From assembly GCA_022828225.1 (NCBI GenBank), contig JAJEJG010000013.1, positions 124,001 through 188,000 on the forward strand: 64,000 nt of DNA, in the 5' to 3' direction. Below, piece by piece: positions 1 to 64,000 of this stretch. This stretch comes from Nitrospirales bacterium (lineage in GTDB: Bacteria > Nitrospirota > Nitrospiria > Nitrospirales > UBA8639). Position numbers and translations under genes: made by a program. The notes below the pieces were generated by a model. It saw only the letters and a list, made by a program, of their open reading frames with translations. It had not been told where the DNA came from and did no database searches. The stretch's first letter is position 1. Every line of letters starts with the position of its first letter.

Positions 1-75
1 CTCCAGGCCCTCCGGCGTTTCAAGGAAGAGGTGGAGTGCCGGAAGTTTCCCACCGATCAGGAAAGCTATCAGTAG
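1..75 (+). CDS. panB: 3' end of panB, 3-methyl-2-oxobutanoate hydroxymethyltransferase (partial)
   Basis: An open frame runs in from the left edge and stops with TAG at 73-75, giving 24 codons that end RKFPTDQESYQ. PanB proteins typically end with an amphipathic helix (A-x-R-x-F-x-x-E-V) followed by FP-x-x-E-x-S-Y/F, and this tail fits that pattern. PanB transfers a hydroxymethyl group from methylene-tetrahydrofolate to ketoisovalerate in pantothenate synthesis. Only the C-terminus is visible, so the call rests on this short signature. The gene is followed by about 100 bases without features and then the purA promoter. Confidence 0.6.
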   Translation, partial: LQALRRFKEEVECRKFPTDQESYQ

Positions 76-178
76 ATTCAATTAAACAGTTTGTGGTCGG
101 TCGGTGCGCGGCCTGCGAGTGCCTCATGCGGTCATGTGCGCACGAGTCTGCGTGGCCCACCAATGCCCATCCACGCTA

Positions 179-207
179 TTGACAAATACTGAAGGGGGCC
201 CTAGGAT
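179..207 (+). promoter_or_regulatory. Sigma-70-type promoter of purA
   Basis: TTGACA (179-184), a 17-base spacer and TAGGAT (202-207) form a near-consensus promoter. Transcription would start near 213-215, only a few bases before the hairpin at 217-249 and about 65 bases before the purA ATG. Confidence 0.7.
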
Positions 208-216
208 CGTTCGATG

Positions 217-249
217 GGCTCTGGCATCAGGTTGGCCGGGGCCTTTTTT
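217..249 (+). terminator. Promoter-proximal terminator-like hairpin in the purA leader
   Basis: GGCTCTGGC (217-225) pairs over nine positions (two G-U) with GCCGGGGCC (235-243), and six T follow at 244-249. The shape is that of an intrinsic terminator. It lies between the promoter at 179-207 and the gene, so it could attenuate purA, protect the mRNA 5' end, or stop read-through from panB. The same layout recurs at rimP. Confidence 0.5.
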
Positions 250-278
250 GTGACTATTTTCCGGAAAAGGCTGGATCC

Positions 279-1598
279 ATGGGAAATTTGGTGGTTATTG
301 GCTCCCAGTGGGGAGATGAAGGCAAGGGAAAAATCGTCGATATCCTGGCTCGGGAGGCGGATCTGATCGTGCGCTTCCAGGGCGGCTCCAATGCCGGGCA
401 TACGGTCGTCACGAAGAAAGGCACGTTCGTCTTTCACTTGATTCCCTCCGGAATCCTGTCCAGGGGAAAACAGTGTGTCTTGAGCAACGGCGTGGTGGTC
501 GACCCGGGGGCCTTGATCGAAGAACTGGACCAACTGGCGGCCCAGGGCATCAAGGTGGGGCGGAATTTTGCCATCAGCCAGCGCGCGCATTTGATCATGC
601 CGTATCATAAGGCCATCGACAAAGCCGCGGAAAAGGCCAAGGGCGCTCGCCGGATCGGGACCACCGGCAAGGGAATCGGCCCGGCCTACGTGGATAAAAT
701 GGCGCGTATCGGGATTCGGATGGGCGACCTGCTCGATCCCGAAGGGTTTCGGGACAAAGTGGAACGGAGTTTGGCCGAAATCAACATTTTTCTCCGGCAC
801 GTCTACGGCGTGCGCGTGTTTCAGGCCGACCGGATTTGCGAAGAATATCTGGCCTATGCCCGACGCCTGGCTCCGTACATGACGGATGATTCCTTGCTGA
901 TCCACAAGGCCATGGAAAGCGGGCGGCGCGTGCTTTTTGAAGGGGCCCAGGGGACGCACCTGGACGTGGATCTGGGGACGTATCCTTTTGTGACGTCCTC
1001 CAATGCCTGTGCCGGGGGCGCATGTACCGGAGGAGGGGTGGGCCCGACGAGAATCGACGCGGTGCTGGGCGTCACCAAAGCCTATACCACGCGCGTGGGC
1101 AGCGGGCCGTTTCCCACGGAGTTGTCCGATGACGTGGGTAGCGGGCTGCAGGAGCGCGGGCAGGAATTCGGTGCGACCACGGGCCGGGCCCGTCGGTGTG
1201 GATGGTTGGATGCGGTGCTGTTGCGCTACGCGGTCCGGGTGAACGGCTGCACGTCGCTGGCGGTGACGAAACTGGACGTGTTGGATGGGGCGCCGGAACT
1301 CAAAATTGCGGTCGGGTATCGTCATCATGGCAAACTGCATCGTGAAATGCCCGTCGATTCGCGTATCCTCGCGCAGTGCGAACCCGTATATGAAGTGCTC
1401 CCGGGATGGAGAGGGACGACGACCGGCGCGACGTCCTATAAGACGTTGCCGGTTGAAGCCAAGCGGTATTTGAGGCGCATCAAGGCTCTCACGTCCTGCC
1501 CGATCGACATCGTCTCAACGGGCTCTCATCGGGAACATACGATCATGCTGAAGAACCCCATGACGCATCGGCGCAAACTTTCCCAAGTCAGCGCCTGA
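279..1598 (+). CDS. purA: Adenylosuccinate synthetase
   Basis: PurA condenses IMP with aspartate using GTP to give adenylosuccinate, the first committed step to AMP, in the cytosol. The 439-residue product has the usual family length. The phosphate-binding signature QWGDEGKGK lies at residues 10-18 with catalytic Asp13, and NAGH gives His41, the same numbering as in the E. coli enzyme. Conserved GTTGKGIGP and the C-terminal STG-x-x-R base-binding segment are present. The ATG at 279 is preceded by an AAAAGG stretch and directly follows a leader hairpin. It stands between the panB 3' end and tRNA-Lys and appears monocistronic. Confidence 0.97.
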   Translation: MGNLVVIGSQWGDEGKGKIVDILAREADLIVRFQGGSNAGHTVVTKKGTFVFHLIPSGILSRGKQCVLSNGVVVDPGALIEELDQLAAQGIKVGRNFAISQRAHLIMPYHKAIDKAAEKAKGARRIGTTGKGIGPAYVDKMARIGIRMGDLLDPEGFRDKVERSLAEINIFLRHVYGVRVFQADRICEEYLAYARRLAPYMTDDSLLIHKAMESGRRVLFEGAQGTHLDVDLGTYPFVTSSNACAGGACTGGGVGPTRIDAVLGVTKAYTTRVGSGPFPTELSDDVGSGLQERGQEFGATTGRARRCGWLDAVLLRYAVRVNGCTSLAVTKLDVLDGAPELKIAVGYRHHGKLHREMPVDSRILAQCEPVYEVLPGWRGTTTGATSYKTLPVEAKRYLRRIKALTSCPIDIVSTGSHREHTIMLKNPMTHRRKLSQVSA

Positions 1599-1640
1599 CA
1601 CAAGCATGGCCCTACGGTTGAGCCTGCGGGGCTCCGGCGT

Positions 1641-1669
1641 TTGACAACCCCGGGAGCGGTTGTTAGCAT
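1641..1669 (+). promoter_or_regulatory. Promoter of tRNA-Lys
   Basis: Consensus TTGACA (1641-1646), a 17-base spacer and TAGCAT (1664-1669) end 11 bases before the first tRNA nucleotide, the expected distance for a tRNA promoter with a very short 5' leader. Confidence 0.75.
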
Positions 1670-1680
1670 CCGGTGCTGGT

Positions 1681-1756
1681 GAGCCGCTAGCTCAGTTGGC
1701 AGAGCATCGCCCTTTTAAGGCGAGGGCCCTCGGTTCGAGCCCGAGGCGGCTCACCA
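1681..1756 (+). tRNA. tRNA-Lys (anticodon TTT)
   Basis: A full cloverleaf can be folded by eye: acceptor arms GAGCCGC/GCGGCTC, D-stem GCTC/GAGC, anticodon stem TCGCC/GGCGA with loop CTTTTAA (anticodon TTT), and T-stem CTCGG/CCGAG with loop TTCGAGC. The encoded 3' end is ACCA. The T-loop and stem lengths are canonical. Confidence 0.97.
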
Positions 1757-1875
1757 TTTTTGACGAAGCGACGAGTCTTCTGCCGTACCGGAATTCCATC
1801 CTTCCCCAATGTGGATGCCCGACGGAGGATGAGTGGTGTCGGCAGAAACCTGAGACTGGCGGAAGGATGCCTATC

Positions 1876-1905
1876 TTGCCTTCGGTCAGGGAGAAATGCT
1901 AAGGT
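1876..1905 (+). promoter_or_regulatory. Candidate promoter of the rimP-nusA-infB operon
   Basis: TTGCCT (1876-1881), an 18-base spacer and TAAGGT (1900-1905). Initiation near 1911 would place the conserved-looking hairpin of 1915-1936 at the very 5' end of the transcript. The -35 is one mismatch from consensus. A TTGACA also occurs at 1907-1912 but has no usable -10 because the hairpin follows. Confidence 0.5.
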
Positions 1906-1914
1906 CTTGACAGT

Positions 1915-1941
1915 AAAGTGGGCGGAAGCCCACTTTTTTTT
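1915..1941 (+). terminator. Leader hairpin with U-run upstream of rimP (rimP-leader type)
   Basis: AAAGTGGGC (1915-1923) and GCCCACTTT (1928-1936) form a perfect 9-bp stem closed by a GGAA (GNRA) tetraloop, with an eight-T run at 1934-1941. A GTGGGC/GCCCAC terminator-like hairpin just before rimP is known from other bacteria, where it has been treated as a rimP leader RNA. It may attenuate this operon or end transcripts coming from tRNA-Lys. Confidence 0.65.
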
Positions 1942-1990
1942 GCGTTGCTGTTCTCCCGAAAAGCATCCCGGAAGGCGTGGAATTTCGGAA

Positions 1991-2464
1991 ATGAACGGGC
2001 TGGAGAGCCAAGTCCAGCGTATCGCCGAGCCGATTGCCAAGGCCCTTCGCCTTGACATTGTCGACATCGAGTGTCACGGCAAGGGAGCCAAAACCATCGT
2101 GCGGGTGTTCGTGGAGAAAGAGGGAGGCATCGGGATTCAGGATTGTGAACAGCTTCACCATTCGCTCGGGCGAGCGCTTGACGTGGCCGATCCGGTTCCG
2201 CACGCCTATCGTCTCGAGGTGTCATCTCCGGGTCTCGATCGCCCGCTGAAACAGCGAAAGGACTATGATCAGGCGGTCGGACTGAACATTCGAGTCAAGG
2301 TCCATGCCCCCGTTCAGGGGAAGGGAACGGTGATCGGTCAGTTGACCGAGGTCGATGACCGAGGCATTACTCTGCAGGTACCGGTGCGAAAATCGAGGAT
2401 GTCGCGACAGGTGGTTCTTGAATGGGATGCCGTCGCCCAGGCTAAACGCGAAATCGAATGGTAA
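1991..2464 (+). CDS. rimP: Ribosome maturation factor RimP
   Basis: RimP (DUF150, formerly YhbC/P15a) assists late 30S subunit assembly. The 157-residue product shows an N-terminal alpha/beta domain with the family pattern VDIECHGKG...VRVFVEKEGG and the conserved SSPGLDRPL at the domain boundary, then a C-terminal SH3-like half. I chose the ATG at 1991 because it lies beyond the leader hairpin and begins MNGLESQVQRIAEP, as typical RimP proteins do. An upstream in-frame start near 1760 would translate the tRNA flank and the hairpin. It is the first gene of the nusA-infB operon. Confidence 0.93.
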   Translation: MNGLESQVQRIAEPIAKALRLDIVDIECHGKGAKTIVRVFVEKEGGIGIQDCEQLHHSLGRALDVADPVPHAYRLEVSSPGLDRPLKQRKDYDQAVGLNIRVKVHAPVQGKGTVIGQLTEVDDRGITLQVPVRKSRMSRQVVLEWDAVAQAKREIEW

Positions 2465-2534
2465 CGGAGGGCTTGAAAGAGGGTGAAGCAGTCGAGTCTG
2501 AGCCGATTACGGATCAGCACGAAGAGGGGCGGTT

Positions 2535-3749
2535 ATGAAGCGTGAACTGATGGCAGTCATCGAACAAGTGGGGCGCGAAAAAGGTATTGATAAACATCGG
2601 GTGCTTGCGGCCGTGGAATCTGCGCTGCTGACCGCGGCGAAGAAACGGTATGGCAACAACGAGAATATTCAGGTCCAAATCGATCCGGAAACCGGGGAAA
2701 TTTCCATCGTGTCCTTGAAGACCATTGCGGATCAGATCACCGATACCAATGCCCAGATTTCTCTGGAGGAAGCGCGGTCCATTGATGGCGAAGCTGAATT
2801 GGGCGATGAAATCGGCTCGCTCATCGAGGTCGAGGAATTCGGGCGGATCGCGGCGCAGGCGGCGAAACAGGTGATCTGTCAAAAAGTCAGGGAAGCCACG
2901 TGGGAGGCGGTCGAAAGGGAATACTCCAAGCGCGAGGGAGAATTGGTGCATGGCATCATCCTTGGGCAGGAACGTCGGAACTACCTGGTGGAAATCGGAA
3001 AGACCGAAGCCGTCTTACCCGTTCACGAACAAATTCCCCGTGAGGTTCACCGTCGAGGGGACCGCGTTCGGGCGTTGTTGCTGGAAGTGCGCCGGACCCC
3101 GAAAGACGTCCAGGTGATTCTGTCCCGAGCCCACCCGCAGTTCGTGGTCCGGCTCTTTCAATTGGAGGTGCCGGAGGTCACGGAAAAAATTCTGGAAATT
3201 AAAGGGGTCGTGCGTGAACCCGGGGATCGGACCAAGATCGCGGTGTTCTCCAAGGATAAAGCCGTGGATCCGGTCGGCGCCTGCGTGGGGATTAAGGGTT
3301 CCCGTGTCCAGGCCATCGTGCGGGAACTCAAGGGAGAAAAGATCGACATCATCCCGTGGACCACGGACCCCCGCGTGTTTATCGGCGAAGCGTTGAACCC
3401 GGCCTCCATCGAGAAAGTCGGCATCGACGAGGAGAAAAAGGCAGCCCTGGTGGTGGTGGCGGATTCGCAATTGTCGCTGGCCATCGGGAAAAACGGGCAA
3501 AACGTCCGACTTGCCGCCAAATTGACGGGATGGAAAATCGACATCATCAGCGTCAGTGAGTATGAAAAAGAAAAACTCGAGCGGGAACGGGAAATCAAGG
3601 CCGCCTTGGCCGAGGAAACCGCGGCGCAACTGGAACAGGAGACCGGCACCGAAAAGCCGTCGTCGACTACGGCGGGTGACGGGGAGACGGATGAACCGCT
3701 CAAGGTGGCGTCCGGAGAGACGGTTGAATCCGGGGAGGCGTCCGCGTAA
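2535..3749 (+). CDS. nusA: Transcription termination/antitermination factor NusA
   Basis: NusA binds RNA polymerase and nascent RNA and modulates pausing, termination and antitermination. The 404-residue protein has the N-terminal polymerase-binding domain (about 1-125), an S1 domain (about 130-205), KH1 with VGACVGIKGSR, and KH2 with LAIGKNGQNVRLAAKLTGW. The tail after about 350 is a Glu/Thr/Ser-rich low-complexity stretch, without the two acidic repeats of enteric NusA. This short form is common outside gammaproteobacteria. The ATG at 2535 follows a GAGGGG ribosome-binding site. The gene is 70 bases after rimP and 9 bases before infB. Confidence 0.97.
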   Translation: MKRELMAVIEQVGREKGIDKHRVLAAVESALLTAAKKRYGNNENIQVQIDPETGEISIVSLKTIADQITDTNAQISLEEARSIDGEAELGDEIGSLIEVEEFGRIAAQAAKQVICQKVREATWEAVEREYSKREGELVHGIILGQERRNYLVEIGKTEAVLPVHEQIPREVHRRGDRVRALLLEVRRTPKDVQVILSRAHPQFVVRLFQLEVPEVTEKILEIKGVVREPGDRTKIAVFSKDKAVDPVGACVGIKGSRVQAIVRELKGEKIDIIPWTTDPRVFIGEALNPASIEKVGIDEEKKAALVVVADSQLSLAIGKNGQNVRLAAKLTGWKIDIISVSEYEKEKLEREREIKAALAEETAAQLEQETGTEKPSSTTAGDGETDEPLKVASGETVESGEASA

Positions 3750-3758
3750 CGAATCACG

Positions 3759-6311
3759 ATGCGAGTTTACGAATTAGCCAAAAAGCTGGAGAAGGAAAGC
3801 AAGGTCCTGATTGCCGAACTGAGCAAATTGGGCATTGCGGTTTCCTCCCACAGCAATACCTTGAGTGAGGAGGACCTCCAGAAAGCCTTGAAAGCGCTTT
3901 CGGGCAAGGCGGCCCCGCCGACACCGGTGCGGAAGAAGGCAACCGGATCGTACAAACCCGGCAAAACCGCGAAAAAACCGTCGGCTTCGCCCGCCAAGGC
4001 ACGTAGCCAAGCCGCTCGGGAAAAGGAAAAGGCTGCGGAAGAGGAAGTTCGTAAACCCGAGAAGAAACACATTTTAATCAAGCGACGAAAAGTAGAAGTT
4101 ATTCCTCCTTCCGACCCCGAGACCGTGGCAGAAGAAGCGTCTCCGGGAGACGGCATCAGCTCCGTGATCGCCAAGAGCGAACCCGTGGACCCGGTGCCCG
4201 TGACCGATGAGCCCCCGGAAGTTGCAGCCGTTAATCAGGCCTTGGCTCCAGAAGCGACGCTTCCCGACGTCGGACCGTCGAGCGAAGACAAAGCCTCGCC
4301 CGTGGCTGTCGGTGAGCCGGCCACACTGCAACCTGAACAAACGGTTGACGAGCCCAAGAAAATCAAGGAAGAGGAGAAACCGAAAAAGAGTCGGAAGGCC
4401 GGGAAACCGCGTGATGCGGACCTCTTTGCCGAGATCTATGAAGATGCGGCTCGCTGGCAGGATCTTCGTCCCCTGCCTACCCTCAGACGGGAAGAACGTA
4501 CTCGTCACGTCCCTTCGGCCACGCCGACCGAAATCACGAAACCCAGACGAAAGACCGTCAAGCTGTCGTCGGGTATCACGGTGAAGGAGTTTGCCGAACA
4601 TTTGGGCATCCGGGCGGCTGACGTGATTCGCAGGTTAATGGAAGTGGGTGTCGGTCTGACGCTGAATCAGCCCATGGATCTGGATGCCGGTGCGCTGATT
4701 GCCGAAGGACTCGGGATTCAGGTTGAGATTCAGACGGAAAAAGAAGGCGAAGCATTGTTGGAAGAAATGCTTGAGCCGACGACCGAGTCACAATTTACGC
4801 CTCGGGCTCCGGTGGTGACCATTATGGGACACGTGGATCATGGGAAAACGTCGTTGCTCGATGCAATCCGTCAGACGAAGGTCACGCAACAGGAAGCCGG
4901 GGGCATCACGCAACATATCGGCGCCTACTCTGTGCAGGTAGGGGAAAAAAGCGTCACCTTCCTGGATACCCCCGGCCACGAAGCGTTTACGGCCATGAGA
5001 GCACGCGGGGCACAAGTCACCGATATCGTGGTCTTGGTGGTGGCCGCGGATGACGGTGTCATGCCGCAAACCCTCGAGGCCGCGAATCATGCGCAGGCCG
5101 CCGGTGTTCCGATCGTGGTGGCCGTCAACAAGATCGATAAACCCGGAGCCAATCCGGATCGAATCAAGCAGAGCCTGTCGGAACAGGGCCTCGTTCCCGA
5201 ATCCTGGGGCGGACAGACGATCTACGTGGAAGTGTCGGCGAAAGAAAAACTGGGGTTGGACACGTTATTGGATATGTTATTGCTGCAAGCCGAGGTCATG
5301 GAGTTGAAGACGGATATGACCCAACCCACGAAGGGGGTTGTGTTGGAAGCCAAGTTGGATCGAGGTCGTGGTCCCGTGGCTACCGTCCTTGTCGAAAGCG
5401 GAACACTGGCAATCGGAGCTGCGTACGTGGTGGGGGCGACCAGCGGCCGTGTCCGCGCACTGGTGTCGCATGACGGGAAGAAAATCCGTGAGGCCGGAGC
5501 CTCGACCCCCGTGGAGGTGATTGGTTTATTGGGGTTGCCGGCGGCAGGCGATCAATTGGTCGTCGTGAAAGATGAGCGGGTGGCCCGGGAGATCGCCGAG
5601 TCCCGGCACCAAAAGCGGCGGACGGCGGAGCTTGGGACCGGCCCCGGCCGGCTCACGTTGGACGCCTTGTTTGCCCAAGGTCAGGAGTTGGACAGGAAAG
5701 AACTGGCGGTATTGGTGAAAGCGGATGCCCAAGGATCAGTCGGAGCCTTATGCGAATCTATCGCCAAGATTTCTTCCGAAACCGTCAAGGTGCAGATTAT
5801 TCATCGGGGCGTGGGAGGCATCACCGAATCGGACGTGTTGCTGGCGTCCGCGTCGAAGGCGCTGGTGGTTGGATTTCACATTCGTCCGGACCCGAAAGCC
5901 ACGGCGCTCGCCGAACGCGAGGGCGTGGAAGTCCGGCTCCATACCGTCATTTACAATGCGATCGCCGACGTCAAAGCCGCGGCCGAGGGTTTGCTGGACC
6001 CGACCTTCACGGAACGCGTGTTGGGACGGGCGGAGGTTCGACAGGTCTTTTCGATCCCCAAAGTCGGCTCGATCGCCGGCTGTTACGTGACGAACGGGCA
6101 TATTGCCCGCGCGAGTGAGGGCGTTCGCTTGTTGCGTGACAGCGTGGTCGTCTATGAAGGGAAATTGGGCTCGCTGCGGCGCTTTAAAGACGACGTCCGG
6201 GAAGTGCAGCAAGGGTATGAATGCGGGATCGGCATCGAAAACTTCAATGATGTTAAAGCCGGCGACGTGATTGAAGCGTACGTCTTTGATAAAGAGACGG
6301 CTAAATTGTAA
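3759..6311 (+). CDS. infB: Translation initiation factor IF-2
   Basis: IF-2 is the GTPase that places initiator fMet-tRNA on the ribosome and promotes subunit joining. The 850 residues begin with an IF2_N helix bundle ([10 protein letters not shown]). A long Lys/Pro/Glu-rich linker follows (about 50-265), then a second IF2_N module ([12 protein letters not shown]). In the G domain, G1 GHVDHGKT is at 357-364, with DTPGHE and NKID further on. Domains II-IV follow, ending in the usual IEAYVFDKE. The second IF2_N copy and the linker account for the length. It is translated from an ATG nine bases after nusA. Confidence 0.97.
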
Positions 6312-6365
6312 TCCTGCGGCATGGCCGGCCCGTGTCATGGATGTCGCGAGCCGTGCTGAAAACTG

Positions 6366-6647
6366 ATGGTGGTTGGAGTTTGTCGGATAGAATTGCATTT
6401 TCCCGAAGGGCATTCGCTGAAATCGAAACGTCAGATTCTGTCCAGCCTCAAAGCCCGTCTGTGCCGGACGTTCAAAGTGTCGGTGGCCGAACTTGGCGAT
6501 CATGATCTGTGGCAACGGTCCGTGTTGGGCATTGCCTGTATTGCAAATGAATCGAGTCACGTGAATCGGGTTCTCGATCAGGCGATGAATATGATTCGAG
6601 CCACTCCGACGTTGGAATTGCTCGATTTTCGCATCGAACTCTTGTAG
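6366..6647 (+). CDS. DUF503 family protein (YlxP-like)
   Basis: A 93-residue protein of the DUF503 family, which typically sits between infB and rbfA. YlxP of Gram-positives is implicated in ribosome assembly, but the molecular role is not settled. The family pattern is visible: MVVGVCRIELHFP, SLKSKRQ, then a ferredoxin-like beta-alpha-beta fold containing VAELGDHDLWQRSVLGIACI. The ATG at 6366 is 55 bases after infB, with no strong Shine-Dalgarno, so translation may depend on the upstream genes. Confidence 0.85.
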   Translation: MVVGVCRIELHFPEGHSLKSKRQILSSLKARLCRTFKVSVAELGDHDLWQRSVLGIACIANESSHVNRVLDQAMNMIRATPTLELLDFRIELL

Positions 6648-6669
6648 GGCGGGAAGAAGCGCGAGTGTC

Positions 6670-7080
6670 GTGTCGAAACCGGCGTATAAGCGATCAGTCA
6701 GGGTGGCTGATCAAATCAGAATGGAGGTCGCGGACATTCTTGCCAGAAAATGCAAGGATCCCCGGCTCCGGTTCGTGACGGTCACCGACGTGGAGATGAA
6801 CAACGATCTGCGGAAAGCCTACGTCTACGTATCCTTGCTGGGGAACGACGTCGAAACGGACACCGTCGGTAGGATTCTCGACAATGCGTCCGGTTTCGTT
6901 CGGTTGGAATTGGGCCGGCGCTTGGAGTTGCGCTATACGCCGGAAGTCTCATTTTGGTTCGACTCGAGCGGCTCACGAGCGGACAAGATCGACCGGCTTC
7001 TTGATACCGTACTTCCTGAGGATGAATCGGGGCGCACGGGAACCGGTTGGGGCGAATCCGGTGACAAGGGCCGGGCATGA
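6670..7080 (+). CDS. rbfA: 30S ribosome-binding factor RbfA
   Basis: RbfA binds the neck of immature 30S subunits during 16S rRNA maturation and cold adaptation. The 136-residue product starts at GTG 6670 (MSKPAYKRSVRVADQIRMEV). It shows the single type-II KH-like fold with DPRLRFVTVTDVEMNNDLRKAYVYVS and the LRYTPEVSFWFD segment typical of the family. A short basic Gly/Arg tail follows. Its stop overlaps the truB start by four bases (ATGA), implying translational coupling. Confidence 0.93.
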   Translation: MSKPAYKRSVRVADQIRMEVADILARKCKDPRLRFVTVTDVEMNNDLRKAYVYVSLLGNDVETDTVGRILDNASGFVRLELGRRLELRYTPEVSFWFDSSGSRADKIDRLLDTVLPEDESGRTGTGWGESGDKGRA

Positions 7081-8054
7081 TGGCGGAATGCCTCGATAGC
7101 CGTCCTTCAGACAGGGTGGTATCGGTTGTGCCGCACGGCGTCCTGAACGTGTCGAAGCCCGCCGGGTGGACGTCGCACGACGTCGTGGCCAAAGTTCGCC
7201 GCCTTCTCCAGGTCCGAAAGGTCGGGCACGCGGGGACCTTGGATCCCGAAGCCGTTGGCGTACTTCCAGTTCTGCTGGGGAAAGGGACGAGACTCTCGGC
7301 CTTTCTGCTGCATTGGGACAAGGAATACGAGGCCGTCTTGCGTCTGGGGCAGGAGACCACGACTCAAGACGCCGCGGGCGCTGTCGTGCGCGAGTGTCCC
7401 GTCCCAGAGTTGCGTCCCGAGACCGTTCATGAGGCTGTTGCGCAATTTTGCGGTGAACAGCAGCAGGTACCGCCTATGTATTCGGCGGTCAAAATCGGAG
7501 GACAGCCGCTGTATAAAGCGGCTCGTGCAGGCAAGACCGTTGAGCGTCAGGCACGCCCCGTGACCATTTATCACATTGAAGTCCGGACGTTGTCCTTGCC
7601 TTACGTCACACTGCGCGTTTGCTGTTCCAAGGGCACGTACATTCGCACATTATGCGCGGATATCGGCCGGGTACTGGGTGTGGGGGGGCATCTGAGTCAA
7701 CTGACGCGCACTCGAGTGGGACCGTTTCACCTCGACCAGGCATGGCCGCTTGATGACATCGGACGTGTCGATGACCTGTTCGAGCGCCCGGGAGTGTTCT
7801 TGAGTCTCGACGAAGCGTTGGCCGACCTTCCGGCCGTGGTCGTTCAGCCCGGGATGGTCGAAAAAGTCTTGAATGGCGCGCCCGTTTCGGACGCGGCCCT
7901 ATGGTCGGAGGATCATCCGGAGAAGTCCGTGGAGACGTTGATTCGGGTGAAAGACGATATGGGGCGATTACTGGCCCTGGGCAAATGGGCCCCATCGACG
8001 TCTGATGGACCAAAACATCAATTACGGATGGTCAAAGTGTTTGCGGAGTCGTAA
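7077..8054 (+). CDS. truB: tRNA pseudouridine(55) synthase TruB
   Basis: TruB converts U55 in the T-loop of tRNAs to pseudouridine and also helps tRNA folding. The 325-residue protein contains GVLNVSKPAGWTSHDVV, the catalytic motif HAGTLDPEAVGVLP with the nucleophile Asp56, the RNA-binding GTYIRTLCADIG segment and a C-terminal PUA-like region. The first about 20 residues (MMAECLDSRPSDRVVSVVPH) precede the conserved core and could be partly untranslated if a later start is used. The annotated ATG overlaps the rbfA stop, which favours it. Confidence 0.95.
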   Translation: MMAECLDSRPSDRVVSVVPHGVLNVSKPAGWTSHDVVAKVRRLLQVRKVGHAGTLDPEAVGVLPVLLGKGTRLSAFLLHWDKEYEAVLRLGQETTTQDAAGAVVRECPVPELRPETVHEAVAQFCGEQQQVPPMYSAVKIGGQPLYKAARAGKTVERQARPVTIYHIEVRTLSLPYVTLRVCCSKGTYIRTLCADIGRVLGVGGHLSQLTRTRVGPFHLDQAWPLDDIGRVDDLFERPGVFLSLDEALADLPAVVVQPGMVEKVLNGAPVSDAALWSEDHPEKSVETLIRVKDDMGRLLALGKWAPSTSDGPKHQLRMVKVFAES

Positions 8055-8104
8055 CTCCCGTTTCATGAAACGAAAACACTGAAAGAAGGAAAAAGGAGGC
8101 TGGT

Positions 8105-8374
8105 ATGGCAGCGGTCAAGCAAGCAAAATCGGATATCGTGCAGCAACATCGCGCGCATGAACGGGATACGGGTTCGTCGGAGGTGCAGGTTGCTTTGTTG
8201 ACGAATCGCATTACCTATTTGACCGACCATTTGCGCACGCATAAAAAGGATCATCATTCGCGACACGGGTTGCTGAAAATGGTGAGCCTGCGCCGGCGTT
8301 TGTTGGATTATCTGCATCGAAAAGACGTCGGTCGCTATCGCGCCCTGCTCGGTAAATTAGGGCTGCGGAAATAG
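8105..8374 (+). CDS. rpsO: 30S ribosomal protein S15
   Basis: The 89-residue protein has exactly the usual S15 length. It shows the helical core with [37 protein letters not shown] and RRRLLDYL that binds the three-way junction of the 16S rRNA central domain. A strong Shine-Dalgarno (AAAGGAGG) lies before the ATG at 8105. It follows truB by 50 bases and precedes pnp, an order seen widely. S15 often represses its own mRNA, but no specific operator could be recognised here. Confidence 0.97.
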
Positions 8375-8417
8375 TCACCCGTTTCAATGGGGTGTCACGA
8401 AGGCTGGAAGGAAAGAA

Positions 8418-8559
8418 GGAACCTCTGATTTATTGTGATAGCGGGATGGAGGGCAAGGCGTCCCGGAGCGAAACCCGAGGCTTATCAGAGAGATAAGTGA
8501 GGGTTGAGCGAGGACACAACGCAGCCATACGCCCGATAGTGCAATAAAGCAGAGGTTCC
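8418..8559 (+). repeat. 142-bp MITE-like palindromic element between rpsO and pnp
   Basis: Terminal inverted repeats GGAACCTCTGATTTATTG (8418-8435) and CAATAAAGCAGAGGTTCC (8542-8559) match at 17 of 18 positions. Inside are nested complementary segments (GTCC/GGAC, AACCC/GGGTT, CTTATC/GATAAG around an AGAGA loop), so the whole element can fold as one long hairpin. AGAA flanks it on both sides, a possible 4-bp target duplication. No ORF is inside. It fills nearly all the rpsO-pnp spacer, so its RNA form would lie in the pnp leader. Confidence 0.7.
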
Positions 8560-8591
8560 AGAAGACAAGAAGGCAAAAAGGAGAGAAGTAC

Positions 8592-10694
8592 ATGGTGCAA
8601 GCAGTTGAACTGGAGATAGCAGGACGCAAGCTGCGATTGGAGACGGGTCGGATGGCCAAGCTGGCCGATGGGGCCGTGTTGGCCTCGTATGGTGATACCA
8701 TGGTTTTGGCGACGGCAGTGGCGTCCAAAACATTGAAGCCGGATATAGATTTCTTGCCACTCACGGTGAATTATCAGGAAAAGGCCTATTCGGCCGGAAA
8801 AATTCCGGGGGGGTATTTCAAGCGGGAAGGCGCTCCGTCCGAAAAAGAAACCCTGACGAGCAGGCTCATCGACCGGCCTATTCGCCCCTTGATTCCGAAG
8901 GGGTTTGCCTATGAGACGCAAGTCATCGCGTCGGTGCTCTCGGTCGATCAATCGATGACCTCGGAAGTCGTCGGGATCACTGTGGCATCAGCCGCGCTCG
9001 CGATCTCGGATATTCCCTTTGGAGGCCCATTAGCCGGAGTCAGAATCGGACACATAAACGGCCAATTCGTGGTCAACCCCAATATGCAGGAAATTCAGAA
9101 CGGTGAACTTGATTTGGTTGTCGCCGGTACTGCGGACGCGATCATGATGGTGGAATCCGGGGCGAATGGGTTGTCCGAATCCATATTACTGGATGCGCTG
9201 GCGTTAGCCCATTCGGAAATCAAGAAGATCGTGGCGAAAATCGTCGAGTTGCAAGCGCTGGTGGGGCGGGCCAAGCGGGTCGTGCCGGTTGAACCGGTCA
9301 GTGAAGAGTTGGAAGGACAGGTGCGCGAATTGGTGGCCGGCCCGATTCGAGAGGCCGTGCTCATCGCGAACAAGAACGACCGGCAAGAACGGTTGGACCA
9401 GGTTCTGGCCGACGCGGTTGACAAGCTGGGCGAAGAGGATCCGGTGCGTTGCCGGCAAGTCAAAGGGGTCTATCATGATTTGGAATATCATGAAGTCCGG
9501 GACATGATTCTGGAAAAGAAAGTCCGCGCCGATGGCCGGGGTCCTGCCGATATCCGGCCCATTACGTGCGAAACGAGTCTGTTGCCGCGCACGCACGGCT
9601 CGGCCCTGTTCACCAGAGGGGAAACCCAAAGCCTGGCTGTGGTCACGCTGGGCACCTCGGACGATGAGCAACGTATCGATGCGCTCGAAGGGGAGTATTT
9701 CCGCAACTTTATGCTCCACTACAATTTTCCCCCGTTCAGCGTGGGGGAAGCCCGGCCGTTGCGGTCGCCCGGTCGACGCGAAGTCGGGCATGGGAAACTT
9801 GCGGAACGTGCCTTAAAGTCGGTTCTGCCGGACAAGGAGGCCTTTCCCTATACCATTCGCATCGTGTCGGATATTTTGGAATCCAATGGTTCCTCGTCCA
9901 TGGCCACGGTGTGCGGAGGCACCTTAGCCATGATGGATGCCGGCGTGCCCATCAAGGAACCCGTGGCGGGTATTGCCATGGGGCTCATCAAAGACGGAGA
10001 CCGGGTCCTGATTTTATCGGATATTCTCGGACTCGAAGATCATCTGGGCGACATGGATTTTAAAGTGACGGGGACTCGAACGGGCGTCACTGCGCTTCAG
10101 ATGGATATCAAAATCGGGGGGATCACGATCGAGTTGATGCGGCAGGCTCTTGAACAGGCCCGGGCCGGCCGGCTCCACATCCTGGAAAAAATGCAGGAAT
10201 CGCTCTCATCGCCTCGGGAGTCCCTGGCGCCCCATGCTCCTCGCATTTATACGATTCAGATCAAACCCGACAAGATTCGGGACGTCATCGGACCGGGCGG
10301 GAAAGTCATCCGCGGCATCATCGCGGAATGTGGGGTCAAGGTCAACGTCGACGATACGGGCCTGGTGACGATTGCGTCGGCGGACGAATCGTCGGCCCAG
10401 CAGGCCATTGACATGGTCAACCGGTTGACGGAGGAAGCGGTCGTGGGAAAGACCTACCTGGGGACTGTCCGGAAGATCGTCGATTTTGGTGCCTTCGTCG
10501 AGATCTTACCCAACATGGATGGCCTGGTACATATTTCCCAATTGGCCGAACATCGAGTCCAATCCGTGTCTGATGAACTCACGGAAGGGGAACAAGTGCT
10601 GGTCAAGGTCCTGGAAATCGACAAGCAGGGCAAGATTCGGTTGAGCCGCAAAGAGGCGTTAGCGGAAGCGGAACAGCCTCCGGCCTCGTCCTAG
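8592..10694 (+). CDS. pnp: Polyribonucleotide nucleotidyltransferase (PNPase)
   Basis: PNPase is the 3'-to-5' phosphorolytic exoribonuclease of the RNA degradosome and also makes 3' tails. The 700-residue protein has the standard architecture. There are two RNase PH domains (about 1-220 and 310-540), the second with the catalytic DHLGDMDFKVTGT. A helical linker joins them, and a KH domain (IGPGGKVIRGI) and an S1 domain (GAFVEILPNMDGLVHISQL) follow. The ATG at 8592 follows AAAAAGGAGAG. PNPase commonly autoregulates through a 5' stem cut by RNase III; here the leader stem is supplied by the repeat at 8418-8559. Confidence 0.97.
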   Translation: MVQAVELEIAGRKLRLETGRMAKLADGAVLASYGDTMVLATAVASKTLKPDIDFLPLTVNYQEKAYSAGKIPGGYFKREGAPSEKETLTSRLIDRPIRPLIPKGFAYETQVIASVLSVDQSMTSEVVGITVASAALAISDIPFGGPLAGVRIGHINGQFVVNPNMQEIQNGELDLVVAGTADAIMMVESGANGLSESILLDALALAHSEIKKIVAKIVELQALVGRAKRVVPVEPVSEELEGQVRELVAGPIREAVLIANKNDRQERLDQVLADAVDKLGEEDPVRCRQVKGVYHDLEYHEVRDMILEKKVRADGRGPADIRPITCETSLLPRTHGSALFTRGETQSLAVVTLGTSDDEQRIDALEGEYFRNFMLHYNFPPFSVGEARPLRSPGRREVGHGKLAERALKSVLPDKEAFPYTIRIVSDILESNGSSSMATVCGGTLAMMDAGVPIKEPVAGIAMGLIKDGDRVLILSDILGLEDHLGDMDFKVTGTRTGVTALQMDIKIGGITIELMRQALEQARAGRLHILEKMQESLSSPRESLAPHAPRIYTIQIKPDKIRDVIGPGGKVIRGIIAECGVKVNVDDTGLVTIASADESSAQQAIDMVNRLTEEAVVGKTYLGTVRKIVDFGAFVEILPNMDGLVHISQLAEHRVQSVSDELTEGEQVLVKVLEIDKQGKIRLSRKEALAEAEQPPASS

Positions 10695-10783
10695 CGGGAA
10701 GGGCTGTTTGACCGGCCTGTGACGGAAGTCCCGACTGACTGTTGTTTGCCACTTTTACCACTTCAACTCTGGGACGTGAAACC

Positions 10784-12061
10784 ATGACCTGGACGCGCAA
10801 GCTCGTCCTCGACAACGGCGTTCGTGTGGTGATGGAACGGATGCCGTCGCTCAAGTCCGTTGCCATCAGTGTTTGGGAAAACGTCGGCACTAGAGATGAA
10901 GGGCCTCGGCAGAAGGGGTTTGCCCACTTCCTTGAACACATGATGTTCAAGGGCACGCGCCGTCGGTCTGCTACGCGGATTTCGCACGAAATCGACAGCC
11001 TGGGTGGAGAGATGAATGCCTTTACCACCCATGAAACCACCACGCTGTACATCAAAGTGTTGGACCAACAAATCGGGCAGGCGATCGACTTGCTGGCCGA
11101 TGTCTTCTATCACTCCCGTTTTGACCGCAAGGAAATCGAACGGGAAAAACTGGTCGTGTTGGAGGAGATCCGAATGATTCAGGACGACCCCGAAGATTTC
11201 GTGCAGGAACTGCATGCCAAGCAGGTGTTGAAAGGGCATCCCCTGGGGCGGTCGATTCTGGGTGATCAGGCCACAATGAAGCACATGCAGCGCCGTGACC
11301 TGCTTCAGTATCTGGAGGAACACTATCGTCCGGAGAAAACCGTGATTGCGGTGGCGGGGAATTTCGAAGTGAAGAGAGTCGAGGCTCTGATCCGGGCCGC
11401 GTTTGGAGCGTGGAAACCCGCCGGTCGTGAAGGGAATGGCGGACAACCGCAGAAACCGCCCCGCGTTCGGGGAGGGCTCATGGTCCATCACAAACAATTG
11501 GAGCAGGTCCATCTCTGCCTGGGATTCAAAGGATTGCCCGTGGCCCATCCGGCCCGATACGCGGCCCACACGTTAAATGCCCTGCTTGGGGGAGGGATGA
11601 GTTCCCGGCTCTTCCAGGAAATTCGGGAAAAACGCGGTCTGGCGTATACCATCTATTCCCAATTGTCGAGCTTTTCGGACGGAGGGGTGTTGACCATTTA
11701 TGCGGCGAGCGGGGCCAAAGAGGCGCCCTCGGTGGTGGACGTCGTTTGCCGGGAAATCAAAAAATTGCAGAAACGCGGGCCCGCCCCCCAAGAATTGGAA
11801 CGAACTAAAAACCAATTAAAAGGGACCTTGATGCTGGGGTTGGAAGGGACCTATGGGCGCATGAATAAGTTGGCCAAGGATGAACTCGCGCAAGGCCGGT
11901 ACGTGTCCCTCCGGGAACTCGTGTCCGCCATCGATCGCGTTTCCGTGCAGGATGTTCAGGCCATGAGCCGGGAGCTTTTGGATTTTGGTTGCATGTCCGT
12001 GACGGCATTGGGGCCCGTGTCCCCGGAGCCCCTGCAAGAAAAATTTTTTGCGCAGGCGTGA
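10784..12061 (+). CDS. M16 family zinc metallopeptidase (processing-peptidase/YmxG-like)
   Basis: A 425-residue pitrilysin-family (M16B) peptidase. The inverted zinc motif HFLEH at residues 48-52 is followed by MMFKGT, and the downstream glutamate region (KLVVLEEIRMIQDDPED) is present. The C-terminal inactive half carries the family arginine/tyrosine segment (REKRGLAYTIYSQL). Single-domain relatives following pnp (YmxG/mitochondrial processing-peptidase type) are widespread; their substrates are generally unknown. I chose ATG 10784 over a TTG at 10742 because it directly precedes MTWTRKLVLDNGVRVV, the conserved first strand. Likely cytoplasmic, since no signal peptide is seen. Confidence 0.92.
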   Translation: MTWTRKLVLDNGVRVVMERMPSLKSVAISVWENVGTRDEGPRQKGFAHFLEHMMFKGTRRRSATRISHEIDSLGGEMNAFTTHETTTLYIKVLDQQIGQAIDLLADVFYHSRFDRKEIEREKLVVLEEIRMIQDDPEDFVQELHAKQVLKGHPLGRSILGDQATMKHMQRRDLLQYLEEHYRPEKTVIAVAGNFEVKRVEALIRAAFGAWKPAGREGNGGQPQKPPRVRGGLMVHHKQLEQVHLCLGFKGLPVAHPARYAAHTLNALLGGGMSSRLFQEIREKRGLAYTIYSQLSSFSDGGVLTIYAASGAKEAPSVVDVVCREIKKLQKRGPAPQELERTKNQLKGTLMLGLEGTYGRMNKLAKDELAQGRYVSLRELVSAIDRVSVQDVQAMSRELLDFGCMSVTALGPVSPEPLQEKFFAQA

Positions 12062-12090
12062 AAACCCGAAATTTTTCTCTGGAAAGACTC

Positions 12091-12119
12091 TTGACATCTT
12101 GTAACAGGATGAGTAGCAT
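12091..12119 (+). promoter_or_regulatory. Upstream promoter P1 for the secreted-protein pair
   Basis: TTGACA (12091-12096), a 17-base spacer and TAGCAT (12114-12119), the same hexamers as the tRNA-Lys promoter. It starts a leader of about 150 bases that contains a terminator-like hairpin and a second promoter before the ATG at 12279. Confidence 0.65.
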
Positions 12120-12162
12120 GGGCCACTCTGATTAAAAGCGAGAAGGTTGTGAGGGTCGAATG

Positions 12163-12199
12163 GCCCCTTGAGTAATGGGAAAAAGGGGCAATGCTTTTT
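12163..12199 (+). terminator. Terminator-like hairpin between the two promoters
   Basis: GCCCCTT (12163-12169) pairs with AAGGGGC (12183-12189) across a 13-base loop. A T-rich stretch (CTTTTT) follows at 12194-12199. It could attenuate transcripts from P1 or end pnp/M16 transcripts; the loop is large, so strength is uncertain. Confidence 0.4.
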
Positions 12200-12201
12200 C
12201 G

Positions 12202-12230
12202 TTGCAATTGAAACGGTTTTTGGTTAAAAA
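12202..12230 (+). promoter_or_regulatory. Downstream promoter P2 for the secreted-protein pair
   Basis: TTGCAA (12202-12207), a 17-base spacer and TAAAAA (12225-12230), in an AT-rich stretch. It would give a 5' leader of about 42 bases to the ATG at 12279, which has a strong AAAGGAGGGGG ribosome-binding site. Confidence 0.5.
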
Positions 12231-12278
12231 GTACGAGTCGTTATTTTTATTATGTCATCCTAAGTAAAGGAGGGGGAA

Positions 12279-12839
12279 ATGAAGAAGTCATTTTTCCGTG
12301 GGGGCGTTGTGGGAATGGTGGCTGCAGGTCTGATGCTCGTTGGCTTCATCGGTCTGGCCGATGCCCAAAAGGGCCCCTGTTCCAGCAACAAGAAATGTAG
12401 CGGTAATCCGGAAGAGGTAGCGACTGTCGGAGCGCAGGGTGCCGGGATGGTCCTCAAAGGGACCGCACCTGCCAGCTTGAAGGGTCGCGTGTATGCCCAT
12501 TGGGCCGACAATCCGGCCGGCGAGATTCTTTTTGGCATTCAATATTGGAACACCAGCAACCCCGGCGAAACCGGTGATCCCCTTGGTCGGGCTTCCGATG
12601 ACCGGAACGTGGCCATTCCTGATCCGCTGTTCGCGTGCTGTGCGTGGGGGTATCAAGGCGGCGAAGATCGCAACAATCCCTATGCCGGCTGGTACAATCC
12701 GCAAACGACGGTGCGGTTACGGGTGAAAGATTCCGCTCTGATGAAGCAGCTGACCGACGCGTCCCAAAATCTGGTCGCCATGGAAGTGCAGCTCGACGGC
12801 AACACGGTCACGGGATTCAAAGTCCTTGCTGCCGAGTAA
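12279..12839 (+). CDS. Secreted protein of unknown function
   Basis: The 186-residue product has a clear signal peptide: Lys/Arg start, hydrophobic stretch to about residue 27, probable cleavage after ADA. The mature part has two cysteine pairs (PCSSNKKC near the N-terminus and ACCAWG in the middle), suggesting disulfides in the periplasm or outside. It ends in a predicted beta/alpha region (TTVRLRVKD...NTVTGFKVLAAE). I recognise no family. The ribosome-binding site AAAGGAGG is very strong, and two promoters precede it. It probably shares a transcript with the next secreted gene, 79 bases downstream. Confidence 0.85.
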   Translation: MKKSFFRGGVVGMVAAGLMLVGFIGLADAQKGPCSSNKKCSGNPEEVATVGAQGAGMVLKGTAPASLKGRVYAHWADNPAGEILFGIQYWNTSNPGETGDPLGRASDDRNVAIPDPLFACCAWGYQGGEDRNNPYAGWYNPQTTVRLRVKDSALMKQLTDASQNLVAMEVQLDGNTVTGFKVLAAE

Positions 12840-12918
12840 ACTGACGAATTTGACGCTTGCGATATAGAAAAGGATTCATTCAAAAATTTTTTAGCGCTTA
12901 ATTGAGGAGGAAGGAATC

Positions 12919-13572
12919 ATGAAAATTGGGAAATCAGGGTTAGCAGTTTTGACTGCCTTGATCGTGGTGGGTTGCATGGCCTCCAGTGCGCTTGCCATCG
13001 AAGCGTTCCAAGAACGGTTTGAGTGGGGCGATCTCAGCAAGCCGACCACCGTGCATGGGCGGGTTGCGGTTACCGATCCGTACGACAAAGCCGCCTGGGT
13101 CAACATCGCCGTGTTTGGGGGCAATGCCGAAAGTGGATACTACTGGCAGAAGTATTTCCCAGGGAAGAATTTGAAAGTCTACCCGAAAGATGACGGCGTG
13201 TGGCAAAAACTCGTGGCCTTGGGCAAAGGGTCGCACAGCCAAGCAGTCATGAGCGGGACCGAGGCTTCCAAGTATACCATGGTCGAACTCGTGATTCAGG
13301 AAACCGAGCAGAACCATCGCGTGGTGTCCTCGGTTAAGGAAGTTCCTGATGTGGCCGGTTCGCCGGACAAGCCCAGAAGCATTCATAGCCTGCGGGCGAT
13401 CAGCGTCGTCGATTCCATCGACAACAATAGCTGGGCTCAAAACAAGAAGATGCAATATGACGTGATGGTCCCTGGCGTGGGTCCGATTTCCGGATTCATT
13501 CCGTATTCCAACCAGGCCCCCCATACCTCCAAGGGGACAAAGGAAGGTAAATTCGGGGCGTCATTGCAATAA
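12919..13572 (+). CDS. Secreted protein of unknown function
   Basis: The 217-residue product begins with a signal peptide (MKIGKSGLAVLTALIVVGCMASSALA). A cysteine lies at residue 19, but cleavage after ALA near residue 26 looks more likely than a lipobox. The mature part is rich in Trp, Tyr and Lys (AWVNIAVFGGN, GYYWQKYFPGKNLKVYPKDDG, TMVELVIQETEQ) and looks like a small beta-structured periplasmic domain. No known family or catalytic motif is evident. The ATG follows GAGGAGGAAGG, a strong ribosome-binding site. It is the last gene before the strong bidirectional terminator at 13594-13632. Confidence 0.85.
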   Translation: MKIGKSGLAVLTALIVVGCMASSALAIEAFQERFEWGDLSKPTTVHGRVAVTDPYDKAAWVNIAVFGGNAESGYYWQKYFPGKNLKVYPKDDGVWQKLVALGKGSHSQAVMSGTEASKYTMVELVIQETEQNHRVVSSVKEVPDVAGSPDKPRSIHSLRAISVVDSIDNNSWAQNKKMQYDVMVPGVGPISGFIPYSNQAPHTSKGTKEGKFGASLQ

Positions 13573-13593
13573 CAAGCGTCTTTCGCAAAAACG

Positions 13594-13632
13594 AAAAGGG
13601 CAGGACCTTACTCAGGTCCTGTCCTTTTTTTT
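13594..13632. terminator. Strong bidirectional intrinsic terminator
   Basis: CAGGACCT (13601-13608) and AGGTCCTG (13614-13621) form a perfect 8-bp core with loop TACTC. A G-U pair and flanking GG/CC and A/T pairs extend the stem to about 13 bp. It is followed by a nine-T run on the plus strand and preceded by AAAA on the left. It serves the secreted gene pair on plus and mutS, which ends at 13632, on minus. Confidence 0.9.
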
Positions 13633-16265
13633 TATTTGGCATCGAGACGCTTTTGGAGATCCGCCAAGCGGTTCAATGCTTCCAGGGGCGTCATGGAAAA
13701 CAATTCCAACTGTTTGATTTCTTCAATCAGAGGATGGGGTTGGGGAGTTGAGGACGGCATGTCGTCAGGGCTCTCTTCCTGAATCCGATCGCCTATAGTC
13801 TCTGAAGACGACTCCTGTTCCAGTTGCGCCAGGACTTCTTCAGCGCGCGAGATCAGAGATGAGGGCAAACCGGCCAGTTTGCCCACGTGGATCCCGTAAC
13901 TGCGAGCGGCTTTCCCCGGCGTGATTTTTCGCAAAAAGATGACGTCGTCTTTGTCCTCTTTCACCGCGACGGTGAGATTTTTCACGCCCTCGCGAAACTT
14001 TTCCAAATCCGTCATTTCATGATAGTGGGTGGCAAAAAGAGTCCTGGCCCCCAGGACACGCCGGTCCTGGATATGTTCGGCGATGGCCCAAGCCAGGCTC
14101 AACCCATCGTAGGTACTGGTGCCCCGCCCTATTTCATCCAGCAGGATGAGACTGCGCGACGTGGCCCCATGCAAAATTTTTGCGGTTTCCAGCATTTCCA
14201 CCATAAAGGTGCTTAACCCGAATGCCAGATTATCGGAGGCTCCCACCCGGGTGAACAAACGATCGATGACCCCGATTTTCGCCTCGGAGGCAGGCACAGG
14301 GCAGCCCACGTGCGCCATGAGGACGATCAACCCGGTTTGCCGCAAGAACGTACTCTTTCCCGCCATATTGGGTCCGGTCAGCAACAATACTCGATGGGCG
14401 TCCAAGTCCAGGTAGGAGTCGTTGGGGATGAATCCGTCGGGCAAGTCGAATTGTTCCACGACCGGATGCCGTCCATTCTTGATAAAGATGATCCCGCCGT
14501 CGTGCATCTCCGGCTTGACGTAGCGATTCCGGGAGGCGATCTCTGCGAAATTCGAGAGCACGTCGAGCAGGGCCACGTGTTTGGCCATTTTTTGAATCCG
14601 GAACACGTGGCCGGACAGGGTTTGCAGCATCGCCTGAAACCGTTCCTGTTCGGCGCGACGTAACTTTTCATTGGCCCCGGCCAGTTGGGCTTCAATCCGT
14701 TCGAGGTCTTCGGTCGTATACCGCTCGGCATTGACCAGCGTTTGCTTCCGTCGAAAATATTCCGGCACACGCGACAGGTTCGCTTTCGTCACCTCGAAAT
14801 AGTAACCGTACACTTGATTGTATTTGATCTTGAGCGAGTCGATGCCGCTGTGTTCCCGTTCGCGTTGCTCCAGATCGGTCAACCATTGCACGCCGTCCCG
14901 GCTCATCATTCGCAGCTCATCGATAACGGGATCGACGCCGTCCTGAAAAATCGGCCCCTCCTTGACGGAACCCGGCGCATTGGGATCAATGGAGTCTTCG
15001 ATCAGCGCGTTGACGTCAGCAAGCGAATCCCAGCGCTGCAAAACGGAATCGAGCAAAGGATCGGCAACACCGTCGAAAAGCTGAAAGAGCCGGGGCAGAA
15101 TGGTCAGGGATTCTTTCAAGCGAAGAACGTCCCGCGGAGTCGCCGTTCCCATGACCACGCGGCTGCTCAAGCGTTCGAGGTCATGCAGGTCCTTGAGGAA
15201 CGAACGAACGTGCAGGCGAAGTTTCAGGTTGTCCAGGAAAACGGAGACCGCATTGAGCCGGCGTTGAATGGCTTGGTTGTCAATCAGGGGCCGAACGATC
15301 CATTGCCGCAACAGCCGGCATCCCATGGCCGTGACCGTATGATCGAGAACCGACAGCAAGGTGGCGTGCCGTTGATCCGGATGCAGGGGCTGGATCAGTT
15401 CCAGGTTGCGCATGGTCATGGCGTCCAGGTGCATTTCCCGCGTGGGTTCCAGGAGTTCCGGCTTCTGGATGTGGTGGTGCTCCAGGGTGGGTTGGGTCTG
15501 CTTCAGATAACGCAGGATGCACCCACCGGCTTGAACCCCGGGTCCTGCGGGAGAGAGGCCAAGCACGTCCACGCGGTCAACCTCGAAATGAGCCCGGAGA
15601 ATCTCCTGCGAAGCATCCGATTCGAAACACGCGGCCGGTTGTTCCGTCACGCGAGGTAACCGCAGGGGTTCCAGGAGTCTGTCGAGGGCTATCACGTCCG
15701 TTTCGTCCGGGATAAGGACTTCTTGCGGGCCAAGGCGGATGAGTTCATCCAGCATCGAGTCCTGGCCGTGTTCCCCGGAAAATTCCGCAATGAGAAATTG
15801 TCCGGTTGACAGATCGATCGAGGCGAGCCCAAAACTATGACGTGAATGGACCGGGTTGCGTTGAACGGACAAGGCCGCCAGGAAATTAGCCTCTTTGGCG
15901 TCCAGCAACTCATCGTCAAAAATCGTACCGGGGGTGTAGAGTCGGACGACCTCTCGTTTGACCAGACCCTTGGCTGTTTTGGGGTCTTCGACCTGCTCGC
16001 AGAGCGCCACGGTTTTCCCGGCTTTCAGCAATTTGGCCAGATAGCTCGTGGCCGCATGATACGGCACTCCGCAGAGAGGAACGGGATTGGCGCTGTTCTT
16101 GTCCCTGGTCGTCAGGGCGATGTTGAGCAGGGCGGCGGCTTCTTTCGCGTCTTCTTCAAACATTTCATAGAAGTCGCCCACGCGAAAGAACACGATCGTC
16201 TCCGGGTACTGTCGTTTGACGTCCCAATATTGTTTCAGCAGGGGTTTCAGTTCGGATTGACCCAT
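13632..16265 (-). CDS. mutS: DNA mismatch repair protein MutS
   Basis: MutS recognises base mismatches and small loops and recruits MutL. The 877-residue protein has the N-terminal mismatch-binding domain with the FRVGDFYEMFEEDA motif (Phe wedge and Glu), the connector, lever and clamp domains, and the ABC-type ATPase. Walker A GPNMAGKST lies at 631-639, followed by DEIGRGTSTYDG and TLFATHYHEM. The short C-terminal tail (QLELFSMTPLEALNRLADLQKRL) is the usual tetramerisation/ATPase-dimer helix. The ATG at 16265 begins MGQSELKPLLKQYWDVK. It is likely in one minus-strand unit with tsaE, nnr and pdxJ. Confidence 0.97.
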   Translation of the reverse strand: MGQSELKPLLKQYWDVKRQYPETIVFFRVGDFYEMFEEDAKEAAALLNIALTTRDKNSANPVPLCGVPYHAATSYLAKLLKAGKTVALCEQVEDPKTAKGLVKREVVRLYTPGTIFDDELLDAKEANFLAALSVQRNPVHSRHSFGLASIDLSTGQFLIAEFSGEHGQDSMLDELIRLGPQEVLIPDETDVIALDRLLEPLRLPRVTEQPAACFESDASQEILRAHFEVDRVDVLGLSPAGPGVQAGGCILRYLKQTQPTLEHHHIQKPELLEPTREMHLDAMTMRNLELIQPLHPDQRHATLLSVLDHTVTAMGCRLLRQWIVRPLIDNQAIQRRLNAVSVFLDNLKLRLHVRSFLKDLHDLERLSSRVVMGTATPRDVLRLKESLTILPRLFQLFDGVADPLLDSVLQRWDSLADVNALIEDSIDPNAPGSVKEGPIFQDGVDPVIDELRMMSRDGVQWLTDLEQREREHSGIDSLKIKYNQVYGYYFEVTKANLSRVPEYFRRKQTLVNAERYTTEDLERIEAQLAGANEKLRRAEQERFQAMLQTLSGHVFRIQKMAKHVALLDVLSNFAEIASRNRYVKPEMHDGGIIFIKNGRHPVVEQFDLPDGFIPNDSYLDLDAHRVLLLTGPNMAGKSTFLRQTGLIVLMAHVGCPVPASEAKIGVIDRLFTRVGASDNLAFGLSTFMVEMLETAKILHGATSRSLILLDEIGRGTSTYDGLSLAWAIAEHIQDRRVLGARTLFATHYHEMTDLEKFREGVKNLTVAVKEDKDDVIFLRKITPGKAARSYGIHVGKLAGLPSSLISRAEEVLAQLEQESSSETIGDRIQEESPDDMPSSTPQPHPLIEEIKQLELFSMTPLEALNRLADLQKRLDAK

Positions 16266-16272
16266 GAGTCAG

Positions 16273-16764
16273 CTACCTTGCGTCAGACGTGAGCACGTGA
16301 AGGAGACTGGAGCTTCGCGGCCCGTAAGCCTGAACGTTCACGCGACGGGCGGTTTTCCCCGCATGGGAAAATTGAACGGAAAGATAGTCATCGGGCATCC
16401 ACGAAGCAGGCAGCCGGTCGGCCCATTCAATCAGGACGACGAAGTCTCCGTTCAAATACTCGGCCAATCCCGTGTCAGCCAACTCCCGCGACTGTTCAAG
16501 CCGATACAAGTCCACGTGGGCAAGCGTCAGGGGGCCGGCGTATTCCTGGATAAAGGTGAACGTCGGACTGCTGACGACGTGGGGTTCGAGACCCGTACCC
16601 GAGGCGACCCCGCGCACGAACGTCGTTTTCCCTGCTCCCAACTCACCGACGAGCGCAATGACGTCGCCCCTCTGTAGACGACGGCCGACGGTCGAGCCGA
16701 ATTGCTCGGTGTGTGACGGTGACCGCAGGGCCAGGGTCCAGGGCTTTGTCTGTGCGGTGGTCAT
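16273..16764 (-). CDS. tsaE: tRNA threonylcarbamoyladenosine biosynthesis ATPase TsaE
   Basis: TsaE (YjeE) is the ATPase partner of TsaB/TsaD in making t6A37 on ANN-decoding tRNAs. The 163-residue product carries Walker A VGELGAGKTTF (about residues 39-49), SSPTFTFIQEY, the HVDLYRL motif and LIEWADRLP. I placed the start at ATG 16764 (MTTAQTKPWTLALRS), since the frame upstream reads antisense-like Arg-rich sequence overlapping nnr. It begins 14 bases after the nnr stop and ends 7 bases before mutS, consistent with one transcript. Confidence 0.93.
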   Translation of the reverse strand: MTTAQTKPWTLALRSPSHTEQFGSTVGRRLQRGDVIALVGELGAGKTTFVRGVASGTGLEPHVVSSPTFTFIQEYAGPLTLAHVDLYRLEQSRELADTGLAEYLNGDFVVLIEWADRLPASWMPDDYLSVQFSHAGKTARRVNVQAYGPRSSSLLHVLTSDAR

Positions 16765-16778
16765 GTGGTCAAAAAACT

Positions 16779-18347
16779 TTACGGTCGAGCGGCCCCGGCG
16801 TGGAGCACCCGGGTGATGGCTTGCGGCAGGTAGGCCAAAAGGTCGCCGGCCATCAAGCTGGGATACCCGTACGCCTGGGCCGCGAGGTCGCCCGCCAGGC
16901 CGTGAAGAAAGACGCCGATTTGAGCCGCGTCCCACGGTGAGACCCCTTGCGCCAGCAATCCGGTCAGGATCCCGGTCAGCACGTCTCCGGTGCCCGCGGT
17001 GGCCATGCCGGGGTTTCCGGTCGGTGAAATGGACGTCGCTCCTTGAGGATGGGCCACAATCGTGCGTGCTCCCTTCAGCACCACGACGCTTGAATGGGTA
17101 CGGGCAAAATCCCGGGCGATCCCCAAAAGATTGGCGTTGACGGTTGCCGTGGTCGATTCGCCGAGCAGCCGGGCCATTTCTCCGGGATGAGGCGTCAGGA
17201 TCGGGGAGATCGGGCGTGACCGGAGGAGACTCGTATGGCCTGCCAAGGCGTTCAGCGCGTCGGCATCGATGACCAGTGGCCGGTCGCATTGGTCGATCAG
17301 CATGCGAACCACGTCGGCGGTTTCGGGCTGCGTCGAAAGCCCGGGCCCCATGCCGGTCGCACTGCGCGATTGCAGAAACGTCTGCAACAGGGGCAGCGCT
17401 TCTCGCGACAGCGTCTGCTCTGCGGTTTCCGGCAGCGGTAAAGTCATGACTTCAGGAACGCCCGAGGCGACACTGGCTTGCACCCCAGCCGGCGTGGCCA
17501 CGGTAACGAGCCCGGCTCCTGACCGAAGGGCCGCTTTGGCTGCCAGGGCCGCGGCTCCGCTCTTTCCGGATGAGCCGGCAATGATCCCGGCGTGACCGAA
17601 CGTGCCTTTGTGCGACGAAGCCTGGCGCTTGGGCAGCCACGGTCGAATCGTGGCGGGAGTCAACATCTCGATGGAAAGACGCAGGTCTTCGACGTATTGG
17701 CTCGGAATGCCGATATCGACGCAATGAACGCGGCCGGCGTGATCAATGCCCGCTCCCAGAAAAAGCCCGAGCTTGGGGTTTCCGAACGTGACCGTCAGGT
17801 CGGCTTGCACCGCGGTCCCTAACGTGTCGCCGGTATCCGCATCGATGCCGGAAGGAAGATCCACGGAAACAACAAGCGCCTCCGAGGCATTCATGGCCTG
17901 AATGGTTTCCTGGTACGGGCCGGTGACCGGTGAAGACGTGCCGGTTCCCAGGAGCGCGTCGACCAGCACGTGGCTGTCCCGGACCAACCGGTGCACGCGG
18001 TCCGGCGAGGGGCTGCTCAAGACCTTTGACCGGCCGGCGCCTCTGACGAACCGTTGATACATGAGTTTGGCGTCTCCCTTGAGATCCCTGGCATGCGCAA
18101 GCAGGCAGACCTGAACGGCGATCCGTTTTTGACGCAAGAGTCTGGCGACGACGAACCCGTCCCCGCCGTTGTTGCCTTTCCCGCAGAAGATCGTCACGGT
18201 TTTTCCCTTCAGGGGGCCGAAGGTGTCTTCCATGGCCGACGCCACGCCGGCTCCTGCCCGTTCCATCAGCGTCTTGCCGGGCACGCCGGCCTCGTGGATC
18301 GTGCGACGATCGAGTTCTCGCATCTGGTGGGCGGTGACGATTTTCAT
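16779..18347 (-). CDS. nnr: Bifunctional NAD(P)H-hydrate epimerase / ADP-dependent NAD(P)H-hydrate dehydratase
   Basis: This enzyme repairs hydrated NAD(P)H. The 522 residues combine the YjeF_N epimerase (about 1-215, with FCGKGNNGGDGFVVAR) and the YjeF_C/ribokinase-like dehydratase (about 225-515, with GHAGIIAGSSGKSGAAALA, TPHPGEMARLLG and GTGDVLTGILTGLL). Length matches the fused bacterial form. The minus-strand ATG at 18347 begins MKIVTAHQMRELDRRT, typical for the family. It lies 29 bases after pdxJ. In many genomes acpS stands between pdxJ and nnr; it is absent here. Confidence 0.95.
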   Translation of the reverse strand: MKIVTAHQMRELDRRTIHEAGVPGKTLMERAGAGVASAMEDTFGPLKGKTVTIFCGKGNNGGDGFVVARLLRQKRIAVQVCLLAHARDLKGDAKLMYQRFVRGAGRSKVLSSPSPDRVHRLVRDSHVLVDALLGTGTSSPVTGPYQETIQAMNASEALVVSVDLPSGIDADTGDTLGTAVQADLTVTFGNPKLGLFLGAGIDHAGRVHCVDIGIPSQYVEDLRLSIEMLTPATIRPWLPKRQASSHKGTFGHAGIIAGSSGKSGAAALAAKAALRSGAGLVTVATPAGVQASVASGVPEVMTLPLPETAEQTLSREALPLLQTFLQSRSATGMGPGLSTQPETADVVRMLIDQCDRPLVIDADALNALAGHTSLLRSRPISPILTPHPGEMARLLGESTTATVNANLLGIARDFARTHSSVVVLKGARTIVAHPQGATSISPTGNPGMATAGTGDVLTGILTGLLAQGVSPWDAAQIGVFLHGLAGDLAAQAYGYPSLMAGDLLAYLPQAITRVLHAGAARP

Positions 18348-18376
18348 GACGAACCAAGCACGGATGCGCCGGGCAT

Positions 18377-19105
18377 CTAATCGTGAAGCGATGAGGGGAT
18401 TAAGGCCCGCATTTCCCTGACGGCCCGTTCGAGACCGACCAGGACCGCGCGCGAAATAATGCTGTGCCCGATGTTGAATTCCACAATTTCGGTTATGCCC
18501 GTCAGGTGCTGGATATTGTGATACGTCAACCCGTGACCGGCATTCACCTCCAGTCCCAATTGCCGCGCGAGGCGCGCGCCCTGCCGAAGGGCTTCGACCT
18601 CTTTCCGGATCTCCTGGGGCTGGTGACTGTTGGCATAGGGTCCGGTGTGCAGCTCGACGGCATCGGCGCCCACTTTGTGCGCGGCGCGGATTTGACGACG
18701 GTCCGGGTCGATGAACAGGCTGACCGGTATCTGCGCGTCGTGGAACAGGCGGATGAAGGTGGTGAGCCGTTTCCGGTGGTCCGTCACCGCGAGCCCGCCT
18801 TCGGTGGTCAATTCCTGTCGCCGTTCGGGGACCAGCGTGACTTTATCGGGCCGGACGTGCAACGCAATCTTCGCGGTTGCGTCATCTGCGGCCATTTCCA
18901 AATTTAAAGCGGAAGGGACGATGTCCCGAAGCAGGTTCAGGTCCCGTTCCTGGATGTGCCGGCGATCTTCACGGAGATGCACGACCAGGCCGTCCGCACC
19001 GCCCAGGTCCGCGAGTACCGCTGCGGCAATGGGGTCCGGCTCATGCCCGCCCCGGGCCTGCCTGAGAGTAGCGACGTGGTCGATGTTGACACCGAGTTTG
19101 GCCAT
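18377..19105 (-). CDS. pdxJ: Pyridoxine 5'-phosphate synthase PdxJ
   Basis: PdxJ condenses 1-deoxyxylulose 5-phosphate with 3-amino-2-oxopropyl phosphate to form pyridoxine phosphate in the DXP-dependent vitamin B6 pathway. The 242-residue TIM-barrel protein begins [19 protein letters not shown]. It contains [14 protein letters not shown] and the family [11 protein letters not shown] and [13 protein letters not shown] segments, all conserved. The PLP made here would serve enzymes of the next operon (alaC, thrC). It is the first gene of the minus-strand pdxJ-nnr-tsaE-mutS unit. Confidence 0.97.
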
Positions 19106-19267
19106 GACAACCTATCATATCAGGTGGGAAGCGAGAACCTCCGGCGTTTCATTATGGCAAAACGGGCAAGGGGTCGCAATGAACCATGATCGATGCCCTC
19201 GAAGAAGGCGGGTTCCTGAACGTCTTCCCGAACGTCGAAGAAAAAGCTGAAAAAACAAAGCGTTTCG

Positions 19268-19296
19268 TTGACTGGCCGTTCGACCTCTACTACAAT
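19268..19296 (+). promoter_or_regulatory. Promoter of the alaC-hom-thrC operon
   Basis: TTGACT (19268-19273), a 17-base spacer and TACAAT (19291-19296) form a strong promoter. The start would be near 19303, giving a leader of about 60 bases before the alaC ATG at 19365. The rest of the gap 19106-19364 shows no gene. Confidence 0.7.
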
Positions 19297-19364
19297 AACT
19301 GGTTATCATTATGACGCGTCGTCACGAGTTTTTTCCCTGCACGTAAGCTTTATTCTGCTGACCC

Positions 19365-20549
19365 ATGCAAAATTTCTTTCGCATTCAACGCCTTCCACCT
19401 TACGTCTTCAGCCAGGTCCAGGATCTCAAGATCCAGGCGCGGCAGCGTGGCGAGGATATCATCGACTTCGGGATGGGCAATCCCGATCAGGCGACCCCTC
19501 CCCACATTGTCGAGAAATTGGTCGAAGCGGCGGGGAAAGGGAAAAATCATCGATATTCGGCGTCTCGCGGCATTACGAGGTTACGTCACGCCATCAGTGC
19601 GTGGTACGGCCGGCATTACAACGTGGACATCGATCCCGAGACCGAAGCCATCGTGACGCTGGGCGTCAAAGAGGGACTGTCGCATCTGGTGCTCGCGATG
19701 TTGGGACCAGGCGACGTGGTGCTGACGCCCACGCCGACGTATCCCATTCACATGTACAGCGTGATCATTGCGGGCGGAGAAGTCCGCGGCGTCGATCTGG
19801 GTCCCACCGAAGATTTCTTTGAAAACCTCACGCGTGCCTATCGTCAAAGCCAACCCAGGCCGAAAGCCTTGGTCATGAGTTTCCCCCACAATCCGACCAC
19901 GAGCGTGGTGGATTTGGAGTTTTTCAAAAAGGTGGTGGCGTTTGCGCGCGAACACGATCTTTACGTCATTCACGACCTGGCCTATGCGGACATCGTCTTC
20001 GACGGCTATCGGGCGCCGAGCCTGCTACAGGTGCCGGAAGCGAAAGAAATCGGTGTGGAATTCTACTCGTTATCCAAGAGCTACAATATGCCGGGCTGGC
20101 GGGTCGGATTCTGCGTCGGCAACAGGGAGATCATCGGGGCCTTGACCAAGATCAAGAGCTATTTGGATTACGGGATGTTCCAGCCGATCCAAATTGCCAG
20201 CATCATCGCGCTGAATGGACCGCAGGATTGCGTGTCGTCAATCGTGAAGCAATATGAAAGCCGGCGGAACGCGTTGGTTTCGGGCCTGAATCGAATCGGC
20301 TGGCGGGTCGACTATCCGCGAGCCACGATGTTCGTCTGGGCTCGCATTCCCGCGGCTTACGCGGGAATGGGTTCGCTGGAGTTTTCGAAGTTTCTGCTCC
20401 GTGAAGGGAAGGTGGCGGTATCTCCCGGGATCGGATTCGGAGAAGGCGGGGACGAATACGTGCGATTCGCGTTGGTCGAAAACGAACATCGAACCCATCA
20501 GGCCATTCGTGGCATCAAGACCGCGTTGAAACTGGACACGCAATCATGA
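19365..20549 (+). CDS. alaC: Class I/II PLP-dependent aminotransferase (alanine transaminase AlaC-like)
   Basis: A fold-type I aminotransferase of 394 residues. The PLP-binding lysine is Lys238 in [27 protein letters not shown] and FPHNPTT (Asn and Asp/Tyr contacts to PLP) are also present. This sequence style ([22 protein letters not shown]) matches AlaC-type alanine aminotransferases, which interconvert alanine and pyruvate. Substrate cannot be proven by reading alone; a diaminopimelate or aspartate role is possible. It overlaps hom by four bases (ATGA), so it is translationally coupled to threonine biosynthesis. Confidence 0.88.
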
Positions 20550-21862
20550 TCAACGAAATCGGAATAGGCCTGATCGGATTCGGCACCGTCGGGTCCGGGG
20601 CCGCGAAAATTCTTATCAACCAGGCCGAGTTGATCGCGCGACGGGTGGGAGCGCCCCTGCGCTTGAAACGCATCGTGGATCTCGACGTGACCACGGATCG
20701 CGGCTTGACGCTGCCCGAAGGCGTCCTCAGTACGGATCTCAACGGACTCCTGAATGATACGTCCATCCACATCGTGATTGAAACCGTCGGCGGCTATGAT
20801 TTTGCCAAGCGCGTCATGCTTGAAGCCATCGGCAATGGCAAACACGTTGTGACCGCCAATAAGGCCTTGTTGGCGGTGCATGGCGAGGACGTGTTTGCCG
20901 CAGCCCATCGCGCGGGGGTGGACGTGGGCTTCGAGGCCAGCGTAGGGGGAGGGATTCCGATTCTCCGGGCCTTGACCGAAGGCTTGGCGGCCAATCATTG
21001 CTCGTCCCTGGCCGGCATCATGAACGGCACCTCCAACTATATTTTGACCCAGATGAAACGCGAGGGACGGGAATTTCAGGACGCCCTGACGCAGGCGCAA
21101 GCCGCAGGCTACGCGGAGGCGGATCCGACGTTCGACATCGAAGGCGTCGATTCCGCGCACAAGTTGGCCATCATGGTGAGCCTGGCCTATGGAACGCCCG
21201 TCAACGTCAAGGAAATTTATACCGAAGGCATTCAACGTCTGACGGCTCTGGACATTCGCTACGCGTCGGAGTTGGGGATGACCGTGAAATTGCTGGGGGT
21301 GGCGAAATGGGGTGAGGATGGAATCGAAGCGCGCGTGCATCCCACGATGATCGACAATACGGCGCCGTTGGCCCAGGTGCATGGCGTTTATAACGCCATA
21401 CACGTCGTGGGCGACGCCGTGGGGGACGTCATGTTTTACGGGCAAGGAGCCGGGTCGGCGCCCACGGGGAGCGCGGTCGTGAGCGACGTAATCGACATCG
21501 CCCGCAACGTGCGCAGGGATGCCTGCGGTCGCGTGCCGCCGACTTCGTTTCAAATGGACGGGAGGGCGCCGGTCCGGATTCGCCCGATGGAGGAATTGAC
21601 CACCCGCTATTACCTGCGCTGCATGGTGCCGGATCAACCCGGGGTCCTGTCCAGGATTGCGGGCGTCCTCGGGAATCATACTATCAGTATTGCCTCCGTG
21701 TTGCAGCAGGGCCGGCAGGAAGGTCAAACGGTGCCGGTCGTGATCATGACGCATCGCGCGTCGGAACGCTCGGTGCAAACCGCGATCAGGGAAATCAATC
21801 ATCTCCCCTCGCTGGTTTCGGAACCGGTCACGGTGATCAGGGTGGAGGATCAGGAATCATGA
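20546..21862 (+). CDS. hom: Homoserine dehydrogenase with C-terminal ACT domain
   Basis: Reduces aspartate semialdehyde to homoserine with NAD(P)H, the branch point to threonine and methionine. The 438-residue protein has the Rossmann motif [16 protein letters not shown] (residues 8-23), [12 protein letters not shown], the family signature around [16 protein letters not shown] and [14 protein letters not shown], and a C-terminal ACT domain (about 350-435, [21 protein letters not shown]). The ACT domain usually gives threonine feedback inhibition. The gene is the middle of alaC-hom-thrC. Confidence 0.96.
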
Positions 21863-21911
21863 CGGGTATGGGCCGCGCCACGTGGCGCTCCTCTTTCGGT
21901 GCGAGAACGCG

Positions 21912-22970
21912 ATGATGCCCTGGCGTGGAGTCATAGAAGAGTTCAGGAAATTTCTTCCGGTCACGGCTCAGACGCCGGTGGTCACCCTGAACGAAGGCAA
22001 TACGCCTTTGATTCGAGCCAACCGGCTGGCCAAACGAATCTGCCCGCACGTCGAACTGTATCTCAAAGTCGAAGGGGCCAACCCCACCGGGTCGTTCAAG
22101 GATCGCGGGATGACGTTGGCGGTCTCCAAGGCATTGGAAAAACAGGCTCGCGCGGTGATGTGCGCGTCCACCGGCAATACGTCGGCCGCGGCCGCGGCCT
22201 ATGGCGGGCGGGCGGGACTGCCGGTGTACGTGCTGGTGCCGGCCGGAAAAGTAGCGTTGGGAAAACTGGCCCAGGCCATGGCGCACGGGGCCATCGTGAT
22301 TCAAATTGAAGGCAATTTCGATCAGGCGCTGTCAATCGTCAAGGATCTGTGTGCGAATGAGGAATTCGAACTCGTCAATTCGTTGAACCCCTTTCGTCTG
22401 GAAGGACAAAAAACCGCGGCTTTGGAAGTCTGTGACCAGTTGGGTCGCGCGCCCTCGTACCATTGCCTGCCGGTGGGCAACGCGGGCAACATCTCGGCCT
22501 ATTGGAAAGGGTACAAGGAATACCGGACTGCGGGGCAGATTGCAGAATGTCCGAAAATGCTGGGCTTCCAGGCTCAAGGGGCGGCGCCGATCGTTCGCGG
22601 CCACGTGGTTGAACAACCCCAGACCGTGGCGACGGCCATTCGCATCGGCAACCCCGCGAGTTGGAAACTGGCGGTGCAGGCCGTGGAGGAATCTTCCGGC
22701 GCGATCCGGATGGTGACGGATGAAGAAATTCTTGACGCGTACCAGGCGCTCGCCAAAGAAGAAGGCGTTTTTTGCGAGCCCGCTTCCGCCGCCTCGGTGG
22801 CCGGCTTGACCAAGTGCAGCCAAGCCGGGTTGTTCCCCGAAGGCGCTACGGTCGTCTGCACGTTAACCGGCCACGGACTGAAAGACCCTGATATCGCCGT
22901 GGAAATCTCGCCCAAGACCCTGACGGTCAAAGCCACACGGGAAGACGTTCTTGCGTTGCTCCGGTCGTGA
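21912..22970 (+). CDS. thrC: Threonine synthase
   Basis: Converts O-phosphohomoserine to threonine using PLP. The conserved lysine is Lys63 in NPTGSFKDRGM (counted from ATG 21912), followed by CASTGNTSAAAAAYGGRAGLP and PVGNAGNISAYWKGY, typical of the type found in bacteria and plants. Length is 352 residues from this start. A GTG at 21882 would add ten residues (MALLFRCENA). I prefer ATG 21912 because MMPWRGVIEEFRKFLPV is the usual beginning, but neither start has a strong ribosome-binding site. It follows hom by about 50 bases. Confidence 0.95.
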   Translation: MMPWRGVIEEFRKFLPVTAQTPVVTLNEGNTPLIRANRLAKRICPHVELYLKVEGANPTGSFKDRGMTLAVSKALEKQARAVMCASTGNTSAAAAAYGGRAGLPVYVLVPAGKVALGKLAQAMAHGAIVIQIEGNFDQALSIVKDLCANEEFELVNSLNPFRLEGQKTAALEVCDQLGRAPSYHCLPVGNAGNISAYWKGYKEYRTAGQIAECPKMLGFQAQGAAPIVRGHVVEQPQTVATAIRIGNPASWKLAVQAVEESSGAIRMVTDEEILDAYQALAKEEGVFCEPASAASVAGLTKCSQAGLFPEGATVVCTLTGHGLKDPDIAVEISPKTLTVKATREDVLALLRS

Positions 22971-23069
22971 GCGCAAGGCGACGACTCGCGTTCCCCGCCT
23001 TTCCGGTTACCCTTGCATTTTGAATAGGATAAACTGAAAGGGGTGTAGCGAAGTTTCCTGAATTTGTAG

Positions 23070-23120
23070 GGCGGCATCTTATGCCGCCATGAAGAAAACG
23101 GGATGAGATCCCGCGGCTAC
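23070..23120 (+). repeat. Tandem REP-like hairpins upstream of lysC
   Basis: GGCGGCAT-CTT-ATGCCGCC (23070-23088) is a perfect 8-bp palindrome. It is followed by CGGGAT-GAG-ATCCCG (23099-23113) and CGGCTAC (23114-23120). The same hairpin-plus-GGCTAC module recurs next to the dispersed elements at 48663 and 50795, so this is part of a repeat family. It lies in the lysC leader, 26 bases before the ATG. Confidence 0.6.
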
Positions 23121-23146
23121 AAAAGAAACAGAAAAAGGCGCCACTG

Positions 23147-24388
23147 ATGGCACTGTTAGTCAAAAAGTTCGGCGGGACGTCCGTCGGGACCATTGAACGA
23201 ATCCATCGGATTGCCGAACTGATAGAACAAACCTATCGAGCGGGCAACCAGGTCGTCGTGGTCGTGTCCGCCATGAGCGGGGAGACGGATCGATTGTTGC
23301 GGCTGGCCCATGAAATCACTCCGCAGCCGGATGACCGGGAACTCGACATGTTGTTATCCTGCGGAGAGCGTGTCACCATTGCCCTGCTGGCGATGAAGCT
23401 GCGGAGCCGCGGCATCAATGCGCGTTCGTTTACCGGGCGCCAGGTGGGGATCGTGACCAACAGTTCGCACACGCGGGCCCGGATTGCGAAGGTGACGGCC
23501 GATCCCGTCAAGCAGGCCCTTGATCAAGGGATCCTGCCCATTGTGGCGGGGTTTCAAGGCGTGAATGAACGCTCGGAGGTGACCACGCTCGGACGAGGCG
23601 GCTCGGATCTGACGGCCGTGGCGCTGGCCGCGACGTTGAAGGCGGACCGGTGCGTCATCTTTACCGACGTGGACGGCGTGTATACCACCGATCCCAACGT
23701 GGTGTCCGCGGCCAGGCGGATCCCGAAATTGTCTTATGAGGAAATGCTGGAACTGGCAAGTCTGGGGGCGAAAGTGCTCCAGGCGCGTTCCGTGGAATTT
23801 GCAGCAAAATACGGGGTTCCGGTACAAGTAAAATCGAGTTTTCAGGAAGGAGAAGGCACCCTCGTGACGCATGAAGACGTGGATATGGAACAGGCCATGG
23901 TGTCCGGAGTCACGGGCGACCGGAACCAGGCCAAGATCACCGTGGTGGGCGTTCCGGATCGGCCGGGCATTGCGGCGAACCTGTTCGGCGTCGTGGCGGA
24001 GCGCTCCATTGTGGTGGATATGATTATTCAGAACGTGAGTCATCAGGATGCCTTGACGGATATTTCCTTTACGGTTCCGCGGAGCGATTTGGCGCGTGCG
24101 ATGGACCTGGTCAATCAAACGGCCGCGGAAATCGGCGCAGGAGCCGTGGAAGTCAAGGAGGAAATTGCCAAGGTGTCGTTGGTGGGAGTCGGCATGCGGT
24201 CCCACTCGGGCGTCGCGTCGCGCATGTTCCAAACGCTCGCGCGCGAAAAAGTCAACATCATGATGATCAGCACGTCCGAGATCAAGATTTCCTGTGTCCT
24301 GGATGAACGTGACGTGGATAAGGCCGTCCGGGCCCTTCACGAGGAATTCGGACTGGACAAGGGACCCGACCACTCCGAACCAGCCTGA
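23147..24388 (+). CDS. lysC: Aspartate kinase
   Basis: Phosphorylates aspartate, the first step towards lysine, threonine, methionine and isoleucine precursors. The 413-residue protein has the kinase domain with VKKFGGTSV (5-13), GERVTIALLA, GRGGSDLTAVALAA and FTDVDGVYTTDP, followed by two C-terminal ACT domains (KITVVGVPDRPGIAANLFGVVA and KVSLVGVGMRSHSGVASRMFQTL). This is the monofunctional lysine/threonine-regulated type. It lies 176 bases after thrC, separated by REP-like hairpins, so it may have its own transcript. Confidence 0.96.
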   Translation: MALLVKKFGGTSVGTIERIHRIAELIEQTYRAGNQVVVVVSAMSGETDRLLRLAHEITPQPDDRELDMLLSCGERVTIALLAMKLRSRGINARSFTGRQVGIVTNSSHTRARIAKVTADPVKQALDQGILPIVAGFQGVNERSEVTTLGRGGSDLTAVALAATLKADRCVIFTDVDGVYTTDPNVVSAARRIPKLSYEEMLELASLGAKVLQARSVEFAAKYGVPVQVKSSFQEGEGTLVTHEDVDMEQAMVSGVTGDRNQAKITVVGVPDRPGIAANLFGVVAERSIVVDMIIQNVSHQDALTDISFTVPRSDLARAMDLVNQTAAEIGAGAVEVKEEIAKVSLVGVGMRSHSGVASRMFQTLAREKVNIMMISTSEIKISCVLDERDVDKAVRALHEEFGLDKGPDHSEPA

Positions 24389-24430
24389 CGAGGCCTTGAA
24401 AAAGAAAACGTGATTCGCGTATGTACGTAA

Positions 24431-24443
24431 GGAACCTCTGCTT
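24431..24443 (+). repeat. Solo arm of the 8418-8559 element
   Basis: GGAACCTCTGCTT matches the reverse complement of the right arm of the palindromic element between rpsO and pnp over 13 bases. No second arm is found before cimA. It may be a remnant or a chance match; its position 40 bases before the cimA start is intergenic. Confidence 0.3.
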
Positions 24444-24482
24444 GGTACAGGCGATGGAGAGCCGGCAGGGAACGGAAATCTG

Positions 24483-26084
24483 ATGACGGATCATTTGGAA
24501 ATCTACGATACCACGTTGCGGGACGGCGCCCAGGCCGAAGACGTCAGTTTTTCGGTCGAGGACAAGGTCCGTATTGCGCAGAAACTCGATGAGTTGGGCG
24601 TCCATTTTATCGAAGGCGGCTGGCCCGGCGCCAATCCCCGGGATATCGAGTTTTTTCAGACTATCCGGGCGATTCCGCTGCAACATGCGAAAATCGTGGC
24701 TTTCGGCTCGACCCGAAAGGCCAATCAGGCCGCCGAGGCCGACGCCAATCTCCAAGCGCTTCTGGCTGCGGAAACCAGCGTCATCACGATTTTCGGGAAA
24801 AGCTGGACCTTGCACGTCACGGACGCGTTGGGCACGGCCCTGGAAACCAATCTCGAACTGATCAGGGATTCCGTCGCCTACCTGCGCGCCCATGGCAAGC
24901 AGGTCTTTTATGATGCCGAACATTTCTTCGACGGGTTCAAGGCCGATCCCGCCTATGCGATGCAGACGATACAAGCGGCAGTCGAGGGCGGCGCCGAACG
25001 GATCATTCTCTGTGACACCAACGGCGGCACTATGCCGTGGGAAGTCCAATCCATCTGGGAGCAGGTGAAGCAGGCCTGTCGCGTACCCTTGGGTATGCAC
25101 GCGCACAACGACGCGGAAATGGCCGTGGCGAATACCCTGGTCGCCGTGCAGCAGGGAGCCCGGCAGGTTCAGGGGACCATCAATGGGATCGGCGAGCGAT
25201 GCGGAAACGTCAATCTTTGTTCCGTGTTGGCCAATCTTGAATTGAAGATGCAGACGGAAGTATTGGGCGGTGACCGGATCCGGCAGCTCCGGAACGTGTC
25301 CAATTTCGTTTCGGAAATTGCGAACCTGCTGCCGAACAAGCGGCAACCCTACGTCGGGGATGCGGCGTTCGCCCATAAGGGCGGCGTCCATATCCATGCC
25401 GTCCAGAAAAACGCCCAAACGTATGAACATATTGAGCCGGAATCGGTGGGCAACAGGCAACGCGTGTTGATTTCGGATAATACCGGCCGGAGCGGCGTCG
25501 TCCAGAAAGTGGAAAGTCTGGGATTCAGCCTCTCCAAAGACCATCCGCATCTTCAGGCGTTGTTGGCCCAGCTCAAAAATCTGGAACGGGACGGATACCA
25601 GTACGAAGGCGCCGAAGGATCATTCGAGTTACTCGTGCGGGAAGCGATGGGCACGCATCGTCCCTCGTTTGAACTGTTGGGCTTGCGGGTCATCGTCGAG
25701 AAGCGGCAGGCCGACGAGGTGCCGATTACGGAAGCCACGGTCAAAGTGAAGGTCGATCAGACCGTGGAACAGACCGCTGCGGAAGGCGACGGACCCGTCA
25801 ATGCGCTGGATAACGCCTTACGGAAAGCCTTGGAAAAATTCTACCCCGAACTCCGCGAAGTCCAGTTGTTGGACTACAAAGTGCGGGTGCTGGCGGGCAG
25901 CCACGGGACCGGGTCGAAGGTCCGAGTGCTGATTGAATCCGGCGACCACAAAAGCACGTGGGGCACGGTGGGCGTGTCGGAAAATATTATCGATGCGAGT
26001 TGGCAGGCTCTGGCCGATAGCATCGAGTATAAGCTGCTGAAGAGCGAGCGCGAGGAGACAATAAAGTCGGGAACAGGCTATTGA
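24483..26084 (+). CDS. cimA: (R)-citramalate synthase
   Basis: Condenses pyruvate with acetyl-CoA to (R)-citramalate, giving a threonine-independent route to 2-oxobutyrate and isoleucine. The 533-residue protein is of the CimA/LeuA-like class. The N-terminal barrel starts with YDTTLRDGAQAEDVSFS, with CDTNGGTMPWEV and the metal-binding HAHNDAEMAVANTL motif. A C-terminal regulatory LeuA dimerisation domain (about 400-520) follows. The length and the GQ-type catalytic start fit the long citramalate synthase family rather than isopropylmalate synthase. It sits next to lysC in the aspartate-family block. Confidence 0.93.
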   Translation: MTDHLEIYDTTLRDGAQAEDVSFSVEDKVRIAQKLDELGVHFIEGGWPGANPRDIEFFQTIRAIPLQHAKIVAFGSTRKANQAAEADANLQALLAAETSVITIFGKSWTLHVTDALGTALETNLELIRDSVAYLRAHGKQVFYDAEHFFDGFKADPAYAMQTIQAAVEGGAERIILCDTNGGTMPWEVQSIWEQVKQACRVPLGMHAHNDAEMAVANTLVAVQQGARQVQGTINGIGERCGNVNLCSVLANLELKMQTEVLGGDRIRQLRNVSNFVSEIANLLPNKRQPYVGDAAFAHKGGVHIHAVQKNAQTYEHIEPESVGNRQRVLISDNTGRSGVVQKVESLGFSLSKDHPHLQALLAQLKNLERDGYQYEGAEGSFELLVREAMGTHRPSFELLGLRVIVEKRQADEVPITEATVKVKVDQTVEQTAAEGDGPVNALDNALRKALEKFYPELREVQLLDYKVRVLAGSHGTGSKVRVLIESGDHKSTWGTVGVSENIIDASWQALADSIEYKLLKSEREETIKSGTGY

Positions 26085-26159
26085 CAATCCGGCGCCTGCT
26101 GGATACGTTGCAAAGCTGGAATCTCCTCGCGAAAAAAAGAGTGATCCTCCGGAGCGACC

Positions 26160-26435
26160 ATGCGTAAAGCCGACATTGCCAATCACATCTGTGAACAAGT
26201 AGGCGTTTCCAAAACCGAGGCTATGGATTTGGTGGAGTACGTCCTGCAATGCATGAAGGACGTGCTGCGCAAAGGAGAATCGGTAAAAATTGCGGGATTC
26301 GGAAATTTTATGGTGCGAAGCAAAGGAGAGCGTAAAGGTCGAAACCCTCGAACCGGCGAAGAAATTGCCATCACCCCTCGAAGGGTGGTCACCTTTCGAG
26401 CGAGTCAAATCTTCAAAAGAGATGTGAATTCGTAG
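26160..26435 (+). CDS. ihfA: Integration host factor alpha-like nucleoid protein
   Basis: A 91-residue DNA-bending protein of the HU/IHF family. MRKADIANHICEQVGVSKTEA forms the helical dimer base, VKIAGFGNFMVRSKGERKGRNPRTGEEI contains the beta arm with the intercalating proline, and ITPRRVVTFRASQIFK closes the fold. The N-terminal DIA and RxPxTG features and the adjacent MerR gene resemble the ihfA neighbourhood of many bacteria. Bending proteins of this type assist sigma-54 promoters, which matters for the promoter at 59573. A plain HU role cannot be excluded. Confidence 0.88.
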   Translation: MRKADIANHICEQVGVSKTEAMDLVEYVLQCMKDVLRKGESVKIAGFGNFMVRSKGERKGRNPRTGEEIAITPRRVVTFRASQIFKRDVNS

Positions 26436-26475
26436 GGCCAACCTCGTGCATCGGCCCACGGAGGCCGTCGTACCC

Positions 26476-26847
26476 ATGGCGAGTAAGTTCCCGGATAAGG
26501 CGTTCTACAAGATTGGTGAAGTCAGCACGATCACGAAATTACCGGCTTCCGTGCTTCGCTTTTGGGAATCCGAGTTCAGCTTCCTTCGTCCCAGAAAGAG
26601 TCAGGGGCGGCACCGGGTTTATGACAAACAGACGATCGAAGTCGTTCTGGAAATCAAGCGGATGCTCTATGAAGAAGGCTACACCATCATGGGCCTCAAA
26701 CGGCACTGGCGTCGCCGGCGAGGCCGAGGCCGGGAGGATACGTCGCTTCCGGCGGGACAAGTGCAGCAAATCAGGGAAGAACTCCAGGGAATCCTGGATA
26801 TCTTGAATGTATCGAGTCACCAGAAGACCGGGACCTCCGCTCATTAA
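26476..26847 (+). CDS. MerR family transcriptional regulator
   Basis: A 123-residue protein with an N-terminal MerR-type winged helix (FYKIGEVSTITKLPASVLRFWESEF, RHRVYDKQTIEVVLEIKRMLYEEGYT), a basic patch (RRRRGRGRE) and a short helical tail. No cysteine metal-binding loop is present. Such short MerR proteins next to ihfA are common in Proteobacteria and relatives, and their effector is unknown. I chose ATG 26476 over a GTG at 26446 since GGAGG lies 11 bases upstream and MASKFPDK leads into the conserved domain. Spacing to ihfA is 40 bases, so co-transcription is likely. Confidence 0.9.
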   Translation: MASKFPDKAFYKIGEVSTITKLPASVLRFWESEFSFLRPRKSQGRHRVYDKQTIEVVLEIKRMLYEEGYTIMGLKRHWRRRRGRGREDTSLPAGQVQQIREELQGILDILNVSSHQKTGTSAH

Positions 26848-26882
26848 GCGGTCCGGCTTTTCTGCAGTCAGGGAATCATTGT

Positions 26883-26959
26883 CGGGGCGTGGCGCAGCCC
26901 GGTAGCGCACTCGCTTGGGGTGCGAGAGGTCGGCCGTTCAAATCGGCTCGCCCCGACCA
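26883..26959 (+). tRNA. tRNA-Pro (anticodon GGG)
   Basis: Acceptor arms CGGGGCG/CGCCCCG, D-stem GCGC/GCGC, anticodon stem CTCGC/GCGAG with loop TTGGGGT (anticodon GGG), and T-stem GGCCG/CGGCT with loop TTCAAAT. The 3' ACCA is encoded. It starts 36 bases after the MerR stop. The 77-base length fits. Confidence 0.97.
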
Positions 26960-26991
26960 TGACCGTTGCTTTTCCTCTCTCGTCACACGTA

Positions 26992-27246
26992 TCAGGCTTG
27001 AAGATCGTCCTCTTCTTCAATGAGATCTTCGCTCTCCGGCATGCCATAGGCCACAAATTTCGCATAGGACAGATAAATGCCGCTGCTGTCTTTCATGGCC
27101 TTTGTCCCGGCGGTCATGCGTTCGAGTTTTTTGGCATCCGCCCCCTCCGTGGATTGAAGCGAAATCAGATATTGATTGAGGACTTCATTGTAGTGTTGCA
27201 TGGAACGTTCAACGTCCAAGTAGGCCTGCATGAGCTGATCATCCAT
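26992..27246 (-). CDS. Small protein of unknown function (84 aa)
   Basis: The minus-strand ATG at 27246 has a good GGGAGGT ribosome-binding site six bases upstream. The product ([20 protein letters not shown]...[13 protein letters not shown]) is fully helical in appearance, charged, without signal peptide or cysteines, and ends in an acidic tail. A longer upstream reading frame on this strand exists but runs antisense to the DUF1295 gene and is not needed. No family is recognised. It faces away from tRNA-Pro and is transcribed divergently from the membrane protein at 27373. Confidence 0.75.
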
Positions 27247-27372
27247 GAGCGTACCTCCCAAATGTAGCGGCTCACCATACACAAGGCTCCGTCGGGGGTC
27301 AATATCCGGCAGGACAGGTTCGGTCGACAAACCGCGACGATTCGCATGGCTGGAGAAGAGAGCACCGGGACC

Positions 27373-28155
27373 ATGAACTGGCAACTTCCCATATGGGCCT
27401 TTCTGCTGACCATGCCATTGATGGTGGGGTTCTGGCTGGCATACCGATGGGTCCATCGGAACGCATCGTTGGCGGACGTGGGGTTTTGCGCGGGCTTCGG
27501 CCTGGTGACCGTCGGCTTCGCTCTGACGACCACGGGCGACGAGAGTCACCGCTGGGCCGTAGCCGCCTTGGCGTCGGTGTACGCAATTCGGCTTGCCTCG
27601 TATCTTGTCGCCAATCGAATCCGTGGCGTTGTCGAGGATCAACGGTATCAGTTGCTTCGTGAACAATGGGGCGAACGGGCCGAGTTCTGGTTCTTTGTCT
27701 ATTTTGCCGGACAGGCCGTCGCCGTCGCCGTCTTTTCGATCCCCTTGGCGGTCCTGATGTCGAATCCCGACCCCACGTGGCAGACATGGGAAGTCCTGGG
27801 GCTGGTCATCTGGGTCATCGGGGTAGTCGGAGAAGCCGTGGCGGATAGTCAGTTGAATCGATTCCGGCGAGCCCCCGGCAATCGGGGCAAGACCTGCCGG
27901 CAAGGCCTGTGGCGATATTCCCGGCACCCCAATTACTTTTTCGAAGGCGTGCACTGGTGCGCGTACGTGGTGATGAGTATCGGCTTGCCCGGCTGGTGGC
28001 TGACGTTTGTGGGCCCGGTCGTCATGACCGGCGCCTTGCTCAAGGTGACGGGTATCCCCCTGGCCGAAGCCCAGGCCTTGGCCCACCGGGGCGAGGACTA
28101 CCGGGAATATCAACGCACAACCAATGCGTTCATCCCCTGGTTCCCCAAGGACTGA
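27373..28155 (+). CDS. DUF1295 family integral membrane protein (steroid 5-alpha-reductase-like)
   Basis: The product has about six transmembrane helices and the C-terminal signature of the DUF1295/steroid-reductase/isoprenylcysteine methyltransferase-like group: RQGLWRYSRHPNYFFEGVHWCAYVV, then GEDYREYQRTTNAFIPWFP. Members are predicted NAD(P)H- or SAM-dependent lipid-modifying enzymes; the substrate is not known. I prefer ATG 27373 (MNWQLPIWAFLL), directly at the first membrane helix; ATG 27346 would add nine polar residues. Start choice is uncertain because neither has a strong ribosome-binding site. Confidence 0.85.
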   Translation: MNWQLPIWAFLLTMPLMVGFWLAYRWVHRNASLADVGFCAGFGLVTVGFALTTTGDESHRWAVAALASVYAIRLASYLVANRIRGVVEDQRYQLLREQWGERAEFWFFVYFAGQAVAVAVFSIPLAVLMSNPDPTWQTWEVLGLVIWVIGVVGEAVADSQLNRFRRAPGNRGKTCRQGLWRYSRHPNYFFEGVHWCAYVVMSIGLPGWWLTFVGPVVMTGALLKVTGIPLAEAQALAHRGEDYREYQRTTNAFIPWFPKD

Positions 28156-28186
28156 CATTCCTGATGCGGCTTTTGAGGCGGGGTGG

Positions 28187-28372
28187 CTAGTCGCCTTCGG
28201 GCTCGGTGCTTCCGTGTTGGTGGGTCACTTCGTCTTCTTCGAAGAGTTCAGCCATTTCCTGGGCAATCATGTCATCTTCGTGAGGAACCGAGACCACGTG
28301 AATTTCCTTCTTGGCTTTGGTCTCGTCCTTGTCGGGAGCCGGTTGGGGGGCTGAGGGCTCGGAGTCGTCCAT
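28187..28372 (-). CDS. Small acidic protein of unknown function (61 aa)
   Basis: The frame begins at ATG 28372, five bases after the stop of the CxxC protein upstream on the same strand. The product is Pro/Glu/Asp-rich (MDDSEPSAPQPAPDKDETK...MIAQEMAELFEEDEV), without signal peptide or membrane segment, and probably mostly disordered with one acidic helix. The start has no clear ribosome-binding site and would rely on coupling. The tight spacing and acidic, non-random composition favour a real gene, but it could be spurious. Confidence 0.5.
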   Translation of the reverse strand: MDDSEPSAPQPAPDKDETKAKKEIHVVSVPHEDDMIAQEMAELFEEDEVTHQHGSTEPEGD

Positions 28373-28377
28373 GAGCG

Positions 28378-28737
28378 TTATTCAAAGACCTCCAAATACG
28401 ACAGTTCGGTGAATGAATGACGGCAATGCTCGCAGGTCACGAAATAGCGTGATTCCCGCACGGACATCACGATGCGAAATTCGAGCGTCACGCCACGATT
28501 GCTGCACAAGGGACAGGTAATTTCTTTGAGCCAATACTGCACGTCGGGTTGGATGCGGAGATAAAACTCCATGTCCGTGTAGACCGGAAAGTTGTAGTAA
28601 CAGTCCAGGCAGATCCCCTTCCATTCCCCGTCTTCCTTCATGGAACGGCTGTCGATGCCGAACCGGCTCTTCTTGCACACCGCACATTTCGCTTGGGTGA
28701 GTCGTTCCTGTACGTATTGGACGTCGAGGCTGGACAT
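28378..28737 (-). CDS. Zinc-ribbon-like protein with three CxxC motifs
   Basis: A 119-residue cytoplasmic-looking protein with three CxxC pairs: CAVC (near residue 18), CPLC (near 76) and CEHC (near 102). A CLDCYY pair lies between them. This suggests two zinc ribbons or knuckles. The N-terminal part (SSLDVQYVQERLTQAKCAVC) and the C-terminal SFTELSYLEVF flank them. I do not recognise a characterised family. Nucleic-acid binding or protein-interaction roles are possible but not shown. It heads a two-gene minus-strand unit with the small acidic protein. Confidence 0.8.
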   Translation of the reverse strand: MSSLDVQYVQERLTQAKCAVCKKSRFGIDSRSMKEDGEWKGICLDCYYNFPVYTDMEFYLRIQPDVQYWLKEITCPLCSNRGVTLEFRIVMSVRESRYFVTCEHCRHSFTELSYLEVFE

Positions 28738-28912
28738 CGTTACTTGCTTTCAGGATGAAGGGGCGTGAATAGTTGTCTCAACAGCATAGAACAGTATAGA
28801 AGCCGTGGCGGGATCGCGCAACCGCCAGGGAGGTGAAGGCATGCACGATTTCGTTGACAGGATCAGGAACAGTTTCCCACCATAGCTGTCATTGGAATGC
28901 AAATAGCCCCTT

Positions 28913-29019
28913 CTGTCATTCCCGACGTTAGTAATCGGGAATCCAGTGTCTTTTGTCTTCACGGACGAAGAAAAAAGCAAAGACGCTGGATCCTCGATTA
29001 AAGATGTCGAGGATGACAG
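28913..29019. repeat. Paired inverted copies of the dispersed palindromic element (module B)
   Basis: The left copy (28913-28960) reads CTGTCATTCCCGACG then ATCGGGAATCCAGTGTCTTT. The right copy (28977-29019) is its mirror, GCAAAGACGCTGGATCC to GAGGATGACAG. Each half is a hairpin (TTCCCGA/TCGGGAA, TCCTCGA/TCGAGGA) and the two face each other across a short A-rich spacer. The unit resembles the paired dRS3-type (ATTCCC...GGGAAT) repeats known from Neisseria. It lies just upstream of mutM. Confidence 0.7.
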
Positions 29020-29066
29020 AGTGGATGAAGAATCTCGTAGTTGCCGGAGACGCCTGTAGGACTTCA

Positions 29067-29894
29067 ATGCCGGAACTTCCCGAAGCCGAAGTGGTTCGAC
29101 GCCAATTACACGCAGCAATGGTCGGGGCCACGATCAACCACATTCGGGTCGGCCGGGAAGACATCGTCCGGCAAGGCGTCGAGTCGCTTGCCTGGTATTC
29201 CGTCTCTCATATCACGGCGGTGCAGCGCCATGGGAAGAGCGTCGTCCTGGTCTGCGAGCGAGGCGCCGAGAAACGTGTCGTGGTGGCGGAACTCGGAATG
29301 ACGGGCCTGTTGCTCTTCACGCGTGAAGCCATTCCGAGTGCGAAACACGTGCATATGATCATGAGCTTGGCAAACGGGCCGCAGCCGGAGTTGTGGTATT
29401 GGAACGCCCGTCGATTCGGCCGGCTGTATCTCCTGGATCAGGAAGCCTGGAAGGACTATCGCCAACGCCGCTTCGGCCGCGATCCGTTCACGATGACCGG
29501 CGACGAATTTGTACACCTGATTCGATCCTGCCGCGGCCGGATCAAGGCCGCGTTGTTGAATCAACACCGGATCGCCGGCATCGGGAACATCTACGCCAAT
29601 GAAGCGCTGTTCCGATCGGGTATCCATCCGTACGCTCGTGGGTGTCGATTATCGAAGAGAAGAATCCGCACGTTGTTTGAAACGATGCAGCGCGTGCTGG
29701 AGGAAGCGATTGCCATGGGGGGGTCGTCGATTCGCAGTTTCGTCGCACCGGATGGCACACCTGGACAATTTCAGCGCCGGCACCTGGTGTATCAAAAGAC
29801 AGGCTCTCCCTGTCCGAATGGGTGTGGGACCAGGATTCGAACTCTCATGGATGAACGCTCGTCGTTTGTGTGCGCAACCTGCCAGAAAAGGTAA
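29067..29894 (+). CDS. mutM: Formamidopyrimidine-DNA glycosylase
   Basis: Excises 8-oxoguanine and formamidopyrimidines by glycosylase/beta-delta lyase action. The product of 275 residues begins MPELPEAEVVRR, where Pro2 is the Schiff-base nucleophile and the following Glu is catalytic. LNQHRIAGIGNIYANEALF carries the helix-two-turn-helix, and the C-terminal zinc finger has CPNGC and CATCQK. An upstream in-frame extension to 28953 translates the repeat element and would destroy the catalytic N-terminus, so ATG 29067 is the true start. Confidence 0.95.
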   Translation: MPELPEAEVVRRQLHAAMVGATINHIRVGREDIVRQGVESLAWYSVSHITAVQRHGKSVVLVCERGAEKRVVVAELGMTGLLLFTREAIPSAKHVHMIMSLANGPQPELWYWNARRFGRLYLLDQEAWKDYRQRRFGRDPFTMTGDEFVHLIRSCRGRIKAALLNQHRIAGIGNIYANEALFRSGIHPYARGCRLSKRRIRTLFETMQRVLEEAIAMGGSSIRSFVAPDGTPGQFQRRHLVYQKTGSPCPNGCGTRIRTLMDERSSFVCATCQKR

Positions 29895-29957
29895 GCGCAC
29901 GATGTAAACCCCGCGCGATTTCGGCGCCTCGTCCTATGCTTGTGACCCATCTTTTTC

Positions 29958-29986
29958 TTGTCGGCCTGTGGACCCTTTGCTAGAAT
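29958..29986 (+). promoter_or_regulatory. Promoter of phoH-ybeY
   Basis: TTGTCG (29958-29963), a 17-base spacer and TAGAAT (29981-29986). It gives a leader of about 20 bases to the TTG start at 30011, or 36 to a GTG at 30029. Confidence 0.6.
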
Positions 29987-30010
29987 ACACACACGCAACT
30001 TGTATCTTCC

Positions 30011-31000
30011 TTGGACCAAAACGCTTTCGTGAAAAAAGTCACACTTCGTGAAGGAGTCGATCTTCCCAACCTGTTTGGCCCGAGAGACTTACATCTCCGG
30101 TTGATCGAAGACGGCCTGCACGTGCGCGTGTCGGCCCGCGGCAATGAGGTGACCCTGGAAGGGCCGCCCGAAGCGGTGGGCAGAGCCGAAGGACTGCTGT
30201 GTGAATTGGCCGAACGCACGATCGGCCGGCGCGAGCTACGATCGGAAGACGTGACCCTGGCGCTCAAGGCTGCCGAATCCGACCAACCCGAAAAGTCGTC
30301 CTTCCCGGAAACGGCTCACATTCTTACGCCCAAAGGGTGGGTCGTTCCCAAGACTCCCTCGCAGCAGATGTATCTCCAGGCCATTCAGCAGCATGACCTG
30401 GTGATCGGCATCGGGCCGGCCGGAACGGGCAAGACGTATATGGCCATGGCCATGGCACTGGCGGCGCTGACGAAAAAGGAAGTGCAGCGGATCGTCCTGG
30501 CGCGCCCGGCCGTGGAGGCCGGTGAGCGATTGGGTTTTCTCCCGGGCGACATGTTCGCCAAGGTACACCCGTACCTGCGTCCTTTGTACGATGCCTTGTA
30601 TGCCATGATGGATATGGAGCGAGCGAATCGCCTGATCGAGCGCGGAGATATCGAAATGGCGCCCTTGGCGTTCATGCGGGGGCGTACCCTGAACGATGCC
30701 TTTGTCATTCTGGATGAAGCCCAGAATGCCACGGCCGAACAGATGAAAATGTTTCTCACGCGGCTGGGCTTCAATTCCAAAGCCGTCGTGACCGGAGATA
30801 TTACGCAGGTCGATTTGCCGCCCGACCGCCCCTCGGGGTTGATTCAGATTTCCGAAATTTTACAACACGTGGACGGGATCAAATTCGTGTACTTCCAGGA
30901 CCGCGACGTGGTCCGGCATCGCTTGGTGCAGGAGATCATCAAGGCCTACAACCAACATGGAAACGGAACGGGTGGGACGTCGGCACAAGCCGACGAATGA
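30011..31000 (+). CDS. phoH: PhoH-like ATPase (YbeZ type)
   Basis: A 329-residue P-loop ATPase of the PhoH/YbeZ family, thought to act with YbeY in RNA processing and ribosome quality control. An N-terminal KH-like segment (about 1-90) precedes the ATPase, with Walker A GIGPAGTGKTYMAMA, Walker B AFVILDEAQNATAEQMKMFLTR and TGDITQVDLP. The start is TTG 30011 (MDQNAFVKKV); GTG 30029 is an alternative, and neither has a clear Shine-Dalgarno. It precedes ybeY by 58 bases, the usual partnership. Confidence 0.93.
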   Translation: MDQNAFVKKVTLREGVDLPNLFGPRDLHLRLIEDGLHVRVSARGNEVTLEGPPEAVGRAEGLLCELAERTIGRRELRSEDVTLALKAAESDQPEKSSFPETAHILTPKGWVVPKTPSQQMYLQAIQQHDLVIGIGPAGTGKTYMAMAMALAALTKKEVQRIVLARPAVEAGERLGFLPGDMFAKVHPYLRPLYDALYAMMDMERANRLIERGDIEMAPLAFMRGRTLNDAFVILDEAQNATAEQMKMFLTRLGFNSKAVVTGDITQVDLPPDRPSGLIQISEILQHVDGIKFVYFQDRDVVRHRLVQEIIKAYNQHGNGTGGTSAQADE

Positions 31001-31058
31001 ACGGGCTCGCCCCTCGTAACCCGGACACATCGTCTTTCCCCCTAATGATTAGTGATTC

Positions 31059-31514
31059 GTGTCCGTCAGCATTCAATGTCGCTTGAAAAGCGTGTCGGTT
31101 CGTGAAGGGACGTTACGCCGCGTCACCGCGAAACTCTTGCGGCTTCTTGACGAGGGTGAAGCCGAAGTCTGCATCGCGTTGGTCGGCGATACGAAGATGC
31201 GACGGTTGAACCGGACGTACCGGAACAAGGATCGAAGCACGGACGTCCTGGCGTTTGCCTATCGGGAAGTCGGATCCGATGTCGCTCCCCTGCTCGGGGA
31301 CGTCGTGATTTCGATCCCCACGGCAAGGCGTCAGGCCAAAGCCTTCAGCCATTCCCTGGATGAAGAAGTCCTGCGGTTACTGATTCACGGCGTGCTGCAC
31401 TTGGTCGGTTACGACCATGAGCGGAGCAGGCAGCAGGCCCGGCGTATGGAACGAAAAGAAACGGAGCTTCTTGATACATTCACCCCCTTGCCGTCGTTGG
31501 TGGTTGAGCCCTGA
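31059..31514 (+). CDS. ybeY: Endoribonuclease YbeY (rRNA maturation factor)
   Basis: A 151-residue zinc-dependent RNase of the UPF0054 family, needed for 16S rRNA 3' maturation. The metal-binding signature HGVLHLVGYDHE lies at the C-terminal third. The upstream NRTYRNKDRSTDVLAFAYRE and LLGDVVISIPTA segments are typical. Translation starts at GTG 31059 (MSVSIQCRLKSV). It follows phoH and is separated from ftsY by a palindromic repeat at 31516-31555. Confidence 0.93.
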   Translation: MSVSIQCRLKSVSVREGTLRRVTAKLLRLLDEGEAEVCIALVGDTKMRRLNRTYRNKDRSTDVLAFAYREVGSDVAPLLGDVVISIPTARRQAKAFSHSLDEEVLRLLIHGVLHLVGYDHERSRQQARRMERKETELLDTFTPLPSLVVEP

Positions 31515-31515
31515 T

Positions 31516-31555
31516 CTCTCTCCCCCTCCCCGGTGAGGGAGAGGGTTGGGGTGAG
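31516..31555 (+). repeat. Pyrimidine/purine palindromic repeat between ybeY and ftsY
   Basis: CTCTCTCCCCCTCCCC is followed by GGTGAGGGAGAGGG and TTGGGGTGAG. The CCCTC/GAGGG arms can fold. This type of C/G-rich spacer repeat is scattered through many bacterial genomes. It begins one base after the ybeY stop codon and may work as a transcription-end or mRNA-stabilising structure. Confidence 0.5.
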
Positions 31556-31605
31556 CCGAAGCATCGTTAACCGAGCAAAGAACACAAACAGGGATCACGA
31601 AACTC

Positions 31606-32523
31606 ATGGGCTGGCTGGATCGACTGAAGGAAGGACTGGGGAAAACGCGAAAGGGCGTCGAGCGTTCGTTGATGCAATTGATGGGGCGCGGCCTCGACCC
31701 CGAGGTGTTGGAGGAAGTCGAAGCCTCGTTGTTGGGAGCGGACGTCGGCGTTCGAACGACGGACCGGTTGGTCGAGCGGCTTCGGGAAACGGCTGGAGGA
31801 GATCCCCGGGAATCCATTCAGGAATTGCAACGGGCGATGGCGGACATTTTGGCGTCCGTGGAATCGAAGCCTATGGAGGAACTCATCCGCACGGGTCCCA
31901 AACCTTTCGTGATTTTGGCGGTGGGCGTGAATGGCGTGGGGAAAACCACGAGCATGGCGAAACTGGCCGGCCGGCTGCGCAAGCAGGGGTTGACCCCGTT
32001 GCTCGTGGCGGCGGATACCTTCCGGGCCGCGGCCATCGAACAGTTGGAAGTGTGGGGCAAGCGAATCGGGGCCGACGTGATCAAGCACCGGCAAGGAGCG
32101 GACCCGTCGGCCGTGGTCTTCGACGGGCTTGCGGCTGCGAAAGCCAGGGGCGTGGACGCCATGCTGATCGACACGGCCGGCCGGTTGCATACGAAAGTCA
32201 ATTTGATGGACGAACTAAAAAAAATGAAACGGGTGCTGGATCGTGAATATCCCGGGGCCCCGCATGAAGTGTTGCTGACGCTCGACGGCACGATCGGTCA
32301 GAATGCCGTGGCCCAGGCCAAGCAATTTCACGAAGCCATCGGCGTCACGGGTTTGGTACTCACGAAGCTGGACGGGACGGCCAAGGGCGGGGTCGTGGTG
32401 GCGATTGCCGAGGAATTGGCCATTCCGGTTCGTTTGATCGGCATCGGCGAACAGGAAGAAGACTTGCAGGACTTCCACGCGCACGCCTTTGCCGAGGCCC
32501 TCTTGGAGGTTCACCCCTCATGA
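31606..32523 (+). CDS. ftsY: Signal recognition particle receptor FtsY
   Basis: FtsY is the SRP receptor GTPase that docks ribosome-nascent chains at the membrane. The 305-residue protein has an N-terminal helical domain (MGWLDRLKEGLGKTRKGVERSL) directly followed by the G domain: GVNGVGKTT (107-115), VAADTFRAAA, DTAGRLHTKVNLM and TKLDGTAKGG, ending IGIGEQEEDLQDF. The long acidic A domain of enteric FtsY is absent, as in many phyla. Its stop overlaps the ATG of the next gene (32520-32523). Confidence 0.96.
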   Translation: MGWLDRLKEGLGKTRKGVERSLMQLMGRGLDPEVLEEVEASLLGADVGVRTTDRLVERLRETAGGDPRESIQELQRAMADILASVESKPMEELIRTGPKPFVILAVGVNGVGKTTSMAKLAGRLRKQGLTPLLVAADTFRAAAIEQLEVWGKRIGADVIKHRQGADPSAVVFDGLAAAKARGVDAMLIDTAGRLHTKVNLMDELKKMKRVLDREYPGAPHEVLLTLDGTIGQNAVAQAKQFHEAIGVTGLVLTKLDGTAKGGVVVAIAEELAIPVRLIGIGEQEEDLQDFHAHAFAEALLEVHPS

Positions 32524-34667
32524 GGCGAAGGGTGACGATTGCAGGCGCGTGGGGTATCAGTCTGCTCATGAGCCTGCCCGTGCAGGCCGCGGGGGTTACC
32601 GTTCGGCATCACGATTTGCAGGTCGAACTTCAGCCCGAGACACACATGATCATCGCCCGCGACACGCTCCGCTTGACCGGTCATGCGGCTGCAGGCCAAG
32701 TCATCCACGTGCGATTGAACCCGGATTTGGAAATCGACGAAATTGTCTTGTCGAACGGCCCGTTACCGTTTTGGGAAGAGGACTTGCCTTCAGCCAGCAA
32801 CAAACAGGATGCCTCCGGATGGACGCGCACCATCGACATTCATCTCCCGGAGCCGTCTTCCCCATCAGCCGAAACCAGCGTGTCCATCGCGTATCGCGGG
32901 CGCATCCAGGATGCGCCCACGGCCTCGCCGGGCCTGCGGTTCGTGCGTCCGGACAGAACCATGGGATACATCGGTGAAGAGGGCGTCTATTTGACCTCGG
33001 AAACCTCCTGGTATCCTCATGTCCGCGGGTCGCTCGCTACGTTTCGCGTCACGGCCACCGTGCCGGTCGGCTGGCGAGCGGTCACGCATGGGCAGGAAGT
33101 GTCGTTTACGGAGGGAGAAACCACGGCAACGTCCGAATGGAACGTGCGTGCCCGAACCGAAGCCCTGACGCTGGCGGCGAATCGGTTCGTGAAGCGGGCG
33201 TCCACGTGGAACGATATCGAAATCGCCGTGTACGTCTTTCCCGAGGACGCGCACGTCGCGGAGCAGTACGTGGACGCCACGACGCGCTATCTCGAGTGGT
33301 ACACGAAACTGCTCGGACCCTATCCCTTTCCCAAGTTCGCGGTCGTGGAAAATTTTTTCCCCAGCGGTATCGGCCTGCCGTCCTTCACGTTGTTGGGCAG
33401 CCGGGTGATGAAGCGAGGGTACACCCAACCCTATTCCTTGGGGCATGAAGTCGTGCATTCCTGGTTGGGGAACTCGGTGCACAATCATTTCGAAACGGGC
33501 AATTGGGTGGAGGGGCTGACAACCTATCTCGCGAACTATTATTACGACGAACGGATGGCGGGCGAGGACAAGGCGCGCGCGCATCGCAAACGCATGATCA
33601 TGGAATACAACTTGTACGTGCGGCCGGCCGACGACTATCCGGTGGTGAATTTTCATCACAAGGAGAACCGCGTGGATAATGCGATCGGATACCAGAAGAC
33701 CGCGATGATGTTTCATATGTTGCGGCGCGAGCTCGGGGACCAGGATTTTTTTCGGGCGATTCGTGCGTTGATCGCGGACTATTCCGGTGAATACGCGGAT
33801 TGGCCTCAACTGCGGCAGGTGTTCGAAGACACGTCGGGGAAACAGTTGTCTTGGTTCTTAATGCCGTGGGTACAAGGCAAAGGAACGCCGCACCTCCGGG
33901 TTGTTCGAACGAGTTTCAAACCCGATGCCCGAACGGGCTACTGGGTCTCCCTGACGGTCACGCAAGAGGGGACGGCCTATAGCCTGTGCGTTCCCGTGGT
34001 GGTGCAGTTGGAACAAGGGAAAGAGTATCGCACCTCGTTGGACATTCAGAGAAATGAACAAACGATGGCCCTGTGGGTTCCGGGCAAGCCCGTCATGGTG
34101 CAACTCGATCCCGAGTATGAGACCTTTCGTGGGCTTGACCGTCAAGTCATGAGCCCGATGCTCAATAGCTGGGTCACGGACGTCCGTCGGGCCGTCCTGT
34201 TGGCCTCGACCACGTCCGAAGTCGAGCAAGAGGGATTGAAGCCGGCGCTTGACCGGATCCGCTCGCGAAACGACGACACGGTCTGGTTGGATGAACGGAC
34301 CGTCTCGATCGGACCGCAATCGGTGTTGGCCATGGGGCACCCTCGAACGAATCCATGGGCCGGCAAAATCCTCGGGTGGTGCGGTCCGCAGGTCAAGTTG
34401 CAGGAACAGGGTATGACGATTCAGGGGACGGTCTATTCGGGGGACCACGTGGCCGTGTTAATCAATTGCGCCAACCCCGACCATCCCGGACACGTGGGTA
34501 CGGTTTTCTTCGGCTTTTCGCCGAAAGCCGTGCACGGGCTTTCCCGGTTGTTGTTTTTTTATGGATGGGATAGTTATCTTGTGTTCGAAAACGGAAAGGT
34601 CACGGCGCGCGGCATGTTCGATCCACCCATGGATGACCTGACCGTCGTGTTCCGAGCCCACGAATAG
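32520..34667 (+). CDS. Secreted M1-like (gluzincin) metallopeptidase
   Basis: The 715-residue product has a signal peptide (MRRRVTIAGAWGISLLMSLPVQAAG) and an N-terminal beta domain resembling M1 aminopeptidases (VRHHDLQVELQPETHMIIARDTL). The zinc motif HEVVH is at residues 309-313 with WLGN after it, and the third ligand is Glu331 in NWVEGLTTY. The spacing is HExxH-x17-E, one short of the M1 norm. The GAMEN exopeptidase motif is replaced by ENFFPSGIGLPSFTLLG. It is therefore a divergent M1/peptidase-MA-type enzyme, probably periplasmic. ATGA overlap with ftsY implies coupling. Confidence 0.87.
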   Translation: MRRRVTIAGAWGISLLMSLPVQAAGVTVRHHDLQVELQPETHMIIARDTLRLTGHAAAGQVIHVRLNPDLEIDEIVLSNGPLPFWEEDLPSASNKQDASGWTRTIDIHLPEPSSPSAETSVSIAYRGRIQDAPTASPGLRFVRPDRTMGYIGEEGVYLTSETSWYPHVRGSLATFRVTATVPVGWRAVTHGQEVSFTEGETTATSEWNVRARTEALTLAANRFVKRASTWNDIEIAVYVFPEDAHVAEQYVDATTRYLEWYTKLLGPYPFPKFAVVENFFPSGIGLPSFTLLGSRVMKRGYTQPYSLGHEVVHSWLGNSVHNHFETGNWVEGLTTYLANYYYDERMAGEDKARAHRKRMIMEYNLYVRPADDYPVVNFHHKENRVDNAIGYQKTAMMFHMLRRELGDQDFFRAIRALIADYSGEYADWPQLRQVFEDTSGKQLSWFLMPWVQGKGTPHLRVVRTSFKPDARTGYWVSLTVTQEGTAYSLCVPVVVQLEQGKEYRTSLDIQRNEQTMALWVPGKPVMVQLDPEYETFRGLDRQVMSPMLNSWVTDVRRAVLLASTTSEVEQEGLKPALDRIRSRNDDTVWLDERTVSIGPQSVLAMGHPRTNPWAGKILGWCGPQVKLQEQGMTIQGTVYSGDHVAVLINCANPDHPGHVGTVFFGFSPKAVHGLSRLLFFYGWDSYLVFENGKVTARGMFDPPMDDLTVVFRAHE

Positions 34668-34682
34668 TTTCTTGTGATTGGC

Positions 34683-35894
34683 ATGAAAAGAGTCTACAAC
34701 ATCCTAAATTTGTCATCCCGAGGGAAGCGAGGAAACCGCTTCCCCTCCTTCTGTCATCCCCGACCCGATCGGGGATCCAGTGTCTTTTCTTTCATTTCAT
34801 GGCTGGTGATGGGCGTAGCAGTACTATCCGGTCTGTCCCTGGCAGCGGTGGCCACAACTTGGGCCGACGAAGCGGCCGGTGCAGGGACAAAAGAACGGCA
34901 TCTGCGCAACGTCCGGCAACTGACCACGGGCGGCAAAAATGCCGAAGCCTATTTTTCCTTTGACGGGTCGCGCTTGATTTTTCAATCCACCAAAGATCCG
35001 GCCAGCCAAACGCTCGGGGACTGCTATCAGATGTACGTGATGGATTTGGACGGCGGAAACGTTCACCGGGTGAGTACGGGATACGGCGCCGTAACCTGCG
35101 GCTACTTTTTCCCCGGCGGCCGGCGGGTTCTCTATTCCTCGACGCATATGGCTGGCTTGCAATGCCCGCCCAAGCCCAAGCGGGGCCCCAAATATCGGTG
35201 GGCCCTGGAGGATTATGAAATCTATTCCGTGCGTCTGGATGGCCGTGAACTCCATCGTCTCACGTTCTCGCCCGGATACGATGCGGAAGCGACCGTCTCG
35301 CCCAATGGCAAGAACATCGTGTTCACGTCGGTGAGGGAAGGCGATATCGACCTGTATTCGATGAACATCGACGGAACCGGTCTGAGGCGGCTTACCGACG
35401 ACGTGGGCTACGACGGCGGGGCGTTCTACTCCCCGGACAGCAAGCGGATCGTGTACCGGGCGCAGCATCCCAAAACGCCGGAGGAACGTGAAGCCTATCA
35501 GGAGTTACTGGGCCGGAACCTGGTGGAGCCCGGGAACTTGGAACTGTTCGTCATGAACGCCGACGGGTCGGGCAAACAACAGGTGACCGGTAACGGCGCC
35601 TCCAACTTCGCGCCGTATTTCCATCCCGACGGTCACCGGATCATGTTTGCGTCGAGCGGGCGTCCCGCCGCCCAGACAAAAGAGCCTGCCCTGAGCTTGT
35701 CGAAGGGCCGGCCATCGTTTCACCTCTACTTGGTCAACGACGACGGCACGGGCTTGGAACAAATCACCTTTGAAGGCCACTTCAACAGCTTCCCCATGTT
35801 CTCGCCCGACGGCAAACTCCTGGTGTGGGCCTCGGATCGCAACGCCAAAGCAAAAGGCGAATACAACGTGTTCCTCGCCGACTGGGTTCCCTGA
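34683..35894 (+). CDS. TolB-like beta-propeller (PD40/WD40-like repeat) secreted protein
   Basis: The protein contains at least five PD40 blades: AYFSFDGSRLIFQST, YFFPGGRRVLYSSTH, ATVSPNGKNIVFTSVREG, AFYSPDSKRIVYRAQ, PYFHPDGHRIMFASS and PMFSPDGKLLVWASDRN. It ends FLADWVP, like TolB-type propellers of unknown partner. A hydrophobic segment (WLVMGVAVLSGLSLAAVATTWA) is the likely signal peptide, but the codons before it are translated repeat DNA, so the start is ambiguous: ATG 34683, GTG 34806 or ATG 34809. A second repeat encodes EPALSLSKG between blades. It follows the peptidase gene by 15 bases. Confidence 0.82.
   Translation: MKRVYNILNLSSRGKRGNRFPSFCHPRPDRGSSVFSFISWLVMGVAVLSGLSLAAVATTWADEAAGAGTKERHLRNVRQLTTGGKNAEAYFSFDGSRLIFQSTKDPASQTLGDCYQMYVMDLDGGNVHRVSTGYGAVTCGYFFPGGRRVLYSSTHMAGLQCPPKPKRGPKYRWALEDYEIYSVRLDGRELHRLTFSPGYDAEATVSPNGKNIVFTSVREGDIDLYSMNIDGTGLRRLTDDVGYDGGAFYSPDSKRIVYRAQHPKTPEEREAYQELLGRNLVEPGNLELFVMNADGSGKQQVTGNGASNFAPYFHPDGHRIMFASSGRPAAQTKEPALSLSKGRPSFHLYLVNDDGTGLEQITFEGHFNSFPMFSPDGKLLVWASDRNAKAKGEYNVFLADWVP
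34711..34789 (+). repeat. Two dispersed repeats at the 5' end of the TolB-like gene
   Basis: 34711-34734 reads TGTCATCCCGAGGGAAGCGA and continues GGAA, a TGTCATTCTGAGCGAAG-like repeat. 34751-34789 is module B of the palindromic family (CTGTCATCCCCGA, then TCGGGGATCCAGTGTCTTT). They occupy the region where the signal peptide of the next protein should be encoded. Confidence 0.6.
35680..35707 (+). repeat. EPALSLSKG-type repeat inserted in frame inside a CDS
   Basis: The 28-base sequence AAGAGCCTGCCCTGAGCTTG plus TCGAAGGG recurs in inverted orientation at 48595-48623 in non-coding DNA. Inside the propeller gene it adds KEPALSLSKG between two blades without breaking the frame. A related variant lies at 36077-36115. 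Confidence 0.75.
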
Positions 35895-35903
35895 TTGCCA
35901 TTT

Positions 35904-36115
35904 CTGTCGTCCTCGACGCTTGTCCCCGATCCTCGATTACAAACGTCAAGGACAGGCTTTGATCGGGGATCCAGTGTAATTATGGATCCAGTGTCTTTGC
36001 TTTTTGTAGTTGCACCCGCGCCGTCTCATGGTGCCATTTCCCGGCGCCAATGGTTTTGGGTCCTTTTGCCGAAACAAAAGAGCCTGTCCTGAGCGTAGCG
36101 GAGCGAAGTCGAAGG
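35904..36115. repeat. Repeat nest between TolB-like gene and PAP2 gene
   Basis: The 361-base gap 35895-36255 is largely repeats. At 35904-35999 two degenerate module-B copies lie back to back (GATCGGGGATCCAGTGT and GGATCCAGTGTCTTTGC). At 36006-36035 there is an inverted module A (GTAGTTGCACCCGCGCCGTC then TCATGGTGCC). At 36077-36115 lies a variant AGCCTGTCCTGAGCGTAGCG repeat. The remainder up to the GTG at 36256 shows only a short GGGGCCGAAACCCCGC hairpin. Confidence 0.6.
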
Positions 36116-36255
36116 AAGCAGAGCGAAGGAACCTCGTCGTGCGGGGCCGAAACCCCGCATTGCTCCCTTCGTTGTGAGGAAGAACCCCCGCGAATACACT
36201 CATTTTGTGATACCATTCGACACAACGGCGTGTTCAACAAGCAGCGAGCGATCTC

Positions 36256-37263
36256 GTGTCCCGAATCAAAGCCCTCAGCGTGGTTGCCCTCTCCGGCGGC
36301 ATCATTCTCTTCTGTTTGTACCAGGTTTCCGAATTGGATTTTCAGACCGTTTTACTGGTCCGGTCCCTGCACGACCCGTTCGTGTCACGCTTGGCATACC
36401 TCGGCAACCGGCTGGGAGACGGCCTGACGTTGGTGCTCCTGTGCCTCGGGCTGTGGGGCATCGGCTATCTTCGGAAGACCAAGGCGTGGCAACAGGCCGG
36501 GATCGACGGGCTCGTCGCGCATGCCCTGGCCGGACTCGCCGTCCAAATTCTCAAGCACCTCGTCGGACGGCCCCGCCCGCGGTGGACGCATCAGGATGCC
36601 TTTGAATATGGCCCGTCTTGGCAGGGAGGACTTGATGCATTTCCCTCCGGCCATGCCGCGGCGTCCTTTTCCGTGGCAGCGGTGTTGGCGCGCTATTTCC
36701 CTGAGTGGAGGGGGTTATGGTACGGCGGCGCCTTCTTCGTCGGGATGGCCCGGGTGGCGGGCGGTTCCCACTTCCCCACCGACGTGCTGGGCGGGGCGGT
36801 GCTGGGGTTTCTCATCGGCTACGTGTGGGCGCGTGCGCTCAAGGACTGGCGAGAGAACGCGGTGCAAGCGCTGCAGAAGACTCTCCCGTTGATGATCGGC
36901 GGGTGCGCGATGTTCTGGGTTACCTTCAGTCAGCCTGCCTCCGGTGGATTGACGGATGCCCTGTTCTGGACCGGGCTGCTGTTGTTGATCGCGGGACTCG
37001 GCGTCCGGTGGATCGTGGCCTGGCAGGGTGATGGGAACGCCCGGCGAACGTTAGGCGCCAACGTCATGATCGCGCTGGGCCTGGCGGCTGGCACCCAAGC
37101 GTCGTGGGTCATCGTCGTGGCCCTGTTGGCCTGTATCGCCTGGTGGTTGAACCATCAACCGGAATCAGGGGCGCCCCAATGTTTCCTGCGCGAGGCATGC
37201 CTCACGAGCGCGTTGGTCATCGTCCTGGTAACGTTACAGGGTCTCCATGGCTTGGTGCCGTAG
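36256..37263 (+). CDS. PAP2-superfamily membrane phosphatase
   Basis: A 335-residue polytopic membrane protein with the three PAP2 motifs: KHLVGRPRPRW (K-x6-RP), PSGHAAASF (PSGH) and ARVAGGSHFPTDVLGG (SR-x5-H-x3-D form with Arg, His and Asp). Members dephosphorylate lipid phosphates such as undecaprenyl pyrophosphate or lipid A at the outer face of the membrane. The C-terminal third adds four or more further hydrophobic helices without motifs. The start is GTG 36256 (MSRIKALSVVALSGG). The convergent neighbour is a lipid-linked sugar transferase, consistent with an envelope-lipid role. Confidence 0.88.
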   Translation: MSRIKALSVVALSGGIILFCLYQVSELDFQTVLLVRSLHDPFVSRLAYLGNRLGDGLTLVLLCLGLWGIGYLRKTKAWQQAGIDGLVAHALAGLAVQILKHLVGRPRPRWTHQDAFEYGPSWQGGLDAFPSGHAAASFSVAAVLARYFPEWRGLWYGGAFFVGMARVAGGSHFPTDVLGGAVLGFLIGYVWARALKDWRENAVQALQKTLPLMIGGCAMFWVTFSQPASGGLTDALFWTGLLLLIAGLGVRWIVAWQGDGNARRTLGANVMIALGLAAGTQASWVIVVALLACIAWWLNHQPESGAPQCFLREACLTSALVIVLVTLQGLHGLVP

Positions 37264-37300
37264 GCGACGGCCCCTGTGCCGTCCCTCCAGGCTTTCCTTT

Positions 37301-37417
37301 CCCCTCCTTTGTAAGGAGGGGCGAAGGGGAGGTAGAGGCTATGACCAGGGCGGCATCCCATCGTGCTCCATGGACGGTTGGCTCTACCCCTCCAATCCTC
37401 CCCTTACAAAGGGGAGG
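37301..37417. repeat. Inverted pair of CCCCTCCTTTGTAAGGAGGGG repeats
   Basis: The first copy (37301-37337) has the hairpin CCCCTCCTT-TGT-AAGGAGGGG's arms and a GAAGGGGAGGTAGAG tail. The second (37382-37417) is its mirror (CTCTACCCCTCC, then CCCCTTACAAAGGGG). A third copy is at 44401. The pair fills most of the convergent gap 37264-37492 between the PAP2 and glycosyltransferase genes and can act as terminator for both strands. Confidence 0.65.
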
Positions 37418-37492
37418 AACAAGATAACCCATCTTTACTGGTTCCAGGCTATGGTGGCCAGCCTCAAATGCCATCAACGAATGAGTGAATGT

Positions 37493-39208
37493 TTACGATT
37501 TCGGAGCGCCTCCTACCATCGGGTCACGAGACAGGAGCAGAAAACCGAATCGCTGGAGAATCGGCGTAAAAGAGTCGACGGGGTGAGGCAGGTTCTCACG
37601 AAGGTTGGCCGGCAGGATGACCATGACCCGGCCGTCCTTTTTCAGATGCGGAAAAAACTTCTTATGCTCGCCGGGATTGATGAACTGCACTTTGTGTCTG
37701 GCATAGAACGTTAGCGACGGCAGCTTGCGTCCGTAGTGAATGAGCGTGTCTTCAGGACCGAGGTTGAATCCGGCGATCGTTGCCAATTCCTGGGGCGGGT
37801 TCACGAAGTATTTCCCAAAGCGCGGCAAGGCAAACAGGATCACGACAAGAAGAAACAGTCCCATCATCCCCGACAACACCCAAAACGCCTGCGGCCGGCG
37901 GGCTTCCTCACGAACCAGGTGACGAAAGATCGCCACTCCCAAGAAGACGAGGACGCCCAACACGATAGGCGCGACGCCCACGCCGATCTTTGCAGCGGCC
38001 GGAAAGTCTACGGCGATCCGGTCTCTCACGTTGGCATAGATGAGCGGCATGGAACCCAGCGCGATGCTGAACACGTACCCGGTCACGAGGACAATGCGCC
38101 TCGAGACAATGAGGCCGGCGGGCCAAGCGTTTTTCAGGAAACGGGACCAAAGCACGGCCACCAGCAGGGCAGCCGGCGGATACAAGGGCAGGACGTAGTG
38201 GGGAAGCCGGGTCGCGGAGATGGTGAAAAAGAGAAAAATCCCGGAAACCCACAGGGCGCAGAACAGCAACAGGCCTTCTTCTCCTCGCGGGTCCGTCGTG
38301 CCCGTCCGAAACGACTTCCACTCTTTCAACGATTGCCAGAGGGCGGCCGGGAGCAACCCGCTCCACGGGAAAAATCCGAGCAGGAGAACGGGGACATAAA
38401 ACAGAAGCGTGCCGCCGTGCCCCTCCATGGGATTCGCGAACCGTCCGGTGGTATTGGCTTGGGCCGCGGCGGCATAGTCCGCGCCGTGGATGGAAAGCAT
38501 GGCGAGATACCAGGGTGCGGCAATGAGTACGCAGAGGGTCCAGCCGAGCAGCGGCCTGCCTTCCGCGAAATAGCGTTTCCATTGCCGGGTGAGCGTCAGG
38601 TACGGGACGACGCCCAACAAGGGGATGAGAATGCCCACCGGTCCTTTGGCCAGCGTGCCCAGCGCCATGCCAAGATAGAACACCCACAGGAACCGCGGGT
38701 TTCGGTTCGAATCGCAAAAGCCCAACCAGAAGCCGTAGGCGGCCAGCGTGGTGAAGAACACCAGGGCCGGGTCGGTCAGGACCATACGGTGAATGCCCAC
38801 GAATTCCACGTTCAGCAGGAGAACGAGCGAACCGCAAAACGCGAGCGCCGGTCCCAAGAGGCGATGCAGAAAGAGGTACTGCAAAACGAGTAGCGCAAGT
38901 CCGAATGCCGCGGACTGCAGCCGGGCCGTGAAGTCGTTTACGCCGAACAGGGTATAGATGCCGGCGGTGAGCCAATACGTTCCCGCGGGTTTGGCGTACC
39001 GCGGTTCATAGTTGAGCGTGGGAGAAATCCAATCCCCGGTTTCGAGCATTTCACGAGCGGCGCCGGCATTGCTGCCTTCGTCGCGATCTGTCAGTCCTAC
39101 GTCTCCCAGTCCGAGCAGGAGCAGCAGGCACCCGCAGATGAGCAGAAACGCCAGGTGAAGGGTGCGCGTGGAAAACGGCTGTGGCTCCACCGCGGCGGGA
39201 TCAGTCAC
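37493..39208 (-). CDS. Glycosyltransferase family 39 / ArnT-like membrane protein
   Basis: A 571-residue integral membrane protein of the PMT_2/ArnT type. About eleven to thirteen hydrophobic helices follow a conserved N-terminal loop LTDRDEGSNAGAAREMLETGDW with the acidic pair used for polyprenyl-phosphate-sugar recognition, then NYEPRYAKP. Such enzymes move a sugar from undecaprenyl phosphate to lipid A or another envelope acceptor on the periplasmic side. It overlaps the LAB_N gene upstream by eight bases. With the GT2 gene at 40319 it forms the usual donor-synthesis/transfer set. Confidence 0.9.
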   Translation of the reverse strand: MTDPAAVEPQPFSTRTLHLAFLLICGCLLLLLGLGDVGLTDRDEGSNAGAAREMLETGDWISPTLNYEPRYAKPAGTYWLTAGIYTLFGVNDFTARLQSAAFGLALLVLQYLFLHRLLGPALAFCGSLVLLLNVEFVGIHRMVLTDPALVFFTTLAAYGFWLGFCDSNRNPRFLWVFYLGMALGTLAKGPVGILIPLLGVVPYLTLTRQWKRYFAEGRPLLGWTLCVLIAAPWYLAMLSIHGADYAAAAQANTTGRFANPMEGHGGTLLFYVPVLLLGFFPWSGLLPAALWQSLKEWKSFRTGTTDPRGEEGLLLFCALWVSGIFLFFTISATRLPHYVLPLYPPAALLVAVLWSRFLKNAWPAGLIVSRRIVLVTGYVFSIALGSMPLIYANVRDRIAVDFPAAAKIGVGVAPIVLGVLVFLGVAIFRHLVREEARRPQAFWVLSGMMGLFLLVVILFALPRFGKYFVNPPQELATIAGFNLGPEDTLIHYGRKLPSLTFYARHKVQFINPGEHKKFFPHLKKDGRVMVILPANLRENLPHPVDSFTPILQRFGFLLLSRDPMVGGAPKS

Positions 39209-39524
39209 GGGTCGCGCGCTTTCGCTGCTTATGGATCAGCATCAGATTCCGCAAGTAGACCAACGTGCCGGTTCCCTGTCCGATAATGAACACCGGGTCG
39301 TGGCGATGGATGGCATACGACAGGACGATCAGGCTGCCGGACAGGCTCATGTACCAAAACGCCACCGGAATTTGGCTCTCCGCTTTGCGTTCCGACGCGA
39401 TCCACTGGACCAGCCAACGGGAAAAGAACAGGGCCTGCCCGAAGAACCCGATGCCCAGCCAGATGCCTTCCACGGTTGTCAGGTTGGCGAAGTAGGCGCT
39501 GATTTCGGAAAGAAGTCCGCTCAT
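39201..39524 (-). CDS. Lipid A biosynthesis N-terminal domain (LAB_N) membrane protein
   Basis: A 107-residue protein with three hydrophobic helices and the LAB_N pattern: GIGFFGQALFFSRWLVQWIASERKAES, then PVAFWYMSLSGSLIVLSYAIHRHDPVFIIGQ. Stand-alone LAB_N proteins accompany GT2 and GT39 genes in many Gram-negative genomes and are assumed to act in lipid A or lipid-linked sugar modification, perhaps as a flippase-like helper. It overlaps the next gene by eight bases and lies downstream of the higBA pair. Confidence 0.9.
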   Translation of the reverse strand: MSGLLSEISAYFANLTTVEGIWLGIGFFGQALFFSRWLVQWIASERKAESQIPVAFWYMSLSGSLIVLSYAIHRHDPVFIIGQGTGTLVYLRNLMLIHKQRKRATRD

Positions 39525-39649
39525 CGATCAAGACAAGGGGTGAAAGGATGCGAGGCGTTCGTTTCCTGCATTCGTCCGCGTGTTGTCGAATGGAATGACG
39601 GGTTGGAAGGGGTCAATTCAGTATTGCGATCTTGATGTAGTCCGGCGGA

Positions 39650-39919
39650 TCAAGCCACCTTCACGCGCGCTTCCCACAAATCATATTCCGCCTGCATACG
39701 GACCCACATCTCCGCACTGGTGCCGAGTGCGGACTCAAGGGCTATGGCAAAGGTAGGAGAAATGCCTCGCCTGCCGTTTACGATCTCGTTGATCTTTCCG
39801 GGTGAGCACCCACAGCGTTTGGCCAGACGGGTCTGGTTGAGGCCCATTTCTGCCATATATATTTCAGCCAGCACCTTGCCGGGATGGAGCGGCAGTGGAT
39901 TGGAAATCACCATGATCAC
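39650..39919 (-). CDS. higA: HigA-type antitoxin
   Basis: An 89-residue XRE-family helix-turn-helix protein: PLHPGKVLAEIYMAEMGLNQTRLAKRCGCSPGKINEIVNGRRGISPTFAIALESALGTSAEMWVRMQ. This is the typical HigA/VapI architecture. HigA neutralises HigB and represses the operon by binding a palindrome in its promoter; a perfect one lies at 40231-40249. It overlaps the higB stop by four bases. Confidence 0.92.
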   Translation of the reverse strand: MIMVISNPLPLHPGKVLAEIYMAEMGLNQTRLAKRCGCSPGKINEIVNGRRGISPTFAIALESALGTSAEMWVRMQAEYDLWEARVKVA

Positions 39920-40209
39920 CGATGGTAGTTGTTGATCTTTACTTCCGAAAATTCGCCGTCTTTAAACTTGAATGTAATGCACCATGGCAATTTGATGGTG
40001 ATGCTCCAGTATCCTCTCATGTCGCCTGATAACTTGTGCAACCTGATATTGGGTGGTTCACCTTCAATACGTAAATCGTCAAGCGTTGACGTTGCGTGCA
40101 TGATAGTCAGAAGGGCCTTTGCCCGCACCCAAAGATCTCTGGGAATGCTTTTGGATTCATTGGTTTGCCAAATGTCTTTGGCAATCTTCCCTTGAAAACC
40201 GACAATCAT
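39916..40209 (-). CDS. higB: HigB-type mRNA interferase toxin
   Basis: A 97-residue RelE/HigB-superfamily toxin, which cleaves mRNA on the ribosome. Family features are DIWQTNESKSIPRDL near the start, then RIEGEPPNIRLHKLSGDMRGYWSI, LPWCITFKFKDGEFSEVKINNYH at the end. The toxin gene precedes the antitoxin gene, as in the host-inhibition-of-growth systems. The product looks intact. The pair lies between GT2 and LAB_N genes in the same orientation, suggesting insertion into an envelope operon. Confidence 0.92.
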   Translation of the reverse strand: MIVGFQGKIAKDIWQTNESKSIPRDLWVRAKALLTIMHATSTLDDLRIEGEPPNIRLHKLSGDMRGYWSITIKLPWCITFKFKDGEFSEVKINNYHR

Positions 40210-40230
40210 GCAGCAAGTTTGGTGTCTATC

Positions 40231-40249
40231 ACACTATCCAAGATAGTGT
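40231..40249 (-). promoter_or_regulatory. Probable HigA operator overlapping the higBA promoter
   Basis: ACACTATC-CAA-GATAGTGT is a perfect 8-bp inverted repeat 22 bases before the higB ATG. On the minus strand TTACAC and TAGACA spaced by 17 bases overlap it and may be the promoter, so HigA binding would block transcription. Confidence 0.7.
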
Positions 40250-40318
40250 AATAGGTCGCCATAGGTAATGCAAGCTGCCGTTTCTTTCCGAAGACCCCAA
40301 TGCTCGGAGAAGAGAAGG

Positions 40319-41092
40319 TTATTTCTGATGCTGCGCCGGCGCGTCGGAAGAATCGACCGGTTCATTGACGACGGTGTAGTGAAAACAGCGCTTTTGCATC
40401 CATCGGACGGCCACGAGATCGTACAGGCCGGCGAAGAGGCGATTCCCGACTCCGTATTTGGAACGCCCATGGGCTCGCGGGAAATGTTGAACGGGCACTT
40501 CGGTCACGGAGAACCCGTGCATCTTGGCGAGCGCGGGGAAAAACCGGTGCATGTTGCGGAACAGGGGAATGCGTTCGACGACCGTGCGCCGGAAGATTTT
40601 CAAGGAACAGCCGGAATCGTGAATGCCGTCGCGGAGGACGGTGTTGCGGATCAGGTACGCCAGTCGCGACGAGAGACGCCGGACCAACGTGTCGAGCCGC
40701 TGCCGGCGACGTCCGCACACGAGGTCGTACTCCGTGATCAACGGCAGCAGAAGGGCGATATCCGCGGGATCATATTGCAGGTCGCCGTCCAGCGTGGCAA
40801 TCAATTCCCCGCGGGCATGGCGAAAGCCCGCGGCGAAGGCCGCGGTTTGCCCGTGGTTCCGGTCAAAATGGAGGACCCGGACTTCAGGGGTCTGTTTGCC
40901 GATCTCATCCAGCAAAGCGGAACTGCCGTCCGTGCTGCCGTCATCCACGTACACGATTTCGAACGGCGCTTCATGCGACTGTTCCAGACTGCCGAGGACT
41001 TTCGTCAATTGAGCGGTCAACGGCTGAAGGTTGTCCCGCTCATCCTTGATGGGGATCACCATGGAGAGCCAGGGTGGTGGAGGGTGCGTCAT
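40319..41092 (-). CDS. Family 2 glycosyltransferase (polyprenyl-phosphate sugar synthase-like)
   Basis: A 257-residue GT-A fold enzyme of the dolichol-phosphate-mannose synthase/ArnC type: LSMVIPIKDERDNL at the start, EIVYVDDGSTDGS with the nucleotide-binding DDG, TLDGDLQYDPADI (DxD-like metal site) and GCSLKIFRR plus HFPRAHGRSKYG. No C-terminal membrane helices are visible. It would charge undecaprenyl phosphate with a sugar for the GT39 enzyme at 37493. It has its own promoter at 41166-41194. Confidence 0.9.
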   Translation of the reverse strand: MTHPPPPWLSMVIPIKDERDNLQPLTAQLTKVLGSLEQSHEAPFEIVYVDDGSTDGSSALLDEIGKQTPEVRVLHFDRNHGQTAAFAAGFRHARGELIATLDGDLQYDPADIALLLPLITEYDLVCGRRRQRLDTLVRRLSSRLAYLIRNTVLRDGIHDSGCSLKIFRRTVVERIPLFRNMHRFFPALAKMHGFSVTEVPVQHFPRAHGRSKYGVGNRLFAGLYDLVAVRWMQKRCFHYTVVNEPVDSSDAPAQHQK

Positions 41093-41165
41093 GCGCGGAG
41101 GTTCACGTGCGGGGCATCAACGGGAGGCAAAATGGGAGGGACGTCGTTCACGAGGTTCGGCGGTT

Positions 41166-41194
41166 ATTCTACGCATCGCCCGTAAACGGGTCAA
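41166..41194 (-). promoter_or_regulatory. Promoter of the GT2 gene (minus strand)
   Basis: Read on minus: TTGACC (41194-41189), a 17-base spacer and TAGAAT (41171-41166). It leaves a leader of about 65 bases before the ATG at 41092. Confidence 0.65.
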
Positions 41195-41198
41195 ACCA

Positions 41199-41217
41199 AT
41201 GTACTCGTTCAGTACAT
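41199..41217. promoter_or_regulatory. Palindrome ATGTACT-N5-AGTACAT upstream of the GT2 promoter
   Basis: A perfect 7-bp inverted repeat begins four bases upstream of the GT2 -35 box. Its size and position suit a dimeric regulator (for instance of the TetR or LysR kind), but no regulator gene is adjacent. The rest of the gap 41218-41295 shows nothing. Confidence 0.4.
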
Positions 41218-41295
41218 ATGAAACAGACTCCAACCCTGTACCACTATTCCCATCCACGCCCTCTTTGTACGCGCGCCATTCCACGAATCCCCCCC

Positions 41296-41916
41296 TCAGG
41301 CTTTCGGCGTTACCGTGAAACGCAGGGTGCCCATGCGCGTGATTTCATTGGCCTCGTGCCCCACGAAGATGTCAATGCGGTACTGCCCCGGAGTCCAGCC
41401 GGCCTGCGACGGTGGGAAAAACTTGAGATACCCGCTTTCATCCTCCAAGGCCAGGTAGGCGCTTTCTTCGTCGGAGAAAGTTTTTCCGGACGATCCCGGG
41501 ACGTTTTCCGGAAACAGGCGTCCGATGATTTCATACGCGCTGTAGTGTTTGAACACGCGAAACACGACGTGGATCGCCAGCGCATCGGCTGAAAATTCTT
41601 TGGTAGGACGGATGGGATAATAGCGGTGGCCTCGACGGAGATCCAGGTCTTCTTCAAAGCTTTCCGCCAGGGTGATGTGACGTAACAATCCGCCCGGAGC
41701 CGCGTCGGTAAAATCGGACAGGTCTAAGGTGGGGTTTTTGTAGTAGTCCATCGGCTCGGAAGTCATGTCCTCCGGAGCAGTGGGCATGGTGTCGAACTGG
41801 GAAAAGCCGTGTTGAAGATCGTCGGGGCTGAAAGGCGCCGGTACTGTGTCCTGCGCCCAACCCGGGCTCGAACAGCACAGGAAAAACAGGATGAAGACGA
41901 GATGGGAGATACGCAT
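41296..41916 (-). CDS. Secreted protein of unknown function
   Basis: From ATG 41916 the product has about 206 residues. It has a signal peptide (MRISHLVFILFFLCCSSPGWAQ) and a mature region with LRRGHRYYPIRPTKEFSADALAIHVVFRVFKHYSAYEIIGRLFPENV. It ends in a beta-rich segment (GYLKFFPPSQAGWTPGQYRIDIFVG...LRFTVTPKA) that looks like an immunoglobulin-like fold. Such C-terminal domains occur in envelope proteins that bind or present ligands, but no family is assigned. A longer start at 41967 would read through the 28-bp palindrome and is unlikely. Confidence 0.78.
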   Translation of the reverse strand: MRISHLVFILFFLCCSSPGWAQDTVPAPFSPDDLQHGFSQFDTMPTAPEDMTSEPMDYYKNPTLDLSDFTDAAPGGLLRHITLAESFEEDLDLRRGHRYYPIRPTKEFSADALAIHVVFRVFKHYSAYEIIGRLFPENVPGSSGKTFSDEESAYLALEDESGYLKFFPPSQAGWTPGQYRIDIFVGHEANEITRMGTLRFTVTPKA

Positions 41917-41926
41917 GCGGCAGACT

Positions 41927-41954
41927 GTAGGGAACAACGATCGTTGTTCCCTAC
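41927..41954. promoter_or_regulatory. Perfect 28-bp palindrome in a divergent promoter region
   Basis: GTAGGGAACAACGA (41927-41940) is followed without a spacer by its exact reverse complement, TCGTTGTTCCCTAC (41941-41954). It lies 11 bases before the start of the minus-strand secreted gene and about 100 bases before the plus-strand methyltransferase. Either a shared operator or a REP-like element; as RNA it would form a hairpin with almost no loop. Confidence 0.55.
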
Positions 41955-42059
41955 TATAGCAGGCCAAGGCATTGCCTTGCGAGGCGAAAAACGCCTTTGT
42001 TAGAATCGCTTTCCTTTCGGAAGGTCCTGATTCTTGAACAATTGAAGTTGGGTGATCAA

Positions 42060-43493
42060 GTGGCTGAGCACGTCGCTGAAAACGAAGAAGCGTTACCGCA
42101 GTTATTGGGGGATTTCGCGCCGATCGACGTCTGGCAACGGCACATGAATGCCGTGTTCTACGGCCTGCGGGGCGAACGCGTGAGGGAATTCTATCAGACC
42201 TTTGCCGCGGCGGATTACCGCCTGGGGTATGCCTTGGCCGCGGATTACGTGCAACGGGCCACGCAACGCCGAAGGGCCGATCCCGAGAAAGGAACCGGGA
42301 CGCTCACGGTCATGGAGTGGGGCTGCGGCAACGGCAATTTGGCCGCGTGCTTTCTGGATCACGTCAAGGCCCTGGACCGGGACGCCGTGCTGTACCCGCG
42401 CATGCAGTACGTGCTCATCGATGCCTCGGAGACGGTGCTTGACGGCGCGAGAGCGAATGCGGAGTTGGCCAAACACGGGGACCGCGTGCAATTCGTGCAG
42501 GCGACGGTGCCGGACCTGCCATCGTTTGCCGACGGGTCAATCGACCGGATTTTCTGCAACGAACTTTGGAGCGAGTTGCCGACCAAACTCCTGTTGCGCA
42601 AGGCCGGGGACGTCATGGAAGAACACATCCGGCCCAATCTGAAAGAAACCCGGCTCCCTGACTTTCCCGATTGGCCGGGATTGGTGCAGGCGTTCGACCA
42701 AGCCGACATCGCCGGGCTTAAACCGCTCCCGGCTTTTCTGGAAGATATCCTGTGGGAACGCGAGTACCACAAAATCGAGGCCAAGGACGTACCGTTCCGT
42801 CGCCTGATCACGGATTTCCTCAAACTCTTCGATGAAGAACTCCTGATACCCGTGAACGTCGGCGCGGCCGCCTCCCTCAAGGAAGCGCACCGGTTGCTGG
42901 CCCCGAACGCGCTCGGGTTCAGCAGCTTCGATGCCGGCACCGCGGACGAGGCCGTGCTCAATGATCCGGAGAAACCCTGCTACAACCTGGTGGGCGGGCA
43001 ATTCAGTTTTATGGTCAACCTGGCGCTGTTGGAAGACGTGGCCAAACAGGTCGGCGGCGGGCAGATCACGATCGAACCGCAAAAAGAATTTGTCGGAAGA
43101 AGTCTCGGGGTCAACGTGATGAGTCTCATGGACGTATTGGCCTCTCATCCCAACCTGCCGCAGGACGCACCGTGGCAAATAGACGGGTTGATCCTGAAGA
43201 CCGTCGATGCCGTGAATGCCGGATATGTGAGTCCGTATGAGCGAACCATCGACTTGCCCCTGTCGCCCGAAGCCCCTGAGAAGACGCGCCGGGAGTTGGA
43301 GCAACTGTTGGCGCAACAGGCAAAACAAGGCGTTCCGGATACCGTGGCCTACCTCGCGGAAGAAGAGGTCATGAAGGCGGCGGGTCAATTGGAAGAGTTG
43401 GGCTACGACCGGGACACCCTTCGGGCCGCGCTCATGGCCCCGCCGCAACCCGTCGATTATTTCCATTTCCGTATGGGACCGGGAGAAGGATGA
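42060..43493 (+). CDS. SAM-dependent methyltransferase (class I, MidA/NDUFAF7-like outline)
   Basis: The product (about 477 residues from GTG 42060) has the class I SAM motif MEWGCGNGNLAACFL, an acidic post-II region (YVLIDASETVLDGARAN) and IDRIFCNELWSELPTKLL, reminiscent of the MidA/NDUFAF7 motif NELxDALP. The C-terminal part (QITIEPQKEFVGRSLGVNVMSL) is also like that group. The methyl acceptor is unknown. GTG 42060 is chosen because GGTGAT precedes it; TTG 41997 would add 21 residues. An inverted repeat overlaps its stop codon. Confidence 0.8.
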   Translation: MAEHVAENEEALPQLLGDFAPIDVWQRHMNAVFYGLRGERVREFYQTFAAADYRLGYALAADYVQRATQRRRADPEKGTGTLTVMEWGCGNGNLAACFLDHVKALDRDAVLYPRMQYVLIDASETVLDGARANAELAKHGDRVQFVQATVPDLPSFADGSIDRIFCNELWSELPTKLLLRKAGDVMEEHIRPNLKETRLPDFPDWPGLVQAFDQADIAGLKPLPAFLEDILWEREYHKIEAKDVPFRRLITDFLKLFDEELLIPVNVGAAASLKEAHRLLAPNALGFSSFDAGTADEAVLNDPEKPCYNLVGGQFSFMVNLALLEDVAKQVGGGQITIEPQKEFVGRSLGVNVMSLMDVLASHPNLPQDAPWQIDGLILKTVDAVNAGYVSPYERTIDLPLSPEAPEKTRRELEQLLAQQAKQGVPDTVAYLAEEEVMKAAGQLEELGYDRDTLRAALMAPPQPVDYFHFRMGPGEG

Positions 43494-43523
43494 TGCCATA
43501 GGGTTAATCACCTACGGCATCAT
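43490..43523 (+). terminator. Hairpin overlapping the methyltransferase stop codon
   Basis: ATGATGCC-A-TAGG (43490-43502) pairs with CCTA-C-GGCATCAT (43511-43523): twelve pairs with one internal mismatch and an eight-base loop. No T-run follows, so it is more likely an mRNA-stabilising or Rho-related structure than a classic intrinsic terminator. Confidence 0.45.
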
Positions 43524-43538
43524 GGGTCATTCTGGTAG

Positions 43539-43560
43539 GGGCAGGCCGGTGTGCCTGCCC
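43539..43560 (+). repeat. GGGCAGGC/GCCTGCCC hairpin repeat
   Basis: GGCAGGC and GCCTGCC arms around CGGTGT form a short stable hairpin, a kind of GTAGGGGC...GCCC spacer repeat widespread in bacteria. It lies between the methyltransferase and the tatA-like pair. Confidence 0.4.
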
Positions 43561-43569
43561 TTCGCCGTG

Positions 43570-43614
43570 TTTCGGAACGGTCGTTTGGGACTTGCCGGAA
43601 TGCCCGTTCCGAAA
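43570..43614. repeat. 11-bp inverted repeat TTTCGGAACGG/CCGTTCCGAAA
   Basis: Perfect 11-bp arms (43570-43580 and 43604-43614) flank a 23-base spacer. It stands about 25 bases before the likely tatA promoter. Operator, repeat element or transcription terminator of the preceding gene are all possible. Confidence 0.45.
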
Positions 43615-43639
43615 AAGCGACTTGACCCTAAATTTTTTG

Positions 43640-43668
43640 TGGACTTCTTCATGGTGTACGAGTATACT
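43640..43668 (+). promoter_or_regulatory. Candidate promoter of the TatA-like gene pair
   Basis: TGGACT (43640-43645), 17 bases and TATACT (43663-43668). The -10 is close to consensus; the -35 is weak. The start would be near 43675, about 62 bases before the ATG. Confidence 0.45.
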
Positions 43669-43736
43669 GCTCGCACGTACAGACCCGTAAGAGTCGGATA
43701 GTGTGTCGGAATGAAGTCACATCGAGAGGTTGAAAC

Positions 43737-44063
43737 ATGATTGGTTCCTTTGGGTGGATGGAATTATTACTCATCCTGTTCATCGTCCTCATTATTTTCG
43801 GGGCCGGGAAAATTCCGCAATTGGGAGAAGGATTGGGGAAAGCCATCAAAGGGTTTAAGAAGTCGATCAATGAACCGGAGGCCATGGACGTGACGCCGCC
43901 GGATGAAGCCGATATGGGCGCGACGGCGGCCCCGCAACCGGGTCAGATCACGGAGCCGGTTATCGCGCAATCCACTGCAGTTCCGCCGGCCGGAGAGCCG
44001 GTCCCACAGGCGGCACCGGCACCGCAGCCTGAAGCGCAAGTACAGGAAACCAGGCAGGTATAG
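43737..44063 (+). CDS. tatA: TatA-like twin-arginine translocase subunit
   Basis: A 108-residue protein with the TatA/B plan: a short N-terminal membrane helix ([22 protein letters not shown]), the [23 protein letters not shown] amphipathic helix, then a Pro/Ala/Gln-rich unstructured tail. FG-x-x-K-I/L-P is the family hallmark. It sits 35 bases before a second TatA/B-like gene. No tatC is in the window, so the partner must be encoded elsewhere. Confidence 0.88.
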
Positions 44064-44098
44064 CGGCGCGATCCGATCGTGACCGACGGGGGGGAGCA

Positions 44099-44392
44099 AT
44101 GTTCGGCCTGGGGGCAATGGAAATCCTGATTATTCTGGTCATTGCCTTTCTGTTGTTTGGTCCCAAGGAATTACCGGAAATTGGAAAACAGGTCGGGAAA
44201 GCCGTCAAGGGGTTTAAGGAAACTGCTGATGATTTGCGGCAGTCCGTCGAGCCGGAAATCAATATGATTCAGCAAGAAGTCAAAATGGTGGAGCAAGACC
44301 TGCAATCATCCATGAAGGAAGCGGAAGACACGATCAAGGGTGCCGGGGATGCGGCATCCGCCGGCATCAACGAAGGAAACAAACCCGTGTGA
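44099..44392 (+). CDS. TatA/TatB-like twin-arginine translocase subunit
   Basis: A 97-residue paralogue of the preceding gene: MFGLGAMEILIILVIAFLLFGPKELPEIGKQVGKAVKGFKE, followed by a long charged helix (MIQQEVKMVEQDLQSSMKEAEDTIKGAG). Glu in FGPKELP and the longer helical tail lean towards a TatB-like role, but TatA cannot be excluded. A repeat hairpin (44401-44437) follows its stop and may end the transcript. Confidence 0.87.
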   Translation: MFGLGAMEILIILVIAFLLFGPKELPEIGKQVGKAVKGFKETADDLRQSVEPEINMIQQEVKMVEQDLQSSMKEAEDTIKGAGDAASAGINEGNKPV

Positions 44393-44400
44393 CGACCGAT

Positions 44401-44437
44401 CCCCCTCCTTTGTAAGGAGGGGTGAGGGGAGGTAGAG
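44401..44437 (+). repeat. Third copy of the CCCCTCCTT/AAGGAGGGG repeat
   Basis: CCCCTCCTT-TGT-AAGGAGGGG arms with GAGGGGAGGTAGAG tail, nearly identical to 37301-37337. Nine bases after the tat stop codon, it can serve as transcription end. The following A-rich segment leads to the porin promoter. Confidence 0.65.
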
Positions 44438-44488
44438 AAGATTGCCGCTGCCCCAGAAAAAAAACAAAACAAATATTCCATCAACCTC

Positions 44489-44517
44489 TTGCAATAAAAT
44501 GGAAATTAGCCTATATT
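44489..44517 (+). promoter_or_regulatory. Promoter of the porin gene
   Basis: TTGCAA (44489-44494), a 17-base spacer and TATATT (44512-44517) in an AT-rich stretch. Starting near 44524 it would give an unusually long leader of about 275 bases. I see no gene in 44525-44800, only a good ribosome-binding site (ACAGGAGGAG) at its end. Confidence 0.6.
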
Positions 44518-44800
44518 TAGCAGCTAATTTTAAGACGACTGCAATAGTGTGACAAACAGGCAACCCGTTTGCGTCACTCACTGAGCAAAGGAGGTGGAGG
44601 AAAAGGCAAAGAAAATGGAATGCTTGTTCCAATAGAATTCTGGAGTCTTGAGCCCTAAGTATCTGCATCATGTAAGGCTCGGATTAATGAAACAAGTCGT
44701 ACTCATGATAAAAAGGGAAGTAAAAAGAGAAGTCATCATACTGGGCCGGCAAGAGTTACGCACCGCCCGTAGGGGGAATCAACTTACAGGAGGAGTCACA

Positions 44801-46318
44801 ATGAAACGATTGAATGACGGTATCAAATGGACAATGGTCGCGGTCCTGCTTGCGGGGATCACGGCTGTTCCGGCTTTTGCCGAGAAGACCACGCCGGCCA
44901 CAGGTAAGAACTCGGCCGTGCCGGCGGTGCCGCGCGCGATTCCGGATCTGTTGCCGTATCACAAATTCGATCCGCCCAAGAGCAAGCTGTTCGACATCAG
45001 CAAGCTCACGATTTCCGGCGACCTGCGTGTCCGTCCGGAATTCCGGACGAACACCGGCTTTGCCGGAAATACTGGAGCAAAGAACAACACCTTTGTGGTG
45101 CAGCAATGGGCGCGTTTGGGTTTCAACTACTCCATCTCGCCGGACGTGACGTTCTTCTTGCAGGGGCAACATTCCAAGAACTGGGGGGTTAATGCACCAT
45201 TCGGAGCGGGAACCGACGCGAATGGTACCAATGGTACCCTCTTCGCCCGGCAGGCGTTCATGCTGGTGCGGAACTTCCTGGTGCCGAACCTGACCATCAA
45301 AGCCGGAAGGCAACTGGTGGTCTGGGGCAACCATCGCATGTTCGGGCATTTCGACTGGAACAACGTGGGATGGTCCCACGACGGGTTGACCATGAACTAC
45401 AAGCTCAGCAAGAGCACCAACCTGCAAGTGGGCTGGTTGCGGACGTCTGAGAGAAACTGTCCGACTCCGACTTCAGGCAACTGTATTGGCAATGTCCGGC
45501 CCGGCGGGGCTGGTACTCCCTTCTCAGATGCGACGGACGATGGCAATGTGGTCTTTGTCCGCGCGCCTATGAAGGTCGCGGGCGTGGTTCTGGAACCCAC
45601 CTACATCTGGCATGACGGCGGAACGGGTGGAATGGGTGCCCCTCGTCCTGCGAACCAATCCAGGCATACCCTTGGCGGCCGGGCCGTCAAGAAGTTCGGT
45701 GCGGGAGGCGCCCGCGTTGACTTGACGCTTGAAGGTTACTATCAATTCGGGGACATAGGCCCGGGCGCGAATGCCAGCGGCGCCCAGACCATGGATATCG
45801 AGGCGTATGCCTTCCATATCGATGGTGGCGTGACTCTTCCGGTTCCCATGCAGCCCCGCCTGAGCGCCGAATTCAACATGGCCTCCGGTAACAAAAACAA
45901 CGGCAAATGGGGAAGCTTCGATCAATTGTATCCGACGAACCACATTCACTTTGGGTACATGGACCGCATGTCCTGGAAGAACATGAACCATCTGGCGTTC
46001 GGCCTTCAAATGCGGCCCAACGCGGACAGCCATTTCGAAGTGACCGGGCACATATTCAATCGCCAGGAGGAAACCGATGGCGTGTATCATGCCGGTCAAG
46101 CTCAATTTTTAACTGTTGCTAATGCTAATGGCAGCACCGCGACCGATGTTGGGGAAGAGGTCGACGTGGTCTACACCCACTTCTTTACCCCCGGCAACCA
46201 CGTGGCTTGGCAAATCGGCGGCGGGGTGTTCCTCCCGGGTCAGTTTCTCGATGACAGTCGTGGTGGGAATGCCGGCGAACAAAGCTGGGGCTATACCCAA
46301 CTCTGGGTGAACTTCTAA
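44801..46318 (+). CDS. Outer-membrane beta-barrel porin (alginate-export-like family)
   Basis: The 505-residue product has a signal peptide (MKRLNDGIKWTMVAVLLAGITAVPAFA) and a barrel with alternating polar/aromatic strands. It starts with ISGDLRVRPEFRTNTGF and VVQQWARLGFNYSISPDVTFFLQGQHS, continues with LTIKAGRQLVVWGNHRMFGHFDW (the GRQ-x-x-xG motif of alginate-export-type proteins) and ends in a C-terminal aromatic (YTQLWVNF). Such porins are abundant in Nitrospira-like genomes and their substrates are unknown. ATG 44801 follows AGGAGGAG; an in-frame ATG at 44648 would add an implausible charged extension. A strong terminator follows. Confidence 0.88.
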   Translation: MKRLNDGIKWTMVAVLLAGITAVPAFAEKTTPATGKNSAVPAVPRAIPDLLPYHKFDPPKSKLFDISKLTISGDLRVRPEFRTNTGFAGNTGAKNNTFVVQQWARLGFNYSISPDVTFFLQGQHSKNWGVNAPFGAGTDANGTNGTLFARQAFMLVRNFLVPNLTIKAGRQLVVWGNHRMFGHFDWNNVGWSHDGLTMNYKLSKSTNLQVGWLRTSERNCPTPTSGNCIGNVRPGGAGTPFSDATDDGNVVFVRAPMKVAGVVLEPTYIWHDGGTGGMGAPRPANQSRHTLGGRAVKKFGAGGARVDLTLEGYYQFGDIGPGANASGAQTMDIEAYAFHIDGGVTLPVPMQPRLSAEFNMASGNKNNGKWGSFDQLYPTNHIHFGYMDRMSWKNMNHLAFGLQMRPNADSHFEVTGHIFNRQEETDGVYHAGQAQFLTVANANGSTATDVGEEVDVVYTHFFTPGNHVAWQIGGGVFLPGQFLDDSRGGNAGEQSWGYTQLWVNF

Positions 46319-46340
46319 GACGAAGCAATCCTGTTAGCTC

Positions 46341-46379
46341 AATCCCCGCTGAGGCTCATCCCTCAGCGGGGATTTTTTT
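46341..46379 (+). terminator. Intrinsic terminator of the porin gene
   Basis: AATCCCCGCTGAGG (46341-46354) pairs perfectly with CCTCAGCGGGGATT (46361-46374) around CTCATC, with a run of seven T closing it. Confidence 0.92.
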
Positions 46380-46450
46380 GTCCTCCGTATTTGTTGCCGC
46401 GTCATCTCATGACGCCTGCCCGGGTGCCGTGTCCTCTTCTCCCACCGAAG

Positions 46451-46551
46451 CTGTCATTCTGAGCGAAGTGAAGAATCTGCTTCTTCCCTTCTGTCATCCC
46501 CGACCTGATCGGGGATCCAGCGTCTTTGTTTTTTGGATTTCTAGCTGCGCG
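46451..46551 (+). repeat. Dispersed repeats downstream of the porin
   Basis: 46451-46483 is a CTGTCATTCTGAGCGAAGTG-type repeat. 46491-46528 is module B (CTGTCATCCCCGA, then TCGGGGATCCAGCGTCTTTG). A T-rich linker and TAGCTGCGCG at 46542-46551 follow, the remnant of module A. The order is the mirror of that at 48663 and 50795. Confidence 0.65.
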
Positions 46552-46573
46552 TAGAAAATGGAGACAAGGCAGA

Positions 46574-46719
46574 ATGAGCTACGTGGGTGTCTGTGGTAAG
46601 CCGTGCGGTGTCGATTTGGGCACGACCATCCCCCACGGCGATCGTGGTGTCGGATGGGAATCCGCTGAACATCTATTCCAACAAAAAAACGGTGATCCAT
46701 TCACGCATGAGGCGTCCTT
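46574..46719 (+). pseudogene. Possible frameshifted 5' fragment of an Hsp70-like gene
   Basis: MSYVGV...CGVDLGTT is read from ATG 46574. One base later in frame SPTAIVVSDGNPLNIYSNKK continues before a stop. Joined, they resemble the start of an Hsp70/DnaK-type ATPase (GIDLGTT-x-S, then V-x-DG-x-P-x-x-I-x-N). No further part of such a gene follows. The match is short, so this is tentative. The remainder of the gap to 46926 holds only a small TGAGGC-T5-GCCTCA hairpin at 46820-46836. Confidence 0.33.
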
Positions 46720-46926
46720 GACGTTGTGCGCCTGGCAGCTCGGGGTCTGTTGGGCGTATGCCACGGCCCAGGAACGGGACTGGGTGGCGGTGAGGTGTCG
46801 ATTATTTGGCCATCCCGTTTGAGGCTTTTTGCCTCACCACGTGGTTGTTGTCCACGCTGTTCCCATTATTCACAGAATTTTCTTTTTGTTGTGGCGTTTC
46901 TGTCTCACTTTTGGCCAATTTTTATC

Positions 46927-46955
46927 TTGACACAGATCAAGCGTTCTGCTAGGAA
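46927..46955 (+). promoter_or_regulatory. Promoter overlapping an FNR/CRP-type box
   Basis: TTGACA (46927-46932), 17 bases and TAGGAA (46950-46955) form a promoter. The -35 overlaps TTGAC-ACAG-ATCAA (46927-46940), one mismatch from the FNR-type consensus TTGAT-N4-ATCAA. This placement suggests control by a CRP/FNR-family protein, perhaps redox or nitric-oxide responsive. The start codon of the next gene is about 50 bases on. Confidence 0.5.
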
Positions 46956-47007
46956 GTACTACTGGTCGTGTTTCCCGATAGGGTGACTACCACAGGGAGG
47001 GCACGCC

Positions 47008-47256
47008 ATGCAAAACGCATCTCGCCTCAAGAACGAAATCGCCTTTTTTCACAGACATCAGCAGGAATACATCAAGGATCACTACGGCAAGTATGTCCTC
47101 ATTTACCAAGACTCGGCCCACGGGTTTTATGACACGGGGGGCGGGGCGTATCGCGTGGCCAAGCAGGGGCGCTTCAAAAGCGGGGCGTTCTTAATCCGTC
47201 AATGCCTCCGTCCTGACGAGGAAAAGAAAGTCGTCTTTCATTCACGCGTGCTGTAA
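47008..47256 (+). CDS. Small protein, DUF5678-like partner of retropepsin genes
   Basis: An 82-residue protein: MQNASRLKNEIAFFHRHQQEYIKDHYGKYVLIYQDSAHGFYD, then YRVAKQGRFKSGAFLIRQCL. The pattern (aromatic FF-x-x-H-x-x-x-x-x-x-x-YGKYV and a GAFLIRQC motif) resembles small DUF5678-like proteins often encoded beside aspartyl-protease-like genes. The function is unknown. A ribosome-binding site (ACAGGGAGGG) precedes ATG 47008. Eight bases separate it from the next gene, so they share a transcript. Confidence 0.75.
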   Translation: MQNASRLKNEIAFFHRHQQEYIKDHYGKYVLIYQDSAHGFYDTGGGAYRVAKQGRFKSGAFLIRQCLRPDEEKKVVFHSRVL

Positions 47257-47263
47257 CTCCACG

Positions 47264-47758
47264 ATGGTCAACCACGGCCCGATTGCCTTTACCGTCCCCA
47301 TTCAGCAAAAAACCACCCCGCAAGTCATTCGGTTTCCTGTTAAAGTCGGTATCCCCGGCGATTCCGTCGGGCAGGCCGTAGAATTTCACGCGATTTGGGA
47401 TACTGGCACCACCATGAGCATCATCAGTACGGGTGTGGTGCAGCGTCTGAACCTCATTGACGTCATCGACACCGTGGGAGTCGTCACGGTCGAGGGGAGG
47501 GCCGAGGAAGATGCCGATTCCTACTTTGTGGATGTCTGGCTTCCAGGCAGCATTTATTTCCCGAGCCTTCAAGTCGTGCACCGCGATAAATTCACAAGGA
47601 GTGACATGCTTATTGGCATGGATATTATTGGACGTGGCGATTCCTGCCTGACCAACTATAAAAATCAGGCGGCCTTGACCTTTCGATATCCCTCATGTGA
47701 GGTCGTGGACTTCGTCGCAGACATCAAAAAAGATTGCTCTGCTCGCCGCCAAGCATAG
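47264..47758 (+). CDS. Retropepsin-like aspartic protease domain protein
   Basis: A 164-residue protein with the single-lobe retropepsin plan: substrate-strand region FPVKVGIPGD, the catalytic motif AIWDTGTTMSIIS (D-T-G), a flap-like hairpin with VVTVEGRAEED, and SDMLIGMDIIGRGD (the hydrophobic-hydrophobic-GxD motif) near the end. Such proteins would be active as dimers; their targets are unknown. No signal peptide. Neighbouring genes are a DUF5678-like protein upstream and an accessory region downstream. Confidence 0.82.
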   Translation: MVNHGPIAFTVPIQQKTTPQVIRFPVKVGIPGDSVGQAVEFHAIWDTGTTMSIISTGVVQRLNLIDVIDTVGVVTVEGRAEEDADSYFVDVWLPGSIYFPSLQVVHRDKFTRSDMLIGMDIIGRGDSCLTNYKNQAALTFRYPSCEVVDFVADIKKDCSARRQA

Positions 47759-47969
47759 GAGCACCGCATGACGCGCATCAATCTCTGCAAAAAGACCTTG
47801 AGGAGGGACCCGCATCCCCAAGTCATCGCCGATGAGCTCACACACCGCGTTCATCAGTTTTGTGACCAGAGCCCAATGAGCCATCTGAGAATCTTCAGTA
47901 TCCATGCATACGTTGAGCGTTCTGCCAACTTACCAGTATAATTCCACTTTTTTGCAATTTCCTGGATGG
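47759..47969. other. Gap after the retropepsin gene: no confident gene
   Basis: A 57-codon plus-strand frame from 47768 (MTRINLCKKTLRRD...) and a 70-codon minus-strand frame overlapping the protease gene are present. Neither has a ribosome-binding site or recognisable domain. It is probably remnant DNA. Confidence 0.4.
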
Positions 47970-48024
47970 TGTACATTTCGTAAAGTTTTGTACAATATGT
48001 ACATTTTGTACAACATGTAACATC
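47970..48024. repeat. Iterated TGTACA sites, four 9-bp tandem units
   Basis: TGTACA occurs at 47970, 47989, 47998 and 48007. From 47989 the units TGTACAATA, TGTACATTT, TGTACAACA and the degenerate TGTAACATC follow each other with an exact 9-base period. TGTACA is itself palindromic. The spacing is close to one helical turn, as in cooperative binding arrays or iterons. The 228 bases from 48025 to 48252 contain no evident gene. Confidence 0.6.
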
Positions 48025-48252
48025 ACGCATCATTGTCTATCCGGTTGAGATTCGACAGATTGATGATAGATAAATAGATCCATAGAAGCGGTATGCGATG
48101 AGAATTTCACAATCGATTCGTCTGAGCGTAAAAGGCGGAAGGTTACATCGGGGAAGCGAACCTCCGAATGACAGACGCCCGTCAGGCGCTTATTGATCGC
48201 GCGGCTTCGCTTCTAGGCGTCGCGCTGTTTATGGCCATCAAAAGGTCGAAGA

Positions 48253-48521
48253 ATGAAGGACGTGATTACTCGCCAGACAGTCGTCGATAAGCTTGCCGCC
48301 TATTTGCACCATGAGCTGTCATTGTCCGGCCTCGTCGCGTGGGCGGAAACCGCTCTCATGGATGGTGAATTTGACGGCAAGCATTTCGGAGACATTCGAG
48401 ACGTCGTGGCTCGGGTGGGGGTCGCCGACGTCCGAGCGTTCGGCCGACTTGGGAAGACTGCGAACACCTGCTCCGGCGATTAGGCTATTCAGCGAATATC
48501 CAGATCCAAGCCACCCGATAA
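48253..48521 (+). pseudogene. Small conserved-type protein gene with a -1 frameshift
   Basis: ATG 48253 reads MKDVITRQTVVDKLAAYLHHELSLSGLVAWAETALMDGEF...VADVRAFG, then a short alien tail to a stop at 48483. Stepping back one base at 48444 gives PTWEDCEHLLRRLGYSANIQ and a stop at 48521. The joined product (about 89 residues) has the outline of a small widespread protein that ends WEDCE-x-LL-x-x-LGY. A single C missing from a GGCCG context explains the break. A real inactivation, a sequencing error or a programmed shift are all possible. Confidence 0.65.
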
Positions 48522-48594
48522 CGTGTAGGACGACATGCCGGGTCACAGTCCGGGAATGCCGCATGCCCCCCACCGGCTCGCCTGCGGGCTGGCG

Positions 48595-48623
48595 CCCCTT
48601 CGACAAGCTCAGGGCAGGCTCTT
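48595..48623 (-). repeat. Inverted copy of the EPALSLSKG repeat
   Basis: CCCCTTCGACAAGCTCAGGG then CAGGCTCTT is the reverse complement of 35680-35707 over 28 bases. It is followed at about 48637 by CCCCCTCAAGGGGGG, a small hairpin. Confidence 0.75.
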
Positions 48624-48662
48624 GGCTCTCCGATTCCCCCTCAAGGGGGGAGTGATGAAGAA

Positions 48663-48737
48663 GGCGCCATGAGATGGCGCGGCTACAAATAGAACAACAA
48701 AGACACTGGATTCCCGATTACAAACGTCGGGAATGAC
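48663..48737 (+). repeat. Composite dispersed repeat, modules A and B
   Basis: Module A is GGCGCCAT-GAG-ATGGCGC plus GGCTAC (48663-48686). An A-rich linker and module B follow, CAAAGACACTGGATTCCCGA, then GTCGGGAATGAC (to 48737). It shows the full architecture of the family most clearly and lies downstream of the pseudo-caspase gene. Confidence 0.75.
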
Positions 48738-48778
48738 CGTAGAGGGTTACTGACATGGATCTTTTGCCGTTGAGAAAA

Positions 48779-50677
48779 TTACTGTGCCAGCGGCAGAGCC
48801 AAGAGGGGAGAGGAGTCCGGCAGGAGACGGGTGATCCTGATTGATTCGGACGCGGAATCGAGAAATTCTCCCACGGTGATGGTTCCGTTCTTGTTGACAT
48901 CCGCACTGCCTGACAGCGCGGCCAGGATGTCTGCGGGTTTGCCTGTCGCCTGCCCGGGACGTCTGCGGAGTTGGATGACGGGGGTTTTGTCTTCACGTGA
49001 GAGACCGCTGATCCAGCGTATCCGAGAGGAACCATCCGAAGAGATGCCTTTTCCGGTCTGCTTCGCAATCGGCGTGTCGAGTATCAGCAGGGTCAGCCGG
49101 TTTTGAAGTTTTCCCAAGAGGCGCTGAAGCGTCCTGAGGGAGATTAACTGTTTGCTCGATGCCTCGGGGGACCCTTCATAGGGGATCAAATAGACCTCGC
49201 CGTTTCCCTGGTCGTGAACGGCCTGACCGGAATAATAGACGACCAGCACGGATTCCTTTCCGATTCTCTGACGGACCCACGTGAGGAGTGTTTTTGCAAT
49301 GTCTGCTTTTGCGGCATTGTTCCCCTGGAGGACGCGGATATTCCGGTTGGGGAACAAACCGGTGCTTCGCAAGGTCTCCCGCACGGTCATCAGGAGACCG
49401 TCTGGTGTACGATAAGCCTCAGGCCAGGCGTCCCGATAGGCATCCATCCCGACGAGCATGGCCACGTATGCATTCCGGTCAGGCGCCTTATCCTGCATCT
49501 TGGATCTGCTGGATTGCGGCCCTGATCCGGAAGCGCTGGGTTGGAGCGGCGCGACAATGCGGTGCGACCCTATGGGCGTGCCATCCTCGAGTTGCAGCGC
49601 GATCACCAACTCCGCTTTTTGTGCGGTCACGTTGACCGGCATGCGGCCGCGAATTTCCGTCGTCCTGGTTTCTCCGGGCTGGAACGTGCCCAGGGAGATG
49701 GGAAGGGACGTCATTTGAGAAAAGGCTTCGACCAGCGTCTCATGCCCCGACACGTTGGCATTGGCTGTGTTGATGGCGGTGCTTCCGAGGTTGGTGGCCT
49801 CGATCATCAGCACAATGGCTTCCCCTCCTTCGAGAATCAGATTATCGTTGCCATCCTTCAGCATCGTGCGAAAGGTAAAGAACGGCCGGTTTCCCGCTCC
49901 GGCGGGAGCCTGAGCCGAGAACCGGGGCGCGGCTTGCGGTGCGGCCCGCGGCGTGGACGGGGTGAATGCCGGTTGCCGGCCCTGTTGCGTCATCAGCGTT
50001 TGCGTGCCGCCGTCCTGAAGCACCTGTGGAACCACCGCCACGAGTTGTTCGGCCAGTTCCGCCGCCGCGCCGTTGATTTTGGCATCGTATTGGCCTGTGG
50101 TGCAGGTTACGGATTGGCCGGTAATGGTCGGAGCCCAAACCCTGACCTGGCCGCCGTAATGCAAAGGGATTTGTCCCAACGCGGCTCCGCCTCTATCGAT
50201 GAACACCGCTTGCAGCTTGAAGTCGAGGTTAGCGAGATAATTGTCTTCCTCCGCCATACGGTCGACTTCCTGGAACGCTTGGTTGACCATGCTGATTTGG
50301 ATAATCAGGTCGCTCGGTTTGGTGACCCGGACGGCTTCTCCGGTTCCCGAATAGGCCGTGACGGATTGAAAGGTTTCCTGTGCCAGGGTGAGAAAATTCT
50401 GGACGATCGCCTCTCCCGTGTTCAGTGTATACGGAAGGTCGCACGCCCGAATTTCGAGTGTGGCGTCCGTGACGCTCGGATCAAAGGCATACGCCACCGA
50501 GATGGGGATGGCCGGTTCTTTGGGTTTTTCGTCTTCGCCGAATCCGAAGCTGGGCATGCTGATGTCCGGAAAGTCGATGTCCGGCATGCTCACGTCCGGG
50601 AGATATGAGCAGCCTGAAAACTGGAGGATCGAAACGAAAAGGAGAAGTCTCGTGAGGGTACACGTTTTGAGAGACAT
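48779..50677 (-). CDS. Caspase-like (C14 fold) lipoprotein lacking catalytic residues, with EF-hand loop
   Basis: The 632-residue product has a lipoprotein signal with Cys23 in FSGC. A segment of MPDIDFPDISMP-type repeats follows, then a domain of about 200 residues, a CARDB-like beta domain (LILEGGEAIVLMIEATNLG) and a caspase-like region from about 400 (AYVAMLVGMDAY). Where active caspases have SGHG, this has YYSGQAVHD; where they have DACxSG it has LILDTPIAKQ. Both catalytic residues are lost. DVNKNGTITVGE (593-604) fits an EF-hand calcium loop. Probably an outer-membrane-anchored structural or scaffold protein. Divergent from the lipoprotein gene at 50878. Confidence 0.78.
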   Translation of the reverse strand: MSLKTCTLTRLLLFVSILQFSGCSYLPDVSMPDIDFPDISMPSFGFGEDEKPKEPAIPISVAYAFDPSVTDATLEIRACDLPYTLNTGEAIVQNFLTLAQETFQSVTAYSGTGEAVRVTKPSDLIIQISMVNQAFQEVDRMAEEDNYLANLDFKLQAVFIDRGGAALGQIPLHYGGQVRVWAPTITGQSVTCTTGQYDAKINGAAAELAEQLVAVVPQVLQDGGTQTLMTQQGRQPAFTPSTPRAAPQAAPRFSAQAPAGAGNRPFFTFRTMLKDGNDNLILEGGEAIVLMIEATNLGSTAINTANANVSGHETLVEAFSQMTSLPISLGTFQPGETRTTEIRGRMPVNVTAQKAELVIALQLEDGTPIGSHRIVAPLQPSASGSGPQSSRSKMQDKAPDRNAYVAMLVGMDAYRDAWPEAYRTPDGLLMTVRETLRSTGLFPNRNIRVLQGNNAAKADIAKTLLTWVRQRIGKESVLVVYYSGQAVHDQGNGEVYLIPYEGSPEASSKQLISLRTLQRLLGKLQNRLTLLILDTPIAKQTGKGISSDGSSRIRWISGLSREDKTPVIQLRRRPGQATGKPADILAALSGSADVNKNGTITVGEFLDSASESIRITRLLPDSSPLLALPLAQ

Positions 50678-50794
50678 GGCGTGTAACCTACCCGATGCCT
50701 TCGAGGGATTGCAACCTTCCTGCTCTTGTTCGAGGGCCGTTGCTTGACCCGTCCCGGCCTTACCGGTGAGAATAAATCAGGGTGGGACTGCGGG

Positions 50795-50862
50795 TGATGG
50801 CGCAGCTACGAATACAAAAACAAAGACCCTGGATTCCCGATTAAAGATGTCGGGAATGACAG
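50795..50862 (+). repeat. Composite dispersed repeat between divergent lipoprotein genes
   Basis: TGATGGCGCAGCTAC (module A remnant), an A-rich linker, and module B (CAAAGACCCTGGATTCCCGA, then GTCGGGAATGACAG at 50849-50862). It occupies the 200-base divergent spacer, 15 bases before the next start codon, so it may affect expression of both genes. Confidence 0.7.
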
Positions 50863-50877
50863 ACAAGAGAAGACAGC

Positions 50878-51681
50878 ATGATCATAGTCAGCCGTAGCCG
50901 AAGCAGGAGTTTTCTTCCCATCATCCTGGCCACCGGTCTGGTGTCTCTCGTCTTCGCAGGATGCGGCGAATGGCCGCAAGCCCGTCTCGATGCGTACCTC
51001 GGGCAGCAGCCGATACAGGATCTCTCACGGTTTGCGGGTTTGCCGGTCCCGGTACAAGCCGGGCTTGTGCTTTTCAACGATACGACCGCTCCGGATTCGG
51101 CTCCCGAACTCTCCGAAGCCTCTCTGACATCCCTGACCGAACACGTGCGGAAGCAATTGGTCCATGACGTTCCGCTCGAGGTGGTGCGCATTGTCCATTC
51201 CCCGGATCCGGGAGCCTCGCCTCCGAAGTTTCCGTCGGTGCTGCAATGGGCAAAAGACGAGCACGTCGATTACCTCGTGATCACCGTTCTCTCGAGTTCC
51301 GAAATCGAGGTGCCGGAACGATTCCCCTGGCGAGGGTCCAGCCTGGGAGCCATCGCGCGCGGGTTGCAGTTCGGGTATCGGGCGGAAAACCTGGCGCTTG
51401 CCGAATTGGCGTTGGTCGACGTGAGTACCGGTCACGTATTGGCACGGGTCGAGGGAAATGCCTGGGCTTCCCTGGACCGGCTGGACCCGCCCATCGAGTC
51501 CAACGAGTACCCTGTCGTTCGACGGAACCTGGAAGATCCGCCCATTTACCCCGAAAAGGAAGAAGATGCGCATGACGTCATGCGAGCGGTCGCCGCCGGC
51601 GATGCCGTGAATCAGGCCGTGTTGCATTTGAAAGAGGCCTGGGGCGGATCTCGAACTGTCCCGGCGACTAGCGATAATTGA
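50878..51681 (+). CDS. Lipoprotein of unknown function
   Basis: A 267-residue protein with a lipoprotein signal peptide ending LVFAGC (Cys29). The mature sequence has an alpha/beta appearance: VQAGLVLFNDTTAPDS, LEVVRIVHSPDPG, VDYLVITVLSSSEIEVPE, NLALAELALVDVSTGHVLARVEG. This resembles periplasmic proteins that gather LptE/CsgG-like folds, but no family is assigned. The C-terminal part is acidic. It is divergent from the pseudo-caspase lipoprotein, and its 3' end overlaps the convergent yajQ by 14 bases. Confidence 0.78.
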   Translation: MIIVSRSRSRSFLPIILATGLVSLVFAGCGEWPQARLDAYLGQQPIQDLSRFAGLPVPVQAGLVLFNDTTAPDSAPELSEASLTSLTEHVRKQLVHDVPLEVVRIVHSPDPGASPPKFPSVLQWAKDEHVDYLVITVLSSSEIEVPERFPWRGSSLGAIARGLQFGYRAENLALAELALVDVSTGHVLARVEGNAWASLDRLDPPIESNEYPVVRRNLEDPPIYPEKEEDAHDVMRAVAAGDAVNQAVLHLKEAWGGSRTVPATSDN

Positions 51682-52165
51682 CGAATTGCAAATCAATGCC
51701 GAAGTCTTGCTGTTTCAGAAAATTGATGACGGTTTGCAGTTCGTCTTTGCTCTTGCTCTGCACACGGACCTGGTCGCCTTGAATCTGCGCCTGCGCCTTG
51801 AACTTGTTCTCCTTCAGACTCTTCGTGATGGCCTTGGCTTTGTCTTCGACGATCCCGCTCTGCACCGTGACGTGTTGCCGTACTGTCCCTCCCAGGGCCT
51901 GCTCCACCTTGCCGTAAACGAGGGCTTTCAATGACACGCTGCGTTTGACGCACTTTCCTTTGAGGATGTCGATGACCGCCTTGAGTTTGTAATCGTCGTC
52001 CGCCACGATCTCCAGGACGTGCTCTTTTTCCTTGAGCGTGACGTTCGATTGTGAGCCCTTGAAATCGAATCGTTGCCCGATTTCTTTCATGGTTTGATCA
52101 ACCGCGTTCTTCACTTCCTGCATGTCCACCGTGGATGTCACGTCAAACGAAAACGTCTCCGCCAT
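51668..52165 (-). CDS. yajQ: YajQ family (DUF520) nucleotide-binding protein
   Basis: A 165-residue protein of the UPF0234/YajQ family: SFDVTSTVDMQEVKNAVDQTMKEIGQRFDFKGS, then DDDYKLKAVIDIL, and GDQVRVQSKSKDELQTVINFLKQQDFGIDLQFVNYR at the C-terminus. YajQ relatives bind nucleotides and cyclic di-GMP in some bacteria. The start is ATG 52165 with GGAGACAA upstream; a longer frame to 52237 is not needed. Its end overlaps the plus-strand lipoprotein gene. Confidence 0.93.
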   Translation of the reverse strand: MAETFSFDVTSTVDMQEVKNAVDQTMKEIGQRFDFKGSQSNVTLKEKEHVLEIVADDDYKLKAVIDILKGKCVKRSVSLKALVYGKVEQALGGTVRQHVTVQSGIVEDKAKAITKSLKENKFKAQAQIQGDQVRVQSKSKDELQTVINFLKQQDFGIDLQFVNYR

Positions 52166-52244
52166 AACATTGTCTCCTATTTCTACAAAAGCCTGCAGAA
52201 AAGCTATGGTCAAGCAATTGCTGCCATATGAAAACACCTGGACC

Positions 52245-52338
52245 GGTCATTCCTGCGAAAGCAGGAATCCGGAGTCTTTATTTTCACAAACAGAAAACAA
52301 CAAAGACGCTGGATCCCCGATCGAGTCGGGGATGACAG
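52245..52338. repeat. Paired inverted copies of the dispersed palindromic element
   Basis: The left copy (52245-52281) is GGTCATTCCTGCGAAAGCAG, then GAATCCGGAGTCTTTATTTTC. The right copy (52301-52338) is CAAAGACGCTGGATCCCCGA, then TCGGGGATGACAG. A 19-base A-rich spacer separates them. This is the same head-to-head design as 28913-29019, here between yajQ and cstA. Confidence 0.7.
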
Positions 52339-52353
52339 AAGGAGATCTTTGAC

Positions 52354-54306
52354 CTAACAGCATTTTCCTTCCGGGATCCGGATGCCTTCGCCGTCGATTA
52401 TCTCCGTCGTGGTATAGGGCTGTTTCAGGACCAGGTATTGGTACCATTTCATTGCACTCTCGGCGAGGACGATCAGTGCCAGGACCGCGACCAGCGCGAC
52501 CAGCGCCGCGTTGAGCGCCATGGTGATGCGCGCCACCGGGTCCGTAGCGGTCCCTGCCCGGTCCAGAAAAATCCACCACAGGTCATGACAGCCCGTCAAG
52601 GTGATGATGCCCACGAACACCATGGGGACGGCCGTCACCCACAGGTAGCGGGCCTTGTCCATTTTGATGAACAGGGTCGTGCCGATACAAAGCGCCAGGG
52701 TGCCCAACAACTGGTTGGCGGCTCCGAACATGGGCCAGACCGTGGAGATTGTGCCCGTGGCGATAAGCCATCCCCATGCCCCGACGACCAAGGCGCTTGA
52801 CAGGATGACGCCGGGCCACCAATTGATCCGGCGAAGCGGGGCATACACGTATCCGCCCATTTCCTGGATCAGGTAGCGCGCGACGCGCGTGCCTGCGTCG
52901 ATGGTCGTCAGGATAAACAGGGCTTCGAACAGCAGCGCAAACTGATACCAGTAGGCCATGAGCCCGGCCATCCCCGGCAGCGCGGAAAAAATCCAGGCCA
53001 TACCCACGGCCAACGATACCGCGCCTCCGGGCCGTCCCGAGACGTCCACTTCGACGAGTTGCGAGAGCGTGTGAATGTTTTCAACGGGGTATCCCATCGC
53101 GGCCAAAGCCTCGGCCGGGAGGCGCGTGTTGATCGCAAAATAATCGCCCGGGATAAGGAGGGACGCCGAGATCAGCGCGACCACTCCGACGAAACTCTCC
53201 AGCAACATGGCGCCATAGCCCACCATGGCCTGCGATTCGCGGGCGATCATTTTCGGCGTGGTGCCCGACGATACGAGCGAATGGAAACCCGAGATGGCCC
53301 CGCAGGCGATGGTGATGAACAAGAATGGAAACAGGGGGCCGGGAATGATCGGGCCGCCTCCGGCGATGAACCCGGTGACCTTCGGCATGTGCAGGTCGGG
53401 CGCCAGAATGATCACGCCGATCGCCAGCAGCCCGATGACCCCGAGCTTCATGAACGTCGAGAGGTAGTCCCGCGGGACCAGGAGCATCCACATCGGGAGG
53501 ACCGAAGCCAGAAATCCGTATCCGGCCAACAGCCAAACCAAGGTGGTCCGGTCGTGGGTAAACCACGTCGCCATATCCGATTGCGCCACCACTTTGCCCA
53601 GGGCCACGGACAGCACGAGAAGCACGATGCCCATGACGGACATTTCTCCGACGCGCCCGGGTCGCATGCGGTGGTGGTACCAGCCCATGAGAAAGGCGAT
53701 GGGGATGGTCATGGCAATCGTAAACGTGCCCCAGGGGTTGGCCACGAGCGCGTTGACCACGGCGAGCCCCAAACCGGCCAGGGCCACGATCACGATGAAC
53801 AGAACGGCTACGGCCGTGGCCGTGCCGGTGATCCATCCGATTTCCGCGCGTGCAATCTCCGGCAGGGAGCGGCCGTTGCGGCGCAGGGATCCGACCAGGA
53901 TGACGAAATCCTGGACCGCGCCGGCCACCACGGCCCCGATCACGATCCAGAGAAACCCCGGGAGAAAGCCGAATTGGGCCGCCAGGACCGGACCCAACAA
54001 CGGGCCGGCTCCGGCAATGGCCGCGAAATGGTGTCCGAAGAGCACGTATTTGTTCGCGGGATAGTAATTGGTGCCGTCTTCCAGTCGAAAAGCCGGGGTG
54101 CTGCGTTCATCGTCGAGTTGCATGACGCGCCGGCCTAAGAATCCTCCGTAAAACCGATAGGCCAGCACGTAAAAGCACCCGGCTGCAGTCACCAGCCAGA
54201 GTCCGTTGACCTTTTCGTCAGGGTTCAGCAAGCCGGTGACAAAGCCGAAGGACACGGCGCACAGGAGGGAAACGAGAATCCACGCGGTCGTCTTCAGGGC
54301 CTTCAT
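52354..54306 (-). CDS. cstA: Carbon starvation protein CstA (peptide/pyruvate transporter family)
   Basis: A 650-residue integral membrane protein with about sixteen helices. The CstA hallmarks are present: TNYYPANKYVLFGHHFAAIAGAGPLLGPVLA near the N-terminus, then GAVVAGAVQDFVILVGSLRRNGRSLPE, and FHSLVSSGTTPKMI. CstA relatives import peptides or pyruvate, and expression is often raised on carbon starvation. Length and both hallmark segments are complete. It lies alone; the upstream gene at 54390 is separated by 83 bases. Confidence 0.96.
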   Translation of the reverse strand: MKALKTTAWILVSLLCAVSFGFVTGLLNPDEKVNGLWLVTAAGCFYVLAYRFYGGFLGRRVMQLDDERSTPAFRLEDGTNYYPANKYVLFGHHFAAIAGAGPLLGPVLAAQFGFLPGFLWIVIGAVVAGAVQDFVILVGSLRRNGRSLPEIARAEIGWITGTATAVAVLFIVIVALAGLGLAVVNALVANPWGTFTIAMTIPIAFLMGWYHHRMRPGRVGEMSVMGIVLLVLSVALGKVVAQSDMATWFTHDRTTLVWLLAGYGFLASVLPMWMLLVPRDYLSTFMKLGVIGLLAIGVIILAPDLHMPKVTGFIAGGGPIIPGPLFPFLFITIACGAISGFHSLVSSGTTPKMIARESQAMVGYGAMLLESFVGVVALISASLLIPGDYFAINTRLPAEALAAMGYPVENIHTLSQLVEVDVSGRPGGAVSLAVGMAWIFSALPGMAGLMAYWYQFALLFEALFILTTIDAGTRVARYLIQEMGGYVYAPLRRINWWPGVILSSALVVGAWGWLIATGTISTVWPMFGAANQLLGTLALCIGTTLFIKMDKARYLWVTAVPMVFVGIITLTGCHDLWWIFLDRAGTATDPVARITMALNAALVALVAVLALIVLAESAMKWYQYLVLKQPYTTTEIIDGEGIRIPEGKCC

Positions 54307-54389
54307 GGTGCTTCAAAACGTGGAGCGAACGATTTATGTGGACCGGGTGCGGCGAAACGATGCTTTTTCCCCGGCACGGAGTCCGTCGA

Positions 54390-54824
54390 TCATACAGGTT
54401 GTGAAAATGGGGGTTTGTCGAACTTGTGTCGAATGGCGTTCATGGCGTTGAAAACCATGGGTTTCGTGAGCAGTCGATGTTCTATCGCGCGTTTGCCCGG
54501 AAAATCGAGTAAGGATACTCCAATGACCATGGTGAGTAAACCTTGGCCCGGAAGGACCAGCATGGCAATTCCCGCCAGGAGAAACACCAGGCCGACCGTA
54601 TTTTTGATGAACAATCCCGCGTAGCGCAGGACCGGGTGGTAGTCTTCCAGCCACACGTGTTCCTTATCGTGCAAAAAGTAATCCACGGGCAGGCGGATGA
54701 TAATGACGGGAATGAGCACGATGGTCCCGAAAAACATCACGACCGAGACGATGGTGATGGCAATCAGGGCCTCAGGGGGAACCAAGGCGGTCAGTTCGTC
54801 ATAGACTGTCAAAATGGTGTTCAT
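54390..54824 (-). CDS. PGPGW-type small membrane protein
   Basis: From ATG 54824 (MNTILTVYDELTALVPPEAL) the product has 144 residues. There is one hydrophobic helix near the N-terminus (VVMFFGTIVLIPVIIIRLP), then AGLFIKNTVGLVFLLAGIAMLVLPGQGLLTMVIGVSLLDFPGKRAIEHRL. The LPGQGLLT-x-x-x-G-x-x-LLDFPGK segment matches the putative transmembrane PGPGW family, of unknown function. The frame extends further upstream but the conserved part begins here, and the region upstream holds the divergent EVE gene. Confidence 0.8.
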   Translation of the reverse strand: MNTILTVYDELTALVPPEALIAITIVSVVMFFGTIVLIPVIIIRLPVDYFLHDKEHVWLEDYHPVLRYAGLFIKNTVGLVFLLAGIAMLVLPGQGLLTMVIGVSLLDFPGKRAIEHRLLTKPMVFNAMNAIRHKFDKPPFSQPV

Positions 54825-54987
54825 CGGGCGAGCTCTGTGTGTCGCAAGGGGAAATAACACGTTCTCGGCGATTCGACAAGCATCGCAGAACGTTCGGAAG
54901 CGGATTCGTCGCCGGAAGCCCGTTGAAGGGGCGTTGACGAACAGGATAGGATGCTGTTCCATTTATCGAGGAGCGGAGGCTCAGCGG

Positions 54988-55458
54988 ATGCCCGCTTACT
55001 GGTTACTCAAATCGGAACCTTCGACGTTTTCCATTGAGGATCTGGCGCGTTCGCCCAAACGGACGACGTGCTGGGAAGGCGTGAGAAATTATCAGGCCCG
55101 CAATTTTCTGCGATCCATGGCCGTCGGCGATCTGGCCTTCTTTTATCATAGCAATGCCGATCCGCCGGCGATTGTGGGCATTGTCGATGTCGTCAAGGCC
55201 GCATATCCCGATTCTTATGCGTGGCAACCCGAGAGCCGGTATTTCGACGAAAAAAGTTCGGAACAGAATCCACGATGGGTGATGGTCGACGTCCGGTTGA
55301 ACAAGGTGCTGCGCACGCCGCTTTCGTTGGAAAGCCTCAGGGGAGTCAAAGGTCTGGAAAAAATGGAACTGCTCCGCAAGGGTTCGCGTCTCTCGGTTCA
55401 ACCGGTCAGGGAAAGCGAATGGAAGATCATTGTGCGGTTGTCGGGGGGTAAGGCCTGA
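54988..55458 (+). CDS. EVE domain protein
   Basis: A 156-residue stand-alone EVE (PUA-like) protein: MPAYWLLKSEPSTFSIEDLARSP, TCWEGVRNYQARNFLRSMAVGDLAFFYHSNA, ESRYFDEKSSEQNPRWVMVDVRL. It matches thymocyte-nuclear-protein-1-type EVE domains, which bind modified nucleobases in RNA or DNA. In bacteria its role is unsettled. ATG 54988 is preceded by GGAGG; an in-frame extension to 54814 is antisense to the PGPGW gene and not supported. Confidence 0.9.
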   Translation: MPAYWLLKSEPSTFSIEDLARSPKRTTCWEGVRNYQARNFLRSMAVGDLAFFYHSNADPPAIVGIVDVVKAAYPDSYAWQPESRYFDEKSSEQNPRWVMVDVRLNKVLRTPLSLESLRGVKGLEKMELLRKGSRLSVQPVRESEWKIIVRLSGGKA

Positions 55459-55537
55459 ACCGTCGATTTGTGCGGGTTTCCGGGACTTTGGTACACTGAA
55501 TACGGCAGTGATTGTGAGAAAACGCTCCATAGGACTG

Positions 55538-55972
55538 ATGAAGAGAATCAAACTGGCTGGCGTTGTCGTGACCTTGATGTGCGGTATGTGGAGCCCCGGC
55601 TCCGGCTTTGGTGCAGTCGTGCCCGCCGCGGCGTTGGGTCAGGAAGACGTTGCCGTGACCGTTCACATCGAGAATCGCCGGTTTGTTCCGCACGTGGTGA
55701 ACTTGCGCGTCGGGCAACGGGTCCGCCTTATCTTCAAGAACGAAGACGTTGAACTGCACGCGTTTGTTCCCGCGAATCTCCTGGTTCGGACAAACGTCCA
55801 AGTCAGTGGCGACGGGGCGCCGCAGTTCGGCAAGGAGGGGTTTCGCCGCGTGTTGATTCCTTCCGGCGGCCAAGTCGAATTGGTGTTCACGTCGAAGGAA
55901 GCCGGCTCATTTCCGTTCTACTGTGATTTGCCGGGACATATCATGAACGGGATGATCGTGGTTGACGGTTAG
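55538..55972 (+). CDS. Secreted type 1 (blue) copper cupredoxin
   Basis: A 144-residue protein with a signal peptide (MKRIKLAGVVVTLMCGMWSPGSGFG). Its cupredoxin barrel shows ligands for a mononuclear type 1 copper: His74 in ELHAF, then Cys129, His134 and Met139 in YCDLPGHIMNGM. Such proteins carry electrons in the periplasm. The conserved strands VTVHIENRRFVPHVVNLRVGQRVRLIFKNED are typical of plastocyanin/azurin-like or SoxE-like cupredoxins. ATG 55538 is preceded by AGGAC. The gene is followed by a larger secreted protein and the sigma-54 module. Confidence 0.88.
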   Translation: MKRIKLAGVVVTLMCGMWSPGSGFGAVVPAAALGQEDVAVTVHIENRRFVPHVVNLRVGQRVRLIFKNEDVELHAFVPANLLVRTNVQVSGDGAPQFGKEGFRRVLIPSGGQVELVFTSKEAGSFPFYCDLPGHIMNGMIVVDG

Positions 55973-56042
55973 ATGGATAAATATGCTGGTGTCAGATGTT
56001 TATTTTCGTGTCCCACTATGATTTTGAAGAGGAGAAGGGCTC

Positions 56043-57788
56043 ATGAGGTATCAGATGGTTGATTGCTTATATGGTGGACGGACCTCCACGTTTGGCCGAA
56101 ACCAATCGCGAGCATTGAAACGATGCGGTCTTGGCCTTGGGGTCCTGATGATGGTGGTTGGATTCAGTGTTGCTCATCCGTCTTGGGCCGCGGAGCCTGT
56201 TCCGTCTGCGCAGGGCGAGGCGGCCGTAGAGGCCGTCCGGACGTACGCCCAGGCGGTGGCCGGTCGGGATTCGACTCGGGTGGCCCAAAACGATTTTGTC
56301 TGTCTGTTGAAGATGGTGGAAGCCGGGGCCACGGGGAAAGGGCAGTTTTTGCCTGAATCCGACCCGGTCTATTCCTGGTGTTGGGACCGGCTCGTTCAAG
56401 CGCATGCGGAAGTGATCCAGAGCCGTGACCTGGCGCTGGATGAGTTGTGGCCGGGTGTCGGCAAGTTGGTGAATTATCGGGATTTCAAGCGTTTCGAGAT
56501 CGCGGAAACCCAAGCGCGTCAGCGGGTCCCGTCCTTTTTTGTCATGCCTGAAATCGGCGACATGTCCGGGGCCCCCGGTTTCACCCTGGAGGTGGTTGGG
56601 ACCGGCCCGCTTCCCCATGCGTCCTTTCAGGTTCCGGGCTCCGACCACATGGTGGCCGTGCCCACGACCATGGTCCGGGTCCGCGTTGCCTATCCGGATC
56701 CGATGACGTCACCGGCCGCGAACGGCCCGGGTCAGCAGGATTGGGTCGTGCCGTATAAGAAACCGATTCATCCGGTCAAAGCCGTGACCGTGAAGTGGGT
56801 GGTGTTGTCGGGGCTGCATCAGCACGGGTTTCCCGTGGATACCGCCGTGCTCAATATGCCGATGACCTCTTCCATGGGGACGCCGATTCCGTTCGTCGTG
56901 GACCCGGGCGGGTTTGAGCAGAAAACCACGGAATATTGGGATGCGAAGGAGGCGCAAGCGGCATTGACCGCCGGGTTGGAGCGGGCGAAAACGTTACCGA
57001 CGCGCCGGGAGCGGATCTCCATGCTCAACAGGATTCTAGTCGTGAACCCCTCACACCTGGAGGGGCTCAAAGCGATTACCGCCGAATTGTATGCCGGCTT
57101 GTTGGATTTCGGTGCACGGACGCATGGCGTTCAGTTAGAGAGCGAGCCGCTGTATCAGGCGTTTAACACCCTCTATTGGACGATCCAGTCGTCAACTGAC
57201 CGGATGGACATTTCCCTTGAGATGGAAATGGGCGGCAAAACCGAGCCGACCCCGGCCGATTATTTGTATCGCTTGATTCCCGCGATGGAAACCCTGGTGG
57301 ATTTACAACCCGGAGATTTTGAAACGCTCTTGAAACTGACGATGGCCTATCGATGGACGAACGATCAGGTGTCCGCCATCATGACCCCCCAGCAGTTGCT
57401 TTCGGAACTGCCGACGGATCAACCGAACATGCGCGCCAGGGTGTTGATGGCCATTGCCTGGTCACGAATCAGCAAGGTCGCGTGGAATCGGTTCTTTGAC
57501 GACCCGGATATTGTCCAAGGTTACAAAGAAGCCGATGAGGCCTTTGCGTTGTCCTCTGATCCCCTGATCAAGTTCTCCGCGGCGTATGCCAAGGCGTACA
57601 GTTTGGTCTTTCGCCCCAAGCGTGACGATGAGGCGATGTTCACACTTTTGCAGGAAGCGCGACGCTGGTATCTGCAGGTTCCGGGAACCACGGCCCAGTC
57701 CTGGGCCTTTCTCCTGCAAAACGATACCTTGAAGGGGTTCGTGGACACGGATCCGAAGTTTCATTCGTTGATGACGGCGACTTCTTAA
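56043..57788 (+). CDS. Large secreted protein of unknown function, TPR-like C-terminal half
   Basis: The 581-residue product has an N-terminal region with a signal anchor/peptide (about 25-48, CGLGLGVLMMVVGFSVAHPSWA) and ends without membrane helices. The middle has a beta-rich part (ATMVRVRVAYPDPM, VVPYKKPIHPVKAVTVKWVVL). The C-terminal 280 residues look helical and TPR-like (TRRERISMLNRILVVNPSHLEGLKAITAELY). No family is assigned. The ribosome-binding site AGGAGAAGGG is good. It is not obviously in one unit with the cupredoxin, since 70 bases separate them. Confidence 0.8.
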   Translation: MRYQMVDCLYGGRTSTFGRNQSRALKRCGLGLGVLMMVVGFSVAHPSWAAEPVPSAQGEAAVEAVRTYAQAVAGRDSTRVAQNDFVCLLKMVEAGATGKGQFLPESDPVYSWCWDRLVQAHAEVIQSRDLALDELWPGVGKLVNYRDFKRFEIAETQARQRVPSFFVMPEIGDMSGAPGFTLEVVGTGPLPHASFQVPGSDHMVAVPTTMVRVRVAYPDPMTSPAANGPGQQDWVVPYKKPIHPVKAVTVKWVVLSGLHQHGFPVDTAVLNMPMTSSMGTPIPFVVDPGGFEQKTTEYWDAKEAQAALTAGLERAKTLPTRRERISMLNRILVVNPSHLEGLKAITAELYAGLLDFGARTHGVQLESEPLYQAFNTLYWTIQSSTDRMDISLEMEMGGKTEPTPADYLYRLIPAMETLVDLQPGDFETLLKLTMAYRWTNDQVSAIMTPQQLLSELPTDQPNMRARVLMAIAWSRISKVAWNRFFDDPDIVQGYKEADEAFALSSDPLIKFSAAYAKAYSLVFRPKRDDEAMFTLLQEARRWYLQVPGTTAQSWAFLLQNDTLKGFVDTDPKFHSLMTATS

Positions 57789-58028
57789 ACGAGCACGTCC
57801 GGGCGAGAATTCAGCCATTCATCTTGGTGAAGCGGGCTGGTTCTCGCCTGGTGCCGAACAGCCTCGCCTCACGATGCCTTGTCCGCTGACGGCTGTTTCC
57901 GTTCGTTTTTTGTGGCCGCCTCGGGACCGGACGGACCGGCGCGCAGTCTCGACCCGGACGGAATTGCCGGTCGCGCAAGGCGGCAAAGACAGCCCTGACA
58001 CACGGGAACGGTTTGACGGGTTCCGACC
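57789..58028. other. Gap before the sigma-54 activator: nothing recognised
   Basis: About 240 bases without a gene. A small inverted pair (GACGG/CCGTT) and a T-rich stretch near 57903 might be a weak transcription end. No consensus promoter was found for the regulator. Confidence 0.3.
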
Positions 58029-59444
58029 TTGTCCATTCCAGAAGAAGACTTCCAACTTGACTTTCGCAAAAATCCGGACGTCCTCGGCGCCATGGTCGAC
58101 GCCATGGGCGACGGCGTCTTTACCGTGAATCCCCAGGGCCATATTGTCGCGTGGAGTGCGGGCGCGGCGCGGATTACCGGCTATTCCAGCGATGAAGTCA
58201 TCGGCAAGTCCTGCCACATTCTTGAAGGGCAAAACTGTAAAGGGTTTTACAAACTTACCGAGTTTTTGGAGAACCCGACGCCCTATCCGTGGGGAATCTG
58301 CAATCAGGAATGTAAGGTTTTATCGAAGGATGGAAGAGAATTGTATCTCTATGGAAACGTATTCGTCCTTCGCGATGAACGCGGCGCTGTAGCCGGTGCC
58401 GTGGGAACGTTCATGGATCTCACCTCCTTTATTTTAGCCAAAGAAAAAATTCAGGTTTTAGAAGAACAGGCTCGGTCCCGAGATTCCTTTCAGCAGATGA
58501 TCGGGCGTAGCGGTGTCATGCAGGAAGTCTTTCGACGCGTGCGCTTGGCCGCGCAAGGCGACGTGCCTGTCCTGCTGACCGGGGAGTCGGGCACGGGAAA
58601 GGAATTGGCGGCACGGGCCATCCATGCCCTCAGTGGCAGAAAGGATAAGCCGTTTTTTGCCATCAATTGTTCGGCCATTCCGGAGACCTTGATCGAAAGC
58701 GAGTTGTTCGGTCACGTGAAAGGGGCTTTTACGGGGGCAATCCGCGATAAAGTCGGTGTGTTCCAGGCGGCCGAGGGGGGCACCCTGTTTCTGGATGAAA
58801 TCGGCGATACGAGTCCGTTGCTTCAACTCAAACTTCTTCGCGTGTTGCAGGAGAGCGAGATCCGGCGCGTCGGTGATGAAAAAAGCATAAAGGTCGACGT
58901 GCGCTTCATTACGGCGACGAACAAAAAACTCAGGGACTTGTTGACCGCAGGGGCCATACGGGAAGACTTCTATTATCGCATTCGGGTCTTTGAAATTTCC
59001 CTGCCGGCCCTGAGAGAACGGCGTGAAGACCTACCCGGGTTAGTCAGTCACTTTGTGGCCGAAGGGTCAAAAGTGTATCCCCGTGCCATTAACGATATTG
59101 CGCAGGATGCGATGCAGCAGATGCTGAAGCATACATGGCCGGGAAACGTTCGGGAATTGCGAAATGCCATCGAACATGCCTTCGTAACGGCGGAAGGGGG
59201 CTGTTTGACCGTAATCGATCTCCCTCCGGATATTCGTATGTCCACGTCCTCTATCTCCAATGCGTCAATCAAAGAGCCTCTGACCCCTGAGCAACAGGCT
59301 GAGGGCGATCAGATAATTGAAGCTCTGCGACAGACACGGGGCAACAAAACCAAAGCGGCCAAATTATTGGGATACAGTCGAGTGACGTTGTGGAAAAAAC
59401 TGCAACAGTTCGGCATTCAAGGAACTTCCTCTCAAGTTCGTTAA
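58029..59444 (+). CDS. Sigma-54-dependent transcriptional activator, PAS-AAA+-Fis
   Basis: A 471-residue bacterial enhancer-binding protein. PAS domain (about 12-130, [22 protein letters not shown]) contains cysteines 62, 70, 91 and 95. The AAA+ domain (about 155-390) has Walker A GESGTGKE (185-192), the sigma-54 contact GAFTGA (232-237) and [13 protein letters not shown] Fis-type helix-turn-helix ([20 protein letters not shown]) closes the protein. There is no receiver domain, so it senses directly, probably by redox or a cofactor at the cysteines. TTG 58029 is the start in frame; an ATG lies about 20 codons on. The gene is directly followed by its likely own target sites. Confidence 0.93.
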
Positions 59445-59480
59445 CATGCTAAGTTAACGAGTTAACGTTATATCGTTAAC
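59439..59480 (+). promoter_or_regulatory. Cluster of four GTTAAC sites (candidate activator binding sites)
   Basis: CGTTAAC (59439-59445), GTTAACG (59453-59459), GTTAACG (59461-59467) and CGTTAAC (59474-59480) form two inverted pairs spaced 7 and 6 bases. They start on the stop codon of the activator gene and lie 93 to 134 bases upstream of the -24 element, the usual distance for enhancer sites of sigma-54 activators. Confidence 0.7.
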
Positions 59481-59523
59481 ATGACCTCCCCTCCTTAAAC
59501 ATTCTCAAAGGGTTCACATTGCA

Positions 59524-59553
59524 ACCCCTTAAAATTAAAGGGTAACTTTTTTT
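59524..59553 (+). terminator. Weak terminator after the activator gene
   Basis: ACCCCTT (59524-59530) pairs with AAAGGGT (59537-59543) with one mismatch and a six-base loop, followed by seven T at 59547-59553. It could end the activator transcript before the sigma-54 promoter. An overlapping alternative stem uses AAGGGTT at 59508. Confidence 0.45.
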
Positions 59554-59572
59554 GTTGTGCCGATTTGAAAAG

Positions 59573-59588
59573 TGGCATAGGCTTTGCT
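59573..59588 (+). promoter_or_regulatory. Sigma-54 (-24/-12) promoter of the DUF1264-cytochrome operon
   Basis: TGGCATAGGCTTTGCT matches the consensus TGGCAC-N5-TTGCW with only the final C of TGGCAC changed to T. GG and GC are spaced exactly as required. Transcription would start near 59600, giving a leader of about 85 bases. The next ATG is 59686 with AAGGAGGTG. Confidence 0.82.
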
Positions 59589-59685
59589 TTGAGAATGAAG
59601 TGTGTATGAAAAAACGTTGCAAGGAAAGATCGCTCGTAGTTTTTAGAAAAGGACGATTTATTCATTAACCACAAGGAGGTGGGTC

Positions 59686-60201
59686 ATGTTCGGTTCGATT
59701 CGTGCGATGAGTTTCACCGTGCTGTTCAGCGTCTTCTTTCTTAGTTTGATGATCACCCCAGCCTTGAGCGACGGCGGTCCGGCGGACGGCTTCGGGCTGC
59801 ACGTTCAAGCCCCTCATATGATGGCCGACGGACAAATCGGTGGTCCCTTCCATCACTATTGCAAAGGCATTTCCAACGAAATCATCCAGTGCCTGCTCTT
59901 TCCGTCTACCGACCCCAAGGCTCCTTTGGTCGGGGTGGAATATTTCGTGGCCAAGGATCTGGCCCGCAAGGAAGTTCCGCTCATCACGTGGAACAGAAAC
60001 TTCCACGACCATGAAGTGGAAATCGCCACCGGTCGTGTGCTGATTCTGGACATTGAGGATAAAAACAAGGTCGCGGAAATTGCAGCCGCTGCCTCGCAAA
60101 CCGACGGCGTGATTTACCATCTCTGGCAACCCGGTCAAAAGGTGCCGGATGGAACCGTGACGATTCCGAATTCAGTCGGCCACAAATTCCGTACCGAGTA
60201 G
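59686..60201 (+). CDS. Secreted DUF1264 (oil-body-associated-protein-like) protein
   Basis: A 171-residue product with a signal peptide (SFTVLFSVFFLSLMITPALS) and the DUF1264 core: FHHYCKGISNEIIQCLLFPST, then PLVGVEYFVAKDLAR and FHDHEVEIATGRV. In plants this domain occurs in oil-body-associated proteins; bacterial members are uncharacterised. The conserved HHYC and HDHE segments look like a metal or ligand site. It is the first gene after the sigma-54 promoter, with a strong Shine-Dalgarno, and is followed by cytochromes, which suggests a periplasmic redox-linked role. Confidence 0.88.
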   Translation: MFGSIRAMSFTVLFSVFFLSLMITPALSDGGPADGFGLHVQAPHMMADGQIGGPFHHYCKGISNEIIQCLLFPSTDPKAPLVGVEYFVAKDLARKEVPLITWNRNFHDHEVEIATGRVLILDIEDKNKVAEIAAAASQTDGVIYHLWQPGQKVPDGTVTIPNSVGHKFRTE

Positions 60202-60283
60202 TAACACATAGTGCCGGTGCGGGAACGATTCCTTTCCCGCGCCGGCTTTGCCCGCCAACATTTTTCACAGAAGGAAACGTCTG

Positions 60284-60730
60284 ATGCGGATTGCGGACAG
60301 ACAAGCGGTGAGTTGCGTCCTTATCGCGCTCTTGGTGGGAGGGTCGGTCGTCTGGGGAGGAGACCCTGCGGTTCTCGATCCGCGCGTGCCGCCGGATCAG
60401 ATCGAAGAAGCCAGAACGTGGCGGAATCCATTTTCCGTGACACCTGAACGTCTCGAACGAGGAAAAGAGATCTTCCATGGGAAAGGCTTTTGTGTGACGT
60501 GTCATGGGCGTGACGGGAAGGGATTGGGTAACATTCCCGGTCTTCGAGGAAAACTCCCGAGAAATTTCACGGACACCCAGTGGCAGGCCGCGCGGACCGA
60601 TGGGGAACTGTTTTGGATTTTGAAAAACGGCAGCCCGGGTACGGATATGGCCTCGTTCATTCCGCTCGTGTTGACGGAAGAAGAGGCGTGGCACGTTCTC
60701 CTGTACGTGCGCGCCTTTGGCGGAACGTAA
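60284..60730 (+). CDS. Monoheme c-type cytochrome
   Basis: A 148-residue periplasmic cytochrome: signal peptide (VSCVLIALLVGGSVVWG), then a class I-like domain with the heme site CVTCH (Cys70, Cys73, His74), PGLRGKLPRNFTD and a probable axial Met in GTDMASF. It ends EEAWHVLLYVRAFGG, the final helix of the fold. The start ATG 60284 follows AAGGAAAC. It is 82 bases after the DUF1264 gene and 38 before the tetraheme gene, so one operon is likely. Confidence 0.88.
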   Translation: MRIADRQAVSCVLIALLVGGSVVWGGDPAVLDPRVPPDQIEEARTWRNPFSVTPERLERGKEIFHGKGFCVTCHGRDGKGLGNIPGLRGKLPRNFTDTQWQAARTDGELFWILKNGSPGTDMASFIPLVLTEEEAWHVLLYVRAFGGT

Positions 60731-60768
60731 GCCGTTGGCATGAATAGTCGTAGAGGGAGAGGAGAGAC

Positions 60769-62199
60769 ATGAAACAGAAGATCCGGTCTTTATGGAACGT
60801 GGTGGGAACGGCGTCCGCGGGTGTGCTCGTCGTGGCCTGTGTGAGCCTGTTGGCCTTCTCACCGCTTTGGGCTGCCGATGAGCGGCAGGCTGAAGTGACG
60901 GTGAAGACCGTCTGCTCGACCTGCCACAAATTTGAAGGTGAGCCGGAAAGCCGGTTCAATTTGAAAGCTCCGGATTTGATGTGGGCCGGGAGCAAGTACC
61001 GGCACGCCTGGTTGGTCGGGTTTCTCTCCGGAAAGGAAAAACGGTTATACGCCAAAAGCTATCGATGGGATCAGGGGTGGGAACCGGACGCACACGCGGC
61101 CCTTCCGGAGGAGCAAGCCGAGGCGCTCGCGACCTACTTGGAAAAACAGTACGTTGACCCACGCGTGGAAGTCGGCGCGTTCGACGTTTCGCAGGTGACC
61201 AAAAAAGAAGCGGAATTCGGCGCCGTCGCGTACAAGGAGCATGCCTGCATCGGATGCCATACCATTGAGGAAAACGGGCAATTGGTCGGCGGCCCGCAAA
61301 GTGTCGACTTGGCGGAGTCCGGCAGGCGCTATAATCCTGATTGGCTCTACCGGTTTGCGCTTAATCCGCAGGATTTCACGCCTCACAGCGGAGAATTCCT
61401 GGCTGACGCCACGGATTTCGGCGTACGGGCGATTGTCGGGTATCTCATGACCCTGGGCGTTCCGGATTTCAAATACCACGAGCCATGGACCGGCCCGGAG
61501 TTTGCACAGGCAAGCGTGGAACGGGGAAAGGTGGTGTACAAGGAATACTGTTCGCAATGTCATGGTACGACCGGAGAAGGGGATGGTCCGGCCGCGTCAG
61601 GCTTGAGTCCCAAACCCGCGGTTCATGCGAAGATGGCCTTTGACAAGCTGCCGGCGGAATACCTCTACAACGTGATCAATCATGGCGGGCGAAGCGTGGG
61701 AAAGTCGCCCACCATGCCGTACTGGGATCTCACGATCGGCCAACAGGGGGTGGCGGATGTCATGGCGTATCTGAAAGCGACGTTTAAGGGCGTGCCCGAA
61801 ACCACGGCTGCCGCAACGGGGACGGGTCCGTCCGGGGTGTGCCCGCAGCCGCGTAAGACCAAACGCGCTCCGGGAAAGTTTCGGAATATGACGAATCCCT
61901 TACCTGTCAATGCGGCCAACATCAAGGCCGGCGAAACGCTATACCAAAAAACGGCTCAACCCTTGGCGTGCTTCAACTGTCATGGAACCAAAGGCGACGG
62001 TCAAGGACCCATGGGGGCTGCTTTGAATCCACCTCCACGAAACTTCACGTGTGGGGAAACCATGAAGGACATATCCGACGGTCAGATGTTCTGGATCATC
62101 AAAAACGGCTCCAAAGGTACCGGCATGATGGCCTTTTCCAATATGCCCGATAATCAGATCTGGCAATTGATTCACTACATCAACGCGTTGGTGAAATAG
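60769..62199 (+). CDS. Tetraheme c-type cytochrome
   Basis: A 476-residue periplasmic protein with a signal peptide (VGTASAGVLVVACVSLLAFSPLWA) and four CxxCH sites at residues 49-53, 160-164, 261-265 and 401-405, each in its own cytochrome c-like segment. The last two carry GTTGEGDGPAASGLSPKP and GTKGDGQGPMGAALNPPPRNF, the same P-x-x-F hairpin as the monoheme protein. The final part (QMFWIIKNGSKGTGMM) repeats that fold. It looks like a fusion of four cytochrome domains, an electron conduit. Axial ligands are not certain for all. Confidence 0.9.
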   Translation: MKQKIRSLWNVVGTASAGVLVVACVSLLAFSPLWAADERQAEVTVKTVCSTCHKFEGEPESRFNLKAPDLMWAGSKYRHAWLVGFLSGKEKRLYAKSYRWDQGWEPDAHAALPEEQAEALATYLEKQYVDPRVEVGAFDVSQVTKKEAEFGAVAYKEHACIGCHTIEENGQLVGGPQSVDLAESGRRYNPDWLYRFALNPQDFTPHSGEFLADATDFGVRAIVGYLMTLGVPDFKYHEPWTGPEFAQASVERGKVVYKEYCSQCHGTTGEGDGPAASGLSPKPAVHAKMAFDKLPAEYLYNVINHGGRSVGKSPTMPYWDLTIGQQGVADVMAYLKATFKGVPETTAAATGTGPSGVCPQPRKTKRAPGKFRNMTNPLPVNAANIKAGETLYQKTAQPLACFNCHGTKGDGQGPMGAALNPPPRNFTCGETMKDISDGQMFWIIKNGSKGTGMMAFSNMPDNQIWQLIHYINALVK

Positions 62200-62205
62200 A
62201 AAAAA

Positions 62206-62242
62206 AGGGGCGGCGCCAGTCTTCGTTATGGCAGCCGCCCCT
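62206..62242 (+). terminator. GC-rich hairpin between tetraheme gene and last secreted gene
   Basis: AGGGGCGGC (62206-62214) pairs with GCCGCCCCT (62234-62242) across a 19-base loop, right after the stop codon. No T-run follows. It could reduce read-through to the last gene or protect the cytochrome mRNA. Confidence 0.45.
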
Positions 62243-62400
62243 CTCCCACCTGATCAAATTGAAGATTGACGCGTACCGCGTGGCCTTGTTAGCTTAGCGA
62301 CCTGACTTCTTTGGTTGCCGCTCAACGGCAGCTCCATTTGCACAAAATTCGGCATCTCGGTTGTGCATAATCATGAACTTATAACGGAGGAGCATTTTCC

Positions 62401-62949
62401 ATGAAAAACAATGAGCACGAATGTCTGTCTGGGGCGGCAGGTATGAGGAAGCATTGGAAGTCGTTGTCGCTCATGATTGGAATCCTTGGCGTCTGCGCCT
62501 CGGCATTGGTCGCTGTCCCGTCTGTTGTTCGGGCCGATGCTTCGCAGGACGACATAAAGGAAGCCTTTGCACCCGTGTTGAAGTTGGAAGGCAAGGCCCG
62601 CAAGGAGATTAACGCGATTGCGAATATGATCGCTCCGGGTTCGAAGATGGTTCCTATAGATGCCACCAAGGCCAGCGGGGAAATGTGCATGCTGGAGACG
62701 GTGACCAAACACAATATGATCCATTTTTCTCAAACCCCCGAACAAACCCAAGAAGATGTCGTGTATTACATCAATCCCGCCACGTTTATCGAAAACGGCT
62801 TGGATGTCAAGAAACTTCCTCGGCACCCCAGTGAATTGGGGAAGATGGAGCCGCTCAAATGGTATTACTATGATGGGACCTATGTGGAACCACACCAGGG
62901 TACGCAACTGAATAAGGAATTTGTCATTATGAGCGTGAATGTAAAATAG
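62401..62949 (+). CDS. Secreted protein of unknown function
   Basis: A 182-residue product with an N-terminal stretch and signal peptide (MRKHWKSLSLMIGILGVCASALVAVPSVVRA after a 14-residue polar lead). The mature part has ASQDDIKEAFAPVLKLEGKARKEINAI and an end with LKWYYYDGTYVEPHQG and NKEFVIMSVNVK. No heme or metal motif is visible, and I do not recognise a family. ATG 62401 follows ACGGAGGAG. It probably belongs to the sigma-54 operon or has its own promoter in the 200-base gap. A strong hairpin follows. Confidence 0.8.
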   Translation: MKNNEHECLSGAAGMRKHWKSLSLMIGILGVCASALVAVPSVVRADASQDDIKEAFAPVLKLEGKARKEINAIANMIAPGSKMVPIDATKASGEMCMLETVTKHNMIHFSQTPEQTQEDVVYYINPATFIENGLDVKKLPRHPSELGKMEPLKWYYYDGTYVEPHQGTQLNKEFVIMSVNVK

Positions 62950-63057
62950 CTCAGAAGTTTCGATACATGAATCACCGCTCTGTCCGGAACGGCGTCATGT
63001 ATGACGTCGACCAGCGCATGTTCCGCTCATACGGTAAGAATTGAAGTGCTTGAGGCG

Positions 63058-63101
63058 GGATGCCTGGATGCCCCGGGATTTATGGGGCACTCCAGGCATC
63101 C
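63058..63101 (+). terminator. Long GC-rich hairpin downstream of the secreted gene
   Basis: GGATGCCTGGA-TGCCCC (63058-63074) pairs with GGGGCA-C-TCCAGGCATCC (63084-63101), 17 bp with one bulge. Only TTCAACG follows, so it may need Rho or act as an mRNA 3' stabiliser. Confidence 0.55.
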
Positions 63102-63522
63102 TTCAACGCAGCTTCGGGTGCCATTCAAAACATTTCTTTCCCACTACCCCAGTGCCGATTCCCGAGCCTTAACCGGCCAAGAGTTCATCGCGTCCGGATG
63201 GCAGGGATATCGGTCTCATAATCCTGCCCATCATCACTAACAAAATTTCCCAATCAGTAGAATAGTTGAAGCGAGCCCGCCGGTTGATGGCAGCAATCCT
63301 CTCTGACCGGATCAGGTTGGGCTGATTGCCCAACGCTGCTTCGTGGGCTCTCATCTTCTGCCGGGCGACCTTGTTGAACACCTGTCCAGTGCGATGGAAG
63401 CGAAAATACCTTGACAAAACAGGCGGATTAGGCGTGTATTTGACATATCAGTCCAATACCGGCGGTTTAATGCATCATTCTATTCGGAGTATGCAGTAAC
63501 GAGTCGATAGAAGTTCACGATC
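63102..63522. other. Gap before the secretin-like gene: no confident gene
   Basis: An 82-codon minus-strand frame (63169-63417) is open but has no ribosome-binding site or recognisable domain. A possible promoter TTGACA-18-TGTATT at 63411-63440 would give a leader of about 75 bases to the next start. Nothing else was seen. Confidence 0.35.
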
Positions 63523-64000
63523 ATGCAAACTCGATCAATTCGTTTGTCGATAAAATCGTCCTGCGGGCATTGTGACCGGGGAGAAGGTGGATTATGGCAA
63601 CCGTGGATTTTCGTGCTGAGCGTGCTTGTGGCTTCCATGGCCGCGAGTTGTACGTCTGGTCCCGTCCAATCGACAAGGCCACAGCGTGCAGTCCCCGAGC
63701 CGGAGGCTGTCCAGCGTGACGTTCGTTCTGCGGAAGTCGATACTCTCAAACGCGATGAACGAAGCCCAATCCCGTTTTCTCTCGAAGACCGGATGGCGCT
63801 TGGAACCTCTTCAGGCCTGTCCCTCGACGACGGCGAACCTGCCCGGGTGTTCAGCTTTCGCGCACGGGAAATGCCGCTGGTCGACGCCCTACGGCTGTTC
63901 TCACGCGCCAATGCGCTCAATATCGTCGTGGAGCCGGGGATCGAGGGCGTGGTCACGGTCGACTTTCAGGGTCTTGCGCTCGACAACGCCATGTCCGCGC
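63523..64000 (+). CDS. Secretin-like lipoprotein, N-terminal part (runs off the window)
   Basis: From ATG 63523 the frame stays open to the right edge (about 159 codons). It shows a lipoprotein-type signal (WIFVLSVLVASMAASC, Cys near residue 40), a low-complexity Arg/Glu/Pro stretch and then an STN/secretin N0-like domain: FSFRAREMPLVDALRLFSRAN, IVVEPGIEGVVTVDFQGLALDNAMSA. This matches the N-terminus of PilQ/MshL/GspD secretins. Pilus, mannose-sensitive haemagglutinin or type II secretion use cannot be told from this part. The start has a weak ribosome-binding site. Confidence 0.75.
   Translation, partial: MQTRSIRLSIKSSCGHCDRGEGGLWQPWIFVLSVLVASMAASCTSGPVQSTRPQRAVPEPEAVQRDVRSAEVDTLKRDERSPIPFSLEDRMALGTSSGLSLDDGEPARVFSFRAREMPLVDALRLFSRANALNIVVEPGIEGVVTVDFQGLALDNAMSA

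Follow-up and report, generated by a model that had tools for sequence, protein, structure and literature searches.

What can a caspase-shaped protein be doing in a bacterial envelope once the residues that would let it cut are gone? The question is raised by a gene in a 64,000-nt stretch of DNA from a Nitrospirales bacterium (the window; contig JAJEJG010000013.1), a minus-strand ORF with an ATG start whose translation runs to 632 residues. The features considered here are the following.

48779..50677, minus strand: gene for the predicted pseudo-orthocaspase lipoprotein, 632 aa (ORF and translation; homologues across Nitrospirales)
50609..50677, minus strand: predicted signal peptide and lipobox, residues 1-23, FSGC, with Cys23 as putative lipid anchor (Cys23 conservation)
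50528..50608, minus strand: variable PDIS-repeat linker, residues 24-50 (alignment; pLDDT below 50)
49982..50524, minus strand: N-terminal alpha/beta domain (N-domain), approximately residues 52-232, in which Cys79 and Cys192 are invariant (alignment and model; marker of the family)
49529..49894, minus strand: CARDB/NEW3-like beta-sandwich domain, approximately residues 262-383 (Pfam matches of members; strand-rich model)
48782..49486, minus strand: pseudo-caspase domain, residues 398-632 (NCBIfam, Pfam in members, predicted fold)
49223..49225, minus strand: catalytic His position, here Gln485 (alignment with relatives)
49070..49072, minus strand: catalytic Cys position, here Pro536 (Cys absent from all 70 scorable N-domain members)
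49013..49015, minus strand: Trp555, fixed in the inactive clade (70/70 inactive versus 1/65 active forms)
48866..48901, minus strand: EF-hand-type loop DVNKNGTITVGE, residues 593-604 (translation, Pfam, regular expression)
50878..51681, plus strand: neighbor lipoprotein, 267 aa, with a predicted PelC/CsgG-like fold (profile, model, linkage)

The N terminus carries the sequence FSGC at residues 20-23, which we take to be a lipobox, and its Cys23 is at least 90% conserved among 54 aligned members. The presence of a signal peptide with a lipobox cysteine makes the product a predicted bacterial lipoprotein, in agreement with the lipid anchor proposed in the original prediction, which was made from the letters of the window alone. 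The PDIS repeats singled out there are real, but they form a linker of variable length that the AlphaFold2 model leaves at low confidence and that occurs in only the closest relatives among the 50 proteins compared. The model of the 632-aa protein, built on a 54-row alignment, has a mean pLDDT of 81. The strand and helix order of its N-domain resembles that of FlgT/LptE/CsgG-type domains, and a Foldseek search with the whole model, of which the N-domain matches are a by-product, returned FlgT 3w1e, 8z5n, and Cj1090c 7rxu; this predicted likeness is suggestive only. The CARDB-like region is modeled mostly as strands, and CARDB and NPCBM_assoc were matched by 13 and 10 of the 54 aligned members, respectively (E ≤ 0.1). 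Two homologous ORFs, of 993 aa (L024, 625-3606) and 803 aa (L009, 1042-3453), are longer than most.

The caspase part (residues 399-632) was modeled with pLDDT mostly above 90. In VIA-align, residues 400-632, predicted to have the caspase fold, matched MALT1 (7ak1; Z 17.9, 182 residues at an rmsd of 2.6 Å), and plant metacaspase 4 (Z 16.8, rmsd 4.0, 205 residues) and the Geobacter protein GSU0716 (Z 16.7, rmsd 2.9, 196 residues) also aligned. The predicted model thus has the caspase/hemoglobinase fold (clan CD, C14-like) that had been recognized in the sequence. Among profiles, NCBIfam caspase_w_EACC1 matched the window protein with an E value of 1.5e-8 and 34 bits, its curated cut-off of 140 being far above this score, and the PADLOC caspase profile did so with an E value of 2.4e-6. 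PF00656 was matched by 25 of the 54 aligned members (E ≤ 0.1; best, 1.3e-9); the single window sequence gave no match to it at E ≤ 1. A profile search of solved structures ranked EF-hand proteins best (E 0.0011) and found metacaspase-4 weakly (E 0.85). Taken together, the caspase_w_EACC1 and PADLOC matches, the PF00656 matches of the members, and the Z score of 17.9 of the predicted fold indicate that the relatedness of this protein to caspases is beyond chance.

The window protein reads YYSGQAVHD where active relatives show YYSGHG or YYAGHG and LILDTPIAKQ where they show LDSCFSG. The His-Cys dyad of active C14 peptidases is therefore replaced at both positions, by Gln485 and Pro536, exactly as originally predicted, and the protein falls among the pseudo-orthocaspases as PMC6426788 uses that name, i.e., p20 proteins with at least one dyad residue substituted. 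The same two positions were scored across relatives at loci drawn from among the matches listed: of 181 ORFs, 155 remained once identical C termini were dropped, 71 with the N-domain and 84 others, and 20 of the 155, unscorable at one or both positions, were excluded, which left 70 and 65 for comparison. The nucleophile column holds no Cys in any of the 70 N-domain ORFs (Pro in 31, Thr in 14, Ser in 8, and others in 17; the residues seen are P/T/S/M/A/I/G/Q/K). The His column is looser, with His still present in 16/70, Gln in 38/70, and Q/H/R/L/N/V/S seen overall. Both residues are kept in all 65 scorable ORFs without the N-domain, a set partly picked via the PF00656 caspase profile, which favors intact dyads. 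Outside Nitrospirales, the pseudo-caspase profile found 30 loci in 16 genomes; 36 of their 38 ORF rows have His and Cys, and the other two are halves of a single gene split by a stop. The unscored set includes eleven short C14 proteins (L080-L090) and others that do not align at the Cys, as well as an ORF cut by its locus end (L057:2974-3999) that has Pro at the Cys column and no visible N-domain.

Other positions around the former active site separate the two groups as well. Trp555 is present in 70/70 inactive versus 1/65 active forms, 9 of the latter having a gap there, and the Gly that follows the His is replaced by Ala in 60/70 inactive forms while being kept in 64/65 active ones; the preceding Gly484 is found in all 70 N-domain members. 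Fixation of Trp555 and the Gly-to-Ala change indicate that the active site was remodeled. A tree of the caspase domain was inferred from 127 of the 135 scored rows by a quick method with midpoint rooting, after removal of the His, Cys, and Trp columns; in it, the inactive forms make up a single clade (SH-aLRT, 99), and several long active branches were flagged. Loss of the Cys needs one change on this tree, and the His approximately eight. The single inactive clade suggests that the nucleophile was, most simply, lost once in an ancestor of the family. This loss would most simply have coincided with, or fallen near, the gain of the N-domain, the His having drifted later.

That the family might still be an enzyme using another catalytic residue is highly improbable. 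The caspase fold is well predicted and Thr or Ser occupies the Cys column in 22/70 members, which would be in its favor; however, the window protein and 31/70 members have Pro there, and no Cys, Ser, or Thr exceeds 85% in the caspase match columns of the family alignment. A conserved displaced nucleophile, which had been named beforehand as one observation that would speak against a dead peptidase, was rejected on these columns, the invariant Cys79 and Cys192 both sitting in the N-domain. The window protein is almost certainly a proteolytically inactive caspase homologue.

Pseudo-orthocaspases as such have been described: they have a p20-type caspase domain with a substituted His-Cys dyad and are presumed inactive, the substitutions accompany particular domain architectures, and those known come mainly from Alphaproteobacteria and Cyanobacteria, with the dyads YS, YN, YA, FS, QC, and HA (Klemencic et al. 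2019, PMC6426788). The main text of that article contains neither "Nitrospira" nor "Nitrospirae," and compared with the proteins treated there the Nitrospirales family adds the N-domain, the CARDB-like domain, a neighboring lipoprotein, and different dyad residues. In an earlier survey, the share of Nitrospirae metacaspases that keep the dyad was just 57% (Asplund-Samuelsson et al. 2012, PMC3501461); the loss is given there as a frequency, and "EF-hand" and "CARDB" are absent from its main text. In PMC12780485, metacaspases are named in the reference list only. We found no description of an inactive caspase-like lipoprotein family of Nitrospirales in the open-license literature searched. Inactive caspase relatives are thus already known, and the Nitrospirales lipoprotein family seems to be undescribed. 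The active orthocaspases of Nitrospirota (L170-L175, L150, L154, and others) belong to the same caspase clade as the inactive family, some share the CARDB-like domain, and the closest share the EF-type loop. Unlike the inactive family, they have intact GHG and DSCFSG motifs and no fixed Trp555, and they lack the N-domain by profile, although some of these ORFs are cut at the locus end, so that the N terminus is out of view.

The EF-hand-type loop noted near the C terminus is indeed there, at residues 593-604. DVNKNGTITVGE has candidate calcium ligands at loop positions 1, 3, 5, 9, and 12 and is flanked by model helices at 583-589 and 602-609, though its single-sequence Pfam EF-hand score is weak (E 0.097; 12.7 bits versus a cut-off of 25.4). 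A regular expression for the EF ligands matched 62/71 N-domain ORFs versus 27/84 others, and Asp593 and Glu604 are each present in 69/70 N-domain members. Such conservation would fit a dedicated sensor, in which calcium in the periplasm is read by the loop and shifts the pseudo-caspase from one binding state to another. In the eight nearest relatives that keep the dyad, however, a GxADxNxDGxIxxxELF-type loop sits at the same place, so the loop is inherited and older than the loss of catalysis, and taken alone it does not speak for a new role in sensing. Further, a single loop rather than a pair is seen, and L024 lacks it in the alignment of 50. Calcium sensing as a special feature of the family, originally suggested as one possible role besides that of a scaffold, is weakened accordingly, and we regard the sensor as unlikely.

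Homologues are spread widely through the order, which holds the nitrite-oxidizing Nitrospira. The window protein is matched in 140/146 genomes at E ≤ 0.001, caspase-only matches included, and the family profile gave full-length matches throughout Nitrospirales among the matches listed; outside the order, the matches read cover the caspase part, with or without the CARDB-like part. The nearest titled homologues (73-88% identical) come from metagenome-assembled genomes of Nitrospira sp. or Nitrospirales bacterium, and one farther homologue is from a genome titled Nitrospinota. The caspase-shaped domain thus appears to have lost its catalytic residue long ago and yet to have been retained in Nitrospira relatives. 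Among 11 same-genus genes (55 non-independent pairs), the N-domain had the lowest median dN/dS (0.16), followed by the CARDB-like domain (0.20) and the caspase part (0.29); within the last of these, the stretch that follows the lost Cys reached 0.37. The caspase part is under purifying selection, yet it is the least constrained of the three domains.

These values bear on the possibility that the caspase part is a decaying relic and that the N-domain and the CARDB-like part alone matter. Besides the highest dN/dS of the three domains and the approximately eight changes of the His, this reading draws on the g8/g9 homologues, all 17 of which, among the matches listed, end at query residue 382-396 without the caspase part, making that part dispensable there. 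In contrast, a dN/dS of 0.29 with open frames, the presence of Gly484 and Trp555 in 70/70 members, and the wide retention of the caspase part in the order since a single ancient Cys loss run counter to decay, which we consider unlikely. At the g9 loci L025-L030, the orthologues are 364-373 aa long, with the whole caspase part absent; the neighbor lipoprotein is present at five of these six loci, the L029 contig being without it, and several g9 genomes have it as two tandem copies.

Some animal pseudo-caspases tune active caspases, and the dead protein could similarly be a decoy or regulator that pairs with active orthocaspases of the same cell. Potential clients exist in the order, since 115/146 genomes have PF00656 matches, and a permissive lipobox pattern makes a number of the nearest active relatives look like lipoproteins too. 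Nevertheless, PF00656 has no match in the window genome (99.97% complete), and a profile built from 14 active relatives found the pseudo-caspase gene alone in it, so its sole detected caspase is the dead one and a decoy of active caspases is unlikely there. Throughout the window genus, PF00656 matches occur in only 2/14 genomes versus 14/14 for the pseudo-caspase protein, one of these being a contig-end fragment. Regulation of active caspases is thus distinctly unlikely as the role of the family. Caspase genes are clustered in other Nitrospirota families (G250:C8:41079-58347; L190, G192:C87), and the dyad is intact in the ones read (L182, L190, and L198). A role in antiviral defense was also considered and set aside: beyond its generic caspase hit (E 2.4e-6), PADLOC matched the window protein only weakly, to Mem_02 (E 0.05), and the neighbor lipoprotein had no match.

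The divergent orientation of the pseudo-caspase gene and a second lipoprotein gene, noted at the outset, was confirmed: the neighbor, at 50878-51681 on the plus strand, encodes 267 aa with a Cys29 invariant in 43 aligned members. It had zero matches in Pfam and NCBIfam, and its model (pLDDT 88) matched PelC (Z 12.0, rmsd 3.1, 144 aligned) and, further, CsgG (Z 10.4), FlgT (9.7), LpoB (8.9), and LptE (approximately 8), a predicted alpha/beta fold of the PelC/CsgG type. The N-domain and the neighbor have a similar order of secondary structures in the models. Sequence homology between the two was rejected, hhalign having aligned the signal peptide region only (probability, 6%). In the PelC/CsgG/FlgT/LptE systems, whose fold the neighbor is predicted to share and whose strand and helix order the N-domain model approaches, we know of no caspase domain.

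Both genes were listed in 89 genomes, the pseudo-caspase side of this count being 111 genomes among the matches listed, of the 140 that match. They lie on one contig in 80 and are divergent within 10 kb in 79/80, the exception being G035; 39 of the 79 pairs are within 1 kb. With genome sizes of 2-5 Mb, such linkage presumably goes beyond what chance would produce. Many f3 genomes have 4-8 kb between the two genes. At L119 (654-7839), glycosyltransferase-, membrane-protein-, and carbamoyltransferase-like genes, judged from their translations, lie in between, and a similar gap of 4.5-5 kb occurs in many f3 genomes. In f1, the order EVE, membrane gene, CstA, DUF520, neighbor/pseudo-caspase, porin-like, TatB, TatA is largely kept, with CstA and DUF520 assigned by Pfam and the other names being those we presume for these genes. 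On the other hand, the neighbor profile (E ≤ 1e-8) detected no neighbor in 55/146 genomes, including every f2 genome, three of which gave weak matches at E ≤ 1e-3. In at least G055, G058, G061, and G063 of f3, the pseudo-caspase protein is matched and the neighbor is undetected at E ≤ 1e-8. Because the neighbor is undetected in genomes that match the pseudo-caspase protein, the pair is common but not obligatory. The suggestion of a functional pair hence holds as far as conserved linkage goes, but not as a fixed partnership.

In the reading that we favor, the pseudo-caspase would join the 50878 protein in an assembly of outer-membrane lipoproteins, as its noncatalytic structural or binding subunit; we hold it with roughly even confidence. 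The lipoprotein would be anchored in the outer membrane and face the periplasm, a location suggested by general lipoprotein sorting rules only. Its former active-site face, remodeled around Trp555, may serve binding. Calcium in the inherited EF-type loop would stabilize the caspase fold rather than drive a dedicated switch. A narrower version, quite unlikely in our estimate, has the pair forming a PelC/CsgG-type ring or plug in the outer membrane, specific to Nitrospirales, with the retired caspase as its calcium-stabilized gate or client-binding part. If that version were true, a caspase fold would have been recruited to envelope transport or scaffolding after a single ancestral loss of the nucleophile. 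The protein, with its putative partner, offers a well-defined case in which to ask how caspase folds of bacteria are used when they do not cut. With, most simply, a single nucleophile loss, accompanied by gain of the N-domain and fixation of a new Trp, the family is a clean natural experiment in protease retirement.

Finally, a short palindrome-like repeat, TTCCCGATT-6-GTCGGGAATGAC, lies on either side of the pseudo-caspase gene on the plus strand (48707-48737 and 50830-50860), and another copy is found in the window at 28915-28945 on the minus strand. The pattern occurs 52 times, without mismatch, in the 2.36-Mb genome, versus 0 for a reversed control pattern; it is REP-like and probably has no tie to the function of the pseudo-caspase.
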